A DNA stretch of 64,000 nt from Rhodohalobacter sp. 614A. Lineage in GTDB: Bacteria > Bacteroidota > Rhodothermia > Balneolales > Balneolaceae. Below the pieces are notes generated by a model. It was not told the origin of the DNA. It was given only the letters and a program-made list of their open reading frames with translations, and searched no databases. The DNA lies in contig NZ_JAKEDS010000001.1 of NCBI RefSeq assembly GCF_021462415.1, positions 1,894,273 through 1,958,272 of the forward strand. Direction: 5' to 3'. The position numbers and the translations under genes are program-made. Of this stretch, positions 1 to 64,000 are shown piece after piece (position 1 is the first letter of the stretch; each line of letters begins with the position of its first letter).

Positions 1-2570
1 TCTAAAGCTTCTAAGAATAAACGCTCTGACTCGGCAAATAAATGTTGTTTGACTTTAATCTTCGCAAGATTGTGGATACTTCGGGCTAATCGGGGGTGTG
101 GTTTCGTAAAAGCTCTTTGATGAATTGAAACAGCACGTTCCTGTAATTGGGATGCTTCTGTAAGTTGCCCCAAATTAAATAGAGTTTGAGCCAGATTATT
201 CAGGTTTGAGCCAACATCAGGATGATTCTTATCCAGTATGGCCTCGCTCATTACTACCGCTTCGCGCAGATAAGGTTCGGCACTGGCATAATCTCCATTA
301 AAATAGAAAGACATACCCAGGTTGTTAAGAGTCAACGCAATTCTTGGGTGTTGTTCTCCCAACAATTTTCGCTGAATCTCAAGTACTTTGTGATAGGTTT
401 CTTGTGCTTCTTTCATCTTACCCTGATTTGCCATTGTAACGGCAAGATTATTCATCGTTAAGGCGACATATGGATGCACATCTCCATAAAGTGCGGTCTG
501 AATTTGTAGCGCTTCAAGGTAGAGAGATTCTGCAGCCTCATAGTCTGCTTTGGAATCGAGCAATGCCCCTAAATCGTTTAGTGTTGTAGCAATCCTGGAA
601 TGATTTTCAGGTAATGTATTTCGTTGGATCTGCAACGCCTCACGGTAATAGTTTTCAGAGGTTTCATAATCTCCAAGAAAATAACGTGTACTTGCGAGGC
701 CACTTAAACTTTCAGATACAAGAGGGTGTGAAGTTCCTAATGATGTTTTTCGTATTGTCAGAGCTTTATTATAGAGGGAGTCGGCCGTCTCGTATTCTCC
801 CATATGGCGCAATGTTATAGCAAGACTGTTTAGAGTTTGAGCAATTTCCGGACTATCCTTCCCAAACAGATTTTCTTGCATGACTAATACCTCAGAATAA
901 AGTGAGTCAGCTATGTTGAAAACTCCTTGCGCCCGGTAGAGATCAGCTATGTTTCGTTGACTTTTCGCTACTTCGGGGTGCACTTCACCGTAGGTTTGTC
1001 GATTGATTTGAAGCGCCTGAGTAAATAGCGTATCGGCATTTTCGTAGAGAGCAAGGCTGTAATAAGCACGACCAATCACACCAAGCATCTGGGCTTGTAC
1101 CTCTGGTTGCCTGTTTAGTGCTCTGGCTTGTTCTGTGCCGAGTCTCAGAAGGTGACGAGCTGTGAGTGTATCACCCATCGCCTCATTTGGGTTTCCGGCT
1201 TCAAACAGACCCAGCATAAATTCTGTTACTTCTGTGGCTTTTTCGGCTTCCAGTTGTGCCTGTGTACGTTCGGCCGTAATGCGGTAGGAATAAAAAACAG
1301 CAAAGCCAATGGCCAGAATCAGAAAAACAGCGGCAACAGAAATCCCCATTTTATGACGCCGAAATAGTTTTCCGATGCGATATTTTATGGTGTCGTTACG
1401 GGCAACAAGAGGTAATTTTTTTTGATAATTGTCGAGATCGTCGAGGAGTTGCCCTACCGAGTGGTACCGGTATTCAGGTTCTTTCCGGATGGCTTTGAGG
1501 GTTAATGCATCAAGATCGCCGGAGAGTGTTTTTACCAATTCTGACGAAGAGATTCTCCGCAGGTATGCACACGTTTTTAAATCTTCTTGCTGTATTTTTT
1601 TGCTTGGAGGAACAGCAGCTTCTTCCTGGACTGCCCTGCTAATCTCCATTAAATTTTTTTCCTTCAAATCCAGTGGATAGGCATCAGCCAGCAATTTGTA
1701 GAGCAAAATTCCCAGAGTATAGATATCCGTTGCGGTGGTGATGGCTGCCCCTTTTACCTGTTCGGGGGCGGCATATTGAGGAGTCCAAAATCGTTGTCCG
1801 GGCTGCGTTTCAACAAGGGTTGTTCCGTCAAGCGGATCGGCGAGGAGCTTTGCCACACCAAAGTCCAGTATTTTCACAACACCATTCTGATTCACAAAAA
1901 TATTCTGGTTTTTTAAATCCCGGTGAATCACAAGGTTGTTGTGAGCATATTGTACAGCAGCACAAACCTTTTTGAACAGGTTGAGCCGTTCGTCAATGGT
2001 GAGCCGATGTTTGTTGCAGTATTGATCAATTGGAACTCCATCTACAAATTCCATAACAAGGTATGGAATCCCTTCGGTGGTGACCCCACCATCAAACAAT
2101 TGGGCAATATTTGGGTGATTCAGCCTTGCAAGAACTTCCCGTTCCATCTTGAACCGCCGGATATTCTCTTTGGAATCTACCCCTTGCTTGATGAGTTTAA
2201 TTGCAACTGTGTGATGAAATTCTCCATCCGTTCGTTCGGCTTTATAGACGGTTCCCATTCCGCCTTCACCGATAGATTCTAAAATGCGATACGCCCCGAA
2301 TTCTTTCCCTATATACGTTGCTCCTGTATAGGTATTTTCCGCGTTATTCCCCATATCAGCAACAATAAGTTCTTGGTATCTGCCGGATAACGGTTCAAGG
2401 AAATTAATTTTTTCTGATTCCTCAATCGATCGGAGCAGTTCCTGAACTTCCTTAAGAAGATCGGGAGAGCCTTGACAAGCAGTTTTGAGGTAAGACTCTT
2501 TTTCCTCACCAGCAAGTACCATTGCTGTATCAACAATGGTTTTAATTTTTTCCCATTGACTGTCTTTCAT
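1..2570 (-). CDS. Serine/threonine protein kinase with C-terminal TPR repeats (3' end outside window)
   Basis: The minus-strand frame opens at ATG 2570 and stays open to base 1, so about 856 codons are visible and the C-terminus is missing. After a helical N-terminus comes a Hanks-type kinase domain (about residues 93-385): glycine loop GEGGMGTV near 101, VAIK lysine near 124, HRDLK at 216-220, DFG at 236-238 and APE near 268-270. All catalytic residues are present, so it should be active. One membrane helix follows at about 408-428. The rest is a chain of TPRs of the 42-residue kinesin-light-chain type, with repeated 'NNLA' and 'HP' motifs. Expected topology is a cytoplasmic kinase with periplasmic TPRs. 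The ECF sigma gene lies 194 bp upstream on the same strand, a pairing known from other phyla. Substrates are unknown. Confidence 0.93.
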   Translation of the reverse strand, partial: MKDSQWEKIKTIVDTAMVLAGEEKESYLKTACQGSPDLLKEVQELLRSIEESEKINFLEPLSGRYQELIVADMGNNAENTYTGATYIGKEFGAYRILESIGEGGMGTVYKAERTDGEFHHTVAIKLIKQGVDSKENIRRFKMEREVLARLNHPNIAQLFDGGVTTEGIPYLVMEFVDGVPIDQYCNKHRLTIDERLNLFKKVCAAVQYAHNNLVIHRDLKNQNIFVNQNGVVKILDFGVAKLLADPLDGTTLVETQPGQRFWTPQYAAPEQVKGAAITTATDIYTLGILLYKLLADAYPLDLKEKNLMEISRAVQEEAAVPPSKKIQQEDLKTCAYLRRISSSELVKTLSGDLDALTLKAIRKEPEYRYHSVGQLLDDLDNYQKKLPLVARNDTIKYRIGKLFRRHKMGISVAAVFLILAIGFAVFYSYRITAERTQAQLEAEKATEVTEFMLGLFEAGNPNEAMGDTLTARHLLRLGTEQARALNRQPEVQAQMLGVIGRAYYSLALYENADTLFTQALQINRQTYGEVHPEVAKSQRNIADLYRAQGVFNIADSLYSEVLVMQENLFGKDSPEIAQTLNSLAITLRHMGEYETADSLYNKALTIRKTSLGTSHPLVSESLSGLASTRYFLGDYETSENYYREALQIQRNTLPENHSRIATTLNDLGALLDSKADYEAAESLYLEALQIQTALYGDVHPYVALTMNNLAVTMANQGKMKEAQETYHKVLEIQRKLLGEQHPRIALTLNNLGMSFYFNGDYASAEPYLREAVVMSEAILDKNHPDVGSNLNNLAQTLFNLGQLTEASQLQERAVSIHQRAFTKPHPRLARSIHNLAKIKVKQHLFAESERLFLEAL

Positions 2571-2764
2571 ACTTTCATAGAAATTGGAGAAGGTAACTTT
2601 CGGTTTTTAACCTACAAACGGAACCATAAATCAATCCGACGATTGTATTTCTTGATGGTTGATATTGTAAAAATCGCTTTAAAAAAGAAAGGACTTATTT
2701 TTAAAGCTGCACTTCCAAAAAGACTCGATCCTCAAAAATTCTAAACTACAATGTTTAGGCTGGA

Positions 2765-3340
2765 TCAGATTAATTGTTTTTTGAGCTCTTTATAGAGCCA
2801 ACCCCGGGCTACTGCCCAATCCCGATACACTGTTCGGGGGGAAAGATTCATGACTTCAGCGATGTCCTCAAAATTCATTTCTCCGAAAAAGCGTAGTTCC
2901 ACAATTTTTGCCAATCGTTCGTCATAATCGTTCAGTTTGTTAAGAGCTCCATCAATCTGGATTAACTCTTCGGCTTGAAACTCTGCCTTCATTATTTCAT
3001 CGATAAAAGTAATCTCTTTTTTATCTCCACCTCGTTTTTGTCGACTCATTTTTCGGGCGTGATCAATGAGGATTTGCCGCATGGAGTGTGAGGCAACAGC
3101 AAAGAAGTGTGTTCTGCCTTTCCAGTCTATCTGGTCGTGGCGTACCATCTTAAGATACACTTCATGTACAAGCCCGGTTTTGGACCAGGTATGTTCCGCT
3201 GGCGAAGCCGAAATCCGGCCTATCTGAGTGTAGGCCAAGTGGCGGAGACGGTCATATACAACGGGAAACAGTTTGTTGTAAGCTTCTTGTGAACCGTTAC
3301 TTATCTCGGTCAACCGTTCTGTTACTTCTTCTATTTTCAT
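2765..3340 (-). CDS. ECF-like RNA polymerase sigma factor
   Basis: 191 residues from ATG 3340. A TTG three codons upstream (3349) is also in frame, but ATG is preferred. Residues about 20-90 fit sigma-70 region 2, including the region-2 signature around 'SKTGLVHEVYLKM'. Residues about 125-185 fit region 4, with a helix-turn-helix around 'MNFEDIAEVMNLSPRTVYRDW'-type residues. The overall pattern is that of the ECF-like family often annotated as sigma-70 family TIGR02999. It is followed on the same strand by the kinase-TPR gene. No anti-sigma gene is visible, so phosphorylation by the neighbouring kinase is a reasonable inference for control. Direct target promoters cannot be seen. Confidence 0.92.
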   Translation of the reverse strand: MKIEEVTERLTEISNGSQEAYNKLFPVVYDRLRHLAYTQIGRISASPAEHTWSKTGLVHEVYLKMVRHDQIDWKGRTHFFAVASHSMRQILIDHARKMSRQKRGGDKKEITFIDEIMKAEFQAEELIQIDGALNKLNDYDERLAKIVELRFFGEMNFEDIAEVMNLSPRTVYRDWAVARGWLYKELKKQLI

Positions 3341-3413
3341 ACTGCTCAAAAAACTTTGTCAGTTATTCGCTCATAATGACGTATTAGTATTAAACGGATA
3401 TCCGGAATGATCA

Positions 3414-3587
3414 ATGGATATGCTTATGAATACCCAAACCCCGCAGGTTTGTTGCTGCGAAAAAGAAGCAGGGTTAAAAAGTCAAATCAAGCATGTTGCT
3501 GATCTTTTGGGTCTATGTTTTGCAATGCAAAACGTAACAGAATACAAATCTAATTATACCATAAACCATCAACAACTAAAAAAATGA
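3414..3587 (+). CDS. Possible 57-residue Cys-containing small protein
   Basis: ATG 3414 to TGA 3587, with further in-frame ATGs at 3420 and 3426. The peptide has a Cys-Cys-Cys run (TPQVCCCEKEAG), then an amphipathic stretch LKSQIKHVADLLG and a fourth Cys. Its TGA overlaps the ATG (3584) of a second frame of 29 codons, whose TAG (3671-3673) overlaps the ATG of the OmpA-type lipoprotein at 3666. This gives a chain of overlapping stop/start codons typical of translational coupling. I recognise no family. It could equally be part of an untranslated leader. Confidence 0.3.
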   Translation: MDMLMNTQTPQVCCCEKEAGLKSQIKHVADLLGLCFAMQNVTEYKSNYTINHQQLKK

Positions 3588-3665
3588 GTCTTTCCGGTTT
3601 GTATCCCATAGAATTAAAAGAAGAGTCTGCTATCGCTAAAAACTATAAGTCAACGGACGAATATC

Positions 3666-4781
3666 ATGCATAGAATAATCAATACCCCATTACAAAATAC
3701 TTTTTGGTTTACAGCCCTGTTTTCAGGATTTCTGTTTCTTATAAGCTGTTCAATTACAGAGGATGCTAACGCACAGGATGAGGCGGAATCTGGAAATAAC
3801 ATCTCGACGAGCTATGGCTTTACACCGGGCAGCCGCGTTCTCTTTGAAGACGATTTTTCCGACACTCCCATTGGCGATTTTCCGCATCGTATGACCTTTA
3901 GAAATGGCTCAATGGAAGTCGTTAACTGGGATGATCAAAAAGTCTTTCAACTCCAGGAGGGGTGCCAGTTCGAAATCCCACTGCCGGAAACTTTGCCCGA
4001 CAGATTCACCCTCGAGTTCGATATTCACGACTCCAAAAGCTCCGTTGATACAGGCTGGACAGCCATCTACTTTGCGGAACCGGCTGCCCGCGGCTTCTAT
4101 CCCAATCGACCGGGCGGACCGCCGTTTCTCCGGTTCGCTCATTTTCACGGGTCAGGCTTGCATGCCACAAATTCGAACCAAATTTCAGGGGTTTATAACA
4201 GCGGAGGAACGGGTAATACACATCCGGCTCTGGCTGAAGATCTGATGCATGTTGAGGTGCAGGTAGACGGCGAGGCAATCAAAGTATATGCTAATCAGGA
4301 GCGAATCGTGAATGTACCGAACGCAGATTTGGGCCGCCATAATGCGATTACAGTTTTGTGTGATGCCAGGGCAGATCCCACATATATCGACAACATTCGG
4401 GTGGCGGCAGGTGGTATGGACCTTTACAGTTCCTTAGAATCTGAGGGACGTGTAGCTACGAGAGGTATTCTTTTTGAGACGGGGAGTGATCGCATTCAAC
4501 CTGGTTCTGCAGCAACACTTGAAGAGATTCTCGGAATGCTCAGGCAGCATGCTGATCTGCGGTTACGTATTGAAGGACATACCGATAATGTTGGTAATAC
4601 ATCATCCAACCAGGAGCTTAGTCAGAGCCGGGCGGAAGCCGTTCGCGATTACCTCGTGGAACAAGGCATTGATGCTTCCCGTCTCGAAGCCATCGGTATG
4701 GGTGAAGAACATCCAGTTGCGGACAACAATACGGAAGCCGGGCGCGAACAGAACCGTCGTGTGGAATTGGTTCGCCTGTAG
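3666..4781 (+). CDS. Lipoprotein with LamG-like domain and OmpA C-terminal domain
   Basis: 371 residues. The signal peptide ends in a lipobox (LISC, Cys28), predicting a lipid anchor. Residues about 55-245 look like a jelly-roll (LamG/concanavalin-like) domain, beginning FEDDFSDTPIGDFP. Residues about 258-371 are a clear OmpA-like domain: ILFETGSDRIQPGS, then EGHTDNVGNTSSNQELSQSRA and GMGEEHPVADN. The peptidoglycan-binding Asp and Arg positions are kept. It probably links the outer membrane to the cell wall and may bind a carbohydrate through the LamG part; its ligand is unknown. It heads a plus-strand run of small exported proteins. Confidence 0.88.
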   Translation: MHRIINTPLQNTFWFTALFSGFLFLISCSITEDANAQDEAESGNNISTSYGFTPGSRVLFEDDFSDTPIGDFPHRMTFRNGSMEVVNWDDQKVFQLQEGCQFEIPLPETLPDRFTLEFDIHDSKSSVDTGWTAIYFAEPAARGFYPNRPGGPPFLRFAHFHGSGLHATNSNQISGVYNSGGTGNTHPALAEDLMHVEVQVDGEAIKVYANQERIVNVPNADLGRHNAITVLCDARADPTYIDNIRVAAGGMDLYSSLESEGRVATRGILFETGSDRIQPGSAATLEEILGMLRQHADLRLRIEGHTDNVGNTSSNQELSQSRAEAVRDYLVEQGIDASRLEAIGMGEEHPVADNNTEAGREQNRRVELVRL

Positions 4782-4897
4782 ATTTATGTCGGGTTTCCCC
4801 AGTAAAGAATTGAAATATGATAAGCATTTGAAAACAGGGACAAAAAGTATCTCACCCCCGAACAACCAACATTCAATATCATCAAACTCAACTTATT

Positions 4898-5467
4898 ATG
4901 ATTCGTTTTAGCTTTATCCTGACTTTTCTTCTTGCACTTGTGAACCTGTCATCAGCTGATGCGCAAGATACTTGTTATCTGGGCTCATGGGAGTTCGATG
5001 CCGCATATACTTACGAAAACGGAGAGTATAGTCCAGGCGGTTCTATGGCCAGTATGCCAATAGAGTTTACGCAGGCTACCGGCAGTGCATTTCTTACATT
5101 CGATAATGAAGGTGATTTTACCTATACCTTCGACAGTTGGTCGGCCACCTTTCAAAGCAACACGGGCCCTATTACAACAGAGGTCCGGGTAAATCTGCAT
5201 GGCGATGTCTGGGGACGTTACAGTCCGTCCGGCGATACATTTCTTACTATGTTTATGAGTGGGGATGGCGTACCAGAACCTAACATTGAATCCTCTACAG
5301 TGATCATCCTGGCCGGCCGATCTATGGATGGTCCCGACAATTTCGAGAGCTTTTTCGGGCCGCAAACTTTTGGCGTGGAATACCGCTGTGAAGGCGATTT
5401 TCTTTACATCAATGGAGAAAGCGGGGGAGGTGCCTTCAGAAACAGCCGGTATATGCGGGTGAATTGA
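4898..5467 (+). CDS. Small secreted protein of unknown function
   Basis: 189 residues, with a type I signal peptide (MIRFSFILTFLLALVNLSSA, cleavage near ADA-QD). The mature part has two cysteines (near the N-terminus, DTCYLGSWEF, and YRCEGDF near the C-terminus) that could form a disulfide, and alternating aromatic/polar strands suggesting a beta-sandwich or lipocalin-like fold. The opening 'CYLGSWEF' resembles secreted proteins measuring 'lipocalin-like' residuals, but I cannot assign a family. It sits 116 bp after the OmpA-type lipoprotein and 50 bp before a collagen-like lipoprotein, so all may be co-transcribed. Confidence 0.7.
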   Translation: MIRFSFILTFLLALVNLSSADAQDTCYLGSWEFDAAYTYENGEYSPGGSMASMPIEFTQATGSAFLTFDNEGDFTYTFDSWSATFQSNTGPITTEVRVNLHGDVWGRYSPSGDTFLTMFMSGDGVPEPNIESSTVIILAGRSMDGPDNFESFFGPQTFGVEYRCEGDFLYINGESGGGAFRNSRYMRVN

Positions 5468-5517
5468 TGAAGAATTAATCTCAACAACAAAAACTATCCA
5501 GCAAAAAAAAACAAACC

Positions 5518-6069
5518 ATGAAAATAAAACGAACAATTCTATTTGTACTTCCGATAATGATAGGTCTTATATGTTTCTCTTGTGAAGGGCCGGAAGGTCC
5601 GGCGGGTCCGCAAGGTTTACAAGGAGAGGCAGGAGAGCCAGGTCCGGAGGGATCCCAGGGCGAGCCCGGAACCGCCAACGTCATCTATTCTGAATGGATT
5701 GATAGTGAATGGACGGAATACACTGCAAGAGAATGGCAAATGTTAATAGAGGATTCCAACATTTCTGTGGATTTTTCCAACAATGGTGGTACGGTGCTGG
5801 TATACAGGAGAAACGGTCCGTTGGATGATGCCTGGATTTACCCGCTCCCAAGTGGAAGTGCATACCCGGTAACTTTTGCCATTGATCCTGTAAATACTAC
5901 CCTGCTCATTGCAGTGGAGTCATCATGTTGTGACATTCCCAGTTGGTTTCATGATGTGCAATTTCGGTATGTGCTGATTCCTGGCGGCGTACTGACGAAT
6001 GGTAAACAGGCAAAGCTGGATCTGACAGATTACCAAGCCGTAAAAGCCTTTTATGGCATTCCGGACTAA
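5518..6069 (+). CDS. Collagen-like repeat lipoprotein (copy 1)
   Basis: 183 residues. Lipoprotein signal with FSC (Cys22). Directly after Cys-Glu comes an uninterrupted Gly-X-Y run of nine triplets (GPE GPA GPQ GLQ and so on), rich in Pro, Glu and Gln, then a globular domain of about 130 residues. The C-terminal block RYVLIPGGVLTNGKQ...LDLTDYQAVKAFYGIPD is almost repeated in the paralogue at 6927. The Gly-X-Y stretch probably trimerises and acts as a short stalk at the outer membrane; bacterial collagen-like proteins are known to do this. The function of the C-terminal domain is not known to me. Confidence 0.85.
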   Translation: MKIKRTILFVLPIMIGLICFSCEGPEGPAGPQGLQGEAGEPGPEGSQGEPGTANVIYSEWIDSEWTEYTAREWQMLIEDSNISVDFSNNGGTVLVYRRNGPLDDAWIYPLPSGSAYPVTFAIDPVNTTLLIAVESSCCDIPSWFHDVQFRYVLIPGGVLTNGKQAKLDLTDYQAVKAFYGIPD

Positions 6070-6117
6070 AAATGGTTTATGCCGAAAAATGTCCAAAAAA
6101 CCATTAATCCACAAAGG

Positions 6118-6840
6118 ATGACCAGAACACTTTCTTGCTTATTTATAGTATTTGCTTTTTCCCTTCTCACACTCTCCTGTGATACAACAGACAGTGGAAA
6201 TGATCAGGAAGAAATACGCTTTAAAGACGGAATTCCTGTCGAAGTAATGAACCTGTTGGGAGAGGACATGCTGAAGGTGATTGAAAATGACCTCAAAATG
6301 CCTATTCACAGGGGCGATAATCCACCGGATATCGTGGCCATGCTTTCGAAAACAGCTCAAGAAAAGTCATCGGGTGCTGTGGGTAAAACCGTCGTAATGT
6401 CACCTCTTTTACTTCTTGAAACAAATGTTCCGAGCGATGCGGGTAGCTATGAGCCGGGCCACGAATTTATCGATGAATATTTTCGATTGAGTTCAAACCC
6501 AGACGAATTTTTGGTCATTGTTGAAAGGCGTAGTGTTAGTCCATCTGATGGAAAAATTTATGCCACTTCTATTCCGGCTGACTTTATGGTTGGGGGTGAG
6601 GGAAACAGATTTACTATATATGGTCAGAATGAAACCGTGTATGAGGATAAGGAAGGAACGTCTTTGGCAATGCGCATTTTTTCCGGGGTTTTTACTGAAG
6701 ATGGAGCCATTTCTTCCCCGCACTACAGCATATTTATGATTGATGATGGTGGAGTCGAAGACATCATTCCGAGTGGAACAGGCCGTTCATTTATGGATGG
6801 AGACGGTTTTGCCACAGTTACCACCTGGCCGGAAGAATAA
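6118..6840 (+). CDS. Lipoprotein of unknown function
   Basis: 240 residues from ATG 6118; an upstream in-frame ATG at 6079 would add 13 residues. The later start is chosen because it gives a compact lipoprotein signal, MTRTLSCLFIVFAFSLLTLSC, with Cys21 as the lipid site. The mature part begins with a short Asp/Ser-rich linker (DTTDSGNDQEE). It then has no recognisable motif and no further cysteines. It is sandwiched between the two collagen-like paralogues in the same direction, so it probably belongs to the same surface system. Its stop codon lies inside a terminator hairpin. Confidence 0.7.
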   Translation: MTRTLSCLFIVFAFSLLTLSCDTTDSGNDQEEIRFKDGIPVEVMNLLGEDMLKVIENDLKMPIHRGDNPPDIVAMLSKTAQEKSSGAVGKTVVMSPLLLLETNVPSDAGSYEPGHEFIDEYFRLSSNPDEFLVIVERRSVSPSDGKIYATSIPADFMVGGEGNRFTIYGQNETVYEDKEGTSLAMRIFSGVFTEDGAISSPHYSIFMIDDGGVEDIIPSGTGRSFMDGDGFATVTTWPEE

Positions 6841-6856
6841 GAGTCTTCCGGCTTTT
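6828..6856 (+). terminator. Rho-independent terminator overlapping the lipoprotein stop codon
   Basis: A perfect 9-bp stem (GCCGGAAGA at 6828-6836, TCTTCCGGC at 6844-6852) with a 7-nt loop containing the TAA stop is followed by TTTT. The second collagen-like gene starts 86 bp downstream and may have its own promoter. Confidence 0.7.
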
Positions 6857-6926
6857 AAAATTTGATAAGATCAATCCCTGATTCCGGAATCAAAAAAATA
6901 AATAATCATAAAAAAGTAATCATATC

Positions 6927-7466
6927 ATGATGATAATAAATCGAACAACTTTATTTGTATTTCTGATAATTATAGCATTGGCTGGTTTCTCCTGTGAAGG
7001 CCCGGTCGGACCAGCTGGCTCCGAAGGTCTAACTGGTCCCGAAGGCCCGCAGGGAGAAAAAGGAGACCCGGGCTCAGTGGATATTATTTATTCAGATTGG
7101 TCTCAATTGGATTGGAATTTAAATGATAGCTCTACCTATTTGTATCATAAAATGGAAGTAAATGAGCTTACAGAGGAGTTTATAGAAAGTGGCGGAGTTC
7201 TACTCATGTATATCAAGTTTGAAAACCATATATATCCTATCCCTTTTTCAGGTGGAAATGATTACATCAATTATAATATTTCCATACCGGGCAATCTTAT
7301 GATATCTGTTGGTACCTATGATGGTTCAGGTGTTGAGGCCTTCTTGAAAGAAGGAGAATATCGCTATATACTCATTCCCGGCGGCGTGCTGGCGAATGGC
7401 ATCCAGGGAAAGCTGGATCTGACGGATTACAACTCTGTGAAAGCCTATCATGGCATTCCGGATTGA
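6927..7466 (+). CDS. Collagen-like repeat lipoprotein (copy 2)
   Basis: 179 residues. Lipobox GFSC (Cys23) is followed by eight Gly-X-Y triplets (GPV GPA GSE GLT GPE GPQ GEK GDP). The rest aligns with the 5518 gene: VDIIYSDW near the start of the domain, and RYILIPGGVLANGIQGKLDLTDYNSVKAYHGIPD-like residues at the end. Between these blocks the two proteins differ strongly, so this is an old or rapidly diverging duplication. The likely role is a surface-anchored trimer with a C-terminal binding head. It ends 49 bp from the convergent hydrolase gene. Confidence 0.85.
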   Translation: MMIINRTTLFVFLIIIALAGFSCEGPVGPAGSEGLTGPEGPQGEKGDPGSVDIIYSDWSQLDWNLNDSSTYLYHKMEVNELTEEFIESGGVLLMYIKFENHIYPIPFSGGNDYINYNISIPGNLMISVGTYDGSGVEAFLKEGEYRYILIPGGVLANGIQGKLDLTDYNSVKAYHGIPD

Positions 7467-7515
7467 AACGGTTAATCCCAATAATGAGTGAAATCTTTGA
7501 CTTGGAAAATCAAAA

Positions 7516-8316
7516 TCAATCAATCTCAGAAAGCAGATTTTTCAATCGCTCCCAAGCGGCATTCCGGGCGTTTTTGCTTGCCGGGTCAGCATTTGGATCA
7601 TCACCGGCACGCATAAAAGCATGGCCGGCTCCATCATAGATTTCATACTCGTATGTTTTACCGGACTCCTCCATCATCTTTTGGATGTATGGTATGCCTG
7701 AATTGATGCGCTGATCATTTTCTCCGTAAAATCCGTAGACCGGTGCGCTGATATTTTGTACAGCCGCAGCATCTTCCGGAGCGGAGCCATAGAAAACCAT
7801 AAATGCTTCGGGCACATCATCATTTGTGGCAAAGCGGAATGATTGAGATCCGCCCCAGCAAAAACCGGCAACAACCACGTTACCGTTGGATGCGGGTACA
7901 CTTAAAATATATTCCTGTACGGCTTTGAGATCTTGCGTGATTTGCTCGGGATCGAGGTTGTAGAGCGCCTCGCGGGCTCCATCAGATGTAGAAAAATCTG
8001 ATGTTTTTGTGTATTCCTCACTAAACTCTGAGAGGAGGTCGGGAGCAATGGCAATGTAACCGGCAGCGGCAACCTGGTCTGTAAAGCTACGCGCCCACTC
8101 ATTCAAACCCCGGTTTTCGTGGATGACGATTACGGCTAACGTCTCTTCATTGGTTTCTGGATAGGCTACAAAACTGTGAACGGTACGGCCGTCATATTCC
8201 ACTTCCACCCATTCATGATGGCGAGGTGAATTTTCCAGTTGTTCGATGGCATAATCCTGCGCCATTAATCCGGTTGTAAGCAGAAAGCTGGCAAGTATGA
8301 TGAAAAGTGATTTCAT
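7516..8316 (-). CDS. Secreted dienelactone hydrolase family protein
   Basis: 266 residues from ATG 8316. The frame extends 27 codons further upstream, but this start gives a clean signal peptide (MKSLFIILASFLLTTGLMAQ). The alpha/beta hydrolase fold has the dienelactone hydrolase triad: nucleophile Cys153 in GFCWGG, Asp201 in YGENDQ and His232 in DGAGHAF. Family members cleave lactone or ester bonds; the substrate here is unknown, and the signal peptide places it in the periplasm or outside. It is transcribed convergently to the collagen-like genes and lies 111 bp downstream of the glycosyltransferase gene. Confidence 0.9.
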   Translation of the reverse strand: MKSLFIILASFLLTTGLMAQDYAIEQLENSPRHHEWVEVEYDGRTVHSFVAYPETNEETLAVIVIHENRGLNEWARSFTDQVAAAGYIAIAPDLLSEFSEEYTKTSDFSTSDGAREALYNLDPEQITQDLKAVQEYILSVPASNGNVVVAGFCWGGSQSFRFATNDDVPEAFMVFYGSAPEDAAAVQNISAPVYGFYGENDQRINSGIPYIQKMMEESGKTYEYEIYDGAGHAFMRAGDDPNADPASKNARNAAWERLKNLLSEID

Positions 8317-8427
8317 AGAATGATGAGGTTTGAGTGGCAGTTGTTGTTCAATAGCAACCAACAATAAATGAATAATCATTCCCCCGCAATCCCGCAAGAG
8401 CTTTTACAAGCTTTTAAACATGCTTTT

Positions 8428-9426
8428 TTATAGCTCCCGAATAATTTCTTTCAACTCATCCTGTGTTTTGAAATGAATGATATTGTCATTCTGTAGATCG
8501 CTAAGGCAACCCTTTTGGGGAAGAATAATCGTTTTGTTGTAGCTTTTGGCAAGCGGCACTCCGCCGGAAGTCAGCACTTCCCGGTAGTTAAAAACAAGAT
8601 AATCGGCGGCGTTCATAAACTCCGGTACACAATTTTCTCTGATGAATTGCGGGATCAGAATTACATTTTCCAGTTTTTTTGTTGTCCTCCGGATCGTTTT
8701 ATAATACTGCATTTGTCCCTTCTTTACCGGACCTACTACAAGCAGTTTATTATGAACAGGTTCGTCAGCGAAAATTTTGCAAACTTTATCGATCTGTTTA
8801 TAAGGGCTTATGTGACCAAACATCAAAAAAATCTGGTCCTGGATCTTAATATTCACCTGGTATCTGTGATTGATGGCTTCTATCGCGGCTGCCCGCGGCA
8901 TCAACTGAGGTGGATATCCCGGATGAGTCCATATCCTGAATTTTTTAGGGGATGTATTGAAGTAGGTGGAGAGTTCACTCACGGCAGACTCACATTCAAC
9001 AACCAATCGATCGGCTTTTTTTGCAAGCCATTTCCTCATTTTGAAATGCAGCCATTCATGAGAACAATCCGGAGGCAGTTTGTTGTGCACCGACCAAACA
9101 AGTTTCCCGCCTAATAACACGTAGAAATAGATGCACATCAGCTTAAAAAAATAGCTCATGGCCGACCAAAATCCCGAATATTGGATCCAATGATAATGCA
9201 GAATTACATCTTTCTTGAAAAGCTGATAGAGAACAAATTTTAGATGACCGATTACACTTACATCTGAAATTTTATAATCGGCGGAGGAGAGAATTTTTTT
9301 ATAAAATAAATAGAGATAGTCTGATTTTTTGTGAGTATAGCGGATTGCCGGAGCCACAAACAAGGTTACCGGATTGGCTTCACTCAAATCATCATAAAGC
9401 TCTTCCAGACGATTAATTTGATTCAT
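8428..9426 (-). CDS. GT-B type glycosyltransferase
   Basis: 332 residues. The C-terminal half has the second Rossmann domain of GT-B enzymes: a strand-loop FLMFGHISPYKQIDK, LLVVGPVKKGQ, then the nucleotide-sugar region EVLTSGGVPLAKSYNK. The N-terminal half carries the acceptor domain, with a hydrophobic segment near 85-110 that may bind the membrane. It resembles family GT4-type enzymes, but I cannot name donor or acceptor. It starts 15 bp after the second PorV-like gene on the same strand. It is therefore probably the last gene of the sulfotransferase/Asp-box/PorV operon and may modify a cell-surface glycan or the secreted protein. Confidence 0.82.
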   Translation of the reverse strand: MNQINRLEELYDDLSEANPVTLFVAPAIRYTHKKSDYLYLFYKKILSSADYKISDVSVIGHLKFVLYQLFKKDVILHYHWIQYSGFWSAMSYFFKLMCIYFYVLLGGKLVWSVHNKLPPDCSHEWLHFKMRKWLAKKADRLVVECESAVSELSTYFNTSPKKFRIWTHPGYPPQLMPRAAAIEAINHRYQVNIKIQDQIFLMFGHISPYKQIDKVCKIFADEPVHNKLLVVGPVKKGQMQYYKTIRRTTKKLENVILIPQFIRENCVPEFMNAADYLVFNYREVLTSGGVPLAKSYNKTIILPQKGCLSDLQNDNIIHFKTQDELKEIIREL

Positions 9427-9441
9427 AACAGTTGTTAATAA

Positions 9442-10467
9442 TCAAAAATAGTATTGAACTCCGAATGAGTGCACAGTTCCGAACCCGGTTGAAAAGGGAA
9501 CCAATGCATAATTCACTCTGACGGATTCGATGGCCAAACCAAGTCCAACGCTAAAAGGACGCTCAGTAGGTCCCCAGCGATAACCGCCCTGAACAAACAA
9601 AAGATCTCCGATATTTACGTCCATTGCAAGACTGAAATAACCTTCATCTTCATTATTTTCAATAAAATCGCTGCTTGGGTTCTCCTTAATCGGTTGACTC
9701 CAATCAGCTATTATGCTTAACAAAACAGGCAGGTCATTTTCTCCCGGGGTGGAAAATTGAATCAGGCTGGCGGAAGCTCCTACATTTAAAGAAGAAGGAA
9801 GAGAGGTGGATTCTTCGTCCAGACTGTCCATATTTCCAAGGTTTTTTACAGCAACGGCAGCACGAATCTTATCATCCAAAAAAGTGGATGTGAGTCCAAG
9901 GTTGAATGCATATCCCGATGCGCGAAACTGGAATACTTCTTCGCGTAAGTACTGCCCTGTAACGCCGATGGAGAAAGGCCCCAATCGTTGAGCAACAGCT
10001 CCTGAAAGTGAAAGATAGCGAATGGAAAATTCGCCGGCGGATGGCCCGGGGCGATCTCTGGCTTCAAAACCGTTACTGCCCGATGAATAGACACCGAATG
10101 CAAACGCCCGGTCGTTCCGAACAAAATTCATAGCCGCAAACTGGTTGTTTACATTGGCGATCCAAAGAGTATAACTGGCGTCCAGGCTGGATCGGTTTTC
10201 TAAAGCCAGTAGAGATGGATTGGAATAAATGGCAGATGGCCCCAGGTTGGCAGCAGTCGTTGCCTCGGATATAGATAGCATCCGCGAAGATGGACCGATA
10301 TTCAGGAAATCGAGACCGCTTCCGGTATCCTGGGCATAACTTTTTGGGATTGAAATGAAAATAAAGACGATTGTCAATGTTATGGAGGCTATCAACTCAG
10401 ACCTTGCCAACACAGAGCGGTGGAACGAGTGTAGAAATTTTATGAATGGTAAAAATGCTCTTTTCAT
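9442..10467 (-). CDS. PorV/PorQ-like outer-membrane beta-barrel protein (second copy)
   Basis: 341 residues. The long n-region is followed by a signal peptide ending near SYAQ. The mature start GLDFLNIGPSSRMLSISEATTA matches the opening of the PorV/PorQ (UPF0164-like) family, where this segment precedes a FadL-like barrel. The sequence then alternates amphipathic strands and ends in an aromatic residue (QYYF), as outer-membrane barrels do. In type IX systems PorV shuttles cargo at the outer membrane. Its ATG overlaps the stop of the upstream paralogue by 4 bp. Confidence 0.85.
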   Translation of the reverse strand: MKRAFLPFIKFLHSFHRSVLARSELIASITLTIVFIFISIPKSYAQDTGSGLDFLNIGPSSRMLSISEATTAANLGPSAIYSNPSLLALENRSSLDASYTLWIANVNNQFAAMNFVRNDRAFAFGVYSSGSNGFEARDRPGPSAGEFSIRYLSLSGAVAQRLGPFSIGVTGQYLREEVFQFRASGYAFNLGLTSTFLDDKIRAAVAVKNLGNMDSLDEESTSLPSSLNVGASASLIQFSTPGENDLPVLLSIIADWSQPIKENPSSDFIENNEDEGYFSLAMDVNIGDLLFVQGGYRWGPTERPFSVGLGLAIESVRVNYALVPFSTGFGTVHSFGVQYYF

Positions 10468-11513
10468 AGATTCAGCCTGATTGCGAACACGTGCATGGTT
10501 GAAAGTCCTGAGGGTTCTCTGACAAATGCGTAATCGATGGATGGCATAAGCGCATCGTAGGGTAAATGTATGGAAAATCCGGCACTGGGTTGAAAATCAT
10601 TCGCTTCACCCAGTTCGTTCAGTTGTATACCGCCTCTCAATGTAATTCGTTCATGGATTTGATAGCTTGTACCCGCCCGTAAAAAATTTCCGACCGATGT
10701 TAATTCTTCCCGGTTAACGGAACGAGTTTCCGTTGCGGGCTGATCCCCTACACCCGGTAAAGACTCAAAATTTTGCCGGCGGTTTTCAAAATCCATGCTG
10801 AGCATCCAATCTTCATCAATTTCATAAGAAATTCCGGCGAGGAGTCGGAGAGGAAATAATTGATGGTTCGTGGATGAATCGGTTCCGTACAAATCGGAGG
10901 TGTTAAACTGGTAAGAAGCTAACAAATCCTGAATGGACAATCCCAGCCGTAATTTTGATATCGGCTTCAAAAGAATTCCAATGTCAATGCCAAGTCCTGA
11001 TGAGGTGGGTACTTCGGGATGATAGCGTGCAAGGTTATACTTTAATCCCACACCTCCCCAGAATGAATCGGAAAAACGAATTCCAAAATTTCCGGCGATT
11101 TGGAATTCATTTGTTGAAAGAATTTCGGTGTGATATCCGTTTTGATCGCGCCCGTCAATATTTCCAACACGGCTATGGAGTAGGCTGATTGAAAAACCGG
11201 CAGAAGGAGGCAGCTGAAAATGAGAATGAACCATATTGAGCTGGCGGTCGAACCGGAGTACGGCCGTTCCGGCATCTACCTGGATAACATCGGACTTTAA
11301 GGCAGCAAATGCCGGGTTGTAGTAACCATAACTTCCTTCAGATAATACGGCGGTCATGGCATTGCCCATCGCCATTCCTCTCGGCGAAAATCCCATTCTT
11401 GAAAATGATCCCGCAAAACCACCGGATAACTCCTGTGCATACAGGTTTGAAATGAATCCCGAAGTGATGAAAATCACGGCAAAGAAGAGTGATATGGATT
11501 TACATTTTTTCAT
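10464..11513 (-). CDS. PorV/PorQ-like outer-membrane beta-barrel protein (first copy)
   Basis: 349 residues with a signal peptide (ending near LYAQ). The mature start contains FSRMGFSPRGMAMGNAMTAV, the conserved N-terminal motif of PorV/PorQ-like proteins, followed by amphipathic strands. Its ATG overlaps the TGA of the Asp-box protein by one base (TGATG), and its own end overlaps the next barrel gene by 4 bp, so the three are translationally coupled. Together with the Asp-box gene it looks like a dedicated cargo-plus-shuttle unit of a type IX-like secretion pathway. Confidence 0.85.
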   Translation of the reverse strand: MKKCKSISLFFAVIFITSGFISNLYAQELSGGFAGSFSRMGFSPRGMAMGNAMTAVLSEGSYGYYNPAFAALKSDVIQVDAGTAVLRFDRQLNMVHSHFQLPPSAGFSISLLHSRVGNIDGRDQNGYHTEILSTNEFQIAGNFGIRFSDSFWGGVGLKYNLARYHPEVPTSSGLGIDIGILLKPISKLRLGLSIQDLLASYQFNTSDLYGTDSSTNHQLFPLRLLAGISYEIDEDWMLSMDFENRRQNFESLPGVGDQPATETRSVNREELTSVGNFLRAGTSYQIHERITLRGGIQLNELGEANDFQPSAGFSIHLPYDALMPSIDYAFVREPSGLSTMHVFAIRLNL

Positions 11514-13138
11514 CAGTCAAGCAGCAAGATTTTTCCGTTTGTAAATCCATCCGACGTTTCAATGGAGTAAAAATAGGTTCCGTTGGATGCGATTCGCCCA
11601 TTTTCAGTGAGGCCATCCCAAACGGTTTCATAAGATCCCGACGAAGAAACTGTCGGCACGCGAATCGTCCTGACGGAGTTCATTCCAAAGTCAAAAATCC
11701 GGATTGTGGCCGGGCCCGGCTGTTCCATTCTATATTTAATTCGAACAACCGAATGTTGCGATGGAGAGAAAGGATTCGGATAGGCATAGGTTTCAACATC
11801 CGGCGCATCGGGTTGATATTGATTTCCTCCCGCCAATGGAACATCAACCCGAAGAATTTGCCAGGTTTCGCCGCCATCTGAAGTCGAAGCAACACCATCG
11901 GAAGTTCCAACCCATAAACTTTTTTCTGTGGATGCTACCGAAAAATATCGGGCATTTGGTTTAATAAATGTATTTGGGCTGGAAATCTGAGGAATTTGTT
12001 CCCACGTTTCTCCATCATCTGTGGAAACGTAAAGTCCGTCATCCGCGGCTACATAAATATCCCCATCCAAAAACCCGATATCATTTGCACGAATTCCTTT
12101 CAAAAATTGGTGGAAAGTTTTGCCTTGGTCATCGGTATAAACAATTCCGTATTCATCACGGTTTTCATTGTCCGTGATCCAGTTGGTCATCCAGATGCGT
12201 TCGGTTTCAGGCTGCTGACGAATCGTTACCACCCAATTAGAAAGAAGGCCACCGGATATTTCGGGACTCCAGAATAAATGTTTCCATCTGATTTGATCGG
12301 TTGGTGCTGTCAGTGCATTATCAGAAATATTAATTCCGGCTGCCGTTCCCATCCACACGCGCTGTTGATCATCAATCAAAAGACCAAAACCGAGTAGGTT
12401 GTTATCAAAGCGTGGATCGTAGCGATTTACAACTTCTTCACCCGAAGTCAGCGAAACCCATCCGTAGGATTTCTCCGGCACGAGAGTTAAAACATTCGAT
12501 GGAGGCAAAATAATCCGTTCCCACGTCTCCCCATGATCCCGGCTTCGCAGTAATCCTGAAGCCCAATTGACGGACAAAAAGGTGTCTTGATAAAAATCCA
12601 CTTCGTAAGGCGGGGATTGCTCGGGAACCGTAATTCGCGTTCGGATATAGGTTTCATCTCCATACTGAAATTCAATGTCGCAGGGCGGGCCGACGGAAGA
12701 CGCGTTGCAGGTTTCGTTGTCTGCTTTTTCATCAAGGAGAAAAGGAATAAAATTCCAGTCATTGCCGAAATTATCAGAGAAATAAAAACCCTGGGCTGCG
12801 TTGGTTGATTCTCCACCTGCGGTTGATGTAAATCCCAGTCCGGCAAGAATTTGTTCGTTTTGAACTTCAAGCGAAAATACACGGCCGCGTCCGTCAAAAA
12901 CACTATCGGCATTGGTGGGGACATATATTTCTCCGGTCATTTCATCAAAGGCATTTAACCCGGGACCAATCCAAACCATATTTGCAGAAGATTCAAGCGT
13001 TGAACCGGAATTTTGCCGGATGGTTATGGAGCGTTCAGGGATCGGTCCGAAAGTCTGTGCCTGCAGCGAAGTATGTACGGCTGTAACGAACAAAAAAATC
13101 AGTAAACAAAAAGAGAAAAAGGAGTTTCTGGACTGCAT
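11513..13138 (-). CDS. Secreted Asp-box (BNR) repeat protein with FlgD-like C-terminal domain
   Basis: 541 residues with a signal peptide (cleavage near LQAQ). At least four Asp-box motifs are visible (RDHGETW, TDDQGKTF, STDDGETW, TSDGGETW), so most of the chain should be a beta-propeller like those of sialidase or sortilin. The final ~90 residues, with YPNPFSP, TIRIFDFGMN, VWDGLTENGR and NGTYFYSIET, form a FlgD-like Ig domain of the kind often used as a type IX C-terminal signal in this phylum. No sialidase Arg triad can be confirmed by eye. It is coupled to two PorV-like genes. Confidence 0.85.
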   Translation of the reverse strand: MQSRNSFFSFCLLIFLFVTAVHTSLQAQTFGPIPERSITIRQNSGSTLESSANMVWIGPGLNAFDEMTGEIYVPTNADSVFDGRGRVFSLEVQNEQILAGLGFTSTAGGESTNAAQGFYFSDNFGNDWNFIPFLLDEKADNETCNASSVGPPCDIEFQYGDETYIRTRITVPEQSPPYEVDFYQDTFLSVNWASGLLRSRDHGETWERIILPPSNVLTLVPEKSYGWVSLTSGEEVVNRYDPRFDNNLLGFGLLIDDQQRVWMGTAAGINISDNALTAPTDQIRWKHLFWSPEISGGLLSNWVVTIRQQPETERIWMTNWITDNENRDEYGIVYTDDQGKTFHQFLKGIRANDIGFLDGDIYVAADDGLYVSTDDGETWEQIPQISSPNTFIKPNARYFSVASTEKSLWVGTSDGVASTSDGGETWQILRVDVPLAGGNQYQPDAPDVETYAYPNPFSPSQHSVVRIKYRMEQPGPATIRIFDFGMNSVRTIRVPTVSSSGSYETVWDGLTENGRIASNGTYFYSIETSDGFTNGKILLLD

Positions 13139-13184
13139 TTGGAAAAAGTATGAGTGTGGCTTCTCGAAATCAAATCATTAAAAT

Positions 13185-13808
13185 TCAGAATTCATAGCCA
13201 AATAGTTCGATGTCGGGTTGAAAGAAATCCTGAACCAATTTTCGGGTTTCATCTGTATAATATTCTCTGTAATGAGTTGTATTGGAAATATTGAGATGCG
13301 GCAACTTTTTGGGCTGTATACCAATCTTTTTGCAGATTGTCTTAAACTCCTCATTAATGTTTTCAAACCGTGCAATGTAATCAACCAGTTTCTCTCCATT
13401 TTCTGAATAGATGAAATCTTTTTGGAAATCGTGCGGGACAGAACACTTGTGACGGATAAATTCATCGAAATCCTTCATGTTTTTTACCGCTTCGTGCTGA
13501 TGGTGTCCCTCGTCTTTTAGCATGTATTTGTAAAGAGAGACATTCCAATCCCAGGGATTTCGAACAACAGCAAAGGAAAAGTATGATTGAAAGCTATCAT
13601 GCCCCATCTTGCGGATTAGGGACGAGGCTTTTATGTGTTTTGAATACGGAATGGGATCCAGATCAAATATTCCAAATCGTTTAAGAACACGATGTGTAAA
13701 AAGATGAGCAGGATTGGAGCAATATGGAATGAGTGCCCTGGTAATACTGCTGCCCGCATTCTTATAAATATGAATAAAAATAAAATGGTGTTTTTGGGAA
13801 ATGAGCAT
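13185..13808 (-). CDS. Sulfotransferase family protein
   Basis: 207 residues. The PAPS-binding elements are visible: the 5'-phosphosulfate loop IHIYKNAGSS (about 12-21) and the 3'-phosphate region FAVVRNPWDW (about 79-88), as in carbohydrate sulfotransferases of family 2. There is no signal peptide, so it acts in the cytoplasm on a glycan or lipid precursor. It is the first gene of the minus-strand run leading, after 46 bp, into the Asp-box protein, the PorV-like barrels and a glycosyltransferase. This suggests a sulfated glycan in the same pathway (inference). Confidence 0.85.
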   Translation of the reverse strand: MLISQKHHFIFIHIYKNAGSSITRALIPYCSNPAHLFTHRVLKRFGIFDLDPIPYSKHIKASSLIRKMGHDSFQSYFSFAVVRNPWDWNVSLYKYMLKDEGHHQHEAVKNMKDFDEFIRHKCSVPHDFQKDFIYSENGEKLVDYIARFENINEEFKTICKKIGIQPKKLPHLNISNTTHYREYYTDETRKLVQDFFQPDIELFGYEF

Positions 13809-13952
13809 TCAGGATATCGGGCAATAAGCCTATAATTTTAAATCTATAACTATAATATAACCAGTTGTTTAGGGAATCATCTCTTAAAAAAATGGAACAA
13901 GAAAATTTAAACCTGATTCAAGAGAGTAACCAGATAATTAAAACAACAATTT

Positions 13953-15278
13953 ATGAAGTCCAAATTTAACTTATTAATTGCGACACTAACACTTTTATTC
14001 TTGTTTAATTTAACGGGTTGCTCAGATGATAACAGTACCGGAGACGAGGGAGAGGAGCCGGGGTCTCACGCTACCATTAATGGTGCTATTCAAGATGAAT
14101 TTTCTAAAAGTACTACTGACACGAGAGCGAAAGTGCCAGAGAATACTGTAGTAACAGCCGCTACAATTAGCTCAAGCGGATCGCTTGAAATGATGGAAGA
14201 AACTGAAACAGAAGTAGAGACTTCCGGAGAATTTTCGTTGGAAGCTGATGTGGAAACTGCCGAAGAGGTTGTCGTTGTGGCGGAGAGCAATGGCGAACAA
14301 TTGAAGGGATACATTTCTTCTGAGGTTGAGAATGAAAATTCTTACACCATCAAACCGCTGAATGTAGAATCATCAGCTGAAACGGATGTTTACGCACGCG
14401 TTAAAACGCAGGGAAATAGTGACATGGTTCATAAATCTGATATTGAATCGGTTATTACCGCAAATAGTTCTGCAGATATTTATGGCGATGCAACAGCAAC
14501 GAATGAAATTGCAACTGCTATTTCAAATAGTGCCCAGGCACGGGCGGATTTCTTCGCAGAGTTTGGGGAAGATGCAGAGTCTGATATAGACAGCTATTTT
14601 GAGACAATGACTGATGCCCAGTTTGAGTATGAGGCAGCATTGAACTCAAGTTCATCGAATGATCAAGATGAAGCGGCATTTGAAGCTTTTCTTGAATCGA
14701 AGGTGAATGCTTATAGTGACGCCGGTCTTGAAGCCAAAGAAAACGCCGAATTTTTACGAGTACAGGGACGTGCAATTTTAAACAGCATGAGTTCCGTGTC
14801 TTCAGAAGTAAAAAATGAAGCTCGTCATACCTCGTCATTTATGATTGCCATTGCTACCGATAATGCTGTGAGGGCAAGGGCAGAATCTTCAGGAATGGCA
14901 CAAAGTACGGTAGATGCAATTGCTGATGCGGGCGTAACGCTTCGGGTAGATGTTCATGGAAGTGATGGATCCGAATCATCCGTAGAAGCTGCTTTTGAAA
15001 CGTATCATGATGAAGTGCGTGCGGCTATGGAAAGTGATTCTTCTGTTGAGGGAGCCATCATAGTAACCATTGATACCGAAATAAATGTAGCTTCAGGTGT
15101 TAAAGCAGCTCTTCATTCGGCTTTATCAGGCGTGGCAGAAGCTTCACAATTGATTGACGCATATATTCAGTTCAACAGCGATGTAGATGCTATTGTTGAT
15201 GCCAACTCCACTCTTCTCAGCGAAGTGGATGCCGAAGTACTTTCTGATATCATGGTGTTGATTAATTTATCCTCGTAA
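13953..15278 (+). CDS. Acidic, Ala/Ser-rich lipoprotein of unknown function
   Basis: 441 residues. Lipobox TGC (Cys23), then a Gly/Glu-rich linker (SDDNSTGDEGEEPGS). The N-terminal ~130 residues look like a small beta domain (ATINGAIQDEF... to VVVVAESNGEQLKGYI). The remaining ~300 are strongly acidic and rich in Ala, Ser, Asp and Glu, with short i, i+3/4 Ala spacing that predicts long helices. The only cysteine is the lipidated one and I see no tryptophan. I recognise no family; a fibrous or helical-bundle surface protein is a guess. It stands alone between divergent and convergent neighbours and is followed by terminators. Confidence 0.75.
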   Translation: MKSKFNLLIATLTLLFLFNLTGCSDDNSTGDEGEEPGSHATINGAIQDEFSKSTTDTRAKVPENTVVTAATISSSGSLEMMEETETEVETSGEFSLEADVETAEEVVVVAESNGEQLKGYISSEVENENSYTIKPLNVESSAETDVYARVKTQGNSDMVHKSDIESVITANSSADIYGDATATNEIATAISNSAQARADFFAEFGEDAESDIDSYFETMTDAQFEYEAALNSSSSNDQDEAAFEAFLESKVNAYSDAGLEAKENAEFLRVQGRAILNSMSSVSSEVKNEARHTSSFMIAIATDNAVRARAESSGMAQSTVDAIADAGVTLRVDVHGSDGSESSVEAAFETYHDEVRAAMESDSSVEGAIIVTIDTEINVASGVKAALHSALSGVAEASQLIDAYIQFNSDVDAIVDANSTLLSEVDAEVLSDIMVLINLSS

Positions 15279-15316
15279 GCAGTGACCAGTTGAGGAATTT
15301 GTGAAATGATATCGGG

Positions 15317-15344
15317 CCCGGGACTACTATGGTTCCGGGTTTTT
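15317..15344 (+). terminator. Rho-independent terminator after the acidic lipoprotein gene
   Basis: Stem CCCGGGA (15317-15323) pairs with TTCCGGG (15333-15339, one G-U), and a T5 tract follows. It lies 38 bp after the lipoprotein stop. Confidence 0.75.
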
Positions 15345-15472
15345 ATTTGAGTACAATTAGAGTGAGAAGTGAAAAGACAAAAAGTAAAAAAGAGGGATTT
15401 TCTGCTTTTGTCTTTCTTATAAAACAGTTAGTTATTTTTAATATTTTTAGGCTAACTTAAAAAAAAGAAAAA

Positions 15473-15492
15473 AGCCTCCGTTCAAAGAGGCT
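15473..15492 (-). terminator. Terminator of the dcw cluster (bidirectional)
   Basis: A 6-bp stem AGCCTC/GAGGCT is flanked by long A and T tracts on both sides. Read on the minus strand it is followed by TTTTCTTTTTTTT, which fits the end of the ftsZ transcript about 95 bp after its stop. Confidence 0.75.
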
Positions 15493-15518
15493 CCTTTTTG
15501 ATTTAGCAATCTATAGAG

Positions 15519-15544
15519 TGGGCACAAGGTGCCCATCTTTTTTT
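15519..15544 (+). terminator. Second plus-strand terminator facing ftsZ
   Basis: A perfect 7-bp stem TGGGCAC/GTGCCCA with an AAG loop is followed by TC and T7. It would stop plus-strand transcription just before the convergent ftsZ gene. The rest of the 15279-15585 gap is AT-rich with nothing else recognised. Confidence 0.65.
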
Positions 15545-15585
15545 ATAAAGCAATCATTAGAGTCATGGAATCCATGGCATTTCTG

Positions 15586-16935
15586 TTAATCCATGATTTT
15601 TCTGAGAAACGCAGGTTGATCACTGTCGCGCTTGTCGATTCGTTCCGAACGGTTATTCAGCATGGACGAATCGTCATTGCCGGCTGCTTTGCGTTGTTCT
15701 TGTCTGGAGTCAGAGATTTCCTCATCTGCCTCAACATCATCATTCGTGCGAATGTGTTTGAGGCTTCGCCGGTGGATGGCCGGTGAATCGAGGTTCTTCA
15801 GGTTTTTCTCACCTTTGTAGAAATTGCTGTCCAGAGTTGTTCTTCGTTGAGCAATTTCACTGGCTCTGGGTAACATTGTTGCCGGTTTCTTTTCGCTAAC
15901 AACTTCTTTTCGATGGTTCTGTGGACTGTTTTGGTGAGTTTTTGCCTTCACGTTGCTTTCGTCAAACTCAAAGCCCGTTGCAATCACGGTTACGCGCAAC
16001 TCATCGTCAAAAGATTCATCCAGAACACTACCGAGAATAATTTCCGCATCATCTCCGGCTTCCTGCTGGATAATTCGTGTGGCTGTTGTGGTTTCTTTAA
16101 TTCCGAGATTGGATCCCGCTGAAATATTCACAAGAACATTACGCGCTCCGCGGATGCTTACTCCATCAAGAAGGGGAGAGTTAATTGCCTCACGTGCAGC
16201 AATTTCGGCACGATCCGGTCCGCTGGCTGTAGCCGATCCCATAATGGCAGCTCCACCATCAATCATGGTTGTTCGGACATCAGCAAAGTCGAGGTTGATG
16301 AGACCCGGCATCAAAATCAAATCAGAAATACCGCGGGTTGCATTGTAAAGCACCTCATTGGCTTTGTCGAACGCTTCCACAAGTGTTGTGTTTTCGTCAG
16401 CAATATCCAGTAATCGTTCATTGGGGATTACAATGACGGTATCACAATTCTTTTTCAGTTCAGCAATGCCATCAATGGCATATTTCATCCGAACTTTTCC
16501 TTCAACCAAAAATGGCGTGGTGACAATACCAACAGTCAAAATTCCTTTTCGTTTGGCAATTCCGGCTACAACAGGAGCTCCGCCCGTTCCGGTTCCGCCA
16601 CCCATGCCTGCCGTAATGAAAATCATATCGGCATTGTCAACCGCTTCATCCAGTTCATGGCGATTTTCCTCCACAGCCTCGCGGCCAATTTCGGGTCGTG
16701 CACCGGCTCCCAAACCTGAGGTCAGATTTGCTCCAACCTGGATGGCAATATCAGCTGCATTATTTTTCAGTGCCTGTGCATCTGTATTCAGTGCAATATA
16801 TTCAACACTGTCTAATCCTTTCCTGATCATGTTGTTGATGGCATTACCACCGCCACCGCCAACACCGATCACTTTGATCTTCGCATTATCCTGACCTTTC
16901 TCGTCAAAACTAAAGCGTGATGTTACGTATTCCAT
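15586..16935 (-). CDS. ftsZ: Cell division protein FtsZ
   Basis: 449 residues. The tubulin-like GTPase has GVGGGGGNAINNM near the N-terminus, the tubulin signature GGGTGTGG at 112-119 and the T7-loop region NLDFADVRTTMID. After about residue 320 comes a long, charged, low-complexity linker and then the C-terminal peptide SDQPAFLRKIMD. That peptide keeps the D-x-P-x-FL core that binds FtsA. The start ATG has a good ribosome site (GGAG, 6 nt spacing). It polymerises into the division ring. It is the last gene of the cluster, separated from ftsA by 116 bp that contain a palindrome. Confidence 0.99.
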   Translation of the reverse strand: MEYVTSRFSFDEKGQDNAKIKVIGVGGGGGNAINNMIRKGLDSVEYIALNTDAQALKNNAADIAIQVGANLTSGLGAGARPEIGREAVEENRHELDEAVDNADMIFITAGMGGGTGTGGAPVVAGIAKRKGILTVGIVTTPFLVEGKVRMKYAIDGIAELKKNCDTVIVIPNERLLDIADENTTLVEAFDKANEVLYNATRGISDLILMPGLINLDFADVRTTMIDGGAAIMGSATASGPDRAEIAAREAINSPLLDGVSIRGARNVLVNISAGSNLGIKETTTATRIIQQEAGDDAEIILGSVLDESFDDELRVTVIATGFEFDESNVKAKTHQNSPQNHRKEVVSEKKPATMLPRASEIAQRRTTLDSNFYKGEKNLKNLDSPAIHRRSLKHIRTNDDVEADEEISDSRQEQRKAAGNDDSSMLNNRSERIDKRDSDQPAFLRKIMD

Positions 16936-17002
16936 AGTTAACTCCGTTTATGATTGCTATCTGTAATGATTATTTGCTTTCTTGTTTTCTCTGTTCTCGT
17001 AA

Positions 17003-17022
17003 GGGTAATTCATGAATTACCC
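17003..17022. promoter_or_regulatory. Perfect 20-bp palindrome between ftsA and ftsZ
   Basis: The arms GGGTAATTCA and TGAATTACCC meet without a spacer. A second possible hairpin, ACCCC(17019-17023)/GGGGT(17032-17036), partly overlaps it. This is the only sizeable gap of the cluster's 3' half. The element may be an operator for a dimeric regulator or an RNA structure that sets the FtsA:FtsZ ratio; which one cannot be told from sequence. Confidence 0.5.
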
Positions 17023-17051
17023 CTGAGTGTTGGGGTTTGTCTGTATGATTG

Positions 17052-18311
17052 CTAAAGTTCTTTGAACCAACTCTTCATTCGTTCGGCAATGCTGCCCATT
17101 ACCTTTTCCACTCCGGTTCCTTTGGATGATGGAGGAACCATCTCGTGTTCTACGCCCTCTGCTTTCAGTGCATGCAAAACCAATCCAACACTGGTAGCAT
17201 AAATGGGGCTGTTTACCTCTTCGATGAGCCCGCCGGCCAGCCCGAGTGGACGCCCGATCTTGGCATCCATTCCGAGCACTTCGTTTGCGAGCGGACAAAT
17301 ATTCTTGATCAGCGAACCGCCGCCGGTGATCACAATTCCGGCACTTAATGAATCGGCATAGCCACTGCGTTTTACTTCAATAGCTACGATTTCCAAGATC
17401 TCTTCCATTCTTGCCTGGATAATTTTTGATAAAATACTTTTTGTGATTTCTTTGGGAGGACGGCCTGCAATTCCCGGAATGGTGATGGATTCATCATCTT
17501 CAATCAGGTCTACAAAACACTCGCCGTGCTGATGTTTTAATTTCTGGGCTTGATCGTCCAATACACTCAAGCCAATTTTGATATCATCCGTTACTTTTTT
17601 TCCGGCAATGGCGATAACTGCCGTATGGCGAATGGTGTTTTCTCTGAACACGGCCAAATCCGTGGTGCCGCCGCCAATATCAACCAAAACTACTCCGGCC
17701 TCTTTTTCCTCGTCATCCAAAACGGCATAGGAAGAGGCAAGAGGTTCAAGGATAATATCTGCAACCTGGTAACCGGCGCGTTCTACACATCGGTACAGGT
17801 TTTTGGTAGCTGATACCAAACCGGTAATAATGTGTACTTCGGCTTCCATCCGCATGCCGCTCATACCAACGGGATCGCTGATACCGTCCTGTCCATCAAC
17901 CACGAATTCCTGGGGAATCACGTGCAGAATCTGTTGATCGGGCGGAAGCATAATTTGTTGGCAATCTTTCAGGATTCGATCAACATCGTTTACCGTAATT
18001 TCTTTTTCCTTATTGTTGATGGTAATAACGCCCTTGCTGCGAATACTTCGGATATGGTCGCCGGCAATACCCACATTCACAGAATTTACCTCGATCCCCG
18101 ATGCCAGTTCTGCCTGCTGAATGGCCGTTCTGATGGCGTTCACGGTCTTATCGATATTTACAACAACGCCACGGTTCAGGCCCTCGCTGGGCGCTTTACC
18201 CACCCCCAAAATGTGGATCTTATCCTGTGTATTGATAGATGCCACTACGGCACAAACTTTGGTTGTGCCGATATCGAGTCCTACAACAATTCGTTCATTT
18301 TCCTGTTCCAT
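17052..18311 (-). CDS. ftsA: Cell division protein FtsA
   Basis: 419 residues. Actin-fold ATPase: phosphate-1 loop GLDIGTTKVCA at the N-terminus, phosphate-2 VDIGGGTTDLAVF and adenosine motif ITGGGSLI. The 1C subdomain lies between about residues 85 and 165. The C-terminal helix VMGSIAERMKSWFKEL is the expected amphipathic membrane-targeting sequence. It tethers FtsZ filaments to the inner membrane. It begins 40 bp after ftsQ on the same strand. Confidence 0.98.
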   Translation of the reverse strand: MEQENERIVVGLDIGTTKVCAVVASINTQDKIHILGVGKAPSEGLNRGVVVNIDKTVNAIRTAIQQAELASGIEVNSVNVGIAGDHIRSIRSKGVITINNKEKEITVNDVDRILKDCQQIMLPPDQQILHVIPQEFVVDGQDGISDPVGMSGMRMEAEVHIITGLVSATKNLYRCVERAGYQVADIILEPLASSYAVLDDEEKEAGVVLVDIGGGTTDLAVFRENTIRHTAVIAIAGKKVTDDIKIGLSVLDDQAQKLKHQHGECFVDLIEDDESITIPGIAGRPPKEITKSILSKIIQARMEEILEIVAIEVKRSGYADSLSAGIVITGGGSLIKNICPLANEVLGMDAKIGRPLGLAGGLIEEVNSPIYATSVGLVLHALKAEGVEHEMVPPSSKGTGVEKVMGSIAERMKSWFKEL

Positions 18312-18351
18312 ATGCGGTATTGGTCTGTTTTTAATTGCTAAACTTTTTGAA

Positions 18352-19083
18352 TTATGAATTTCGTGTTACAATTTGGTCTTTAAAGCGAAGGTCGATACTC
18401 GTGAATGCACCCATCCCTTTTTGGGAGACCACATCGGTATAAAAAGCTTCCCAGTTTTTTATTTTTTCAGGGAACTCATTCCGGCCAAAGAGTAGTTTTA
18501 CTCCATTTTCATACGTGAGTGCAACCACGCCTTCACTTTCATTCCACGACACTTCGCTGATGGTGATCCATCCCAGTTCATTTTCTTTTGCAGCGATCAT
18601 AAAATCTTCAACCTGCCTGTATGATTCTGATTTCAAAGTGTCGCTTAAAGAGCGGGCCGAAAAACCGTAAACAAGTGGTACATCCTTCACTTTTTCCGGG
18701 ATGATGGGAAGCTTGAGTCCGCCTTCAGTCAGATATACTCTTCGGTTTCCATCCACAAGCAGGGCAAACGGTTCTCTTTCATAAATGCGGAATGTCAGTG
18801 TTCCGCGAATTCCCATACTCACTGTTGCATCTTTCACATAGGGCAATGTTTTCAAATCCATGAAAAGGCTGTCGAAAGAAATACTATCGGCATACATTCC
18901 AACAGGAGATTTCAAAGCATTTTCCAGAGACTCAACATCGGTGTAGTAATTGCCTTCAAACTTTACTGCTTCTATTTGGGTATTGCTTTCGATATAAAGT
19001 CCGCCCAAAATAGCACCAGTCAACAGCGCTATTGAAAGGAAAATCCAGATCGCATTTCGAACTTTGCCTGATTTTTTCGCCAT
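18352..19083 (-). CDS. ftsQ: Cell division protein FtsQ/DivIB
   Basis: 243 residues from ATG 19083. A GTG at 19092 is also in frame, but the ATG has a perfect Shine-Dalgarno (AGGAGG, 8 nt away) sitting inside the end of murC. A short basic cytoplasmic tail, one membrane helix (about residues 11-29) and a POTRA domain starting IEAVKFEGNYYTDVESL are seen. The beta domain follows, with TLTFRIYEREPFALLVDGNRR. It links FtsL/FtsI-type proteins in the divisome. The stop of murC and this start are one base apart (TAAGATG). Confidence 0.92.
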   Translation of the reverse strand: MAKKSGKVRNAIWIFLSIALLTGAILGGLYIESNTQIEAVKFEGNYYTDVESLENALKSPVGMYADSISFDSLFMDLKTLPYVKDATVSMGIRGTLTFRIYEREPFALLVDGNRRVYLTEGGLKLPIIPEKVKDVPLVYGFSARSLSDTLKSESYRQVEDFMIAAKENELGWITISEVSWNESEGVVALTYENGVKLLFGRNEFPEKIKNWEAFYTDVVSQKGMGAFTSIDLRFKDQIVTRNS

Positions 19084-19084
19084 C

Positions 19085-20500
19085 TTATTCACCTCCTCTG
19101 TTTATGAGTTCGATGAATTCTTCCCCGTACTTATAAACATCACCGGCGCCCATTGTGATGATGATATCGCCGTCTTTCAAAATTTCCTTCAGTTTTTGAG
19201 GAAGCTTTGATTTCTCCTTCACATAGTGAACATCTTTATGGCCATAGTTTTTGGCGATATCTGCTATCATTTCTCCTGAAACACCTTCAATTGGTTTCTC
19301 GCGCGATGGATATACATCGGTTACAACAAGCACCTCAGCATCAAAAAAGGAGAGGCCGAATTCTTTGTACAATTGTTGAGTTCTTGAGTAAAGATGAGGC
19401 TGAAAAACAGCAATAATTCTTCTTTTTTCCCATCCTTTTCGTGCAGCCTGAATGGTAGCCTGAACTTCGGTCGGATGATGCGCATAGTCGTCAATTACAA
19501 TCAGATCATCGGAGTTTACTTTTACCTGGAACCGCCGGAAAACACCCCGGAACCGCTCGAGTCCGGATTTGATGTCTTCAAAAGAAATTCCGAGTTCAAG
19601 CCCAACGGCAATGGCAGCCAGTGCATTTTTTACATTGTGATCGCCCGGGGCATTCAGATAAACTTCTCCAAGTTCCTTGCCGGATGAAACTACTGTAAAT
19701 GTACTAGTCAGGCTTTGGTGTGAAACATTCACTGCCCGAATTTGTGCTTGAGGATTGTATCCGTAACTGATCGTTCTGCGCCCAATATTCGGTAAAATAC
19801 TTCTTACTTCGGGGTTGTCGAGACAAACCACAACCGCACCATAAAAAGGAACTTTATTGGCGAAATCAGTAAATGCCTGCTTTACATCATCCAGATCTTC
19901 ATAGATATCCAAATGTTCGGCTTCAATATTGGTAATGACAACCATCGAAGGGGAGAGGCGCAGAAAAGTGCGGTCATATTCGTCGGCTTCCACGATAATG
20001 ATGTCACCTTTGCCAACAACAGCATTTGTCTTATCGAAACTGTGTACGCGGCCACCCACGATAATTGTGGGATCGAAACTCCCGTCCTGTACAACATGGC
20101 CGGTCATGGTGGTGGTTGTAGTTTTACCATGTGTTCCGGCAATACCAATTCCGTATTTCATGCGCATCAGTTCGGCAAGCATTTCCGACCGTTTAATGAC
20201 CGGAACCTTCCGGGTGATGGCTTCTTTGGTCTCTACATTTTCATTGGCTTTTACGGCACTTGTATAAACCACAACGTCGGCGCCGTCAATATTGGATGCT
20301 TCATGCTGAAAGAAAATCGTTGCGCCTAATTCCTCAAGCCGTTCGGTTGTCTCAGATTTGCTTTGGTCCGAACCACTGACTTTATATCCGCGAAGAATCA
20401 GAATTTCAGCCATTCCGCTCATACCAATCCCACCGATGCCCACCATATGGATATGGCGGGTTCGTCCAAAAACGGGTTGTGTTTGAATGGATTTAGTCAT
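19085..20500 (-). CDS. murC: UDP-N-acetylmuramate--L-alanine ligase MurC
   Basis: 471 residues from ATG 20500, which overlaps the murG stop by one base (TGATG). N-terminal Rossmann motif GIGGIGMSGMAEIL, central ATPase loop GTHGKTTTTTM and NIEAEHLDIY. The C-terminal domain has DDYAHHPTEV and MGAGDVYKYGE. It adds L-alanine to UDP-MurNAc, the first step of peptide stem synthesis, in the cytoplasm. Length and motif order are normal for the family. Confidence 0.98.
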   Translation of the reverse strand: MTKSIQTQPVFGRTRHIHMVGIGGIGMSGMAEILILRGYKVSGSDQSKSETTERLEELGATIFFQHEASNIDGADVVVYTSAVKANENVETKEAITRKVPVIKRSEMLAELMRMKYGIGIAGTHGKTTTTTMTGHVVQDGSFDPTIIVGGRVHSFDKTNAVVGKGDIIIVEADEYDRTFLRLSPSMVVITNIEAEHLDIYEDLDDVKQAFTDFANKVPFYGAVVVCLDNPEVRSILPNIGRRTISYGYNPQAQIRAVNVSHQSLTSTFTVVSSGKELGEVYLNAPGDHNVKNALAAIAVGLELGISFEDIKSGLERFRGVFRRFQVKVNSDDLIVIDDYAHHPTEVQATIQAARKGWEKRRIIAVFQPHLYSRTQQLYKEFGLSFFDAEVLVVTDVYPSREKPIEGVSGEMIADIAKNYGHKDVHYVKEKSKLPQKLKEILKDGDIIITMGAGDVYKYGEEFIELINRGGE

Positions 20501-21660
20501 CAATTCTGATTCTTTAAAAATGAAAAAATTTCTGTTGCAATCTCTTCAGAGGCTTTTGGTTTTGCCAAGGATTTCATGGCCGATGACATACTGCTGAGTT
20601 CGTTCTTATCACGAATCAGCTCGGTCACAATCGAATAAAAAGAGTGTTGAAGTGTCTCTTCTTTTAAAAGTTTTGCGGCTCCCGCATGTACCAAAGACTG
20701 TGCATTTTTGGTTTGATGATCTCCTGCTACATTGGGGGAGGGTACCAGTATTGCCGGTTGACCGATTGTCTCAAGCTCACTGCAGGTTCCGGCTCCGGCG
20801 CGTGTTACAACAAGATCAGCCACGGCGTAAGCTGCAGACATGTCATCAATGAAAGCGGTCAGTCGTAAATTGTGAAATCTTTCCGGCTTTACTTTTTCAA
20901 TCAGGCCATCAAAATATTTTGGCCCACATTGCCAGATGATTTGCAGATTCGCCGAATCATGAAGTTGCTCAATTTCTTGCGTCATAATATCATTCAGGGC
21001 TTTTGCTCCGCCGCTACCGCCAAGAATTAAAAGCACCGGTAAATCTTCCGTAAAATTGAATGATTGCAGTGCTTTACTTCGATTAGAAACTTGTACCTGA
21101 CCACGAACAGGATTGCCGGTCAGCTTAATTTTTTCTTCCGGCAAATACTGTTTTGCATCATCAAAAGCGGTGAAAATGGTTGTAGCATGTTTGGCCAGCA
21201 TTCGGTTTGTAACACCCGGGAAACTATTTTGTTCTTGCAGAAACAGAGGAATTCCCAACTTTACGGCCACCCATCCAATCGGGCCGGATGCAAATCCGCC
21301 GCAGGCAATTACAATATCCGGTTTGAAAGATTTCAAAATTAAAAAGCTTTGAATGATACTTGTTACAAGCTTGGCCGGAAATAGCAGGTTCTGAATTGTC
21401 AGTCGTCTGTGAACGCCGCTAATCCAGATACTTTTAATTTTATATCCGTATTTCGGGACGATTTCCCACTCCATTCGGTCTCGTGTTCCAACAAACAAAA
21501 ATTCCGCATCCGAGTGCATTTCTTTGATCGCATCTGCAATGGCAATGGCCGGGTATACATGACCACCCGTGCCACCGGCTGCCATGAGCACACGAAGGTT
21601 GCCCACGGCAGCGGTGAGGGTGTCTGTAGATGATATGTCCTTTGCAACGGTTGCGATCAT
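20500..21660 (-). CDS. murG: Lipid II synthase MurG (GlcNAc transferase)
   Basis: 386 residues. The N-terminal G-loop GGTGGHVYPAIAIA, second G-loop ILGGSGGAKALND and the UDP-GlcNAc region RAGAGTCSELETIGQPAILVPSP-type residues identify MurG. A 20-residue leader before the first strand is slightly longer than in E. coli. It transfers GlcNAc to lipid I at the inner face of the membrane. The ATG overlaps the ftsW stop by 4 bp (ATGA). Confidence 0.98.
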   Translation of the reverse strand: MIATVAKDISSTDTLTAAVGNLRVLMAAGGTGGHVYPAIAIADAIKEMHSDAEFLFVGTRDRMEWEIVPKYGYKIKSIWISGVHRRLTIQNLLFPAKLVTSIIQSFLILKSFKPDIVIACGGFASGPIGWVAVKLGIPLFLQEQNSFPGVTNRMLAKHATTIFTAFDDAKQYLPEEKIKLTGNPVRGQVQVSNRSKALQSFNFTEDLPVLLILGGSGGAKALNDIMTQEIEQLHDSANLQIIWQCGPKYFDGLIEKVKPERFHNLRLTAFIDDMSAAYAVADLVVTRAGAGTCSELETIGQPAILVPSPNVAGDHQTKNAQSLVHAGAAKLLKEETLQHSFYSIVTELIRDKNELSSMSSAMKSLAKPKASEEIATEIFSFLKNQN

Positions 21661-22850
21661 CCGTTATAAAACCTTGTTTTTATGTTTGCAATGTGTCTTG
21701 AAATATTTAGCAGAATGCCTGCCATCGCTCCGGCAAACAACATGCTCGATCCGCCATAACTCACAAATGGCATTGGTAATCCTGTCACAGGAAATAATCC
21801 TGTTGCGACCCCGGCATTCACAAAAGCGTATAGCGAAATCAACAGCGTGCAACCAAGGGCCATCAGCGTGCCGAGGATATCCGGCGCCTGGCGGGCAATG
21901 ACGGCAACCCCGCGATAGAGAATCAGCAGGTAGGCAAATATCACCGTTGCTGCTCCTATAATTCCATACTCTTCTGCGATGATGGCGAAAATAAAATCGT
22001 TGTAAGGTGCCGGCAGAAAATCGCGTTGTGTGCTCTTGCCAATTCCAACTCCAAAAAGTTGTCCCTGTGCGATGGCTATGTGTGCCTGTTGAGCCTGGTA
22101 CCCTTCTGATGTTTCAAAATCTTGATTATTGATTTCTGTGATCTGGGCCACGTACTGATCAATCCGGCTCTGTCTTTCGGGCGAAATATAGATCATGGAG
22201 ACGCCGCCAATCAGACCGATGAGTACCAAAGCGGATATCTGAGGAATGCTGATTCGGCCTGCAAACATCATCAGAATACAGATTCCCATCAGCACTGCTG
22301 CGCTACTAAAGTCTTCTGTGGCAATCAGTAAAAATGTGACAACAACCCAGAACATGATGGGTAGAAAAGCACGTTTGAAATCCTTGATATATTCCTGTTT
22401 TTCATACAGCAGTACGGCTACATGTACAATCAGGGCGATGGCTGCAAAGGAAGTGGGTTGAAATGAGAAACTTCCGATAGACAATGAACGCTGAGCTCCC
22501 CATGTAATATCCCCGTAACCGAGCATAATGATGAGCAAAATCCAGCTTAAAACCATTGCAGCCCGGCTAAATCGTGCAAGAACCCTGTAATTGATTTTTG
22601 AAACAAATACCATCACAAAAAAGGCGATAACCAGTTTTATAGCATGACCTGAAACCAGTTTTACAGCGGTGGTTTCATGAGACTGAGCAAAGAAAGCGAT
22701 GGACGAATACACAGCCAGGCAGCCGAAAATCATCAGCCCGATGATCGTCACAAGCAGAACCTGGTCACTACTCCTGTCCGGAGCTTCCAGTTCATCTTTG
22801 GTGGTGCCAAAAATAGATCCGACTTTGCTATTTGGTGTTGTGTAGTACAA
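21657..22850 (-). CDS. ftsW: Lipid II polymerase FtsW (SEDS family)
   Basis: 397 residues, with about ten membrane segments. SEDS motifs are visible: WGAQRSLSIGSFSFQPT, FLPAPYNDFIFAIIAEEYGIIGA and the C-terminal GLPMPFVSYGGSSML. It polymerises septal glycan together with FtsI. The start is uncertain: the frame opens after a stop in the repeat array, and TTG 22850 is the only plausible codon before the first membrane helix. There is no Shine-Dalgarno in front of it, unlike most genes of this cluster. The 79 bp separating it from murD consist almost wholly of the heptamer array. Confidence 0.95.
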   Translation of the reverse strand: MYYTTPNSKVGSIFGTTKDELEAPDRSSDQVLLVTIIGLMIFGCLAVYSSIAFFAQSHETTAVKLVSGHAIKLVIAFFVMVFVSKINYRVLARFSRAAMVLSWILLIIMLGYGDITWGAQRSLSIGSFSFQPTSFAAIALIVHVAVLLYEKQEYIKDFKRAFLPIMFWVVVTFLLIATEDFSSAAVLMGICILMMFAGRISIPQISALVLIGLIGGVSMIYISPERQSRIDQYVAQITEINNQDFETSEGYQAQQAHIAIAQGQLFGVGIGKSTQRDFLPAPYNDFIFAIIAEEYGIIGAATVIFAYLLILYRGVAVIARQAPDILGTLMALGCTLLISLYAFVNAGVATGLFPVTGLPMPFVSYGGSSMLFAGAMAGILLNISRHIANIKTRFYNG

Positions 22851-22853
22851 ATT

Positions 22854-22930
22854 CAGTTATCAGTTATCAGTTATCAGTTATCAGTTATCAGTTATCAGTT
22901 ATCAGTTATCAGTTATCAGTTATCAGTTAT
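22854..22930. repeat. 11 perfect tandem copies of the heptamer CAGTTAT
   Basis: Seventy-seven bases made of exactly eleven CAGTTAT units (ATAACTG on the coding strand), plus a partial CAG. It fills the murD-ftsW junction: the murD stop TGA is formed at one edge and the ftsW TTG lies four bases past the other. The unit contains TGA and TAA, so all three frames are closed. It is a simple-sequence array able to gain or lose units by slippage. Similar short tandem heptamers are known from cyanobacteria. Confidence 0.97.
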
Positions 22931-24288
22931 CAGAGGTCTAAAACAGCTTGTTTGAATTCGTTTCCGCGGTGTTCGTAGTTCTCGAACATGTCGAATGAGG
23001 AACAGGCGGGGCTCAGCAAAACCACTTCGCCTCGTTTGGCTTTCTTTTTCGAGAGTTTTACGGCCTTTTTCAGCGTATCTGCTTCCATGTAATTGGGTAC
23101 AACTTTTCCGAGCTGATTTTTAATTGCTGCCCTGGCTTCGCCGATAGCAACAATTGTATGCACCTTTTCTCGGATTTGATCTTCAAGAAAACTCCAATCG
23201 TTTCCTTTGTCACGGCCGCCAAGAATCAGCACAACCGGCATGTTGAAACTATCCAGCGCATACCAAACCGCATTGATATTGGTCGCTTTGCTGTCGTTCA
23301 CATATCGCACGCCTTTCAGAATTCGTACCTCTTCAAGGCGGTGCTCAACGCCTTCAAATGTTCGGAGGCTTTCACGGATAAACTCGTTTTTGATTTCCGA
23401 GGCTCGTGCAGCCAACGCCGTAGCCATTCCGTTCTGTAGATTATGTTTCCCGCTAAGGCCGATTTCGCCAATTTGCATGAGTTGTTCCTCTTTATTGTTG
23501 ATTTTTAAAATCAGTTCGCCTTCCCTGACAAAAGCACCGTTTGATATCTCTTTGTTACTGGAAAATGCCAGCAAACGTGGTGCCCGTTCTTTTTTTGATA
23601 ACTCCTCTGCGTGATCGGAGAGGACGGGATCGTCGTCGTTGTAGATGAACCAGTTCGAATCGTCCTGGTTTTCGGTGATCCGTAACTTGGATTTTGCATA
23701 GAGTTTGAAATCGTTTTGATATCGATCCAGATGATCTTCCGTAATGTTCAAAATGATGCTTACATCCGGTTTAAACCGGTCGATATGGTCAAGCTGGAAA
23801 CTGCTCACTTCAAGAAGAACATCGACATCATTAGCCGTTTCGTCGATATGATCGGAAAAGGCCGTGCCGATATTCCCGGCTAGCAAATGTTTCTGATTAG
23901 CCACTTTCCATGTATGCGCCAGCCAGTTTGCAACAGTCGTTTTGCCATTGCTTCCGGTCACCGCTACAACAGGGGACTTGTTAAACCAGCTTGCCACCTC
24001 AATTTCAGAAAAAACATCTTTTCCGGAATTCAGGTAATGCTGCGCAATTTTGGATGATGTGGGCACACCCGGACTCAAAACAAGAAAATCTCCATTCATC
24101 GCTTTTTCCGAATGTTGATTTTGTTCGAATTCGATCGATTCAGCCTCCAGTTGTTTTACAAAATTCGGGTTGATCGAACCGAAGTCCGTCACAAATGGAA
24201 TGGCGCCTTTCCTTTTCAAAAGTTTAGCCACAGCCACACCACTTCTTGCGGCACCTGCAACGACGATATGTTTATTCTCTACATTCAT
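22930..24288 (-). CDS. murD: UDP-N-acetylmuramoylalanine--D-glutamate ligase MurD
   Basis: 452 residues from ATG 24288. The frame extends 19 codons further upstream, but ATG 24288 overlaps the mraY stop by one base (TAATG) and begins directly at the Rossmann strand (NVENKHIVVAGAARSGVAVAKLL). ATPase loop VTGSNGKTTVANW, NITEDHLDRY, VNDSKATNINAVWYAL and the C-terminal LILGGRDKGNDWSF and LLSPACSSFDMFENYEHRG are all present. It adds D-Glu to UDP-MurNAc-L-Ala. The stop codon lies at the border of the heptamer array. Confidence 0.98.
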   Translation of the reverse strand: MNVENKHIVVAGAARSGVAVAKLLKRKGAIPFVTDFGSINPNFVKQLEAESIEFEQNQHSEKAMNGDFLVLSPGVPTSSKIAQHYLNSGKDVFSEIEVASWFNKSPVVAVTGSNGKTTVANWLAHTWKVANQKHLLAGNIGTAFSDHIDETANDVDVLLEVSSFQLDHIDRFKPDVSIILNITEDHLDRYQNDFKLYAKSKLRITENQDDSNWFIYNDDDPVLSDHAEELSKKERAPRLLAFSSNKEISNGAFVREGELILKINNKEEQLMQIGEIGLSGKHNLQNGMATALAARASEIKNEFIRESLRTFEGVEHRLEEVRILKGVRYVNDSKATNINAVWYALDSFNMPVVLILGGRDKGNDWSFLEDQIREKVHTIVAIGEARAAIKNQLGKVVPNYMEADTLKKAVKLSKKKAKRGEVVLLSPACSSFDMFENYEHRGNEFKQAVLDL

Positions 24289-25424
24289 TATCGCAGCTTG
24301 AGGGTTAAGAGGCTGATAATTCCAAGCAAAATGGCAACAATCCAAAAGCGAATAACGATCTTGGATTCCGGCCAGCCTAACTTTTCAAAGTGATGGTGAA
24401 TCGGGGTCATCAAATAGACTCTTCGTCCCTCACCATATTTCCATTTTGTGTATTTGAAATAGCTGGTTTGAATGATCACCGAGATCGTTTCCACAACAAA
24501 AATTCCACAGATGATGGGAAGTAACAATTCCTTGTGAATCATAATCGCAATTGCTCCCAAAGCTCCACCGATTGCAAGTGAGCCTGTATCTCCCATAAAA
24601 ACGGAAGCGGGATACGTGTTGTACCAAAGAAAACCGAGACAGGCTCCCACCAGTGATGCTGCGAAGATGGTCAGTTCGCCGGAACCGGGCAGATACATGA
24701 TGTTCAAGAAGTTTGAGAAGTCCGTCCGTCCGGAGACGTACGCGAAAATCCCCAAAATGACTCCCGCAATGGCCGAAGTACCTGAAAGAAGTCCGTCAAG
24801 TCCATCCGTCAGGTTGGCGGCATTGCTAACACCGGTAATAATAAATACGACCACCGGGATATAGATCAGCCATCCTGTTGATTCGCCCAGGAAGGCATAA
24901 TCAATGTTTACCTCCTTGAGAAAGGGGACGGTTGTCAGGGTGTTATATTCATGGAATTCGGGCCAGAAATAAAGTGTGGCTCCTAAAACGATTCCGACAA
25001 ATACTTGGCCGAAAACTTTTATCCACCCGTGGAGTCCCGATTTATTTCTTCGAACCACTTTGATGTAATCATCTACAAAACCAACTACACCAAGAACCAG
25101 CACAACAAAAACAATCATCCATGTGTAAATGCTGTACATGTTCATCCATAACATCGCCGGGATAACTGTGGCCAGTATGATAATGACTCCGCCCATGGTT
25201 GGAGTATCAACCTTGTTTAAATGGGTGTGGAGGCCAATATCTTCCCGAATCACTTCTTTAAGCTGCATTTTGATCAGCCATCGAATGATCTGGCGGCCAA
25301 TGATTAAACTAATTACCAATGCCGTTGCAGCCGCCAACGCTGTTCGGGTAGTGATAAAATCGAAAGCATCAAACCCGGGCGGTGCGTAGAGCTCATTTAT
25401 CCATGCTAGCAATTCGTATAACAT
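24288..25424 (-). CDS. mraY: Phospho-MurNAc-pentapeptide transferase MraY
   Basis: 378 residues, ten predicted membrane helices. Family motifs: DTPTMGGVIII, the catalytic Asp pair in FVDDYIKV, NLTDGLDGLLSG, and HHHFEKLGWPESKIVIRFW near the C-terminus. It makes lipid I on undecaprenyl phosphate. The ATG overlaps the murE stop by one base. murF is not in its usual place between murE and mraY. Confidence 0.98.
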   Translation of the reverse strand: MLYELLAWINELYAPPGFDAFDFITTRTALAAATALVISLIIGRQIIRWLIKMQLKEVIREDIGLHTHLNKVDTPTMGGVIIILATVIPAMLWMNMYSIYTWMIVFVVLVLGVVGFVDDYIKVVRRNKSGLHGWIKVFGQVFVGIVLGATLYFWPEFHEYNTLTTVPFLKEVNIDYAFLGESTGWLIYIPVVVFIITGVSNAANLTDGLDGLLSGTSAIAGVILGIFAYVSGRTDFSNFLNIMYLPGSGELTIFAASLVGACLGFLWYNTYPASVFMGDTGSLAIGGALGAIAIMIHKELLLPIICGIFVVETISVIIQTSYFKYTKWKYGEGRRVYLMTPIHHHFEKLGWPESKIVIRFWIVAILLGIISLLTLKLR

Positions 25425-26911
25425 CAGATAGCCCCCTCTTTTTCAGTTTTGTCGTTTCGCTCCTGAAGGGCTTCCCGAACTATTTCACTATCATCAAAAT
25501 GAATGCGTTTGCCATTAATTTCCTGGTAGGTTTCGTGGCCTTTTCCGGCAATCAAAACAATCGAACCTGCTTTTGAGGAAAAAACAGCTTCGCGAATGGC
25601 TTTTTTTCTGTCAGTAATTCTTGCCACTTCCTCCGGATTCTTAAAACCCTCCATGACCTGGTCGATAATCAGATTCGGATCTTCTGTTCTGGGATTGTCG
25701 GATGTTACTACCACGCGGTTCGCATAAGATTCAGCGATTTTGGCCATTTTGGAACGCTTGGTTTTGTCGCGATCGCCCCCGCATCCAAAAACACAAATCA
25801 ATTTTTGATGACGTGTTTTCAATTCCTTCAAGGTAGAGAGCACATTTTCGAGTGCGTTGGGTGTATGAGCATAGTCAACAAAAACAATCGGTTCGTTGTC
25901 GATTGATAAATCACTATTCACACGTTCCATTCGCCCCGGAGCGCCGTGGCAGTGTTTCAAAATTCCAGCGGCACTTTTGCCGTCAATTCCCAAAGCCGTA
26001 CAGGTTAAAAGTGCTTCAACAACATTGTAAGCATTAAATCGGCCGACCAACGGGGTTTCAATCTCAGTTTCATCGATGGATATGGCCATGCCGGTTGCAT
26101 CCGATTTTAAAATCCTTGCCTGGAGCAACCCTTCATCACCAAAACTAAAACTCAGAACCTTTGCAGGAGTTGAGTTTACAATCCACTCGCCGCGTTCATC
26201 ATCGGCATTGGTAATGGCCCAGCTTTTACTGTCTAATGAATTAAATAATTTCTTTTTGGCGGAGGCATACTCATTCATTGTTTCATGATAATCCAGGTGG
26301 TCATGACTCAGATTGGTAAAAACCGCTACTTTGAATGAAATTCCTTTGGTTCTTCTCTGATCAAGTGCGTGAGAAGAAACCTCCATTGCGAGATATTCTG
26401 TACCCGCATCAACCATTTCTCTCATGGCTTCGGCCAGTTCAATCGGGTCGGCGGTTGTTAAACGGCTGGGTAATTTTTTATCAAGAATCCGTTTTTCAAT
26501 AGTTCCGAGCAGAGAGGCCTTGTAATTGAGTTTCGTTAAAATCTGCCAAACAAGGGTAGCAACGGTGGTTTTTCCGTTTGTACCTGTAACGCCGATGATT
26601 GTCAGTTTATCGGCAGGATTTCCTTCCATTTTCTGCGCAAGTTTCCCGAGCAGTTTTCGGGTTTTCTTCACTTGCAGAACGGCGGTGTCACTGTCGGTAT
26701 CCAGTTCCTGCTCTGATATAATTACACTTGCACCGCCTTCAATGGCTTCATCGATGAAATTGTGTCCGTCTGACTTCGTTCCTTTTACAGCTATGAAAAC
26801 GTCGCCCGGCTCAATCTCTCTGGAATCCTGCCGTAACTTTCCTATGGTATCCGGTTCAGATCCGGAAACGGAAATCGGCTTGCAAAATGCTATGAGTTCC
26901 TGGAAGTTCAT
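25424..26911 (-). CDS. murE: UDP-MurNAc-tripeptide synthetase MurE, DAP-adding type
   Basis: 495 residues. ATPase loop GVTGTNGKTTVATL, carbamylated-Lys region and the C-terminal amino-acid selector SDNPRTEDP. The DNPR motif is typical of enzymes that add meso-diaminopimelate rather than lysine, so the cell wall should be DAP-type. Also seen: TTADPIELAEAM and EVSSHALDQRRTKGI. The ATG directly abuts the ftsI stop (TAAATG on the minus strand). Confidence 0.98.
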   Translation of the reverse strand: MNFQELIAFCKPISVSGSEPDTIGKLRQDSREIEPGDVFIAVKGTKSDGHNFIDEAIEGGASVIISEQELDTDSDTAVLQVKKTRKLLGKLAQKMEGNPADKLTIIGVTGTNGKTTVATLVWQILTKLNYKASLLGTIEKRILDKKLPSRLTTADPIELAEAMREMVDAGTEYLAMEVSSHALDQRRTKGISFKVAVFTNLSHDHLDYHETMNEYASAKKKLFNSLDSKSWAITNADDERGEWIVNSTPAKVLSFSFGDEGLLQARILKSDATGMAISIDETEIETPLVGRFNAYNVVEALLTCTALGIDGKSAAGILKHCHGAPGRMERVNSDLSIDNEPIVFVDYAHTPNALENVLSTLKELKTRHQKLICVFGCGGDRDKTKRSKMAKIAESYANRVVVTSDNPRTEDPNLIIDQVMEGFKNPEEVARITDRKKAIREAVFSSKAGSIVLIAGKGHETYQEINGKRIHFDDSEIVREALQERNDKTEKEGAI

Positions 26912-29056
26912 TTAATTGGCAGCAATCGATTGAGATTGATTCATGGATTTTGATTTGCCGCGAACAGTAACTGTCCGGCCTTTTTTCATAAAATCGCCGG
27001 CTCTTGGGAATTGTGTGTAAATAGTTCCTGAGCCGATTGTTTCAATTTCAAATCCACGGTTGAGCAATAAATAAGTAGCCTGTCTCATGTTCAGATTTGT
27101 CAGGTCGGGTATTTGGGCATACCCGTCGGGAATAGAATCTGCTGATAACGTAGCTAACTTAATTTCAATTGGTTTGTTCGGGGTAATTTCTTCTCCTGAG
27201 ACAGGATTTTGTTCAACTACGTGAGTGCCTTTCCCGGTTGCCTGAAATGGAATACCGTTCTCTTTTAAGAGAGTTGAAGCATCCGCGGCTAAAAGTCCTG
27301 TAAGTTTTGGCGCTACATTCGGTAAATTTTTTGCGATGACGTCACGTGTATCTGGCGTTTCAATTGCATTATCCAATCCTGAAATTCTCGTGGCAATTTC
27401 TTTGAAGATTGATCCGGCTGTAAATCCGCCGTAAATACTTGTTTTAGGCTCATCCAACAAGACCAGGATAACATGCTTGGGATTCTCAACAGGGAAAAAT
27501 CCTACAAAAGAAGCGCGATATTTTGTTCGGTACCGGCCATCCTTGAATTTCTGAGCGGTTCCGGTTTTTCCGGCAATTCGAAGACCTTCTACCGATGCCC
27601 ATCCTGCTGTTCCGGAATCAGAAACCACATCCTCAAGAATGGGTATCAGTTTTTTGATCGTCTCTTTCTTAGCCACACGGCGGACACTCATCGGTTTTCT
27701 TTGCTTTAAAATCTCACCAAATTCGTCTCTAACCGACTCCACAACAAAGGGTTTCATCATAACACCTTCATTTGCAATGGCGGCATAAGCCTGGGCTAAC
27801 TGAATAGGAGTGACCTGGACTTCATAGCCGATGGACATCCAGGGCAACGTAACAAGGCTCCATTCATAAGGCCGTTGAAGGCGGCCTTCGGTTTCTCCTG
27901 GTAAATCAATCTGTGTGGGAGTTCCAAAACCGAGATTCCGTGCATACTGGTAAAACGATTCCGGTTCCATTCTCATCGCAATTTCAGATGTGGCAATATT
28001 GGATGACTTGGAAATTACTTCCTGGAAAGTCATGGTTCCGAGCGGATCATGATCCCGCATCGTTTGACCGTGAATCATTTTGTACCCGGTGTCGGGTGTT
28101 TCAAATTTTTCATTGAAATCAACAAGGTCTTGCTCAATAGCGGCTATTGCAGTGGTTACTTTAAAAGTTGAACCGGGTTCGATTTGGTCGGAAATCGCAT
28201 AATTCCGCCGATTCTCATTTTCGATAGTAGCCGGAGAATTGGGATTGAAATAAGGAAAGTTCGTCATCGCTTCCACCGCACCGGTTTTTGGATCCATGAT
28301 GATAACCGTTCCCTTTTCGGCCATATGCCGTTCAACTCCCGCTTCGAGTTCTTCTTCTGCAATCGCCTGCATTTGGGAATTGATCGTTGTATGAAGCGAA
28401 TATCCTTGCACAGGCTGTCTTCTGGGGGCGCCTACATAAGCAAAAATATTATTGAATGGGTCTTTTCTAACCTGTTGAAGGCCATCTGTTCCTTTCAGTA
28501 AATCGTTGTATTCAGCCTCAAGGCCGGCCATTCCTTTCATCTCATGATTTACAAACCCCAGAACGTGAGAGGCAAGAGAACCGAAATTGTAGTTTCTCCG
28601 GTATTCTTCTTCCAGAATCAATCCCCGAATGCCCAGTAAATTTAAATCTTCAAATGTCTGAACGGGTACACTTCGCTCCAATACTACATACTGAGATCTG
28701 GAGTCGGCATTTTGGATCTTCCTTAAATAATAGTTAGCACTTCTTGAAGTATGGTTGCTAAGGGTCTGTGCAATTCGGTGAACATCCTGGGATGATCTGC
28801 CAACGGTTTTAGGATCAATCGCTACTTTATAAATAACGCGGTTTGTGGCCAGAAGAGACCCGGTGGTATCATATATGTCACCGCGTTGAGCCGGGATTGA
28901 GACGTAATCGATGGCCTGCGAATTCCAAAGCTCACGTAGTCCATCCCCTTCCGCAACATTTACACGAAGCAGCTGAAGGAGTATGCCTGCAGGGAGAAGC
29001 AGCAGAAACCCGAACAGTAAAAACATTCGGTTCATAATTGAACTTTGTTCACTCAT
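26912..29056 (-). CDS. ftsI: Division transpeptidase FtsI (PBP3-type) with two PASTA domains
   Basis: 714 residues. One N-terminal membrane anchor (about 10-31), a pedestal domain with IPAQRGDIYD (about 54-63), then the transpeptidase. Active-site Ser296 is in GSTFK (SxxK, Lys299), followed by SSN in SKSSNIATSE and AGKTGTAQ (KTG). After about residue 575 come two PASTA-like repeats (PNVAPKLTGLLAADASTLLKE... and IPDLTNLNMRQATYLLLNRG...). PASTA on FtsI is usual in Gram-positives and in parts of the FCB group but absent from E. coli FtsI. It cross-links septal peptidoglycan. Confidence 0.97.
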   Translation of the reverse strand: MSEQSSIMNRMFLLFGFLLLLPAGILLQLLRVNVAEGDGLRELWNSQAIDYVSIPAQRGDIYDTTGSLLATNRVIYKVAIDPKTVGRSSQDVHRIAQTLSNHTSRSANYYLRKIQNADSRSQYVVLERSVPVQTFEDLNLLGIRGLILEEEYRRNYNFGSLASHVLGFVNHEMKGMAGLEAEYNDLLKGTDGLQQVRKDPFNNIFAYVGAPRRQPVQGYSLHTTINSQMQAIAEEELEAGVERHMAEKGTVIIMDPKTGAVEAMTNFPYFNPNSPATIENENRRNYAISDQIEPGSTFKVTTAIAAIEQDLVDFNEKFETPDTGYKMIHGQTMRDHDPLGTMTFQEVISKSSNIATSEIAMRMEPESFYQYARNLGFGTPTQIDLPGETEGRLQRPYEWSLVTLPWMSIGYEVQVTPIQLAQAYAAIANEGVMMKPFVVESVRDEFGEILKQRKPMSVRRVAKKETIKKLIPILEDVVSDSGTAGWASVEGLRIAGKTGTAQKFKDGRYRTKYRASFVGFFPVENPKHVILVLLDEPKTSIYGGFTAGSIFKEIATRISGLDNAIETPDTRDVIAKNLPNVAPKLTGLLAADASTLLKENGIPFQATGKGTHVVEQNPVSGEEITPNKPIEIKLATLSADSIPDGYAQIPDLTNLNMRQATYLLLNRGFEIETIGSGTIYTQFPRAGDFMKKGRTVTVRGKSKSMNQSQSIAAN

Positions 29057-29499
29057 TCTTTGTCCGTACGAATATATATGATTTGGTCTGCCGGCCCTGC
29101 ATTTTCAAATCCAAGCTCACGCGCTTTTTGGTAGATCACCTTGGGTCCGGTCAAACGTTCGTATGCAAGTCTGTTTTCCTGATATATTCGTAATGCCTTG
29201 TTATACTCATTTTCGAGTTGATTCACTTCTTTAAGTGTTTGCTGAGTATTAAAGACGTGGCTGATGTAAATAATCCCGCATATTCCGATCAAGAAAACTG
29301 CGAGGACAATCTTCCAGGGGGTGAAAGCCGGAAGTTTTGATATTTTACTTGTTGGGTCTGTTTTAACACGTCTGCCATATTTGGGGGCAGAGCCGTCTGT
29401 GTTAAATCCTTTAATGAGGAAGTTCTTCCTTTTATTTTTAGCGGGCTGTCCGCCGGAAATTCCTTTTTTCTTATTTTTTGAAGGTGTCTGTACAAACAT
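29053..29499 (-). CDS. ftsL: FtsL-like division protein
   Basis: 148 residues in the FtsL position between rsmH and ftsI. A basic cytoplasmic tail of about 58 residues is followed by a membrane helix (WKIVLAVFLIGICGIIYISHV) and a periplasmic coiled coil (TLKEVNQLENEYNKALRIYQE), then ARELGFENAGPADQIIYIR. This is the FtsL architecture although sequence conservation is low. The start is fixed by an excellent ribosome site (AAGGAGG, 6 nt before ATG). It overlaps ftsI by 4 bp. Confidence 0.85.
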   Translation of the reverse strand: MFVQTPSKNKKKGISGGQPAKNKRKNFLIKGFNTDGSAPKYGRRVKTDPTSKISKLPAFTPWKIVLAVFLIGICGIIYISHVFNTQQTLKEVNQLENEYNKALRIYQENRLAYERLTGPKVIYQKARELGFENAGPADQIIYIRTDKE

Positions 29500-29500
29500 C

Positions 29501-30421
29501 TTAATCCTCCTTCACTTTTTCGGCTACTCTGAGTTTTGCACTCCGTGAGGCCGGATTCTTCTCAATTTCTTCGTCGGAAGGGGTGATGATCTGTTTGGTA
29601 ATTACATTGATTGGTTTCACGGGATTTCCAAAGAAATCCTTTTCAATCTCCCCTTCAAAATTTCCACTTCTGAAAAAGTTCTTCACAATTCTGTCTTCAA
29701 GAGAATGGTAAGAGATGGCTACAATGCGTCCGCCGGAATGAAGAATGTCGAGTGAATCCTGTAATCCTTGCTTTAAAACATCGAGTTCGCGGTTCACCTC
29801 AATACGAATACCCTGGAAAACCCGTGCAACTGTTTTAATCGTATGGCGACCGTATATTACATTCTCAATCGATTCCCGCAATGCGCCGGTGGTTTCAATG
29901 GGGCGGTTTTTTATGATTTCGCTGGCAATCTGTCTGCTTAACCGTTCTTCGCCGTAGTGGTAGATAATATCCCGCAGCTTTTCATAATCGTAATTGTTCA
30001 CAACATCATAAGCCGATACACCACTGAGTTCACTCATCCGCATATCCAGCGGACCATCATTCTGGAAGCTAAACCCACGTGAAGCTTCTTTTATTTGATG
30101 TGTGGAAACTCCGAGGTCAAACAGAATACCGGAAACCTTTCCATGGTATTTGGGAGGAATTAATGTGGTAAGATGACCAAAATTCCCTGAAATGGTTTCC
30201 AGGCGTGGATCATCGCCAAGTCGTTTTTTGGTCGCTTCAAGAGCTTCTGCATCCTGGTCAAGGCCGATAAGCGTACCGTCTTCTGCAAGAGATTCGAGAA
30301 TCTTTTTGCTGTGGCCTCCTCCTCCGAGAGTTGCATCTATATAAATGCCAGACTCGTCGGTAATCAGGAATTCCACAGTAGGCTGCAACAAGACAGGTGT
30401 ATGGGGATGATATGTTGTCAT
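29501..30421 (-). CDS. rsmH: 16S rRNA (cytosine(1402)-N4)-methyltransferase RsmH
   Basis: 306 residues from ATG 30421, chosen because GGAG lies 6 nt upstream and mraZ's stop is one base away. Two other in-frame ATGs (30433, 30445) lie inside mraZ. It opens with the family signature HTPVLLQPTVEFL, then SAM-binding YIDATLGGGGHSKKIL, DLGVSTHQI, RVFQGIRIEVN and SYHSLEDRIVKNFF. It methylates C1402 of 16S rRNA and is usually second in this cluster, as here. Confidence 0.98.
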   Translation of the reverse strand: MTTYHPHTPVLLQPTVEFLITDESGIYIDATLGGGGHSKKILESLAEDGTLIGLDQDAEALEATKKRLGDDPRLETISGNFGHLTTLIPPKYHGKVSGILFDLGVSTHQIKEASRGFSFQNDGPLDMRMSELSGVSAYDVVNNYDYEKLRDIIYHYGEERLSRQIASEIIKNRPIETTGALRESIENVIYGRHTIKTVARVFQGIRIEVNRELDVLKQGLQDSLDILHSGGRIVAISYHSLEDRIVKNFFRSGNFEGEIEKDFFGNPVKPINVITKQIITPSDEEIEKNPASRSAKLRVAEKVKED

Positions 30422-30422
30422 G

Positions 30423-30887
30423 CTAATCTCCATTCTCAGGTTCATCTCCCATTACTTGTTCAAAGAGGTCAGCGTAGGCTTCATCGTCAAGCATTGAATC
30501 GATCTCATCAAGCTTCTCTGGTGACCATATTTCAATTCGTTCTCCACTGCCAATAAAGATTGCGGTTCCATCAATCTGGGACCATACTTTGAGGTGAGGT
30601 GGTAGTGAAATCCGATGTTGCTTGTCGAGGGTTACATCTTCGGCGTACCGGAGAATGTTTCTCTTTACGGTTCTCCCTTTACGGCTGAAGCTGTTGATTT
30701 TATCCAGTTTGTCTTCAACCTCTTTCCATTCATCCTGCGGGTATATATAAAGGCAGGGATCAACTCCGCGTAGAATGGTATATCGGTCTTCAGCTTCAGG
30801 ACTGACGTTTTTGCGTAGCTTGGCAGGAAAGGCAACGCGGCCTTTATTATCTACACTGTGTTCATATTGCCCTTTGAAGCTTGGCAC
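30423..30887 (-). CDS. mraZ: Transcriptional regulator MraZ
   Basis: 154 residues from GTG 30887; the opening FKGQYEHSVDNKGR fixes the start. Two AbrB-like half domains each carry the family motif (NKGRVAFPAKLR near residue 15 and KQHRISLPPHL near residue 75). MraZ forms a ring and binds direct GTGGG-type repeats at its own promoter, repressing the dcw genes in E. coli. Exactly such repeats stand 67 bp upstream here. An acidic tail (about 120-154) is longer than in E. coli. Confidence 0.97.
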   Translation of the reverse strand: MPSFKGQYEHSVDNKGRVAFPAKLRKNVSPEAEDRYTILRGVDPCLYIYPQDEWKEVEDKLDKINSFSRKGRTVKRNILRYAEDVTLDKQHRISLPPHLKVWSQIDGTAIFIGSGERIEIWSPEKLDEIDSMLDDEAYADLFEQVMGDEPENGD

Positions 30888-30953
30888 GAGAATTCTCTAT
30901 TTTTGATTGCTTAAATCTTAGGGTAGTAAGTGAATGATCAGGTGCTAGCTTAA

Positions 30954-30978
30954 CCCACTATCCCCCACTTCTCCCCAC
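30954..30978 (-). promoter_or_regulatory. MraZ operator: three GTGGG repeats at exact 10-bp spacing
   Basis: On the minus strand GTGGG occurs at 30978-30974, 30968-30964 and 30958-30954, each separated by 5 bases. This is the arrangement reported for MraZ binding in E. coli (TGGGN repeats with 5-nt spacers). It lies between the predicted -10 box and the mraZ start, as expected for autorepression. Confidence 0.88.
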
Positions 30979-31008
30979 AATGTACCCTATTGAGTCCTAA
31001 TATGTCAA
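30979..31008 (-). promoter_or_regulatory. Predicted dcw promoter upstream of mraZ
   Basis: A perfect -35 box TTGACA (31008-31003) is followed after 18 bp by TACATT (30984-30979), a 4/6 match to the -10 box. Transcription would start inside the first GTGGG repeat, so MraZ binding would block it. The remaining sequence up to 31269 holds the second GTGGG cluster and AT-rich DNA. Confidence 0.6.
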
Positions 31009-31107
31009 GAAAAATGTTTGGTTTATTTGAAAAATTTGTACACTTAAAAAAGTAAAAAATGCCCATCAGGGGATTTGAAGACTGTTTTTTAAAACTGGGC
31101 AGACGGA

Positions 31108-31145
31108 GTGGTGCGTTGTGGGGAGGAAAAGTGGGAGAGTGTGGG
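31108..31145 (+). promoter_or_regulatory. Second GTGGG cluster, opposite orientation
   Basis: On the plus strand GTGGT (31108), GTGGG (31118), GTGGG (31131) and GTGGG (31141) form two 10-bp pairs offset by 13 bp. TATAAA follows at 31151. It is 130 bp from the mraZ operator and 125 bp before the beta-barrel gene at 31270. It may be a second MraZ site serving the divergent gene or a loop partner of the first. Confidence 0.5.
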
Positions 31146-31269
31146 GCATTTATAAAGCGAAATCGTTCTCTTTAACAAGATTTCAGATTACCTTTAATAA
31201 GGTAGAAGAGTCAAGTTCGATAAATACTCAAATTAATTATTCAAAGCTAATCATCATTGGAGTATAAAT

Positions 31270-31893
31270 ATGGAAAAAATTATATCGATAATTCTGGTTA
31301 CGTTTTTTTTAAACGTAGTGTTTTTTCAAAATGGATTTGCTCAAGAACACCGCTATGGAATAAAAGGAGGAATTACATTTTATCAAATACATGGAAAGTA
31401 TGTTCTTGTTCAGGGAGGTGAGAGGACTGATTTGGATTCTCATCACGTATCGGGGATTGAAGCAGGATTTTTTGCTGAATTTCGAGTCAACAAAATGTTT
31501 TCTATTCAACCGGAAGTTGTATTTGCACAAAAAGGAGGGAGTTCTATTACTTCACTTGATGTACAGAAAGATATCAACCTTAACTATATTGATTTACCGG
31601 TCTTATTAAAATTCCGAGTCCCAGTCACCCAAAAATTTATCCCTTATATTTTTGGTGGGCCGTACGGGAGTATTCTGGTGAGGGCCCAAGTTGATTTGGG
31701 CGAATATGGTTCGGATACAATTACTGATCAGTATACAAAACTGACTTACGGTGTAAAAGTTGGGGTCGGAGTTGAGATTGGGAGGTTTATCATCGACGGT
31801 CGATATGATCTGGGAATTTCAGAAATTTATAAAGAAGATGGTTCTGATGAATATGTTCGGGGGTTTGTTATAAGTATAAGTAGGCTATTCTGA
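31270..31893 (+). CDS. Porin-family outer-membrane beta-barrel protein
   Basis: 207 residues with a signal peptide (cleavage near GFAQ). The mature chain, EHRYGIKGGITFYQIHG, AGFFAEFRVNKMFSIQPEVVFAQKGG, YIDLPVLLKFRVP and a final aromatic residue (RLF), is typical of the small PorT/OmpW-like eight-stranded barrels frequent in Bacteroidota and relatives. Function is unknown. It is divergent from mraZ, with 382 bp between starts. Directly after its TGA the same frame continues into a relic of a second copy. Confidence 0.82.
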   Translation: MEKIISIILVTFFLNVVFFQNGFAQEHRYGIKGGITFYQIHGKYVLVQGGERTDLDSHHVSGIEAGFFAEFRVNKMFSIQPEVVFAQKGGSSITSLDVQKDINLNYIDLPVLLKFRVPVTQKFIPYIFGGPYGSILVRAQVDLGEYGSDTITDQYTKLTYGVKVGVGVEIGRFIIDGRYDLGISEIYKEDGSDEYVRGFVISISRLF

Positions 31894-32106
31894 TTTACTC
31901 ATAAAAATGAAGTAGTTGAAGACTTACATTACGGCCTTAAAGTTGGCTTGGGTATTAATCTTGGGCAATTTGTAATAGATGTTCGTTACGATATGGGCAT
32001 TGCCGATCTTTATGCCAATGAGGTAGAATTCGCCGGGGGAGACGAAGACAGTGATGTAAAACTAACTACAGAAGGTATTGTGCTGACTGCAGGAATAACT
32101 TTTTAA
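31894..32106 (+). pseudogene. 3' relic of a tandem copy of the beta-barrel gene
   Basis: After the TGA at 31891-31893 the same frame stays open for 70 codons to TAA 32104-32106. It encodes HYGLKVGLGINLGQFVIDVR, then DMGIADLY and a final AGITF. This aligns with the C-terminus of the intact gene (TYGVKVGVGVEIGRFIIDGR, DLGISEIY). There is no start codon of its own and the first two thirds of the barrel are absent. It looks like the scar of a deletion between two tandem paralogues. Readthrough of the TGA is possible but unlikely. Confidence 0.7.
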
Positions 32107-32117
32107 AAAGTAGCTGC

Positions 32118-32155
32118 AAAAAACCTCTCATCAATCTCCTGACAAGAGGTTTTTT
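32118..32155. terminator. Bidirectional rho-independent terminator
   Basis: A perfect 11-bp stem AAAAAACCTCT (32118-32128)/AGAGGTTTTTT (32145-32155) provides a T tract on both strands. It separates the beta-barrel locus from the convergent met operon, whose last gene ends two bases away. Confidence 0.88.
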
Positions 32156-32156
32156 G

Positions 32157-33233
32157 TTATTCAATAGTAAGAATATCTCCAAGAATACCGGCCGCCGTAA
32201 CCTCTTTGCCGGCTCCCGGACCTTGTATGACCAACGGCTGATCGTAGTATCGTTTTGTTTTTATCTGAACCAGGTTATTGGTTCCGGTCAATTGACCAAT
32301 GGATGATTCTTTTGCTACAGCTTTGATCCCGATTTTGATCTCTCCATTTTTCAAAACTCCAACATATCTCAATTTCTTTCCGGCCTCATCAGCTTTAGAA
32401 ATTTTTTCACTCCAATCCTTATCAAACTTATAGAGCTCTTCCAGGAATGTAGTGGAGTCCACATCTTTTAATTGTTCGGGGATTAATGACTCAACTTTCA
32501 AATCGTCCCGTTCCAGTTTTAATCCGCAGATTCTTGCCAGAATCATGAATTTTCGGGCTACATCTTCGCCGGAGAGATCATCGCGGGGATCGGGTTCAGC
32601 ATATCCCAAGCTGCGCGCTTTTATCACAGCTTCACTGAAACTGTTCCCCTTGTCCAATTCAGAAAACAGGTACGTCATGGTTCCCGACAGAACACCGCTG
32701 ATTTCAACTATTTCATCCCCGGTTTGAATGAGGCTTTTGATGGAGTTTAGAATTGGCAATCCTGCACCTACATTTGTTTCATACAGAAAATGAACGTCGT
32801 GCTCTTCAGCAAGTTGATGCAGCGATTCAAACGATTCCTGGCTCTGTGTATTGGCAAGCTTGCTCGGGGTAACTACATGGATTTTCTCCTTCAATAGTTG
32901 AGGATAAAGTTCAGTGGTATCGAGGCTGCCGGTTGCATCTATAAAAATTACAGATCCTTTTTCGTAAGAAGACAATTTATCGATGATAAAGTCCCAGTCT
33001 TTTTCGGGGCCTTTCAAGAGATCTGTCAGTGTGTAATTACTTTGGGTATGATCGTACCACAAAACATGCTTGCGATTGCAAACCCCAAGAACCCGCAGTG
33101 ATTTTTTGTGGCCGTTAACGGAGACCTGTTTTAAAAGTGTGCTTCCAACTGCACCAACGCCTGCAATGAATATTTTTTTCACTTGTTTCGCTTGATCTGC
33201 AGTTGCTTTCTTATATGCTTTCAATTGTGACAT
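32157..33233 (-). CDS. hom: Homoserine dehydrogenase
   Basis: 358 residues from ATG 33233, one base after the metX stop; longer in-frame starts lie inside metX. NAD(P)-binding GVGAVG at 25-30, then FIDATGS, LYETNVGAGLPI, GVLSGTMTYL, and the catalytic region LGYAEPDPRDDLSGEDVARK with its conserved Lys. The sequence resembles the homoserine dehydrogenase half of bifunctional ThrA/MetL, without the kinase and without an obvious ACT domain. It reduces aspartate semialdehyde to homoserine, which the two preceding genes turn into homocysteine. Confidence 0.95.
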   Translation of the reverse strand: MSQLKAYKKATADQAKQVKKIFIAGVGAVGSTLLKQVSVNGHKKSLRVLGVCNRKHVLWYDHTQSNYTLTDLLKGPEKDWDFIIDKLSSYEKGSVIFIDATGSLDTTELYPQLLKEKIHVVTPSKLANTQSQESFESLHQLAEEHDVHFLYETNVGAGLPILNSIKSLIQTGDEIVEISGVLSGTMTYLFSELDKGNSFSEAVIKARSLGYAEPDPRDDLSGEDVARKFMILARICGLKLERDDLKVESLIPEQLKDVDSTTFLEELYKFDKDWSEKISKADEAGKKLRYVGVLKNGEIKIGIKAVAKESSIGQLTGTNNLVQIKTKRYYDQPLVIQGPGAGKEVTAAGILGDILTIE

Positions 33234-33234
33234 A

Positions 33235-34281
33235 TTAATAGCTGAGGCTATGTTTCTTTTGGATAAATGATTCAATAATTTCATTGATCTGATCAAATTC
33301 TATCAGAAAAGCATCGTGTCCGTACGATGATTGGATTTCATGGTATTCGCCGTTTTTCAATAATTTGGCAAGATCTTTCTGTTCCTGGATGGAATAAAGG
33401 TGATCGGAATCAATTCCAATAACCCGTACCGGAATATTCACCCGGCCAAGTACTTCTTCAAAAGATCCCCTTCCCCGCGATACATCATGCGAATCCATCG
33501 CTTCCGTTAAGATGATATAGGAGTGCGCATCAAATCGCTCGGCAAGTTTCGCGCCCTGATAATCCAGGTACGATTCAACCTGAAATTGAGAAGAATCAGC
33601 CTGGAGATTTCGTCCGAATTTTTTGTCATAATCAGAAGGGGCCCTGTAGGTAATCATCGCCATCATGCGAGCGGTGGCGAGTCCCTCTTTCGGGCCTTCT
33701 CCTTTTTTATAATGACCGTTTTTCCATTCGGGATCGGTATAAATTGCTTTGCGCTGGGCATGGCTGATTCCAATGGCCCACGGACTGTGTGATTTGCCCA
33801 TGGCAATGAGGGCGGCGGATTGAATACGCTCATCCATCACTACAAATTCAAGTGCCTGCATTCCTCCCAATGAACCGCCAAGTACCAGCTCAATTTTTTT
33901 GATTCCAAGCTGATCCAAAAGTTGTTGCTGGAAGCGGACCATATCGCGGACGGTAATATCCGGGAAGGAGTTTTGATAAGGTTCTCCGGTTTCAGGATTT
34001 GTAGACCACGGTCCAACAGATCCGTAAGGACTTCCCGGTACATTTATACAGATGATGAAGTTTTTTGCAGGATCACAAACTCTTCCCTCCCCGAAAATTC
34101 CGGGAAACCATTCATCAGCGGCGGCGTGGCCTGTAAGGGCATGGCAGATCAAAATAACATTATCTTTCTCTTTGTTGAGAGAGCCCCATGTTTTATATGC
34201 CACTTCCGGTTCTTCAAACCGGGCACCGGCCTCAGTGATAAAAGGCTTTTTTAATTTATCTGTGATAATTCCTTCATTCAT
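33235..34281 (-). CDS. metX: Homoserine O-acetyltransferase
   Basis: 348 residues, alpha/beta hydrolase fold. Opening EVAYKTWGSLN, HALTGHAAADEWF, the VPGSPYGSVGP loop, nucleophile Ser137 in GGSLGG, and SSYGHDAFLIE containing the catalytic His. It activates homoserine with an acyl group, normally acetyl-CoA; MetX proteins can also be succinyl- or other acyl-specific. The presence of metY next door argues for acetyl. It lies 77 bp after metY with a strong hairpin between them. Confidence 0.95.
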   Translation of the reverse strand: MNEGIITDKLKKPFITEAGARFEEPEVAYKTWGSLNKEKDNVILICHALTGHAAADEWFPGIFGEGRVCDPAKNFIICINVPGSPYGSVGPWSTNPETGEPYQNSFPDITVRDMVRFQQQLLDQLGIKKIELVLGGSLGGMQALEFVVMDERIQSAALIAMGKSHSPWAIGISHAQRKAIYTDPEWKNGHYKKGEGPKEGLATARMMAMITYRAPSDYDKKFGRNLQADSSQFQVESYLDYQGAKLAERFDAHSYIILTEAMDSHDVSRGRGSFEEVLGRVNIPVRVIGIDSDHLYSIQEQKDLAKLLKNGEYHEIQSSYGHDAFLIEFDQINEIIESFIQKKHSLSY

Positions 34282-34302
34282 TAAATCGGATGATTTTTAA
34301 AA

Positions 34303-34335
34303 TTTCCCACCGGGTTTCAACAAACCGGCGGGAAA
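34303..34335 (-). terminator. Intercistronic hairpin between metY and metX
   Basis: Arms TTTCCC-CCGG-TTT and AAA-CCGG-GGGAAA form a 13-bp stem with one mismatch and one bulge and a CAAC-type loop. On the minus strand it is followed by TTTTAAAAATC, a weak U tract. It may partly terminate or protect the metY message and so lower metX/hom relative to metY. Confidence 0.55.
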
Positions 34336-34358
34336 TTAAGTTCAAAACCAATAAATCT

Positions 34359-35729
<1,371 letters not shown>

Positions 35730-35803
35730 CTAACTTTGTTGTAATGGTAATCTGGCATTAAAAAAATCATATCATGTTGTGATTTGAAATCCTCAGCAAA
35801 TAA

Positions 35804-35860
35804 AAAAAGCCTCTTCCGAAATCCAGTTCCCGTGGGAAAGATTTTCAGAAGAGGCTTTTT
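35804..35860 (-). terminator. Terminator of the SAM riboswitch expression platform
   Basis: A 13-bp perfect stem (AAAAAGCCTCTTC at 35804-35816, GAAGAGGCTTTTT at 35848-35860) with a T tract on the minus strand. It sits 20 bp after the aptamer and 117 bp before metY, the standard layout of a transcriptional OFF switch. Confidence 0.9.
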
Positions 35861-35880
35861 GTTTGATCGTGCCTTATCGT

Positions 35881-36007
35881 CTTATCTTCCCCAGGTTATA
35901 ACGAAAATGTTAAAACCGGGCAGGATTTAGCACCTGACTTCACGCAATTCCTGCCTGAACGGTTGCTAAGGTTTCTCAGGGCCTGTCCCTCCACCTTTCT
36001 GGATAAG
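35881..36007 (-). promoter_or_regulatory. SAM-I (S-box) riboswitch aptamer
   Basis: Read on the minus strand: P1 CTTATC (36007-36002) pairs with GATAAG (35886-35881). Between them are the hallmark core elements AGAAAGGTGGAGGGA, GGCCC, GAAACC, TTAGCAACC and AGGTGCTAAATCCTGC. This is an excellent match to the SAM-I consensus. SAM binding should favour the downstream terminator and shut off metY-metX-hom. Confidence 0.97.
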
Positions 36008-36049
36008 ATTTCAATTTGTTAAAGAACTCATCCGCGGCTTGCGGCTAAC

Positions 36050-36080
36050 AAAAAAGCCCAGCTGGCAACCAGAGGGCTTT
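36050..36080 (-). terminator. Attenuator terminator of the cysteine leader
   Basis: On the minus strand AAAGCCC-T-CTGG-TTG-CCAG-CT-GGGCTTT is followed by TTTTG: two stacked stems of 7 and 4 bp with a U tract. Its 5' arm segment CCCTCTG (36076-36070) is exactly complementary to CAGAGGG (36113-36107) directly after the leader peptide stop, so an alternative antiterminator helix is possible. Confidence 0.7.
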
Positions 36081-36115
36081 CAATTTCTTTCGAAAAAAAA
36101 GACGTTCCCTCTGCA

Positions 36116-36142
36116 TTACGTGCTACAACAACACATACACAT
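36116..36142 (-). CDS. Putative leader peptide MCMCCCST
   Basis: ATG TGT ATG TGT TGT TGT AGC ACG TAA on the minus strand (36142 to 36116): eight residues, four of them Cys and two Met. It is framed by the inverted repeat TCTGCAT (36150-36144)/ATGCAGA (36116-36110). It precedes an attenuator-type terminator and the SAM riboswitch of a sulfur amino acid operon. There is no clear Shine-Dalgarno; TTGACG (about 36179) and TATCTG (36152-36147) spaced by about 17 bp could be a promoter, giving a near-leaderless message. Cysteine-codon leaders are known in mycobacteria; that this one is translated is inference. Confidence 0.6.
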   Translation of the reverse strand: MCMCCCST

Positions 36143-36248
36143 TATGCAGATACAATAATCAATATTATTCGTCAAATTTTTCATTACTCAATAATACGAG
36201 AGAAACGTCTATACTTGCAAGATTTTTTTAGAGATACATTTAAAATCT

Positions 36249-37340
36249 TTAAAAACGAATTTCGGTGATAATTTCCAGTCTTGAAATATTATCGGTTTCC
36301 CCATTTTCCTGATACCAATTTCGGCGCACATTGAAAATGATTTTCGAATGATTGGGAAAAATGTAAGCAACACCGCCAACCGCTTGTCTTTCAATCCAAT
36401 TGTTAAGATCCCGGTTAATGATCTCATCAAACCGGTTGGTTAGTGCAATGGGCAGATTGTCGAATGGTTTTATTTCGAGAAACATACTCCATCCCTTTAA
36501 ATCAATCGGTTGGAGAGACTGTGTCACAAATTCACCGGAGGCATCTCCTGTACTAATAAATCCCTGAATGACAGAAGCCCAATGCTTTGATTCATACGAT
36601 AAAGCTGTGCCTCCAAGCCTGAAATCCGGGCTTTCCGGTATATTTCCTTCACCGACCGAACCGATCAGGCTGGTTTGAAAGCCAGGCAAATGATCGGGCA
36701 AAGGCCGGAGTGTAAAACGGCCTTCAAGCAGCTTATTATTGTTGCGTTCCAGGGCTGAATATCCGCCTCCGTTGTAGACTCCAAAACTCAGGCTTCCGTA
36801 CCTGCCGGGGTAAGATGATTGAACTTCTTCCTGGTATTCCTCATCAAGTTCTCCTCCTAAAAGTGAGGAGAAAGTGACACCGTAATCGGCGGAACTTACA
36901 ATTCCGTTTTGATCCAAAAACATTGATTCCTGCGAGCGGTAGTCGTTTATCTTTTGCTCAAAATCAATCCAGGGCCGATGAACAACACCGAGTTCCAGGT
37001 TCGGGCTAGTGAAAAACCCTTTGTCTTCGAAGTTGAGTTTCAGGAGAGCATATTTTAAACGGAGCTCAATATTTCCTTCGCCATCGCCTTCCTGGTCGAT
37101 CGATACATCCTGAGTGAATCGAATTTCTGCCATTTCCGACAAATTCTTCCGAAAAGTTATGTATCCCCGCTGAATAGTGAACTCATTATTAACCGCTTCA
37201 TCTTCAAAAATTCGCTCAAAAGAAAAAAAGAACTGGCCGCTGAAATCGACGGTTTTATCAAAATCTTGTGAATATAAAGCAGAGGGAAACAATAGCAATC
37301 CCAGTAAAACCCATCTCATGGCAGGAAATTTGGTAATCAT
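36249..37340 (-). CDS. Porin (OprO/OprP-like outer-membrane channel)
   Basis: 363 residues. Signal peptide ends near ALYSQ. The mature start VDFSGQFFFSFERIF and FTIQRGYITFRKNLSEMAEIRFTQD are typical of the phosphate-selective-porin-like family, with long-range amphipathic strands and a C-terminal EIRF. An alternative ATG at 37319 would shorten the n-region by seven residues. The substrate cannot be told; the family transports anions in Pseudomonas, but many FCB members are uncharacterised. It is 97 bp after era on the same strand. Confidence 0.8.
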   Translation of the reverse strand: MITKFPAMRWVLLGLLLFPSALYSQDFDKTVDFSGQFFFSFERIFEDEAVNNEFTIQRGYITFRKNLSEMAEIRFTQDVSIDQEGDGEGNIELRLKYALLKLNFEDKGFFTSPNLELGVVHRPWIDFEQKINDYRSQESMFLDQNGIVSSADYGVTFSSLLGGELDEEYQEEVQSSYPGRYGSLSFGVYNGGGYSALERNNNKLLEGRFTLRPLPDHLPGFQTSLIGSVGEGNIPESPDFRLGGTALSYESKHWASVIQGFISTGDASGEFVTQSLQPIDLKGWSMFLEIKPFDNLPIALTNRFDEIINRDLNNWIERQAVGGVAYIFPNHSKIIFNVRRNWYQENGETDNISRLEIITEIRF

Positions 37341-37437
37341 ATAACGGTTTAATTTTGATCAAAAAAATAGAAGTTTCAGAACTCTATTTGAAGTTTTTCT
37401 TTTTCTTGGCGCCGTCAACTCCAGAAGAATGTTGTTT

Positions 37438-38319
37438 TTAATAACCGAGATTTCTCACCCAATTTTCATTTTCACGCCATTTTTCTCGGACTTTCACGTG
37501 AAGGTCCAGGAATACCTGTTTTCCAATAAATTCTTCGATGGTTTCCCGGGCTTTTATCCCAAGTTCTTTGATGGCTTTTCCCCCTTTTCCGATTAACATT
37601 CCTTTTTGGGATTTTCGGTTTACGATGATATCTGCCGAAATATGGTCGATGTCGATATCCGCATCATAGGAGACAATATCAACCGTACAGGAATATGGGA
37701 TTTCCTGTTGAAATTGAAGAAAGATTTGCTCCCGAATCAACTCAGAAACAAAGAATCGAATCGGATGTTCGCTCAAATCTTCTTTGGGGTAGAAGGGCGG
37801 ACCGGGTTGCAAGTGAGACCGAATGTCTTCGATCAGTTCGGGAATCCCTTCGCCTGTCAATGCAGAAAGATAGTGGGAAGAGGAAATTCTTAGTTTCTCT
37901 TCAATTAAAGAAGCTTTTTGTTGGGCATTTTCCTCCTTCATGATATCCACTTTATTAACCACCAGGATGATTGGCTTATTGATTGATCGAAGCAATTCAA
38001 TCACTTCATCGGTGGGATGCTTATCCGTTGGATCAAAAATAAAAAGAAGAACATCGGCGTCGGCCCGGGCCCGGTTTACGGTATTCATCATCGCCCGCTG
38101 CAGCTCGTATTTTGGGGTGATAACCCCGGGCGTATCCAGGAAAACAATTTGAGTATCGTCATCAGAATAGATGCCAACAACCTGGTGACGGGTGGTCTGC
38201 GCTTTATGCGTTGTGATGGAAATCTTGGTTCCCAGAATCTGGTTCATCAATGTAGATTTTCCGGCATTCGGTTTCCCGATAATGGCTGTATATCCGGATT
38301 TATGATGTTTTTCAGGCAA
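37438..38319 (-). CDS. era: GTPase Era
   Basis: 293 residues. G1 GKPNAGKST, G2 region with TTRHQ, G3 DTPG, G4 NKVD, then the C-terminal KH domain with VNRKSQKGMLIGKGGKAIKELG. It binds the 3' end of 16S rRNA and helps 30S assembly. The start is TTG 38319: the frame has no ATG or GTG between the previous stop and the G1 region. No Shine-Dalgarno is visible because the upstream DNA is the repeat at 38321-38391. Confidence 0.97.
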   Translation of the reverse strand: MPEKHHKSGYTAIIGKPNAGKSTLMNQILGTKISITTHKAQTTRHQVVGIYSDDDTQIVFLDTPGVITPKYELQRAMMNTVNRARADADVLLFIFDPTDKHPTDEVIELLRSINKPIILVVNKVDIMKEENAQQKASLIEEKLRISSSHYLSALTGEGIPELIEDIRSHLQPGPPFYPKEDLSEHPIRFFVSELIREQIFLQFQQEIPYSCTVDIVSYDADIDIDHISADIIVNRKSQKGMLIGKGGKAIKELGIKARETIEEFIGKQVFLDLHVKVREKWRENENWVRNLGY

Positions 38320-38320
38320 A

Positions 38321-38391
38321 ATTATGAATGTTGATTTTGAGTATTGAATGTTGATTTATAATCGGCTCATTTATGATTCAACATTCATAAT
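38321..38391. repeat. Inverted and direct repeats between era and pdxJ
   Basis: A perfect 14-bp inverted repeat (ATTATGAATGTTGA at 38321-38334, TCAACATTCATAAT at 38378-38391) encloses a direct copy of GAATGTTGATTT. The whole block is built from variants of 'GAATGTTGATTT'. The right arm forms the last codons of pdxJ and the left arm abuts the era start. Confidence 0.85.
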
Positions 38392-39096
38392 TTTTAAATA
38401 CTCCTTCACCGTTCGTTCCAATCCCCAGAAAACAGCTTTTGATACAAGCGCATGGCCAATGCTGACATCCTCTAAATAGGGAACATTTTCAATCAGAATA
38501 GGAAGGTTTTTTAAGTTTAACCCATGACCAGCATTCACCGTCATTCCAAGACTATGGATCATCTCGGCTGCATCGGTCAGACGGTTTAACTCATTTTTTT
38601 GAGCATCACTATCAACGGCATTGGCAAATGTGCCGGTGTGAAGTTCGATGGCATCAGATCCCAGCTCGTGAGCCAGTTTTATGTCCTCCGGGTTAGGGTC
38701 GAGGAAGAGGCTGATTTTTATCCCGGTATCTTTGAATGCAGGGAAAACGCGGTCTTTAAAATCATCATAAACCAATTTCATATTGAGGCCGCCTTCCGTT
38801 GTAAGTTCTTCACGCCCTTCCGGAACCAGCGTACAGAGATGTGGTTTTACTTCTTTACAAATTTCAATCATTTCATCAGAAGCAGCCATTTCAAAATCAA
38901 GGGTGCCTTTAACGGATTTCTTTAATCGATAGACGTCTTCGTCCCGAATGTGGCGACGGTCTTTTCGAAGGTGAAAAACAATTCCAGTAGCACCGGATTC
39001 TTCACAAACGGAAGCGGCTTCAACCGGATCGGGATATCCTTCTCCACGAGCATTCCGCAATGTAGCAATATGGTCAACGTTTACAAGTAACTGCAT
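38371..39096 (-). CDS. pdxJ: Pyridoxine 5'-phosphate synthase
   Basis: 241 residues from ATG 39096; a GTG one codon earlier is also possible. The TIM barrel opens LLVNVDHIATLRNARG, followed by GIVFHLRKDRRHI, TLVPEGREELTTEGG, SLFLDPNPEDI, ELHTGTFAN and NAGHGLN, ending with SIGHALVSKAVFWGLE. It condenses deoxyxylulose phosphate with aminoacetone phosphate in the DXP-dependent vitamin B6 pathway. The final residues (LKIMNVES) are encoded by the repeat shared with the era start. Confidence 0.97.
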   Translation of the reverse strand: MQLLVNVDHIATLRNARGEGYPDPVEAASVCEESGATGIVFHLRKDRRHIRDEDVYRLKKSVKGTLDFEMAASDEMIEICKEVKPHLCTLVPEGREELTTEGGLNMKLVYDDFKDRVFPAFKDTGIKISLFLDPNPEDIKLAHELGSDAIELHTGTFANAVDSDAQKNELNRLTDAAEMIHSLGMTVNAGHGLNLKNLPILIENVPYLEDVSIGHALVSKAVFWGLERTVKEYLKIMNVES

Positions 39097-39206
39097 CACT
39101 GTTTTTGATTAAATCTGTAAAAGTGAACATTCATATTTTCAGAAATCAAAATTATTCCAAATATTTATCAATAATATCATACAGAAGATACAATATCCCC
39201 AGCCAA

Positions 39207-39767
39207 ATGTTTAGTCTGCTCTCAACTACAAAAACCGTTCAGTTTACACTTCTTGGAGTGTTGTTTTTTTATGTGACCGGATGTGGAATGGCCAACCGCG
39301 CAACCATCCCCGATGAACCGGTCCAAAACGAACCAAAAGAAGAAAGCCAGCCGTCTTCGCCATTAATTATGGATGTTTCCCCTTCGGTAGAAGATGTAAC
39401 GGACGTCCGGCAACAGTTGCAAAATGCTCACCAGCAGTGGCAGGGAACTCCCTATAGATATGGTGGGGAAAACAGTAACGGAATAGATTGTTCTGCATTT
39501 ACCCAGAGAGTTTTTCGGGATTTTTTTAATACCGATTTGCCAAGAAATACACGAAGTCAATTGACGGAAGGAGCAGGGGTTCGCAGGCGATCGATTCAAA
39601 CAGGTGATTTGATCTTTTTTAAAACGGGCAGAAAATCGCTTCATGTCGGGATTTCGATGGGAAATGGAAATTTTCTCCATGCATCTCAATCCTCGGGCGT
39701 GATGGTTTCGAACCTGGGAGAACAATATTGGGCTGTTCGGTATCTCGGAGCCCGAAGAGTTTTATAG
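39207..39767 (+). CDS. NlpC/P60 family peptidoglycan hydrolase, lipoprotein
   Basis: 186 residues from ATG 39207. The frame is open 34 codons upstream, but this start gives a lipoprotein signal with YVTGC (Cys26). After a Pro/Glu linker the NlpC/P60 domain has Cys95 in NGIDCSAF, His146 in KSLHVGI and His158 in GNFLHAS, a complete catalytic triad. The order YRYGGENSNGIDCSAFTQ matches Spr/MepS-type DL-endopeptidases, which cut cross-links to let the wall grow. Acts in the periplasm. Confidence 0.93.
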   Translation: MFSLLSTTKTVQFTLLGVLFFYVTGCGMANRATIPDEPVQNEPKEESQPSSPLIMDVSPSVEDVTDVRQQLQNAHQQWQGTPYRYGGENSNGIDCSAFTQRVFRDFFNTDLPRNTRSQLTEGAGVRRRSIQTGDLIFFKTGRKSLHVGISMGNGNFLHASQSSGVMVSNLGEQYWAVRYLGARRVL

Positions 39768-39859
39768 TCTTTTTTGTAAATGATAAAATGATACTGCATT
39801 TTCTAGGTAGGTGGTCTCAAGTCATCTGAAAGTAAGGTCATTATTATAGTCTATCATGA

Positions 39860-41353
39860 ATGGGTAAAAAAGTTTTAATTGGATTTGACGTTGGGAGTTC
39901 GTTTGTCAAGGGATCAGTAATTGATGCGGACAACAGTAATTTGATTGCAACTGCCTCTGCACCAGACAGGGAAATGATGATGAAATCACCCGAGCCGGGA
40001 ATGGCTGAGCAGGATCCCGGAATGTGGTGGGAGCAGATAAAGACGATCACCCACAAGTTATTGGCTGCAAAAAAGTTCACAAAAGACGATGTAGCCGGAA
40101 TAGGAATATCTTATCAAATGCACGGATTGGTTGCGGTTGATAAGGATAAGAATGTATTGCGCCCTTCAATTATTTGGTGCGACAGCCGTGCAGCGTCCAT
40201 CGGCCGAAAAGCATTTCAGGATTTGGGAGAGGATTTCTGCCTGAAGAATTACCTCAATTCGCCGGGAAATTTCACCGCTTCTAAACTAAAATGGGTGAAG
40301 CAGAATGAGCCTGATATTTATGAAAAGATCTGGAAAATCATGCTTCCGGGAGATTATATCGGGATGAAGCTCACCGGTGAAGTTTGTACGACAACATCCG
40401 GTTTGTCTGAAGGGATTTTTTGGGATTATGGCATTCATGATGTGGCCCATTCTCTATTCGAATATTATGAATTGTCTGAAGATCTTTTGCCCGAACACCT
40501 TCCCTCATTTGGCGATCATGGGACGCTAACGAAATCGGCTGCCCAAGAACTTGAACTAAAAGAAGGCACGCCGGTCACTTATCGTGCGGGAGATCAACCC
40601 AATAATGCGTTTTCACTGAATGTGATTGATCCCGGGGAACTGGCAGCAACTGCAGGTACATCCGGGGTGATTTATGGCGTGACAGACCGGCCGGTTACAG
40701 ATTCAAAATCAAGGGTAAATACATTTGTCCACGTCAATCATGCACCCGGGAACGAGCGCTACGGAATGCTTCTTTGTGTGAATGGAACAGGCATCCTTAA
40801 CAGCTGGATTAAAAAACAGATGGCTGACGACAGTTTTACCTATGAAGAAATGAACGAGCTGGCAGCAAATGTACCCATCGGTTCAGAAGGATTAAAAGTT
40901 TTGCCTTTTGGGAATGGAGCTGAGCGTGTTTTAGAAGATAAGAATGTTGGTGCCCAATTCAGCAATATTGATTTTCACAGGCATAGCAAAGCACATATGT
41001 TTCGTGCTGTGCAGGAAGGAATTGTTTTCTCTCTTAATTATGGTCTCCAAATCATGGAAAAAACCGGGATTGAGGTCAGAACTGTAAAAGCGGGTCATGC
41101 CAATATGTTTTTGAGTCCCGTGTTCAGGGAAGCTTTTGTGAATACGACAGGAGCTATTCTGGAATTGTACGATACCGATGGCGCTCAAGGTGCGGCACGT
41201 GGAGCAGGTGTAGGTGCAGGTGTATTTAGCAACATCGTTGATGCATTCCGTGGACTTGAGAAAATTGAGACCGTTTCACCTGAAAAAGAGAAACAGACAA
41301 AATATCGGGAGATGTACACCGAATGGATTCAGACATTACAATCAAAACTATAA
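39860..41353 (+). CDS. xylB: Xylulokinase
   Basis: 497 residues of the FGGY kinase family. ATPase motif [11 protein letters not shown], substrate loop [18 protein letters not shown], catalytic Asp in [21 protein letters not shown] and the C-terminal [17 protein letters not shown]. Phosphorylates D-xylulose made by the next gene. The stop is 15 bp before xylA, so the two form an operon. No xylose regulator or transporter is adjacent. Confidence 0.95.
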
Positions 41354-41367
41354 ATTCAAAAGAAAGA

Positions 41368-42681
41368 ATGAGTAACGAATATTTTCCTGGAATCGATACG
41401 ATTAAATACGAAGGGCCGGATACGGATAACCATCTGGCATTTTGCTATTATGATGAAAATAAAGAAGTAGCCGGCAAAACCATGAAAGATCATTTCCGGT
41501 TTGCCATTGCATATTGGCACTCTTTTTGTGGCGACGGCAGCGATCCTTTTGGCATTGGAACACACAATTTTCCGTGGGATAAAACCAGTGATCCGGTTGA
41601 AAATGCAAAGTACCGCCTGGATGCTGCCTTTGAATTTTTTACCAAACTTGGTACGCCTTACTACTGCTTTCATGATCGCGATCTTGCTCCGGAAGGAGAT
41701 TCTATTGAAGAATCAGAAAAAATTCTTCAGAGCCTGGTTTCAAAAGCCAAAGAGTACCAGGAAGATACCGGTGTAAAACTTTTATGGGGAACGGCGAATT
41801 TGTTTACTCATCCCCGTTATATGAACGGTGCTGCGACCAATCCGGATTTTGAAGTGGTTTGTCACGCTGCGGCACAAGTAAAAGCCGCACTTGATGCCAC
41901 GGTAGAACTGGGTGGCGAAAATTATGTGTTCTGGGGCGGACGCGAAGGTTATATGAAATTGTTAAACACCCTGATGAAAAAAGAACAGGATCATTTGGGT
42001 GAGTTCCTGCGCAAAGCCCGGGATTATGGACGAAGCATCGGTTTTGAAGGGAATTTTCTGATTGAGCCAAAACCCATGGAGCCGACCAAACATCAGTACG
42101 ATTTTGATTCGGCTACTGTAATTGGTTTCCTCCAGGAACAGGATCTTATAGATGATTTCAAACTGAATATTGAAGCCAATCATGCTACGCTTGCCAGCCA
42201 TAGTTTTGCTCATGATTTGACAGTGGCTGCTGAACGCGGATTGCTTGGAAGTATTGATGCAAACCGTGGCGACAATCAAAACGGCTGGGATACCGACTAC
42301 TTTCCAACCAACCTATATGATGCTGTTGAAGCGATGATTGTACTTCTGGAAAACGGGGGAATTGAACCAGGCGGGTTTAATTTTGATGCAAAAATCCGAA
42401 GGAATTCAACCGATCCCGAAGATTTGTTTCACGCACACATTGGTGGGATGGACACATTTGCACGTGGATTGATTATCGCCGACAAGATTATGAACGATGC
42501 GGATTTCAAAAAAATCCGGTATGGCCGGTATGCATCTTTTGATGAAGGAAATGGTAAGAAGTTTGAGAATGGAGAGCTGTCTTTGGAAGAACTGCGCAAT
42601 CTTGCAGCGAAATCAGGAGAGCCAAAAACGATCAGCGGCAAACAGGAACTTCTCGAAAATATCGTGAATCGGTATATCTAA
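41368..42681 (+). CDS. xylA: Xylose isomerase (class II)
   Basis: 437 residues from ATG 41368 (AAGAAAG upstream); a longer frame overlaps xylB. Catalytic His/Asp in [14 protein letters not shown], metal ligands in [27 protein letters not shown], and [16 protein letters not shown]. The length and the insertion at the N-terminus place it in class II. Converts D-xylose to D-xylulose using two divalent metals. Followed by a strong bidirectional terminator. Confidence 0.97.
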
Positions 42682-42699
42682 GTTATTGAACCAGAAATA

Positions 42700-42733
42700 A
42701 AAAAGGAGGCGACCGATCAGGCCCCTCCTTTTT
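42700..42733. terminator. Bidirectional terminator between xylA and icd
   Basis: A perfect 10-bp stem AAAAAGGAGG/CCTCCTTTTT with an A/T tract on both flanks serves both convergent genes. Confidence 0.88.
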
Positions 42734-42757
42734 ATTAGTAGTTGAAGAAATAGAGGA

Positions 42758-44005
42758 TTACATTCCTTTTACAATCTCTTCTCCAAATTCAGAACACTTC
42801 AGTAGAGTTGCTCCTTCCATCAGGCGTTCGAAATCGTAGGTAACGCGTTTGTTGCTGATGGCTTCTTCAAGGCCTTTTTCGATCAGGTCGGCGGCTTCTT
42901 TCCAGCCGAGGTATCGAAGCATCATTACGGCTGAAAGAATCAGCGAACCCGGATTTACTTTATCCTGGCCGGTGTATTTTGGAGCCGTTCCGTGAGTTGC
43001 CTCAAAAACAGCAATTCCCGATTTGTAGTTGATGTTGGCACCCGGCGCAATCCCGATTCCGCCCACACATGCTGCAAGTGCATCAGAAACATAATCGCCG
43101 TTCAGATTCATGGTGGCAATCACATCGTATTCGTCAGGACGGGTGAGAATCTGCTGAAGGAATGCATCGGCAATCACATCTTTGATGACAATTCCATTCG
43201 GTAATTTACACCACGGACCTTCGCCAATTACTTCTGCATTGAATTCTTCTCTGGCAACTTCATATCCCCAGTTTTTGAAGCTACCTTCGGTAAACTTCAT
43301 AATGTTACCTTTATGAACCAGGGTTACACTGTCTCGTCCTTCTTCAATGGCATAATTGATAGCTGCACGAACCAGCCGCTTGGTTCCTTCAATGGAAATG
43401 GGTTTGATTCCCAGAGAGGATGTTTCCGGGAAACGAATGCTTGTGGCTCCTAATTCATCAATCAGGAAGTCTTTCAGTTTGGTATTTTCGGGTGTTCCGG
43501 TTTGGTACTCAATTCCTGCGTAAATGTCTTCCGTATTTTCGCGGAAAATCACCATGTCAGTCAACTCAGGTTGTTTTACAGGGGAGGGCGTTCCCTTGTA
43601 GTACTTCACGGGACGAACACATGCATACAGGTCCAGTTTCTGGCGAATCGCCACATTCAAAGACCGGATACCACCGCCGACCGGAGTGGTCAGAGGACCT
43701 TTTATACCAACTAAATACTTCTCAAAAACTTCCAGTGTATCATCCGGAAGCCAGGTATTGTCTCCGTATTTTTCAACGGCTTTTTCACCGGCATACACTT
43801 CAAACCAGTTGATTTTCTTCTTGCCGTCGTAGGCTTTTTCAACAGCACTGTCTACAACGTTTTTCATGGCAGGCGTAATGTCAATTCCAATACCGTCGCC
43901 TTCAATAAATGGTATGATAGGATCATCTCCAACTGAAAGGGAACCATCCGCATTTTTCTTGATAATGGTTCCTTCAGAAGGTTCTTCTAATTTTTTAAAA
44001 CTCAT
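42758..44005 (-). CDS. icd: Isocitrate dehydrogenase, NADP-type
   Basis: 415 residues, very close in pattern to E. coli Icd. [13 protein letters not shown] contains the isocitrate-binding Ser that is phosphorylated in E. coli; [26 protein letters not shown] and [13 protein letters not shown] follow. [16 protein letters not shown] and VTYDFERLM carry the Lys-Tyr and Tyr/Arg positions that select NADP+ over NAD+. Oxidises isocitrate to 2-oxoglutarate. No kinase/phosphatase aceK is nearby. Confidence 0.97.
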
Positions 44006-44291
44006 TCGTTAATGGTTGTTTCTTTTGGGTTAGCAATTTCAGTCATTTAAAATAATGAAATTAGATTGGATTTTATATTTAACTCTGGAAACATTGTATT
44101 TCTTTTTTCAAATTTTTGCTGAATAAAATTAAATCAACGTATCAGTAATCATGTTTTTGCTTTAAATAGAAATGGGATGTTGTGTCCTGAAGATTCTCTG
44201 AAAAAAACTGCAAATTCCGGTTCTCAAATTGTATCTTTAAAATAGTTTGTAAACCGAGTCGTTTAAAGAAAAAACGAAAAACGGAGAAGAC

Positions 44292-44495
44292 ATGCTAAAA
44301 CCCATGTTCGGCTTCAATGCCAAGCCCAGAAAATTTGACATGCCCTTGCGGTATTACGATCCCGAGAAGGAAAAAAAACGCCGACAGCGAATGCGTTTTG
44401 AATCTAAACGAAAACGTCATCGGTCTCAAAATATCCGGGTTGTATTGTATGCACTGGGCTTGATCATGGTTATTTGGATCATCACAGTTCTGTAA
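44292..44495 (+). CDS. Small basic tail-anchored membrane protein
   Basis: 67 residues. The first ~45 are strongly basic (EKEKKRRQRMRFESKRKRHRS) and the last ~18 are a single hydrophobic helix (VVLYALGLIMVIWIITVL). The start has a good ribosome site (GGAG, 6 nt). It ends 30 bp before mutL and is probably co-transcribed. The basic face could bind nucleic acid, ribosomes or acidic lipid; I know no characterised homologue. The 286 bp upstream, divergent from icd, show nothing but AT-rich DNA. Confidence 0.7.
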   Translation: MLKPMFGFNAKPRKFDMPLRYYDPEKEKKRRQRMRFESKRKRHRSQNIRVVLYALGLIMVIWIITVL

Positions 44496-44525
44496 GCTTC
44501 ATCTTTAAAATTTGGAACGAGTTTT

Positions 44526-46358
44526 TTGAATCAACAAGGAGAAATCGGGCAATCGGTCATACGTACCATGCCCCCCGAACTTTCCAACAAAATTGCCGCC
44601 GGCGAAGTTATTCAACGCCCAGCCTCTGTGGCTAAAGAGCTTCTCGATAATGCGATCGATTCCGGCGCCGATCATATCAAACTGATTGTACAACAAGCCG
44701 GCCGTACGTTGATACAGGTTATTGATAACGGCTGTGGAATGTCTGAGACAGATGCCAAACTGTGCTTTGAGCGGCATGCCACATCCAAAATTGAATCGAT
44801 TGATGATCTGTTCCGTGTACGAACGATGGGTTTTCGCGGGGAAGCGATGGCGTCTATTGCGTCTGTCTCACAAATTGAGATGAAAACCAAGCGGGTTGAA
44901 GACGATGCCGGAACCCTTCTTGAAATTTGGGGAGGAGAGGAAAAGCGATTTGAACCGGTGGGAGTGGACGATGGCACATCCGTAGCCGTTCGGAATTTAT
45001 TCTATAATGTACCCGCACGCCGACAGTTTTTAAAAACGGATGCGACCGAACTGAAACATATCATCCAGGCATTCCAAAACAGTGCTCTTGCCAATGCCGG
45101 TATTGAATTTGAAATGCATGCCGACGGCGACCGAATGTATCACCTCCCAATACAGGGTTTGAAAGAGCGAATTCCGGCACTATTCGGCAAACAATACAGG
45201 GCGAGTTTAATTCCATTTGAAGAGGAAACCAGCTATGTGAAAATTCATGGTATACTGGCTGATCCTAAACTGGCGAAGAAAAGCCGTGGTGAACAATTCC
45301 TGTTTGTAAACGGGCGTCCATTTCAGCATCGATACCTGACGTATGTAGTTCTCAGCCTTTTTGATACATGGACACGCCAAAACGAATATCCTTTTTATAC
45401 GATCTATTTTGAGATTGACCCGACCCAGGTAGATGTAAATGTTCATCCCGCAAAACTGGAAGTGAAATTTGATGACGAACGAAGCATTATTCAGCTTGCG
45501 AGATCCGTTATCAAAAAAGCCATTAATGAATATTTTGCCGTTCCCGATGTGGAAACGTCCAAACGGGTTGAAAATGATTTTGATCTCTCGCTGGATCAAT
45601 TTACCGGTGGACCTAGCCGGTCTGATAGATCGTCGGCTAAACGAGATCCCATTCACCTGCCCTCGCGAATCAATTTCGGGAATGCAAAGATTGACGGAGA
45701 TGAATCAGCGAAACGCCTCTATGGCGATACGGATACCGAACGGGAGGAAACCGCATCCGGTCAGCAGCAGTCATCCAAAAAACAGAATCAATCTACAGAA
45801 AAAGGTTTCTGGCAGTTGCACAACCGGTATATCCTTACGCAAACCCGAACCGGTTTGTGTGTGATTGATCAGCATGCGGCTCATAAACGTATCATTTTTG
45901 AGAAAGCGATGAGCGCCACGGAAGAATCACTTCCCGGAACTCAACAGCTTCTGTTTGCACAAACCGTTGAGCTTTCGGCGTCGGAGTTTTCTCTTCTGAA
46001 AGAATTGTTGCCAATCATCCAGCGAATGGGATTTAGTATCCAGCTTTTGAGTGGAAATACTGCAATCATAAACGGCGTTCCCGCTGACATCGAAATTGGT
46101 GATGAAAAAGCAGTGTTGCGCGAGATGTTGCAGCAATATCGTGAACTCAGCAAAAAGCCATCCCTCGATGCCCGCCGGAAAGTGGCCATTGCATTTGCTT
46201 CCAGAACAGCCATCCCAAAAGGGAAAAAACTTACAGGCCAGGAAATGGAGATGCTCATCGACCAGCTTTTTGCCTGTGATGAACCCTACATGGATCCGCT
46301 TGAAAAACCCACGCTCGTTACCATGTCGCTAGACGAAATGAAGCGGCGTTTCAGGTAG
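44526..46358 (+). CDS. mutL: DNA mismatch repair protein MutL
   Basis: 610 residues. GHKL ATPase: LSNKIAAGEVIQRPASVAKELLDN with the catalytic Glu and Asn, DNGCGM, and TMGFRGEAMASI. The linker is at about 340-425 and the dimerisation domain follows. The start is TTG 44526: ATG at 44568 would cut into the first strand (VIRTMPPEL). In the C-terminal domain the endonuclease-type motif reads DQHAAHKRIIFE, with Lys where the metal-binding Glu normally stands, and the Cys-Pro-His-Gly motif is degenerate (CDEPYMDPLEKP). It may therefore be nuclease-deficient. mutS is not in the window. Confidence 0.96.
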   Translation: MNQQGEIGQSVIRTMPPELSNKIAAGEVIQRPASVAKELLDNAIDSGADHIKLIVQQAGRTLIQVIDNGCGMSETDAKLCFERHATSKIESIDDLFRVRTMGFRGEAMASIASVSQIEMKTKRVEDDAGTLLEIWGGEEKRFEPVGVDDGTSVAVRNLFYNVPARRQFLKTDATELKHIIQAFQNSALANAGIEFEMHADGDRMYHLPIQGLKERIPALFGKQYRASLIPFEEETSYVKIHGILADPKLAKKSRGEQFLFVNGRPFQHRYLTYVVLSLFDTWTRQNEYPFYTIYFEIDPTQVDVNVHPAKLEVKFDDERSIIQLARSVIKKAINEYFAVPDVETSKRVENDFDLSLDQFTGGPSRSDRSSAKRDPIHLPSRINFGNAKIDGDESAKRLYGDTDTEREETASGQQQSSKKQNQSTEKGFWQLHNRYILTQTRTGLCVIDQHAAHKRIIFEKAMSATEESLPGTQQLLFAQTVELSASEFSLLKELLPIIQRMGFSIQLLSGNTAIINGVPADIEIGDEKAVLREMLQQYRELSKKPSLDARRKVAIAFASRTAIPKGKKLTGQEMEMLIDQLFACDEPYMDPLEKPTLVTMSLDEMKRRFR

Positions 46359-46396
46359 CAAATTCCAGGGACAGGTATTAGGAAACAAGCTTTTCG

Positions 46397-46468
46397 TCAT
46401 TGCGAGCGAAGCGCGGCAATCTCCCATCATCATTTCATTAGAAGATTCCTTCATTTCATTCGCAATGA
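46397..46468. repeat. Palindromic dispersed-type element (TCATTGCGA ... TCGCAATGA)
   Basis: A 9-bp perfect inverted repeat at 46397-46405 and 46460-46468. The left end reads GTCATTGCGAGCGAAGCGC and then GGCAATCTC, a sequence type seen as small non-coding dispersed repeats in many bacterial genomes. It lies in the 217-bp gap between mutL and the glycosyltransferase. No coding potential. Confidence 0.6.
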
Positions 46469-46575
46469 GTGATACATATTTGCATTATCTTAACAGAATA
46501 TAGTTGCTTCTGAGTCTTCTACTCATTTATTTCGGGTAACTTTAAATCAACATCTATAGCTATCGGAGATTGTTC

Positions 46576-47706
46576 GTGAATATACTTGCAGTAGAACCTT
46601 TTTATAATGGATCTCACCGTGCCTTTCTGAAAGGTCTACAGGAACATTCACGGCATAATATTATCCCGATTAAGCTCGACTACCGGCGTTGGAAATGGCG
46701 AATGCATGGTGATTCGGTAAAACTCGCAGAGATGTCGGCCGAAGTGAATGAGGAAATTGACCTGCTTTTGGTGAGCAGTATGGCCAACCTTCCAGCCTTT
46801 TTGGCGCTGACCAATCCGCGATTTGCCCACACTCCAAAAATTATGATGATGCATGAAAATCAGCTCACCCAGCCCATGCCGGAAGGAGAGGAACGTGACA
46901 TCACCTATTGCTATATCAACTATTTGAGCATGTTGTCGGCAGATAAGCTTTTATTTTCGACAAGGTTTCATCTGAACGATTTGCTTGAAGCTCTGCCTGC
47001 ATTCCTGGAAAATTTTCCGGATGACAAGCACTATAAAACTGTGGATCAAATCAGGCAGAAGAGCCTGGTAATGTATCCCGGATTAGACCTGAAGGTTTTT
47101 GATGAACAACCGGATATCCGCCACAAAAATAAACGCCCGGTTATTGTTTGGAACCAGCGCTGGCAGTTCGACCGCAACCCGGCCATGTTTTTTAAAGTGC
47201 TGAACCGCCTGAATGATATTGACCTGGAGTTCGACCTGATTCTTGCAGGAGATACCAAACATCGCAAACCGGAAGAGTTTGAGCGTGCCTGGAAACGGTT
47301 TGGCGATCAGATTACGCATTTTGGTTACGTCGAAAATGTTGAAAATTACAGCAGGCTTCTTCATGCCGGCGATATTGTTGTATCCACAGCTACGTACGAA
47401 TTTTTCTGTGTGGCCATTATGGAAGCTATTTATTGTGGGTGTCATCCCTTGGTACCCAACCGGTTGCATTATCCCGAACTGATTCCTGAGAGTTTGCACA
47501 ACCCTTTGTTACATGCTCCTGTGTTGTATGATACGGAGGATGACCTCTTTCACAATCTTAAAAAACTGCTCACAGGAGAAACCAAACCTCTGCCCAAATC
47601 ATCCCTTCAAAATGTGAATAAACACTTGGATTGGAGTCAGATGATTGATCGTTATGATTCTCTTTTTGATGAACTGAAGGAGACAAAGAGTGTGGCTTCT
47701 TTTTAA
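46576..47706 (+). CDS. GTDC1/QTMAN-like glycosyltransferase (DUF3524), candidate tRNA-queuosine mannosyltransferase
   Basis: 376 residues from GTG 46576, which has GGAG at 7 nt; the TTG at 46570 is too close to it. The N-terminus ILAVEPFYNGSHRAFLKGL and the block RWKWRMHG define the DUF3524 domain. MHENQLTQPMP and YINYLSMLSADKLLFST follow. The second half is a GT-B sugar-nucleotide domain (WNQRWQFDRNP, LAGD, VVSTATYEFFCVAIMEAIYCG). The human member of this family (GTDC1/QTMAN) adds mannose to queuosine in tRNA-Asp. Activity in bacteria is not established to my knowledge. Confidence 0.82.
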   Translation: MNILAVEPFYNGSHRAFLKGLQEHSRHNIIPIKLDYRRWKWRMHGDSVKLAEMSAEVNEEIDLLLVSSMANLPAFLALTNPRFAHTPKIMMMHENQLTQPMPEGEERDITYCYINYLSMLSADKLLFSTRFHLNDLLEALPAFLENFPDDKHYKTVDQIRQKSLVMYPGLDLKVFDEQPDIRHKNKRPVIVWNQRWQFDRNPAMFFKVLNRLNDIDLEFDLILAGDTKHRKPEEFERAWKRFGDQITHFGYVENVENYSRLLHAGDIVVSTATYEFFCVAIMEAIYCGCHPLVPNRLHYPELIPESLHNPLLHAPVLYDTEDDLFHNLKKLLTGETKPLPKSSLQNVNKHLDWSQMIDRYDSLFDELKETKSVASF

Positions 47707-47709
47707 CCT

Positions 47710-48639
47710 CTATTGAGCTGCTTCCCGAACGAAGTCTGGCGTTACAGGATCTCCCTTGAAAAAATCGCCCCGTTTTCCCTGGCTCAGTGCCCATCGGTCT
47801 ATCCATGAAATTCCCCAATCTCCATAGACAGTTACAGGATGTTGATACGCTTCATCTTTCAAAACCTCACTCTGGGAGACAAATTCATACCCGTGTTTTT
47901 GGTACATCTCTGCGAGATCATCCATGTAGCGGGCATTCAGAAGGCTGGCATGCGTGAGGAGAGTTTGGGCAATCAAACGGTCGAAAAGTTCATGGGATAA
48001 TCTCTCGTAGAAAAGCAGTTTTTGTTCCATGTAATCCACATAGGCAGAACCTATTTTTTCCATCGATTCGGAATCGCTGCGTTCATAAGCTCTGTGATAA
48101 GCCAAAGCAAAAACATAATCTTCATTGTCGATGGTAACAGGAGCTTCGGTATACCCGTTTTGATTCAGAAAATTTCTCAGAGAGTCTGCGTGAGATTGTC
48201 GAAGTCCCATTCTTAAATATGGATGTCTAAAAAATTGGTACTCGGAATTATATTTCTCTGCCAGTTTCCTGGTTACTTTTTCACCTTTCAAAATATTTTC
48301 AGTGAAATCCTCAAACGGCACCTGATGGAAATTTGGATGAGAGTAGGTGTGATTGCCAAGTTCGTATCCGTTTCTCAGCCACATTTCAAGAAGATGAACC
48401 TGGTTTGAATTGAGTTCTCCATCGTTATACAGCTTCACTTCATTCACATACCCGATAGCCGGAATTTCATATTCGTCAAACGTATTGATCAGGTTTTGGG
48501 TGAGATCTTTTGCAAATTCGGGATCGTCAATACCGTACGTTACGACGGGTAGGTCATCTACGGTGATGGCCATTTTTTTGGTTTGAGCTTGTGCAACTGA
48601 ACAGATAAGAACAAGAAGAAAGGACAGGTAAATTTTCAA
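47710..48639 (-). CDS. Secreted polysaccharide deacetylase family protein
   Basis: 309 residues with a signal peptide (cleavage near AQAQ). NodB-type (CE4) motifs: AITVDDLP (Asp28-Asp29, catalytic base and metal ligand), NHTYSHPN (His97 and His101, metal ligands) and FFRHPYLR. The substrate, chitin-like glycan or peptidoglycan, cannot be decided. Its stop codon is 3 bp from that of the convergent QTMAN-like gene, with no terminator hairpin seen between them. Confidence 0.88.
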   Translation of the reverse strand: MKIYLSFLLVLICSVAQAQTKKMAITVDDLPVVTYGIDDPEFAKDLTQNLINTFDEYEIPAIGYVNEVKLYNDGELNSNQVHLLEMWLRNGYELGNHTYSHPNFHQVPFEDFTENILKGEKVTRKLAEKYNSEYQFFRHPYLRMGLRQSHADSLRNFLNQNGYTEAPVTIDNEDYVFALAYHRAYERSDSESMEKIGSAYVDYMEQKLLFYERLSHELFDRLIAQTLLTHASLLNARYMDDLAEMYQKHGYEFVSQSEVLKDEAYQHPVTVYGDWGISWIDRWALSQGKRGDFFKGDPVTPDFVREAAQ

Positions 48640-48646
48640 ATCAGAC

Positions 48647-49135
48647 TCAGTTTTTTAAAAGTACAGGTACCCAGACTTCTTCCTCAGCAAGAGGATCGTC
48701 TGGCCTGTAGTTTTCATTCATGATTTCGAAATGGGGGCGGTTGTCAAGTTCAAACCCGGAGTTCGGAAGCCATTCGCCAAAAATATATCGGGAGGTTTCC
48801 GGAAACTCGCTCGGCAAACCTCTATGGATGAAAATTGCATATTTGCCGGCAGGGATTGTATAAGTCTCTAATCCCTCAGGAATTTCATCATAGGATTCGA
48901 CTTCTGCAGCCGCCCATTTTTCAAAGGCCGTTTGCGGGGTGAACCGGCTGAATTCCAAATCTTCATCAAACACCTGGATGGAATAGAGATCACTGTTCTT
49001 AAGATTTGAGATCTCTTTTAGCCTTAGATGAAATTTATTCCACAACTCGAAAGTTCTGTTCTCGGCAAGTGACGTTCGGATCTTCATGCCGACCAGCTTT
49101 CTTTCGCTGATGGTTAATATCGTTGGCTCATCCAT
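48647..49135 (-). CDS. GyrI-like/AraC effector-binding domain protein
   Basis: 162 residues forming one SHS2-type effector-binding domain: ISERKLVGMKIRTSL at the start, the middle strand YDEIPEGLETYTIPAGKYAIFIHRG and the C-terminal IFGEWLPNSGFELDNRPHFEIM with the conserved Glu before the end. There is no DNA-binding domain. Such stand-alone proteins bind small amphipathic molecules or act like GyrI. It lies 7 bp upstream of the deacetylase on the same strand. Confidence 0.82.
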   Translation of the reverse strand: MDEPTILTISERKLVGMKIRTSLAENRTFELWNKFHLRLKEISNLKNSDLYSIQVFDEDLEFSRFTPQTAFEKWAAAEVESYDEIPEGLETYTIPAGKYAIFIHRGLPSEFPETSRYIFGEWLPNSGFELDNRPHFEIMNENYRPDDPLAEEEVWVPVLLKN

Positions 49136-49159
49136 AGATCAAAAAAGTATGGAGATTAT

Positions 49160-49627
49160 TTAAAAAATCCGGACCCAGGGACGGGCATCAATGGGAGAAA
49201 ACGGCCACGGGATAGACACAAGAATAATCAGCAAACCAATGGTAAACCAAATGGCGATGGTTTTGAATTTCTTCGTATCGTCTGCAAGCCGTTTGGCTTT
49301 TGCTGAACCGATGGTGATCAGAACAATGGCTATGATCATCAAAATGCTGTGTTCCATTCCGTAAAACCGTACGGCACTCTGCTTAACGGCATCACCAAAA
49401 TTCTGGAAAAGGTTGTGAATGATGGGACTTAGAGCATATAAACCAATCCCTACAAGCAACTGTGTATGGGCGATGATTACCGTAATATTTCGAAGTTTGT
49501 CATCTCGGGTGGTAAACACGTCGCCGGAAAACCATCCTTTATACATTCGGTACATGGTATAAATCAGGCTGATGAGAACAAACCATCTGAGCAAAGAATG
49601 AAGAATCAAAAGAATCGTGTAGATCAT
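49160..49627 (-). CDS. Four-helix membrane protein with conserved-looking histidines
   Basis: 155 residues from ATG 49627; a TTG three codons upstream is possible. Four membrane helices. Histidines lie in or near the helices (His10 in LHSLLRW, His54 in IIAHTQLLVG, His71, His93 in MEHSILMI), a pattern seen in small proteins annotated as cytochrome b-like in Bacteroidota, so heme binding is possible but not shown. It is 24 bp upstream of the effector-binding gene and same-strand. Confidence 0.7.
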   Translation of the reverse strand: MIYTILLILHSLLRWFVLISLIYTMYRMYKGWFSGDVFTTRDDKLRNITVIIAHTQLLVGIGLYALSPIIHNLFQNFGDAVKQSAVRFYGMEHSILMIIAIVLITIGSAKAKRLADDTKKFKTIAIWFTIGLLIILVSIPWPFSPIDARPWVRIF

Positions 49628-49817
49628 AGCAGACAAATAGGGGTTTTACGGTTTTAACGTCCGTCACAAAACTATGAATAAATCATCTATTATGTACCTT
49701 AAAAATTGTAATTATTCGGAGCCAATGACGTCCAAAATCTCCTGCATAATGATGGTTGGTTCTATCAATTCTTACAAGTTTAGCGGAAGGAAAGAATCAA
49801 CCTGTTAACAGACGTGT

Positions 49818-51083
49818 TTATTGACTTGTTTGTGCATGAGGTACCTGGGAATAAACAAGAATAGCTCCAAAAACAGCTAATATCGCTCCAACGGCAAAAG
49901 GTGTTAAAAATCCGAAGCGGATGGAATATCCGGAAAGAAATGCCCCTGATGAAACTCCGATACCGAACGATACAGTTAATATGGAAAGCTGGGTACTGAC
50001 CTGTCCTTTTTTAGCGAGATCGCCTGCAAGTGCGAGCGCCGGTGCAAACACGGATGCTGCGCAAATTCCCTGAAGGGCGCGGGCAATAATCATCTGTAAG
50101 GGAGTGGTAACAAATCCTTCGGCAAGAGTTATGGGAGCGAGAAATATCAAGCCGGTGACAATAAATATTTTTCTCCCGTAAACGTCGCTCAACTTTCCGA
50201 CAAGCGGTTGTACAATAGCCATCATTCCGATAAGTGCACTGAATTCCAGCGAAAACATAAAGGCGCCCTGCGAAAGGCGTTGATTGACCTGCGGTTCGAT
50301 GGCGGCTAATAATGCAAATCCTGTACTCATAATAAATGTAGCCAGTCCGAGAGCGAATATGGGATCAAGTGTTTTTCCCGGCTCGTCACTTGTAAAGCGA
50401 ATTTCTACTCCACCGCTGCTTGGGCGTGTCTCTTCAGGATCCTCTACGAGAAAAGCGACAAGTATTGCGCTGACGAGTGCGGCAAATCCGGCGATCATAA
50501 ATGTGGCGACAAATCCGCTGATTTCCCCAATAAAAGGTAATGTGTAAGGACCGGTTTCCAGGATAATTCCGCTGGCCAGCGGACCTGCACCAAAACCAAG
50601 CAGACGAAATGAATTATAAACTCCCATATTGCTGCCCCGGCTTTCCCGGCGACTCACTTCACTGACCAGCGCCACACTTGCGGTAATTGTTAAAGCGGCT
50701 GCAATTCCCTGAAGAGTACGAATGGCAAGTAAGGCTGCATAACTGTGTGCCACGATATACAACAGGTTCGTAAACATAAAAGCGACCAACCCGAACAATA
50801 CAAACGAACGGCGCTTGCCAATGCGGTCTGAAAACCGTCCGGTAAAAGGCTGGCAAAAACTACTTACCAGGCCGAATAATCCCAGTACAATTCCGGTTAC
50901 AAGGGATTCTGAGAAACCGAGAAAATTTCCGGTTACATTCCCGCTTGCTATGTAAAGGGGCAGAACCACAATTAAAAATGAATTCCCCATGGCATCAGCC
51001 ATGCGTGCAAACCCGAGTGCAATTACTCTGCGGTCGATTCCAAAAATGTCAGTACTTGTTGCGTCTATTACTTCTTTGCTCAT
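49818..51083 (-). CDS. MFS transporter
   Basis: 421 residues, about twelve membrane helices. The MFS motif A between helices 2 and 3 reads GRFSDRIGKRRSF, and its half-repeat between helices 8 and 9 reads GKLSDVYGRKIF. The large central loop carries EETRPSSGGVEIRFTSDE. It resembles drug-efflux members of the family (DHA1-like), but the substrate is not predictable. Alone in its transcription unit; 190 bp to the next gene downstream. Confidence 0.88.
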   Translation of the reverse strand: MSKEVIDATSTDIFGIDRRVIALGFARMADAMGNSFLIVVLPLYIASGNVTGNFLGFSESLVTGIVLGLFGLVSSFCQPFTGRFSDRIGKRRSFVLFGLVAFMFTNLLYIVAHSYAALLAIRTLQGIAAALTITASVALVSEVSRRESRGSNMGVYNSFRLLGFGAGPLASGIILETGPYTLPFIGEISGFVATFMIAGFAALVSAILVAFLVEDPEETRPSSGGVEIRFTSDEPGKTLDPIFALGLATFIMSTGFALLAAIEPQVNQRLSQGAFMFSLEFSALIGMMAIVQPLVGKLSDVYGRKIFIVTGLIFLAPITLAEGFVTTPLQMIIARALQGICAASVFAPALALAGDLAKKGQVSTQLSILTVSFGIGVSSGAFLSGYSIRFGFLTPFAVGAILAVFGAILVYSQVPHAQTSQ

Positions 51084-51131
51084 CAGATATTTTTTACATC
51101 ATTAACTAGATGCAAACGAGACCCTGTCTCC

Positions 51132-51851
51132 TTAAGTTCCCATATTAATTCTTTCGCTGGATTTATTTTTTAGCAAATATGAGAGAAGACGGTTCATCAC
51201 TTCCCGGGTAATTTTATAACGATTGGCATTGGCTGAAAGAATCTCCTGCTCAGACTGCACAAATGTTGATGGAACTAACTCATCCCTGCAATTCGCAACG
51301 AGTGCCTGCACAACATCCGGTGTCATTTCCAGGTGAAACTGAAGCCCAATAACTGAAGGTCCAATTTGAAATGCCTGATTTTTACAGGCGTTGCTTCCGG
51401 CCAATAGCGTAGCTTCTTTTGGGAGATCAAAAGTTTCACCATGCCAGTGAAATACACTAAGAGAATAAGGAAATGTGAAACATGATGATGTTTCAGGCAA
51501 TACACTGGTGACGGGAAACCAACCAATCTCTTTTTCAGAATTTGGATACACTTTCGATCCCAGGGCACTGGCAATAAGTTGTGCTCCGAGGCAGATCCCC
51601 AGAATGGGTTTTCCTGTATCAATCATTTCCCGAATAAATTTCTTCTCTTCAACAAGCCAGGGGTATTTTTCCTCTTCATTTACGCTCATTGGACCACCCA
51701 TTATTATCAATACATCTATGTCATTTGGGTCAGGCAGAATAGTCGATTCAAAAAACCGTGTTCCGGTTATCTCAAAACCTTGATCCAGAAGCCAGGCTTC
51801 GATAGTGCCCAGCCCTTCAAACGAAACATGTTGCAGATAATGAGCGCGCAT
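51132..51851 (-). CDS. Class I glutamine amidotransferase
   Basis: 239 residues, a single GATase-1 domain. IIMGGPMSV, nucleophile Cys87 in GICLGAQLIA, and His173/Glu175 in LQFHLEMTPD complete the catalytic triad. It has no synthetase partner domain. Stand-alone enzymes of this type (YfeJ/GuaA-like) hydrolyse glutamine or gamma-glutamyl compounds. Its neighbours, the MFS transporter and an acetyltransferase, give no pathway hint. Confidence 0.88.
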   Translation of the reverse strand: MRAHYLQHVSFEGLGTIEAWLLDQGFEITGTRFFESTILPDPNDIDVLIIMGGPMSVNEEEKYPWLVEEKKFIREMIDTGKPILGICLGAQLIASALGSKVYPNSEKEIGWFPVTSVLPETSSCFTFPYSLSVFHWHGETFDLPKEATLLAGSNACKNQAFQIGPSVIGLQFHLEMTPDVVQALVANCRDELVPSTFVQSEQEILSANANRYKITREVMNRLLSYLLKNKSSERINMGT

Positions 51852-51914
51852 GGGGAGTTTATTCTAATAGGGGTAGTAAAGTAAGTCGGGGCCTTAAGAT
51901 AGATGAATCGGAAA

Positions 51915-52466
51915 TTAGTTTCTTTCGAAATATTCCTTTTTTGTGATTCGATACTGAATCAGGCTGAGATATTGATCGTCTTTTCGAATATGATCCACCA
52001 ATTCCCCCTCTTTAACCATTCCGTTTTTGATCATGACTTTACCCGAAGCAGGATTTTCAATCAGGTGGGTGGCGTAAATTTTATGAAGACCGGCTTTTTC
52101 GAATCCAAATTTCAAAACCTCACCGGCCGCTTCGGTTACAAACCCCTGATTCCAGAACGGTTCGCCAATCCAAAAACCAAGCTCCGCATTATTAAAACGT
52201 TTGTTAACTCTGAGACCGATGCCTCCCATGAGTTCATTATCCGCCAACCGACAGATTGCAAACACAAAATGATTTTGATCTTCAAATCCTTCATTCGCCA
52301 TATTTATCCAGAAAATGGCGTCTTTTTCGCTGTATGGATACGGCATGTTCAGTGTCATTCGCGACACCTTCGGGTTATGTGCGTACTTCACCATATTTGG
52401 GATATCCCTGGCTCCGGGTATTCTTAACCTGAGGCGGGTGGTTTCTATGACGGGAAGTGAATCCAA
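51915..52466 (-). CDS. GNAT family N-acetyltransferase (RimJ/RimL type)
   Basis: 183 residues. IETTRLRLRIPGARDIPNM opens the RimJ/RimL-like domain; LGFWIGEPFWNQGFVTEAAGEVLKF carries the acetyl-CoA loop region; the end ATHLIENPASGKVMIKNGM is typical. The start is TTG 52466 in front of the first strand; no ATG precedes it in frame. The acceptor could be a ribosomal N-terminus or a small amine. 186 bp upstream to the lipase gene contain nothing recognised. Confidence 0.88.
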   Translation of the reverse strand: MDSLPVIETTRLRLRIPGARDIPNMVKYAHNPKVSRMTLNMPYPYSEKDAIFWINMANEGFEDQNHFVFAICRLADNELMGGIGLRVNKRFNNAELGFWIGEPFWNQGFVTEAAGEVLKFGFEKAGLHKIYATHLIENPASGKVMIKNGMVKEGELVDHIRKDDQYLSLIQYRITKKEYFERN

Positions 52467-52652
52467 TGTTGTACAGCGTGGATGTGGTGAATGGATTTTA
52501 AAGCAAGTTGTTCATCAAACCTTGGTTAAAAATAGATAGTAGCTGAAAAATTACAGCCAAGCAAGAAATGTAAAGTAAAAGTCGGGCGTGGAATGAATTT
52601 TACGGACCAGCCAAATTATCCAACTCTGAAAGCAACGTTTTTGTCGACTGAT

Positions 52653-53966
52653 TTATCCTTGTAACCATTTCAGCAAAATAGGCCATGTCCACCTTGTAAA
52701 CAGCCAGTAACACAAATATGGAATTCCCAGGATCAGGACAAGGGCAATGGCGCCTTTAAAAAACCACCCGGTTATTGTTACAAATAAAGGTGGATCAGGT
52801 ATTTTTAAATCATTCGTGATATTCCCTAAGTCATCTTCAAACTTTGTGGTTTCATCAGAGAAATAGTTGGCATAGTTATTCTTTAAATGCGAATAGCTTG
52901 AACGCATGAGGTACAGCAAAACCCCGGCAAGTAAAATAAATGGCGCAATCATAATGAAAATGCCCTGAACCGGAAATTTGATAAAGGGTATATATTTTTC
53001 TGCCTGGTTATACCAATGCAACAGGCGTTCACCAAAAGATGGTTTGGCGGGTTTGGTTTCAAATGCAGACTTCGAAGTGAGGGATGAGTATGATCCAAGA
53101 TCTGAAAATGACCCGTATTTTAGTGCGTTATTTTCCTGCATAAAAAGCTGGTAAATCGGTTCAAGAAATCCCTCATCGGATTGTTTATTCTTTGCTTCAT
53201 CTTCAAAATATACATGGCCATCGGCACTTAAATAGACAAGTTTTCCTACATGGTTAAAACCCTGCCATGAGTAGGGGACTTTAGAAACCAAATCAAGTTT
53301 GTTTACCACACGCAGCGTAACCGAACCAAGTGTCTTTTTGGGATCGGACTTGAGTTGAAAATTCTCATATGAATCAGCAGTTGACAAAAAACTGGAACGC
53401 GGGGCGCCAAAGGTGACAACTTCGGTTATATCATACTCAGGAGCTAATTCCAGTGCGGCGACATGGGCAATTGCACCCCCGAGGGAATGTCCGAAAATAG
53501 CGATGCTGCTAAATTTATCCTTATTTTCATTGAGCCAGTTCTGTACCTCTTTACGTACACTCCGCCATGAATGCCCGAAGCCGAAATGTACGATAGGCCG
53601 ATACCACGGGATAAAAAGCAAATCTACGGTGGCATCGCGTAAAATATCGGGCCATGAATCAGTTCCGCGAAATGCGATATACGCTTTTTGATCGCGCACG
53701 CAACACAAACCTTGTGTACCCACCCAACTGTTTAGTGGAAAAAAATCTGTAAAATTGTGATCAGCCAGGTATTTCTCGGCAACCTTGCTATGACTGTAAG
53801 CTATATAACTGAGCCGCAGTCCTTCCCTGATTTTCGAAATCTTTTCTTGATGGAGCTTTTTTTGCTGTTCTTCAAGCTCTTTCTGTTTCTCAGCAGCCTT
53901 CTTTTTTAGTTCTTCCTCTCGTTTTTTCTTCTGATCAAGCAGATATTTGGCGCTAATAATTTCCAT
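52653..53966 (-). CDS. Class 3 lipase-like protein with coiled coil and two C-terminal membrane helices
   Basis: 437 residues. Residues about 8-48 are a Lys/Glu-rich coiled coil. The lipase-3 fold follows: KAYIAFRGTDSW, nucleophile Ser161 in FGHSLGGAIAH, VTFGAPRSSF, and a plausible Asp (NKLDLVSKVP) and His. Membrane helices lie near 325-350 and 405-432. There is no signal peptide, so the lipase part probably faces the cytoplasm and acts on membrane lipids. This membrane-tethered layout is unlike secreted lipases. Confidence 0.82.
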   Translation of the reverse strand: MEIISAKYLLDQKKKREEELKKKAAEKQKELEEQQKKLHQEKISKIREGLRLSYIAYSHSKVAEKYLADHNFTDFFPLNSWVGTQGLCCVRDQKAYIAFRGTDSWPDILRDATVDLLFIPWYRPIVHFGFGHSWRSVRKEVQNWLNENKDKFSSIAIFGHSLGGAIAHVAALELAPEYDITEVVTFGAPRSSFLSTADSYENFQLKSDPKKTLGSVTLRVVNKLDLVSKVPYSWQGFNHVGKLVYLSADGHVYFEDEAKNKQSDEGFLEPIYQLFMQENNALKYGSFSDLGSYSSLTSKSAFETKPAKPSFGERLLHWYNQAEKYIPFIKFPVQGIFIMIAPFILLAGVLLYLMRSSYSHLKNNYANYFSDETTKFEDDLGNITNDLKIPDPPLFVTITGWFFKGAIALVLILGIPYLCYWLFTRWTWPILLKWLQG

Positions 53967-54167
53967 AAATCCCCCGCGATTTTGGAATCAGGTTGTCGTT
54001 TAAAAGCTCGGTTTGTCAGGTTTTAAAGCGTCGGATGAAAACTTCTAAGGATAAGCCAAAATGAAACAACCTCTTGACGTGCCAACGCCTGATGTAATTA
54101 TTATCAATTTCCTTCAAATATTCCAATTCTAAATGGAAGATTTCTGGCTGTTCATCCTAAACCAGAA

Positions 54168-54392
54168 CTACGCTTTTGAAGGTGTATATTTGATCGCTTT
54201 GAAAATAACGATTAATAAGTAAACCAAATAAACACCAATATTAACGATTCCTATCCTGATGATTTGGGCCAGGTCTATCTCTCCTGAATATGGATCTAAC
54301 TCAGTCATAACAAAATACGTCATGAGTAAACTGATTAAAGCAAAAACTCCCAACGTAAAACAAAGCCACATGTGTGTTCTTAAATTTTTCAT
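54168..54392 (-). CDS. Small two-helix membrane protein
   Basis: 74 residues, with two membrane helices (MWLCFTLGVFALISLLMTYF and IGIVNIGVYLVYLLIVIF) joined by an acidic loop (ELDPYSGEIDL). Located alone between the lipase-like gene and the AraC regulator on the same strand. No family recognised. Confidence 0.55.
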   Translation of the reverse strand: MKNLRTHMWLCFTLGVFALISLLMTYFVMTELDPYSGEIDLAQIIRIGIVNIGVYLVYLLIVIFKAIKYTPSKA

Positions 54393-54558
54393 ACTAGTCT
54401 TGATGTAGAAGTTAGAAGCCCGAGTTTTGAAGCGTAGAGGGCCAACGGATCATATAAATGTGTGAAAAGAAGCAGTTGCAGGCAAGCCTGAATGATAGAT
54501 GAATTCTTGCATATACATTAACCAAAGGAGTCAGTTTTTAGCCATCAGTGCTATTTTT

Positions 54559-55473
54559 TTAATTAAACGACTGACGGAAACCGGAAGGAGAGAGGTTGGT
54601 TTTGCTTTTGAATAATTTGCTGAAAGACTGCGAATGTTCAAATCCCAATTCGTAAGCAATTTCGGTAATCGACAAATCCGTCGTGGAGAGTTTTTCTTTG
54701 GCTTTTTCGATCAGCTTGTTGTGGATATGCTGCTGGGTGGTTTGACCGGTTAACACCTTGAGCAGCGAGCTCAGGTAATTTGGGGAAAGGTGCAGTTCAT
54801 CCGCTATTTGTTGAACAGTTGGCAGGCCTTTGGTTATCAGGTCATCACTATCAAAATAATCCGCCAGTATCTGTTCTAATTGATCAAGCACCTGGTGATT
54901 ACTTTTCTTCCTTGTGAGAAACTGTCGATGATAAAACCGTTGTCCATAATTGAGCAAAGTTTCCACCTGTGAGACAATAATTTGCTGGGAAAACGAATCA
55001 ATATTGCCGTGATATTCCTGCCGGATGTTTTCAATAATACCCAGCATGGTGGCTTCTTCTTTTTTGGAGAGAAAAAGCGCCTCATTTACGGAATAATCAA
55101 AAAAATCATATTCTTTCATCTTTGCGGCCAGATGTGTATTCCACACAAAATCAGGATGAATAAGCAGCATCCACCCGGATCGTTCGGGCGAATCTTCAGG
55201 ATTTCCGGCAATACTAAATACCTGTTGCGGAGCAATGAAAAACATCACTCCTTCATCAAAATCGTATTCCTGTTGACCATATTTGAAAATGCCGTTCACC
55301 TTCCGCTTCAGTGAAATGGAATAAAAATCGAACACCCATCCCACGCCCATCAAATCCGCATTATGTCGGATAGCGGCATAATCAACAACACTGATTAGAG
55401 GGTGTTCAGGTTCGGGCAATCCACGGGAGCGGTGAAATTCACTGATGGTTTTTATACGGTGAACACTAGCCAT
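54559..55473 (-). CDS. AraC family transcriptional regulator
   Basis: 304 residues. An N-terminal cupin-like sensor domain (about 20-190, including YDFDEGVMFFIAPQQVF) and a C-terminal double helix-turn-helix (about 205-302) with VQQIADELHLSPNYLSSLLK and ITEIAYELGFEHSQSFSKLFK. It is the last gene after NmrA-like and SDR genes on the same strand, 55 bp after the SDR stop. A pair of direct repeats with 21-bp spacing lies upstream of the first gene and is its best candidate operator. Confidence 0.92.
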   Translation of the reverse strand: MASVHRIKTISEFHRSRGLPEPEHPLISVVDYAAIRHNADLMGVGWVFDFYSISLKRKVNGIFKYGQQEYDFDEGVMFFIAPQQVFSIAGNPEDSPERSGWMLLIHPDFVWNTHLAAKMKEYDFFDYSVNEALFLSKKEEATMLGIIENIRQEYHGNIDSFSQQIIVSQVETLLNYGQRFYHRQFLTRKKSNHQVLDQLEQILADYFDSDDLITKGLPTVQQIADELHLSPNYLSSLLKVLTGQTTQQHIHNKLIEKAKEKLSTTDLSITEIAYELGFEHSQSFSKLFKSKTNLSPSGFRQSFN

Positions 55474-55528
55474 GTTTTTCGGTTTTATTCGGTCTGTTTA
55501 CAAACATTTTATGGGTGATGGAACATTC

Positions 55529-56257
55529 CTACCATGCCACTTCGCCTTCATCTTTAAAAAATCCGCCGGTTTGGCCTTCTGCCGGAAGAGTGGCAAATTT
55601 GACGATCGGTCTCGCTCCTTCCTCTACTGTTTTTGATCCGTTATAGTTGTTGAAATCGGTCGCGGTGTGGCCGGGTGTTACGCTGTTGATTTTAAATGGT
55701 GTGCCCCTTAATTCATAGGCCAGTGCTACAGTATACGCGTTCAATGCAGATTTTGAAATATTGTAGACAGCAAATTGTTTCACTCTGTCATATTTCTCCC
55801 AGTAAGAATCACTTTGCAGAGTCAGTGATCCCAGTTCGCTGGACACATTCACAATTCGCGGTGCTTCCGACTTTTTCAGCAGAGGCAAAAAAGCCTGGGT
55901 CGTACGGATGACGCCATGCACATTCGTATCAAATACATGTTTAATATTTTCAATGGATACCTCAGAGGGGATTTGTGGTAAATCACCCAGGATTCCTGCG
56001 TTATTAATCAGCACATCCAGCGACTCGATTTTTGATGCTAAAACCTTTGCGGACTGCTGAACAGACTCCGGATCTGATACGTCTATCCCCAGGCTTTCGG
56101 TTTGTGTAAATCCTGCTTCATGCAGTTTTTTTACGGCGTCGTCTCCTTTGGATTTATTCCGGCTTCCCACATATACAAAATATCCGGCTTCAGCCATCTG
56201 TTTTGCGGTTTCGAAGCCAATGCTTCTGTTGGCACCTGTAATTAATACGGTTTTCAT
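55529..56257 (-). CDS. Short-chain dehydrogenase/reductase
   Basis: 242 residues. Rossmann motif TGANRSIGFETA, adenine-binding Asp (GIDVSDPES), NNAGIL, catalytic Ser in VNVSSELGSL and Tyr/Lys in YNISKSALNAY. The NRSIG variant of the glycine motif and Arg/Ser after the second strand (GSRNKSKG) suggest NADP(H) use, as in carbonyl reductases. Small carbonyl compounds are the likely substrates. It is 18 bp after the NmrA-like gene. Confidence 0.92.
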   Translation of the reverse strand: MKTVLITGANRSIGFETAKQMAEAGYFVYVGSRNKSKGDDAVKKLHEAGFTQTESLGIDVSDPESVQQSAKVLASKIESLDVLINNAGILGDLPQIPSEVSIENIKHVFDTNVHGVIRTTQAFLPLLKKSEAPRIVNVSSELGSLTLQSDSYWEKYDRVKQFAVYNISKSALNAYTVALAYELRGTPFKINSVTPGHTATDFNNYNGSKTVEEGARPIVKFATLPAEGQTGGFFKDEGEVAW

Positions 56258-56275
56258 TTTCCTATTCTTAATTTT

Positions 56276-57169
56276 TTATGATTTGTGATAAACGGCGGCA
56301 AAATCTTTTGCGAAATCTGTAAGCTTCACATTACCCAATTCGGGTTTATTTTGATTGTAATCTGCATACAACTCATTTCGTCTGCCGGCATTCATTTCAG
56401 TGAGCCCTTTGGCTGCCTGGGGACTAAATCCAACATCGAGTAAACCATTTTCAAATTGCTCATCGGAAATAACGGTCCATGTCAGATCCGGTATACCAAT
56501 CGCTTCACCCAGAGTTATTGCAACTTCATTGGGTGAGGCTTCATCACTGGCAATGTATCGGATAGTCCGGCCTTCAAAAGGTGTATCCATTTCTTCGGAA
56601 ATGACAGCAGCAATATCCAACGGAGATACCCAGGGTTCTTTTTCAACTCCACCATAATTTTGGATGATGGTTCTCTGCGCTTTGATCGTTGGAATGAACG
56701 CATACATATTGTAGTAAAATCCCACCGGCCGCATGAATTTTATGGATACATTTTCCGGCAGATCCCGGAGAATGTTTTCAACATGATGATGAACATTCAG
56801 CATTCCGTTTCCTTCATCTGTATGAGCACCAATACTGCTGAGGTGAACCACTTTTTGCACACCGGATTTCTGAACGGCCTGCTTATAATTTTCAGCAATG
56901 TCAGTCCAGAACGTTTTCATATCCTGGTTTTCATCCCGGAAATTGACGGGTGGTTCCATAAGATAAACGACATCAGCACCAGTAAAAGTTTTTGTGAGAA
57001 AATCCCGATCTTCGATGTTCCCAATAGCCGGATTTGCACCCAGTTTTTCAATCTCATCTTTCCGTTCCGGACTGCTGCTGATTACGGTTACCGTATGATT
57101 TTTCTCAAGCAGTTTTTGTGTAAGCGGTTGACCAATCCGGCCCAACGAACCTGTTAAAACAATATTCAT
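56276..57169 (-). CDS. NAD(P)-binding NmrA-like protein (atypical SDR)
   Basis: 297 residues. Extended-type nucleotide loop LTGSLGRIGQPL, ISSSPERKDEI after the second strand, YLMEPPVNF, and HLSSIGAHTDEGNGM. It lacks the YxxxK pair of classical SDRs, which places it among NmrA/quinone-oxidoreductase-2-like proteins. These use NADPH on quinones or act as redox sensors. First gene of a three-gene operon with the SDR and AraC regulator. Confidence 0.87.
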   Translation of the reverse strand: MNIVLTGSLGRIGQPLTQKLLEKNHTVTVISSSPERKDEIEKLGANPAIGNIEDRDFLTKTFTGADVVYLMEPPVNFRDENQDMKTFWTDIAENYKQAVQKSGVQKVVHLSSIGAHTDEGNGMLNVHHHVENILRDLPENVSIKFMRPVGFYYNMYAFIPTIKAQRTIIQNYGGVEKEPWVSPLDIAAVISEEMDTPFEGRTIRYIASDEASPNEVAITLGEAIGIPDLTWTVISDEQFENGLLDVGFSPQAAKGLTEMNAGRRNELYADYNQNKPELGNVKLTDFAKDFAAVYHKS

Positions 57170-57236
57170 CGTCTTTTCCTTTTTGTCTGCGGTTAAAAAT
57201 TATTTAAGCAAAAAGGTACCGGTTCAGAAAAAGAAG

Positions 57237-57266
57237 CTCGTAGCCTGATTCTTCTTTCTCGTAGCC
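57237..57266. promoter_or_regulatory. Direct repeats CTCGTAGCC at 21-bp spacing, candidate AraC-type operator
   Basis: Two perfect 9-bp repeats (57237-57245 and 57258-57266) are exactly 21 bp apart, two helical turns, the spacing of classical AraC half-sites. They lie 68 bp upstream of the NmrA-like start. The rest of the 323-bp divergent gap (57170-57492) is AT-rich toward the GntP gene, with nothing else recognised. Confidence 0.5.
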
Positions 57267-57492
57267 GAAACAGAGATGGGATGCGGGAAGGGATAAACAG
57301 AACACTGGGATTCAGAAAAGAATACGTCAGCTTAGAGTTTTGCTTGAACGCCTTTAAATTTAATTCATATATCAACCACAAAATGAATCATTCGCAATTC
57401 TTTTGAAAAACAAAATTTACAAGTTAGCCTCCGATCAAATATATTCATTGCGGTAAAATATTGGATATCAAAAAATAAGATACTGAGTTCTT

Positions 57493-58794
57493 ATGGAGTT
57501 TCTTCCTGCCATCATTGGGATTGTGGTTTTAGTACTATTGGTTACCTGGCTAAAATTGGATGCATTCATCTCATTTATGCTGGTTTGTCTGCTGGTTGGC
57601 GTGATGGGAGGATTGTCCATCGCAGATACTGTTGATGCTATTGAAAGAGGAATCGGTAATACGCTTGGCGGACTCGTGATTATCCTGGGGTTTGGCGCCA
57701 TGCTTGGAAAACTGGTGGCCGAAAGTGGGGCGGCAAATAAAATCACAAATAGCCTGGTGAGCAAATTCGGGAGAGAACGGATTCAGATTGCCCTGATTAT
57801 TACCGGTTTTATCGTGGGGATCCCGATGTTCTATACCGTCGGGTTTGTGATTCTGGTTCCGCTGGTCATTGCTATCGCTTATAATACCAAATTGCCGTTG
57901 TTGTATGTGGGTTTGCCCATGCTGGCTTCTCTTTCGGTAACTCATGGATTTCTTCCGCCGCATCCCGCTCCCACAGCTATTGCAGATGTCTATAGGGCAG
58001 ATTTGGGACTCACGCTTATTTATGGAATACTTGCTGGTATACCGGCTATTCTAACGGCAAAGTTTGCGCTTAAAAAAACGATGATGCGGATACAACCGGA
58101 GTTAAATCGTGAATATATTGTGGAGGAAAATCATGATTACCCGGTTCCCTCTTTGGGAATTTGCCTGCTCATTGCCTTAATGCCGGTAGTATTTATAGGA
58201 GGAGCCTCTTTGCTACAGGCGTTAATCGGGGAAAGCAGAGTACTGACGGCTTTGGGAAATCCGTCCCTGGCAATGCTTTTATCGGTTCTTGCCGGGATCT
58301 ATTTTCTTGGAATCCGCACCGGACGGAAAATGAAGGAAGTGATGAGCTATCTTTCCAGTGCAATCGCCAGCATAGCTGTTGTATTGTTGATTATTGCGGG
58401 GGCGGGGGCATTCAAAGAAGTGATGGTGAGTACCAATATTAGCGAGGCATTGGGCCAGGCTTTGGGGAATCTGGGGATGTCGCCGATTGTACTGGCGTGG
58501 CTTATTGCCGCGATTATCAGGGTAAGTGTGGGGTCGGCAACAGTGGCAGCCTTAACCGCAGCCAGTATTATGGCCCCGATGATTGGAAATACGACTGTAG
58601 CTCCTGAACTGCTGGTTTTGGCCACCGGTGCCGGAAGCATCTTTTTCTCGCATATTAATGATGGCGGTTTCTGGCTGTTTAAAGAATATTTTAATGTAAG
58701 TATCAAAGAAACCCTGCTTTCGTGGACTCTGATGGAAACAATCGTGTCTGTAGTGGGGCTGTTAGCAGTATTATTAATAAACTTTATAGTCTGA
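57493..58794 (+). CDS. GntP family permease
   Basis: 433 residues, about twelve membrane helices. The family pattern is clear: GNTLGGLVIILGFGAMLGKLVAESGAA, GIPMFYTVGFVILVPLV, THGFLPPHPAPTAIADVY, VSVGSATVAALTAASIMAP and FSHINDGGFWLFKEYF. GntP members import gluconate, fructuronate or D-serine. With the D-amino-acid enzyme downstream, a D-hydroxyamino acid such as D-serine is a plausible cargo (inference). First gene of a four-gene plus-strand operon, 6 bp before ridA. Confidence 0.93.
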   Translation: MEFLPAIIGIVVLVLLVTWLKLDAFISFMLVCLLVGVMGGLSIADTVDAIERGIGNTLGGLVIILGFGAMLGKLVAESGAANKITNSLVSKFGRERIQIALIITGFIVGIPMFYTVGFVILVPLVIAIAYNTKLPLLYVGLPMLASLSVTHGFLPPHPAPTAIADVYRADLGLTLIYGILAGIPAILTAKFALKKTMMRIQPELNREYIVEENHDYPVPSLGICLLIALMPVVFIGGASLLQALIGESRVLTALGNPSLAMLLSVLAGIYFLGIRTGRKMKEVMSYLSSAIASIAVVLLIIAGAGAFKEVMVSTNISEALGQALGNLGMSPIVLAWLIAAIIRVSVGSATVAALTAASIMAPMIGNTTVAPELLVLATGAGSIFFSHINDGGFWLFKEYFNVSIKETLLSWTLMETIVSVVGLLAVLLINFIV

Positions 58795-58800
58795 TTATTT

Positions 58801-59259
58801 ATGAACCTTGAAGAACGAATCAAAGAACTGAACCTGGAATTACCACCCGCTCCGCCTGCCGGAGGTGTTTATCATCCTGTTTTAATGATTGACAAAATGC
58901 TGTATGTATCGGGACAGGGACCGGCTCAAAAGGATGCCAGCCTGATTACCGGAAAGCTTGGCAAAGACCTGACTACCAACGAAGGATACGCAGCAGCGCG
59001 CCAGGTGGGATTAACCATGCTCTCTACCATGCAAGAACAAATCGGCGATTTGAGTAAAATTAAACGGATCGTAAAAACTCTTGGAATGGTGAACAGTACG
59101 CAGGATTTTCATGAACAGCCGCAGGTTATCAACGGTTTTAGTGAACTTTTTGCTGAACTGCTGGGTGATGAATACGGAAAAGGTGCACGAAGTGCCGTTG
59201 GAATGATTTTGCCCGGAAATATTGCCGTAGAAGTGGAAGCCATATTTGAACTTCATTGA
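58801..59259 (+). CDS. RidA/YjgF family protein
   Basis: 152 residues, a little longer than E. coli RidA. Chorismate-mutase-like fold: LPPAPPAGGVYHPVLMIDKMLYVSGQGP, the RidA-like MLSTMQEQIGDLSKIKRIVKTLGMVN, FSELFAELLGDEYGKGARSAVGM and a C-terminal VEVEAIFELH. The functional Arg (GARSAVG) is present. RidA proteins hydrolyse reactive enamine/imine products of PLP dehydratases, such as 2-aminoacrylate from serine. That fits its place directly before a PLP-dependent D-amino-acid enzyme, whose ATG overlaps its TGA. Confidence 0.92.
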   Translation: MNLEERIKELNLELPPAPPAGGVYHPVLMIDKMLYVSGQGPAQKDASLITGKLGKDLTTNEGYAAARQVGLTMLSTMQEQIGDLSKIKRIVKTLGMVNSTQDFHEQPQVINGFSELFAELLGDEYGKGARSAVGMILPGNIAVEVEAIFELH

Positions 59260-60347
59260 TGATGAACTATTGGTTTGAGATAAAAAATGAAAACCAGATT
59301 TTGAGTCCGGCCCTTCTTTTTTACCCGGACCGAATCCGGAAAAATATTCAAAAAATGATCGGGGTCGCCGGATCGCCCGACCGGCTGAGACCGCATATCA
59401 AAACCTACAAATGCCGTGAAATTGTGGAGATGCAGAGGGAAGTCGGTATCCACAAATTTAAATGCTCCACATTGGCAGAAGCCCAAATGATGGGAGAATG
59501 TGGTGCACCAGATGTATTACTGGCGTATCCGCTGATTGGGCCAAATCAGAAGAGATTCATCCAATTGACGGAGCAGTATCCGGAAACGACTTTTTCTACG
59601 CTGATCGATCATCCGGATCAGGTAAAACAATGGAAAACACACCTGAAACAGCCGCTGAATATTTTTATAGATCTGGATGTTGGAATGCATCGCACCGGCG
59701 TAAAAATCAGTAATTTGAAGAACTTACTTGAGTCGGTCAATAATGAGCGTTTCCATCTTCTTGGATTTCATGCGTATGATGGCCACATCCGCAGCAAAGA
59801 TTTGAAGGAGAGGAAAGAGGATGTGAAAAAATCATTCCGCAAAGCAGAAGAGTTTTTGAATGGTTTCGATGGCCCCAAAACCTTTATCACCGGAGGCAGT
59901 ATCACATTTCCGATTCATGCCGGTTATTCTGAGCGGCAGTTGTCACCGGGAACAACGCTGTTGTGGGACCGGGGCTATGGCGAAAGTTTTCCGGATCTGG
60001 ATTTCGACATCGCGGCCGTTCTTTTCACCCGGATTGTAAGCAAGCCGGACGATAATTTGCTTTGCATCGATCTTGGATATAAAGCGGTGGCATCGGAGAT
60101 GAAAAACCATCCACCGGTATTTTTTCCTCAGATTCCTGGTAGTAAAATTGCCGGTCACAGTGAAGAACATCTTACGCTGAAAACTGGTCAGACGGACCAA
60201 TGGAATGTGGGAGACATTTTGTACGGATTTCCGTGGCATATTTGCCCCACGGTGGCTCTTCATGAAAAAGCGGGAATTGTACAGGATGGTTCTGTGACAG
60301 ACTTTTGGGAGATTGAATCCCGAAACCGACTCTATTTTTCAGATTGA
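59259..60347 (+). CDS. D-threonine aldolase/D-serine dehydratase-like PLP enzyme (DSD1 family)
   Basis: 362 residues from ATG 59259, overlapping the ridA stop by one base. Alanine-racemase-type TIM barrel with PLP Lys in RPHIKTYK (about residue 48), DVGMHRTGV, GFHAYDGHI and FITGGSITF. The C-terminal domain ends with WHICPTVAL, the His-x-Cys pair that binds a divalent metal in DSD1 and D-threonine aldolase enzymes. It either eliminates water/ammonia from D-Ser-like substrates or cleaves D-Thr-like ones. RidA alongside favours a dehydratase. Confidence 0.9.
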   Translation: MMNYWFEIKNENQILSPALLFYPDRIRKNIQKMIGVAGSPDRLRPHIKTYKCREIVEMQREVGIHKFKCSTLAEAQMMGECGAPDVLLAYPLIGPNQKRFIQLTEQYPETTFSTLIDHPDQVKQWKTHLKQPLNIFIDLDVGMHRTGVKISNLKNLLESVNNERFHLLGFHAYDGHIRSKDLKERKEDVKKSFRKAEEFLNGFDGPKTFITGGSITFPIHAGYSERQLSPGTTLLWDRGYGESFPDLDFDIAAVLFTRIVSKPDDNLLCIDLGYKAVASEMKNHPPVFFPQIPGSKIAGHSEEHLTLKTGQTDQWNVGDILYGFPWHICPTVALHEKAGIVQDGSVTDFWEIESRNRLYFSD

Positions 60348-60361
60348 ACGAGACAAAGGAA

Positions 60362-61441
60362 ATGAAGAAACAACCATTGATTTTTGATGCTCATCTTGAC
60401 CTTTCGATGAATGCCTTGGAATGGAATCGCGATTTACGGTTGCCCATTGATGAAATCCGCCGCTCGGAGAAAGGCATGACAGATAAACCCGATCGTGGCA
60501 GGGGAACGGTCTCTTTCGGTGAATTGCGAAAAGGAAATATCGGCATTGTTGTGGGCACACAAATCGCCCGGTTTACAAAAGAAGCGAATAAAATGCCTGG
60601 CGCCAGTTGGAATTCTCCCGAGCAGGCGTGGGCACAAACGCAGGGGCAACTGGCCTGGTATCAGGCAATGGAACTGGATGGAAGCATCACTTCCATCACC
60701 AATGCAGAAGAGCTGGACGCTCATTTAAAAAATTGGGAAAATGACCCCGAAAACACGCCAATTGGCCTGATCCGAAGTCTTGAAGGAGCCGATTCTATCA
60801 TCAGTTTTGAACATCTTCAAAAAGCGTATGACGATGGATTGCGGGCCATTGGTCCGGCGCACTACGGACCCGGTGTGTATGCGCAGGGCACGGATGCTAC
60901 CGGCGGAATTGGGAAGAAGGGAAAAGAGCTTTTGCGGGAGATGGAGCGCCTGAATATCATCCTGGATGCGACCCATCTTTGTGACGATAGTTTTTGGGAA
61001 GCTCTGGATCATTTTAACGGACCGGTCTGGGCCAGCCATAATAACTGCAGGGAGCTTGTTGATCATAACCGGCAGTTTTCGGATGAGCAGATTAAAACAT
61101 TGATTGAACGCGGGGCCGTTATCGGTGCTGCTCTGGATGCATGGATGCTCACCGAAGGATGGGTGAGAGGAACGTCCACACCCGATGGTGAAAATGTCAG
61201 TTTGCAGAATGTGGTTGATCATATCGATCATATTTGTCAGTTGGCGGGAAATTCAAAACATGCTGCGATCGGGTCCGACCTGGATGGCGCTTTTGGGACC
61301 GAGCAAACGCCCAAAGACCTGAATACCATTGCCGATCTTCAGAAAATTCCACTCATCCTCGAAGAAAGAGGATATTCGGATGAGGATGTTGATAATATCT
61401 GCTCTCACAACTGGATTCATTTTTTACGAAGAGCGTGGTAG
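60362..61441 (+). CDS. Membrane dipeptidase-type metallopeptidase (family M19)
   Basis: 359 residues from ATG 60362; TTG 60344, overlapping the previous gene, is the alternative. The two-metal site is complete: FDAHLD (His11, Asp13), bridging Glu in IRSLEGADS, His in LDATHLCDD and His in WASHNNCREL, plus the Asp in IGSDLDGAFG. No signal peptide, so it is cytoplasmic. M19 enzymes cleave dipeptides including those with a D-residue at the C-terminus. In this operon it could release the D-amino acid used by the preceding enzyme. Confidence 0.93.
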   Translation: MKKQPLIFDAHLDLSMNALEWNRDLRLPIDEIRRSEKGMTDKPDRGRGTVSFGELRKGNIGIVVGTQIARFTKEANKMPGASWNSPEQAWAQTQGQLAWYQAMELDGSITSITNAEELDAHLKNWENDPENTPIGLIRSLEGADSIISFEHLQKAYDDGLRAIGPAHYGPGVYAQGTDATGGIGKKGKELLREMERLNIILDATHLCDDSFWEALDHFNGPVWASHNNCRELVDHNRQFSDEQIKTLIERGAVIGAALDAWMLTEGWVRGTSTPDGENVSLQNVVDHIDHICQLAGNSKHAAIGSDLDGAFGTEQTPKDLNTIADLQKIPLILEERGYSDEDVDNICSHNWIHFLRRAW

Positions 61442-61510
61442 CAGGAAAATTATGTCTGAATAGTTTGTCGAAAGATTGTGAAGGATCAAACAGCCAGATT
61501 TAATGTACGG

Positions 61511-61927
61511 CTAATTTTTATTCTGCTCTCTTTTTTGTGAGATTTCATCCTTATTGTCATTGAAATGAGTTCGAAGGTTTTTCAAACCATCTAATGTTTC
61601 ATTGTAAGCATCCATGTGTTCTTCAGTAGGTTGAAATTGATACTCAACATTTTCTCCCCAATCAATAACTGCATCTAAAATCAGGATGAGATTGTCGATA
61701 TCTTCCGCCAGTTTATAATTGATTTTAGAACCAATTACGCTTTGTAGAGAGGCAAAAAGAGCCGGATCCTCACTGGGATCCAAATCAGGATTCACTTTTA
61801 AATAGTACCGGTATCGAAGCTGACCCAGGTAAAAAAGAAATCCGGCATCATTGAATTGTTCTTTTTCATAAAAATTGCCAACAGCCAGGTAAAAGCTACT
61901 TGCATAGATAATAGCTGAAACACTCGT
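61511..61927 (-). pseudogene. 5'-truncated gene of unknown function
   Basis: The frame is open from a stop at 61930-61928 to TGA/TAA-type stop at 61511 (about 138 codons). It reads SAIIYASSFYLAVGNFYEKE, then GFLFYLGQLRYRYYLKVNPD and ends QKREQNKN. The sequence looks like genuine helical protein from its first codon, but no ATG exists in it; GTG 61795 would give only 94 residues. The N-terminal part, probably including a signal peptide, seems lost or moved to another frame. Family unknown. Confidence 0.5.
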
Positions 61928-62159
61928 TTATGGCAAACAGGTTCAATATTTTGTACGAATAAACCGCCGAATAAATTTTATTTTTCACGGATGAGATTTT
62001 CAGAATGTTGGCTCATACAAATAAAGAATGTGGCCGGAAGAGCAACTTGCTAACTCAGCTCAAAGAGAAAATAAAACGGGCGAATTACAGCTGTAAAATC
62101 GAAAAACCTTTTCTCTAATGGATTGCTCGTTTTATTAGATTTCATAACTGAAAACACCA

Positions 62160-62266
62160 TTTATACAGATGATTTCAGATTGAAGGTCACCGATCTTAGA
62201 TTTGCGATTTCAGAAAATCAGGGATCGAATATTGGGAATCAAAAATCTTCAATTGCAAACCATCAA
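62160..62266. repeat. Degenerate low-complexity tract after dnaB
   Basis: Built from imperfect variants of 'GATTT(G/C)' and 'AATC' words (AGATTTGCGATTTCAG, GAATCAAAAATCTTC, CATCAATC), similar in style to the tracts at 22854 and 38321. It abuts the dnaB stop. The remaining 61928-62159 stretch is AT-rich with no gene seen. Confidence 0.45.
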
Positions 62267-63775
62267 TCAAAAAGGAGCCTCTTCATCATCGCCGCCGGGA
62301 TTATGGGTTGGAGGAGGAAGTGATGATCCGTTGTCGGGTTCTGAAAGATAGTCATCACCACCGGGCCCACGGTCAATTCGTGATAAACGTTCAAATCGAG
62401 CATACTCTTTCACGAAGAACATGCGTGTGGTTCCAACAGGTCCGTTACGTTGTTTCCCGATAATCAGTTCTGCCAAACCATTCGTGGATTCGCCTTCAGC
62501 CGTAGTGGTAATTCCATAATATTCAGGCCTGTAAAGGAAGCAAACCACGTCGGCATCCTGCTCGATGGAGCCGGACTCACGAAGGTCACTCAACTGCGGA
62601 CGTTTATCACCGCCGCGCTGTTCTACCGCACGGCTGAGCTGTGCAAGAGCGATTACCGGCACATTGAGTTCTTTTGCCAACGATTTTAAACCCCGGGAAA
62701 TGGTGGCAATTTCCTGCTCACGATTTCCGATATCGCGAGAATTCGCGGTCATAAGCTGAAGGTAATCCACCACAATCAGGCCGATGTCATGTTCACTTTT
62801 TAAGCGCCGACATTTTGTGCGAAGCTCCATCAGGCTCAGGCTGGGCGTATCATCAATAAAAATGCGAGCGGTAAAGAGGCGGCTCGCTGCATCAATCAAT
62901 CGTTTAAAATCTTCGTCTTTCACGCGGCCGGTTCGGGCATCCTGCGCATTGATGCGGGCTTCCATAGTGAGGAATCTCTGAACCAGTTGCTGCGCCGACA
63001 TCTCAAGACTGAAAATGGCCACATTCGACTGCATATCTTCATTGGGATGAAGCGCTGCATTCCGGGCGGCCGTCAGTACAAAAGCCGTTTTACCCATGGA
63101 GGGACGTGCGGCAATAATGATCAAATCCCCATTTTGCCAGCCAGAAGTGAACTTATCTACGTCCAGCCCGGAAGGAACTCCCGTAACGCCTTCCGGTTTT
63201 CCGCGCAAATCTTCCAGGTATCCCAGCGTATCTTTCAGAATATCGCCGATAATGGTAGCGTTGGCGCGGGTTTTATTATTGGACAGATCAAAGATTCTCT
63301 GCTCCGCTTCGTCCAATACATCGGAGGCATCGGAGGTGGTATCATAAGCGGCTTTTATAATGTCATTGCAATGCAAAATCAGGTTTCGCTTGATTGCCTT
63401 TTCAGCAATAATCTGCGAATGATAATCGATGTTTGCAGCCGAACTAACTGATCGTGTCAGATCTGCGAGATAACCGGTTCCGCCTACCGTATCCAAGAGA
63501 TTTTTATCACGAAGCTCATTTTCTACGGTAAGCAGGTCAAGCGGGTTGTCCCGTTCGTAGAGTTCGAAAAGGGTTTCAAAAATGTGCTTGTTGGCCGGTT
63601 TGTAGAAATCTTCAGTCCGCAAAAGCTGAAGCGCAATGGTTGCCGCTTCCCGTTCGATGAGCATGGCCCCCAAAACAGCTTCTTCCACTTCCACAGCCTG
63701 GGGAGGAATCCGTCCTCCTTCATGTTGAAGAGACTGCGAACTGCCGGATGAATTAGACCCGTTTTGGTTGGGCAT
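62267..63775 (-). CDS. dnaB: Replicative DNA helicase DnaB
   Basis: 502 residues. N-terminal primase-binding domain starting PPQAVEVEEAVLGAML, linker, then the RecA-type helicase with Walker A AARPSMGKTAFVLT, ATLTNEXX-equivalent IFSLEMSAQQLVQR, Walker B IVVDYLQLM and the arginine-finger region DLRESGSIEQDADVV. No intein interrupts it. A Gly/Pro-rich acidic tail (about 460-502) replaces the usual short C-terminus. It unwinds DNA ahead of the replisome. Start ATG 63775 precedes a Ser/Asn-rich leader of about 20 residues. Confidence 0.98.
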   Translation of the reverse strand: MPNQNGSNSSGSSQSLQHEGGRIPPQAVEVEEAVLGAMLIEREAATIALQLLRTEDFYKPANKHIFETLFELYERDNPLDLLTVENELRDKNLLDTVGGTGYLADLTRSVSSAANIDYHSQIIAEKAIKRNLILHCNDIIKAAYDTTSDASDVLDEAEQRIFDLSNNKTRANATIIGDILKDTLGYLEDLRGKPEGVTGVPSGLDVDKFTSGWQNGDLIIIAARPSMGKTAFVLTAARNAALHPNEDMQSNVAIFSLEMSAQQLVQRFLTMEARINAQDARTGRVKDEDFKRLIDAASRLFTARIFIDDTPSLSLMELRTKCRRLKSEHDIGLIVVDYLQLMTANSRDIGNREQEIATISRGLKSLAKELNVPVIALAQLSRAVEQRGGDKRPQLSDLRESGSIEQDADVVCFLYRPEYYGITTTAEGESTNGLAELIIGKQRNGPVGTTRMFFVKEYARFERLSRIDRGPGGDDYLSEPDNGSSLPPPTHNPGGDDEEAPF

Positions 63776-63890
63776 ATACTGCTTAATTTAAAAAATGAGA
63801 ATTGAATGGATTTGTCGGGACGTTTGAAATGAGCCTGCCGCTACTCAAAGAATAAAAAGTAAGAAATATGTGAGAAAATATTTTGACGAC

Positions 63891-63945
63891 TTATTAACAA
63901 AGGTATCCACAACTATCGATTAGTTATTAACAATGATGTGGATAA
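63891..63945. promoter_or_regulatory. Two DnaA boxes with AT-rich direct repeats upstream of dnaB
   Basis: TGTGGATAA at 63937-63945 is a perfect DnaA box on the minus strand; GTATCCACA at 63903-63911 is a one-mismatch box on the plus strand. Each follows a copy of TTATTAACAA (63891-63900 and 63924-63933). They lie 115-170 bp upstream of dnaB. Either DnaA-controlled dnaB transcription or part of an origin reaching beyond the window edge. Confidence 0.5.
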
Positions 63946-64000
63946 CTTTTACCAACAACAAGATCTTCTCTCCGTCACATAGAGCGCAATGGAGCAACAG

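Follow-up and report, generated by a model that had tools for sequence, protein, structure and literature searches.

The window, a 64,000-nucleotide stretch of the Rhodohalobacter sp. 614A genome, carries on its minus strand the genes metY, encoding O-acetylhomoserine sulfhydrylase (34359 to 35687; TIGR01326, 692 bits, cut-off 495), metX, encoding homoserine O-acetyltransferase (33235 to 34281; PRK00175, 390 bits, cut-off 331), and hom, a homoserine dehydrogenase-like gene (32157 to 33296) whose best NCBIfam match, PRK09436, scores 382 bits and lies under its cut-off of 726. The best match of MetY in named records is from Rhodohalobacter sulfatireducens, at 89% identity, and the next matches are from Balneolaceae or are labelled Bacteroidetes. 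Upstream of metY, a porin-like frame of the same strand has its end at 36249. Between this frame and metY, the minus strand holds in order a promoter-like site, a leader ORF, a protector hairpin, an antiterminator, a first intrinsic terminator, a boxA-like element, a SAM-I riboswitch and a second intrinsic terminator.

The leader ORF, MKNLTNNIDYCICIMCMCCCST, spans 22 codons from an ATG at 36184 to 36116, is conserved in relatives and contains six cysteine codons, with first bases at 36154, 36148, 36139, 36133, 36130 and 36127. A sequence-only reading of the window had described a nine-codon frame at 36142 to 36116 with four cysteine codons. That frame is real, but it makes up the 3'-terminal part of the longer frame, and a nine-codon leader was ruled out because the frame reads back to the ATG at 36184 and relatives repeatedly show comparable N-termini (MKN, MKK). 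The mutually exclusive pairing arms proposed in the same reading were all located in the sequence: the protector hairpin (36150 to 36110) joins TCTGCAT (36150 to 36144) with ATGCAGA (36116 to 36110), the antiterminator (36113 to 36070) joins CAGAGGG (36113 to 36107) with CCCTCTG (36076 to 36070), and the first intrinsic terminator (36081 to 36050) consists of a hairpin at 36081 to 36052 and a U run at 36055 to 36050, with GGGC and U6 at 36059 to 36050. Folding of 36190 to 36045 gave the protector and terminator hairpins together (MFE -40.1, z -3.67, 0 of 200 shuffles as stable); taken alone, the terminator reached -15.8 kcal/mol (z -3.0, 3 of 200 shuffles) and the protector -15.1 (z -1.9, 13 of 200 shuffles).

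Downstream of these elements, the SAM-I aptamer that had been recognized from the sequence alone was confirmed by Rfam (RF00162, 36009 to 35879, 76.5 bits against a gathering score of 44.4) and is the one SAM-I match in the searched 4.69 Mb genome. Its expression platform contains the second intrinsic terminator (35860 to 35804), which folds at -31 kcal/mol (z -7.1, 0 of 200 shuffles as stable). From reading of the sequence, ATCTTTCCC (35842 to 35834) can pair with GGGGAAGAT (35892 to 35884), and this pairing would constitute the SAM-I antiterminator.

The leader in the Balneolales

A survey of SAM-I across 128 genomes of the order found 136 matches, spread over 114 of these genomes, and the sequences at all 136 were retrieved. 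Assignment of the downstream genes by tblastn placed 114 sites before metY, a number that includes L108, whose match is weak (28%), and L216, whose SAM-I match is below the Rfam cut-off. The other 22 sites were assigned by eye to metH-like genes, with an NCBIfam check for two of the 22 that returned partial frames with 485 to 1132 bits to methionine synthase models.

We scored as a leader any ATG frame of at most 45 codons with at least three cysteine codons within 400 nt upstream of SAM-I. Such a frame was present at 94 of the 114 metY sites and at 0 of the 22 metH sites. In 20 rounds of dinucleotide shuffling, 15.2 of 114 sites had one on average and 22 at most; the reverse complement gave 10 of 114, and a block farther upstream gave 13 of 110. 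With at least four cysteine codons the count was 61 of 114 metY sites versus 2.9 in shuffles, and with at least five it was 37 versus 1.3 (10 rounds). The metH genes provide an internal control, having SAM-I in the same order with neither a cysteine leader nor a boxA-like element, and a cysteine leader as a general feature of SAM-I leaders was ruled out on their count.

The 20 metY sites without an ATG leader of three cysteine codons divide into nine with a weaker frame (two cysteine codons, or a GTG start), which were added by hand to give 103 leaders for the later counts, and 11 with none by this test. Sites of SAM-I before metY occur in 36 genera and five families of the order, and the 103 leaders cover 31 of these genera and all of these families. 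The 11 sites at which the test found no leader are L088, L092, L108, L129, L147 and all six of genus g19; the boxA-like motif GTTCTTT is kept in 10 of the 11. L129 has a methionine-rich frame with one cysteine (MKKVMSMSMSMMSCLGG, translated by eye). The six members of genus g19 (L172, L184, L187, L189, L196 and L216) come from rather small assemblies and keep SAM-I, with a boxA-like element in five of the six, at sites where the cysteine leader is absent.

Searching the window's own genome for further leaders with the core pattern of this one returned the window's own copy as the only exact match and 31 inexact matches, versus 18 for a reversed-pattern control; four inexact matches were inspected, and the one with two mismatches falls inside a 128-codon open frame. 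A frame with at least three cysteine codons was absent from the 600 nt before Cys/Met-enzyme-like genes at 10 of 11 loci, while L282 has one with a TTG start. At 51 of the 114 metY sites (for example L002), a small gene for a putative CoA-binding domain stands between SAM-I and metY, where the window has no room for one.

Cysteine codons, pairing arms and flanking elements

The sequence-only reading had proposed checking the cysteine codons for conservation as codons, and their conservation in relatives was borne out, with some homologous columns swapping TGT and TGC. Among groups with alignable C-termini, which were picked by hand with L201 left out of one, columns that are all cysteine but mix the codons comprise 8 TGC and 2 TGT (10 of 10 sequences), 4 and 4 (8 of 8), and 11 TGT and 2 TGC (13 of 13); all-cysteine columns with a single codon also exist (13 of 13 TGT and 8 of 8 TGT). 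Adjacent cysteine pairs occur in all four codon combinations (55, 38, 15 and 5). Within the window's genus, the DNA of the leader core ATGTGTATG hardly varies, which makes codon constraint and base constraint indistinguishable there. Comparing frames across the 103 leaders, frame 0 has the highest number of cysteine codons in 75, is tied in 23 and is lower in 5; the +1 frame has at least three in 47, cysteine codons being common in that frame because an ATG followed by T creates TGT. Cysteine accounts for 18.7% of residues in these leaders, which were selected by cysteine count, and methionine for 13.6% (counted after the first residue). Since methionine codons are enriched too, the signal may be cysteine plus methionine.

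A terminator-like hairpin follows 98 of the 103 leaders, that of L082 being very weak (-1.1 kcal/mol); of all leaders tested, only five, from genus g22 of family f2, gave no passing hairpin. In four of these five (L099, L110, L120, L140 and L158), the boxA-like element lies within about 10 nt of the stop codon. Median duplex energies are -16.1 kcal/mol for the antiterminator and -16.75 for the protector; mononucleotide shuffles give -8.35 and -9.7, respectively, and substitution of the arm of another species gives -12.8 and -13.3.

Base pairs were counted in 30 of 98 sequences, picked with regular expressions that match GAGGG-like and CCCTC-like motifs, with ten loci excluded by name and three reference sequences lengthened upstream to take in GTG- or TTG-start frames. 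Antiterminator pairs were counted by anchors, as the MAFFT alignment moved the terminator arm by one or two columns. In these selected relatives both protector and antiterminator show compensatory changes, in agreement with the covariation expected of the proposed arms. The protector has 84.8% of cells paired and 17 double-change cells, and 0 of 500 shuffles reach either value or the covariation score, an excess that among related sequences is partly shared ancestry; sliding the protector arms lowers pairing to 30-60%. The number of protector pairs with a double change is four, which 178 of 500 shuffles reach, and the number of further pair types is reached by 80 of 500. At antiterminator pair 6 the 30 sequences have A-T in 20, G-C in 6, G-T in 2, T-A in 1 and T-T in 1; pair 7 can form in 29 of the sequences and pairs 1 to 5 in all 30, much of the latter being imposed by the selection motif. 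Since selection by motif itself imposes conservation on antiterminator pairs 1 to 5 and on part of the protector, the genuine covariation in this set comes from antiterminator pair 6 together with protector pairs 43/92, 45/90 and 47/88.

The spacing of these elements is also consistent with attenuation. The antiterminator segment ends a median of 26 nt after the last cysteine codon and 12 nt after the stop codon, both medians being partly fixed by the search windows for the segment. A ribosome covers roughly 12-15 nt downstream, so a ribosome stalled at the cysteine codons would free the antiterminator segment and one that finishes the leader would cover it.

Upstream of the leaders, the pattern TTG-N20/21-TA, with TA 11-15 nt before the leader start, was found at 64 of 103 leaders versus 1 of 101 in a control displaced by 100 nt, and TTGCA within 60 nt at 47 of 103 leaders versus 6 of 101 in the control. 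The predicted promoter of the window (36220 to 36189) has TTG at 36220 to 36218, a 21 nt spacer and TATTATTG at 36196 to 36189. A promoter scan in the window picked out TTGCAA/TATTAT with a spacing of 18, whose 9 of 12 matches are at chance level for that scan. The Bacteroidota promoter pattern places the start at or just before the leader ATG. Given the constant spacing between this promoter-like site and the leader, transcription of metY probably starts at the leader, at a predicted position near 36185, rather than between 36047 and 36007, and the mRNA would be leaderless or nearly so. An additional outer stem between 36209 to 36201 and 36109 to 36101, offered earlier as a further alternative fold, did not hold up: it can be written in the window, but it was not seen by eye in the near relatives L117 and L124, and its upstream arm precedes the predicted start, so that it probably lies outside the transcript.

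Between the first terminator and the aptamer lies the boxA-like element GTTCTTTAACA (36027 to 36017), with the motif GTTCTTT. In the order, 107 of 114 metY sites and none of the 22 metH sites have this motif within 60 nt upstream of the aptamer. Of eight rRNA leaders, seven also contain it, at 85-181 nt before 16S, and these seven represent 4 of 5 genomes, the window's own included. Several of the rRNA leaders are copies within one genome, and two further genomes contributed no 16S match; in the own genome the rRNA-leader copy lies at -97, at a contig end (GTTCTTTATAATATTGAA). Outside the order the motif is rarer, at 5 of 54 sites of the class among the matches listed, one of them before metH (L244), and at 4 of 28 further sites checked. 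By analogy with rRNA leaders, the element is a putative binding site for NusB/S10 and would likely help polymerase to traverse untranslated RNA without being terminated by Rho. In rRNA leaders boxB precedes boxA, an order that is resembled in the window by a short hairpin (CCGC...GCGG, 36044 to 36032) directly before the boxA-like element. The place of this element between two gates raises the question of whether regulatory leaders use the rRNA antitermination machinery to pass through long untranslated RNA.

A proposed two-input gate and its alternatives

Comparison among relatives establishes the leader, the conservation of its cysteine codons, the alternative arms, the two terminator hairpins and the aptamer, and it supports the earlier proposal that a cysteine attenuator and SAM-I stand in series before metY. 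We consider it highly probable that these parts make up a ribosome-mediated attenuator responding to cysteine, perhaps to cysteine plus methionine, in series with a SAM-I terminator switch. The metY-metX-hom mRNA would start at or just before the 22-codon leader ORF, and coupled translation of the leader would sense charged Cys-tRNA and possibly Met-tRNA. When Cys-tRNA is ample, the ribosome would reach the stop codon and cover CAGAGGG, allowing terminator 1 to form; when the leader is not translated at all, the protector hairpin would hold part of the CAGAGGG segment and terminator 1 would form too. Stalling at the cysteine codons would cover the 5' protector arm and leave CAGAGGG free to pair with the 5' arm of the terminator, and the polymerase would continue. 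It would next pass the boxA-like site and meet SAM-I with its own terminator, where read-through would occur only at low SAM. Full expression of metY in the cell would then require that Cys-tRNA and SAM are both low. By combining a sensor based on a translating ribosome with a metabolite riboswitch, the region before metY would form a candidate natural AND gate, conserved across the order.

A role for cysteine in the control of metY suggests that the gene answers not only methionine demand but also, by way of homocysteine, the demand for cysteine. Conversion of homocysteine to cysteine is made plausible by two enzymes encoded in the genome, one CGS/CGL-like (PRK07811, 518 bits, cut-off 513) and one CBS-like (TIGR01137, 431 bits, under the cut-off of 510). 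Homocysteine may therefore feed cysteine, and this would explain why a cysteine sensor is found on metY and not on metH. Counting against such a role, the genome has a serine acetyltransferase-like gene (158 bits to the EpsC model, cut-off 150; 167 bits to the cysE model, under 211) beside cysM (483 bits, cut-off 413), so that cysteine need not depend on MetY.

The attenuator might be just as described with total sulfur amino acids, through Cys-tRNA and Met-tRNA together, as the signal sensed, a reading that we hold possible but somewhat doubtful. The methionine share of leader residues (13.6% beside 18.7% cysteine), the frequent alternation of the two and the L129 frame with its one cysteine and many methionines all speak for it. 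Methionine has a single codon, however, which makes the synonymous comparison used for cysteine impossible, and the ATG triplets could instead act as internal starts or take part in RNA pairing; outside the order, several leaders end in cysteine runs with little or no methionine, and SAM-I already reads methionine status. A quite different use of these residues, as a working metal-binding microprotein with SAM-I as the sole regulator, appears very unlikely. The string CMCMCCC presumably resembles a thiol/thioether metal ligand, but the cysteine spacing, N-terminus and C-terminus differ between genera, and the coding DNA overlaps pairing arms tied to a terminator and is present at metY but absent at metH.

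The first hairpin could also be the terminator of the porin gene and nothing more, with the cysteine frame below it a product of chance: the porin-like frame does end at 36249 on the same strand, and shuffles show that frames with three cysteine codons arise by chance in about 13% of cases (15.2 of 114). The window's porin, however, has matches upstream of only 2 of the 103 leaders (L001, which is the window, and L124), era stands upstream of 44, no farther than 400 nt away in 39 of them, none of the 22 metH sites has a leader, and the arms covary. These neighbours rule out the hairpin at 36081 to 36050 as a mere porin terminator, and that reading as a whole, chance frame included, is scarcely credible. 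For some members of the order, attenuation might instead be Rho-dependent, with the leader ending next to boxA in place of an intrinsic terminator and with boxA/NusB modulating Rho. The five g22 leaders, four of which have boxA within about 10 nt after the stop codon, would suit this variant, and roles of boxA and rut in Rho-dependent termination at tna are named in a title cited in PMC1262725; given an intrinsic-type hairpin at 98 of 103 leaders, the window included, we regard it as improbable.

Related systems and arrangements outside the order

The individual parts of the proposed cysteine and SAM gate are of known kinds, and their combination, a cysteine leader attenuator in series with SAM-I, is apparently new within the open-licence literature searched: a full-text search of open-licence PMC papers found no leader-peptide attenuator in series with SAM-I, and the matching passages of PMC8079986 and PMC1273637 do not describe a cysteine attenuator in such a series. 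Leaderless polycysteine short ORFs of mycobacteria are Cys-responsive attenuators (Canestrari et al. 2020, as cited in PMC13236596 and PMC9031893), and the Balneolales system would share with them a leaderless or nearly leaderless multi-cysteine short ORF before sulfur genes and the sensing of cysteine by translation speed. The passages citing the mycobacterial system describe it as regulating downstream translation, whereas intrinsic terminators at the Balneolales metY leaders point to transcription control, with protector and antiterminator arms and SAM-I in series; the phylum and the target gene differ as well. The uORFC-8-2 motif of cysS in Rhodobacterales likewise combines a Cys-codon uORF with an intrinsic terminator and a prediction of ribosome-mediated attenuation (PMC8632094), but it has two tandem cysteine codons and precedes a cysteinyl-tRNA synthetase gene, and the passages that describe it mention no riboswitch. 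Leader peptides upstream of cys operons or cbs in Actinobacteria share frames with cysteine runs with the Balneolales leaders and differ in that the relevant passages of that study report no conserved terminators and no RNA structures upstream of methionine operons (PMC1262725).

Leaders that read two signals are also known. In Bacillus clausii, metE is preceded by tandem SAM-I and AdoCbl riboswitches (PMC2258182), so that, as proposed here, two independent terminators, one of them of SAM-I, stand in series before one methionine gene; there both sensors are ligand-binding riboswitches, while here one would be a translating ribosome. The tandem attenuators of Salmonella mgtCBR similarly bring two signals into one leader, one of them through the proline codons of a short ORF (PMC3641672), but the signals, ATP and proline, are additive, and a metabolite riboswitch goes unmentioned in the passages matched. 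A Xanthomonas SAM-I that also binds uncharged tRNA-fMet makes a met-gene leader read both SAM and aminoacylation state (PMC7270179); in contrast to the window, the tRNA binds the expression platform directly and control is translational, and the account as matched mentions no leader peptide. Mycobacterial B12 riboswitches occur with uORFs, and the pairing of riboswitch and short ORF resembles the reversed order outside the Balneolales described below, although the ligand is B12, control is translational and cysteine codons are not named in the matching text (PMC11260477). Transcriptome papers on Bacteroidota mention leader-peptide-like frames or attenuation, with cysteine unnamed in the passages concerned (PMC9723704, PMC7366714), and the authors of a 2010 survey state, in the part matched, that until their own case in Firmicutes they knew of leader-peptide systems in Proteobacteria and Actinobacteria alone (PMC2965389).

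Beyond the order but within the same class, the 54 SAM-I sites among the matches listed include no CMC-type leader, and 7 of the 54 pass the three-cysteine ORF test, about the shuffle rate within the order. Two of these seven, L225 and L226, have a common CRSC-AC short frame upstream of SAM-I, which may be another type of cysteine leader.

We also compared a wider set of 56 other metY loci (L026-L081), mostly from Bacteroidota and some from other phyla. A frame with at least three cysteine codons was present in the 700 nt upstream of metY at 23 of 56 loci versus 8.35 in shuffles, with at least four at 12 versus 2.45 (maximum 5), and with at least five at 7 versus 0.55. SAM-I lies within 500 nt before metY at 26 of the 56 loci, and in 11 of these 26 (L026, L027, L030, L039, L040, L043, L055, L070, L071, L073 and L081) the two elements stand in the opposite order, with an ORF that starts at most 16 nt from the 3' end of the aptamer and ends in or near a cysteine run or cluster. 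The leaders of L040 and L043 are identical, which leaves 10 distinct opposite-order leaders. At the other 15 sites the ORF there has few or no cysteine codons, or there is none. Several leaders outside the order have terminal cysteine runs and little or no methionine.

These arrangements can be joined in a single reading, which we put forward tentatively, its chances falling a little short of even: a two-input RNA gate, in which a ribosome would read cysteine codons and an aptamer would read SAM, may govern homocysteine synthesis in Bacteroidota and relatives and have been assembled in two opposite orders. On this joint reading, the Balneolales form would be a serial transcription control, made of a cysteine attenuator with its terminator, boxA as a loading site for NusB/S10, and SAM-I with its terminator. 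In several other orders SAM-I would come first, with its P1 strand abutting the start of a leader of about 30-50 codons, and SAM would gate translation of the cysteine sensor.

Other metY loci of the wider set depart from both arrangements. L034 and L080 have a cysteine-rich leader before metY with no SAM-I close by, and at L041, a Prolixibacteraceae metY locus lacking a SAM-I match, a SAM-II aptamer (1068 to 1128) lies about 1.9 kb upstream.
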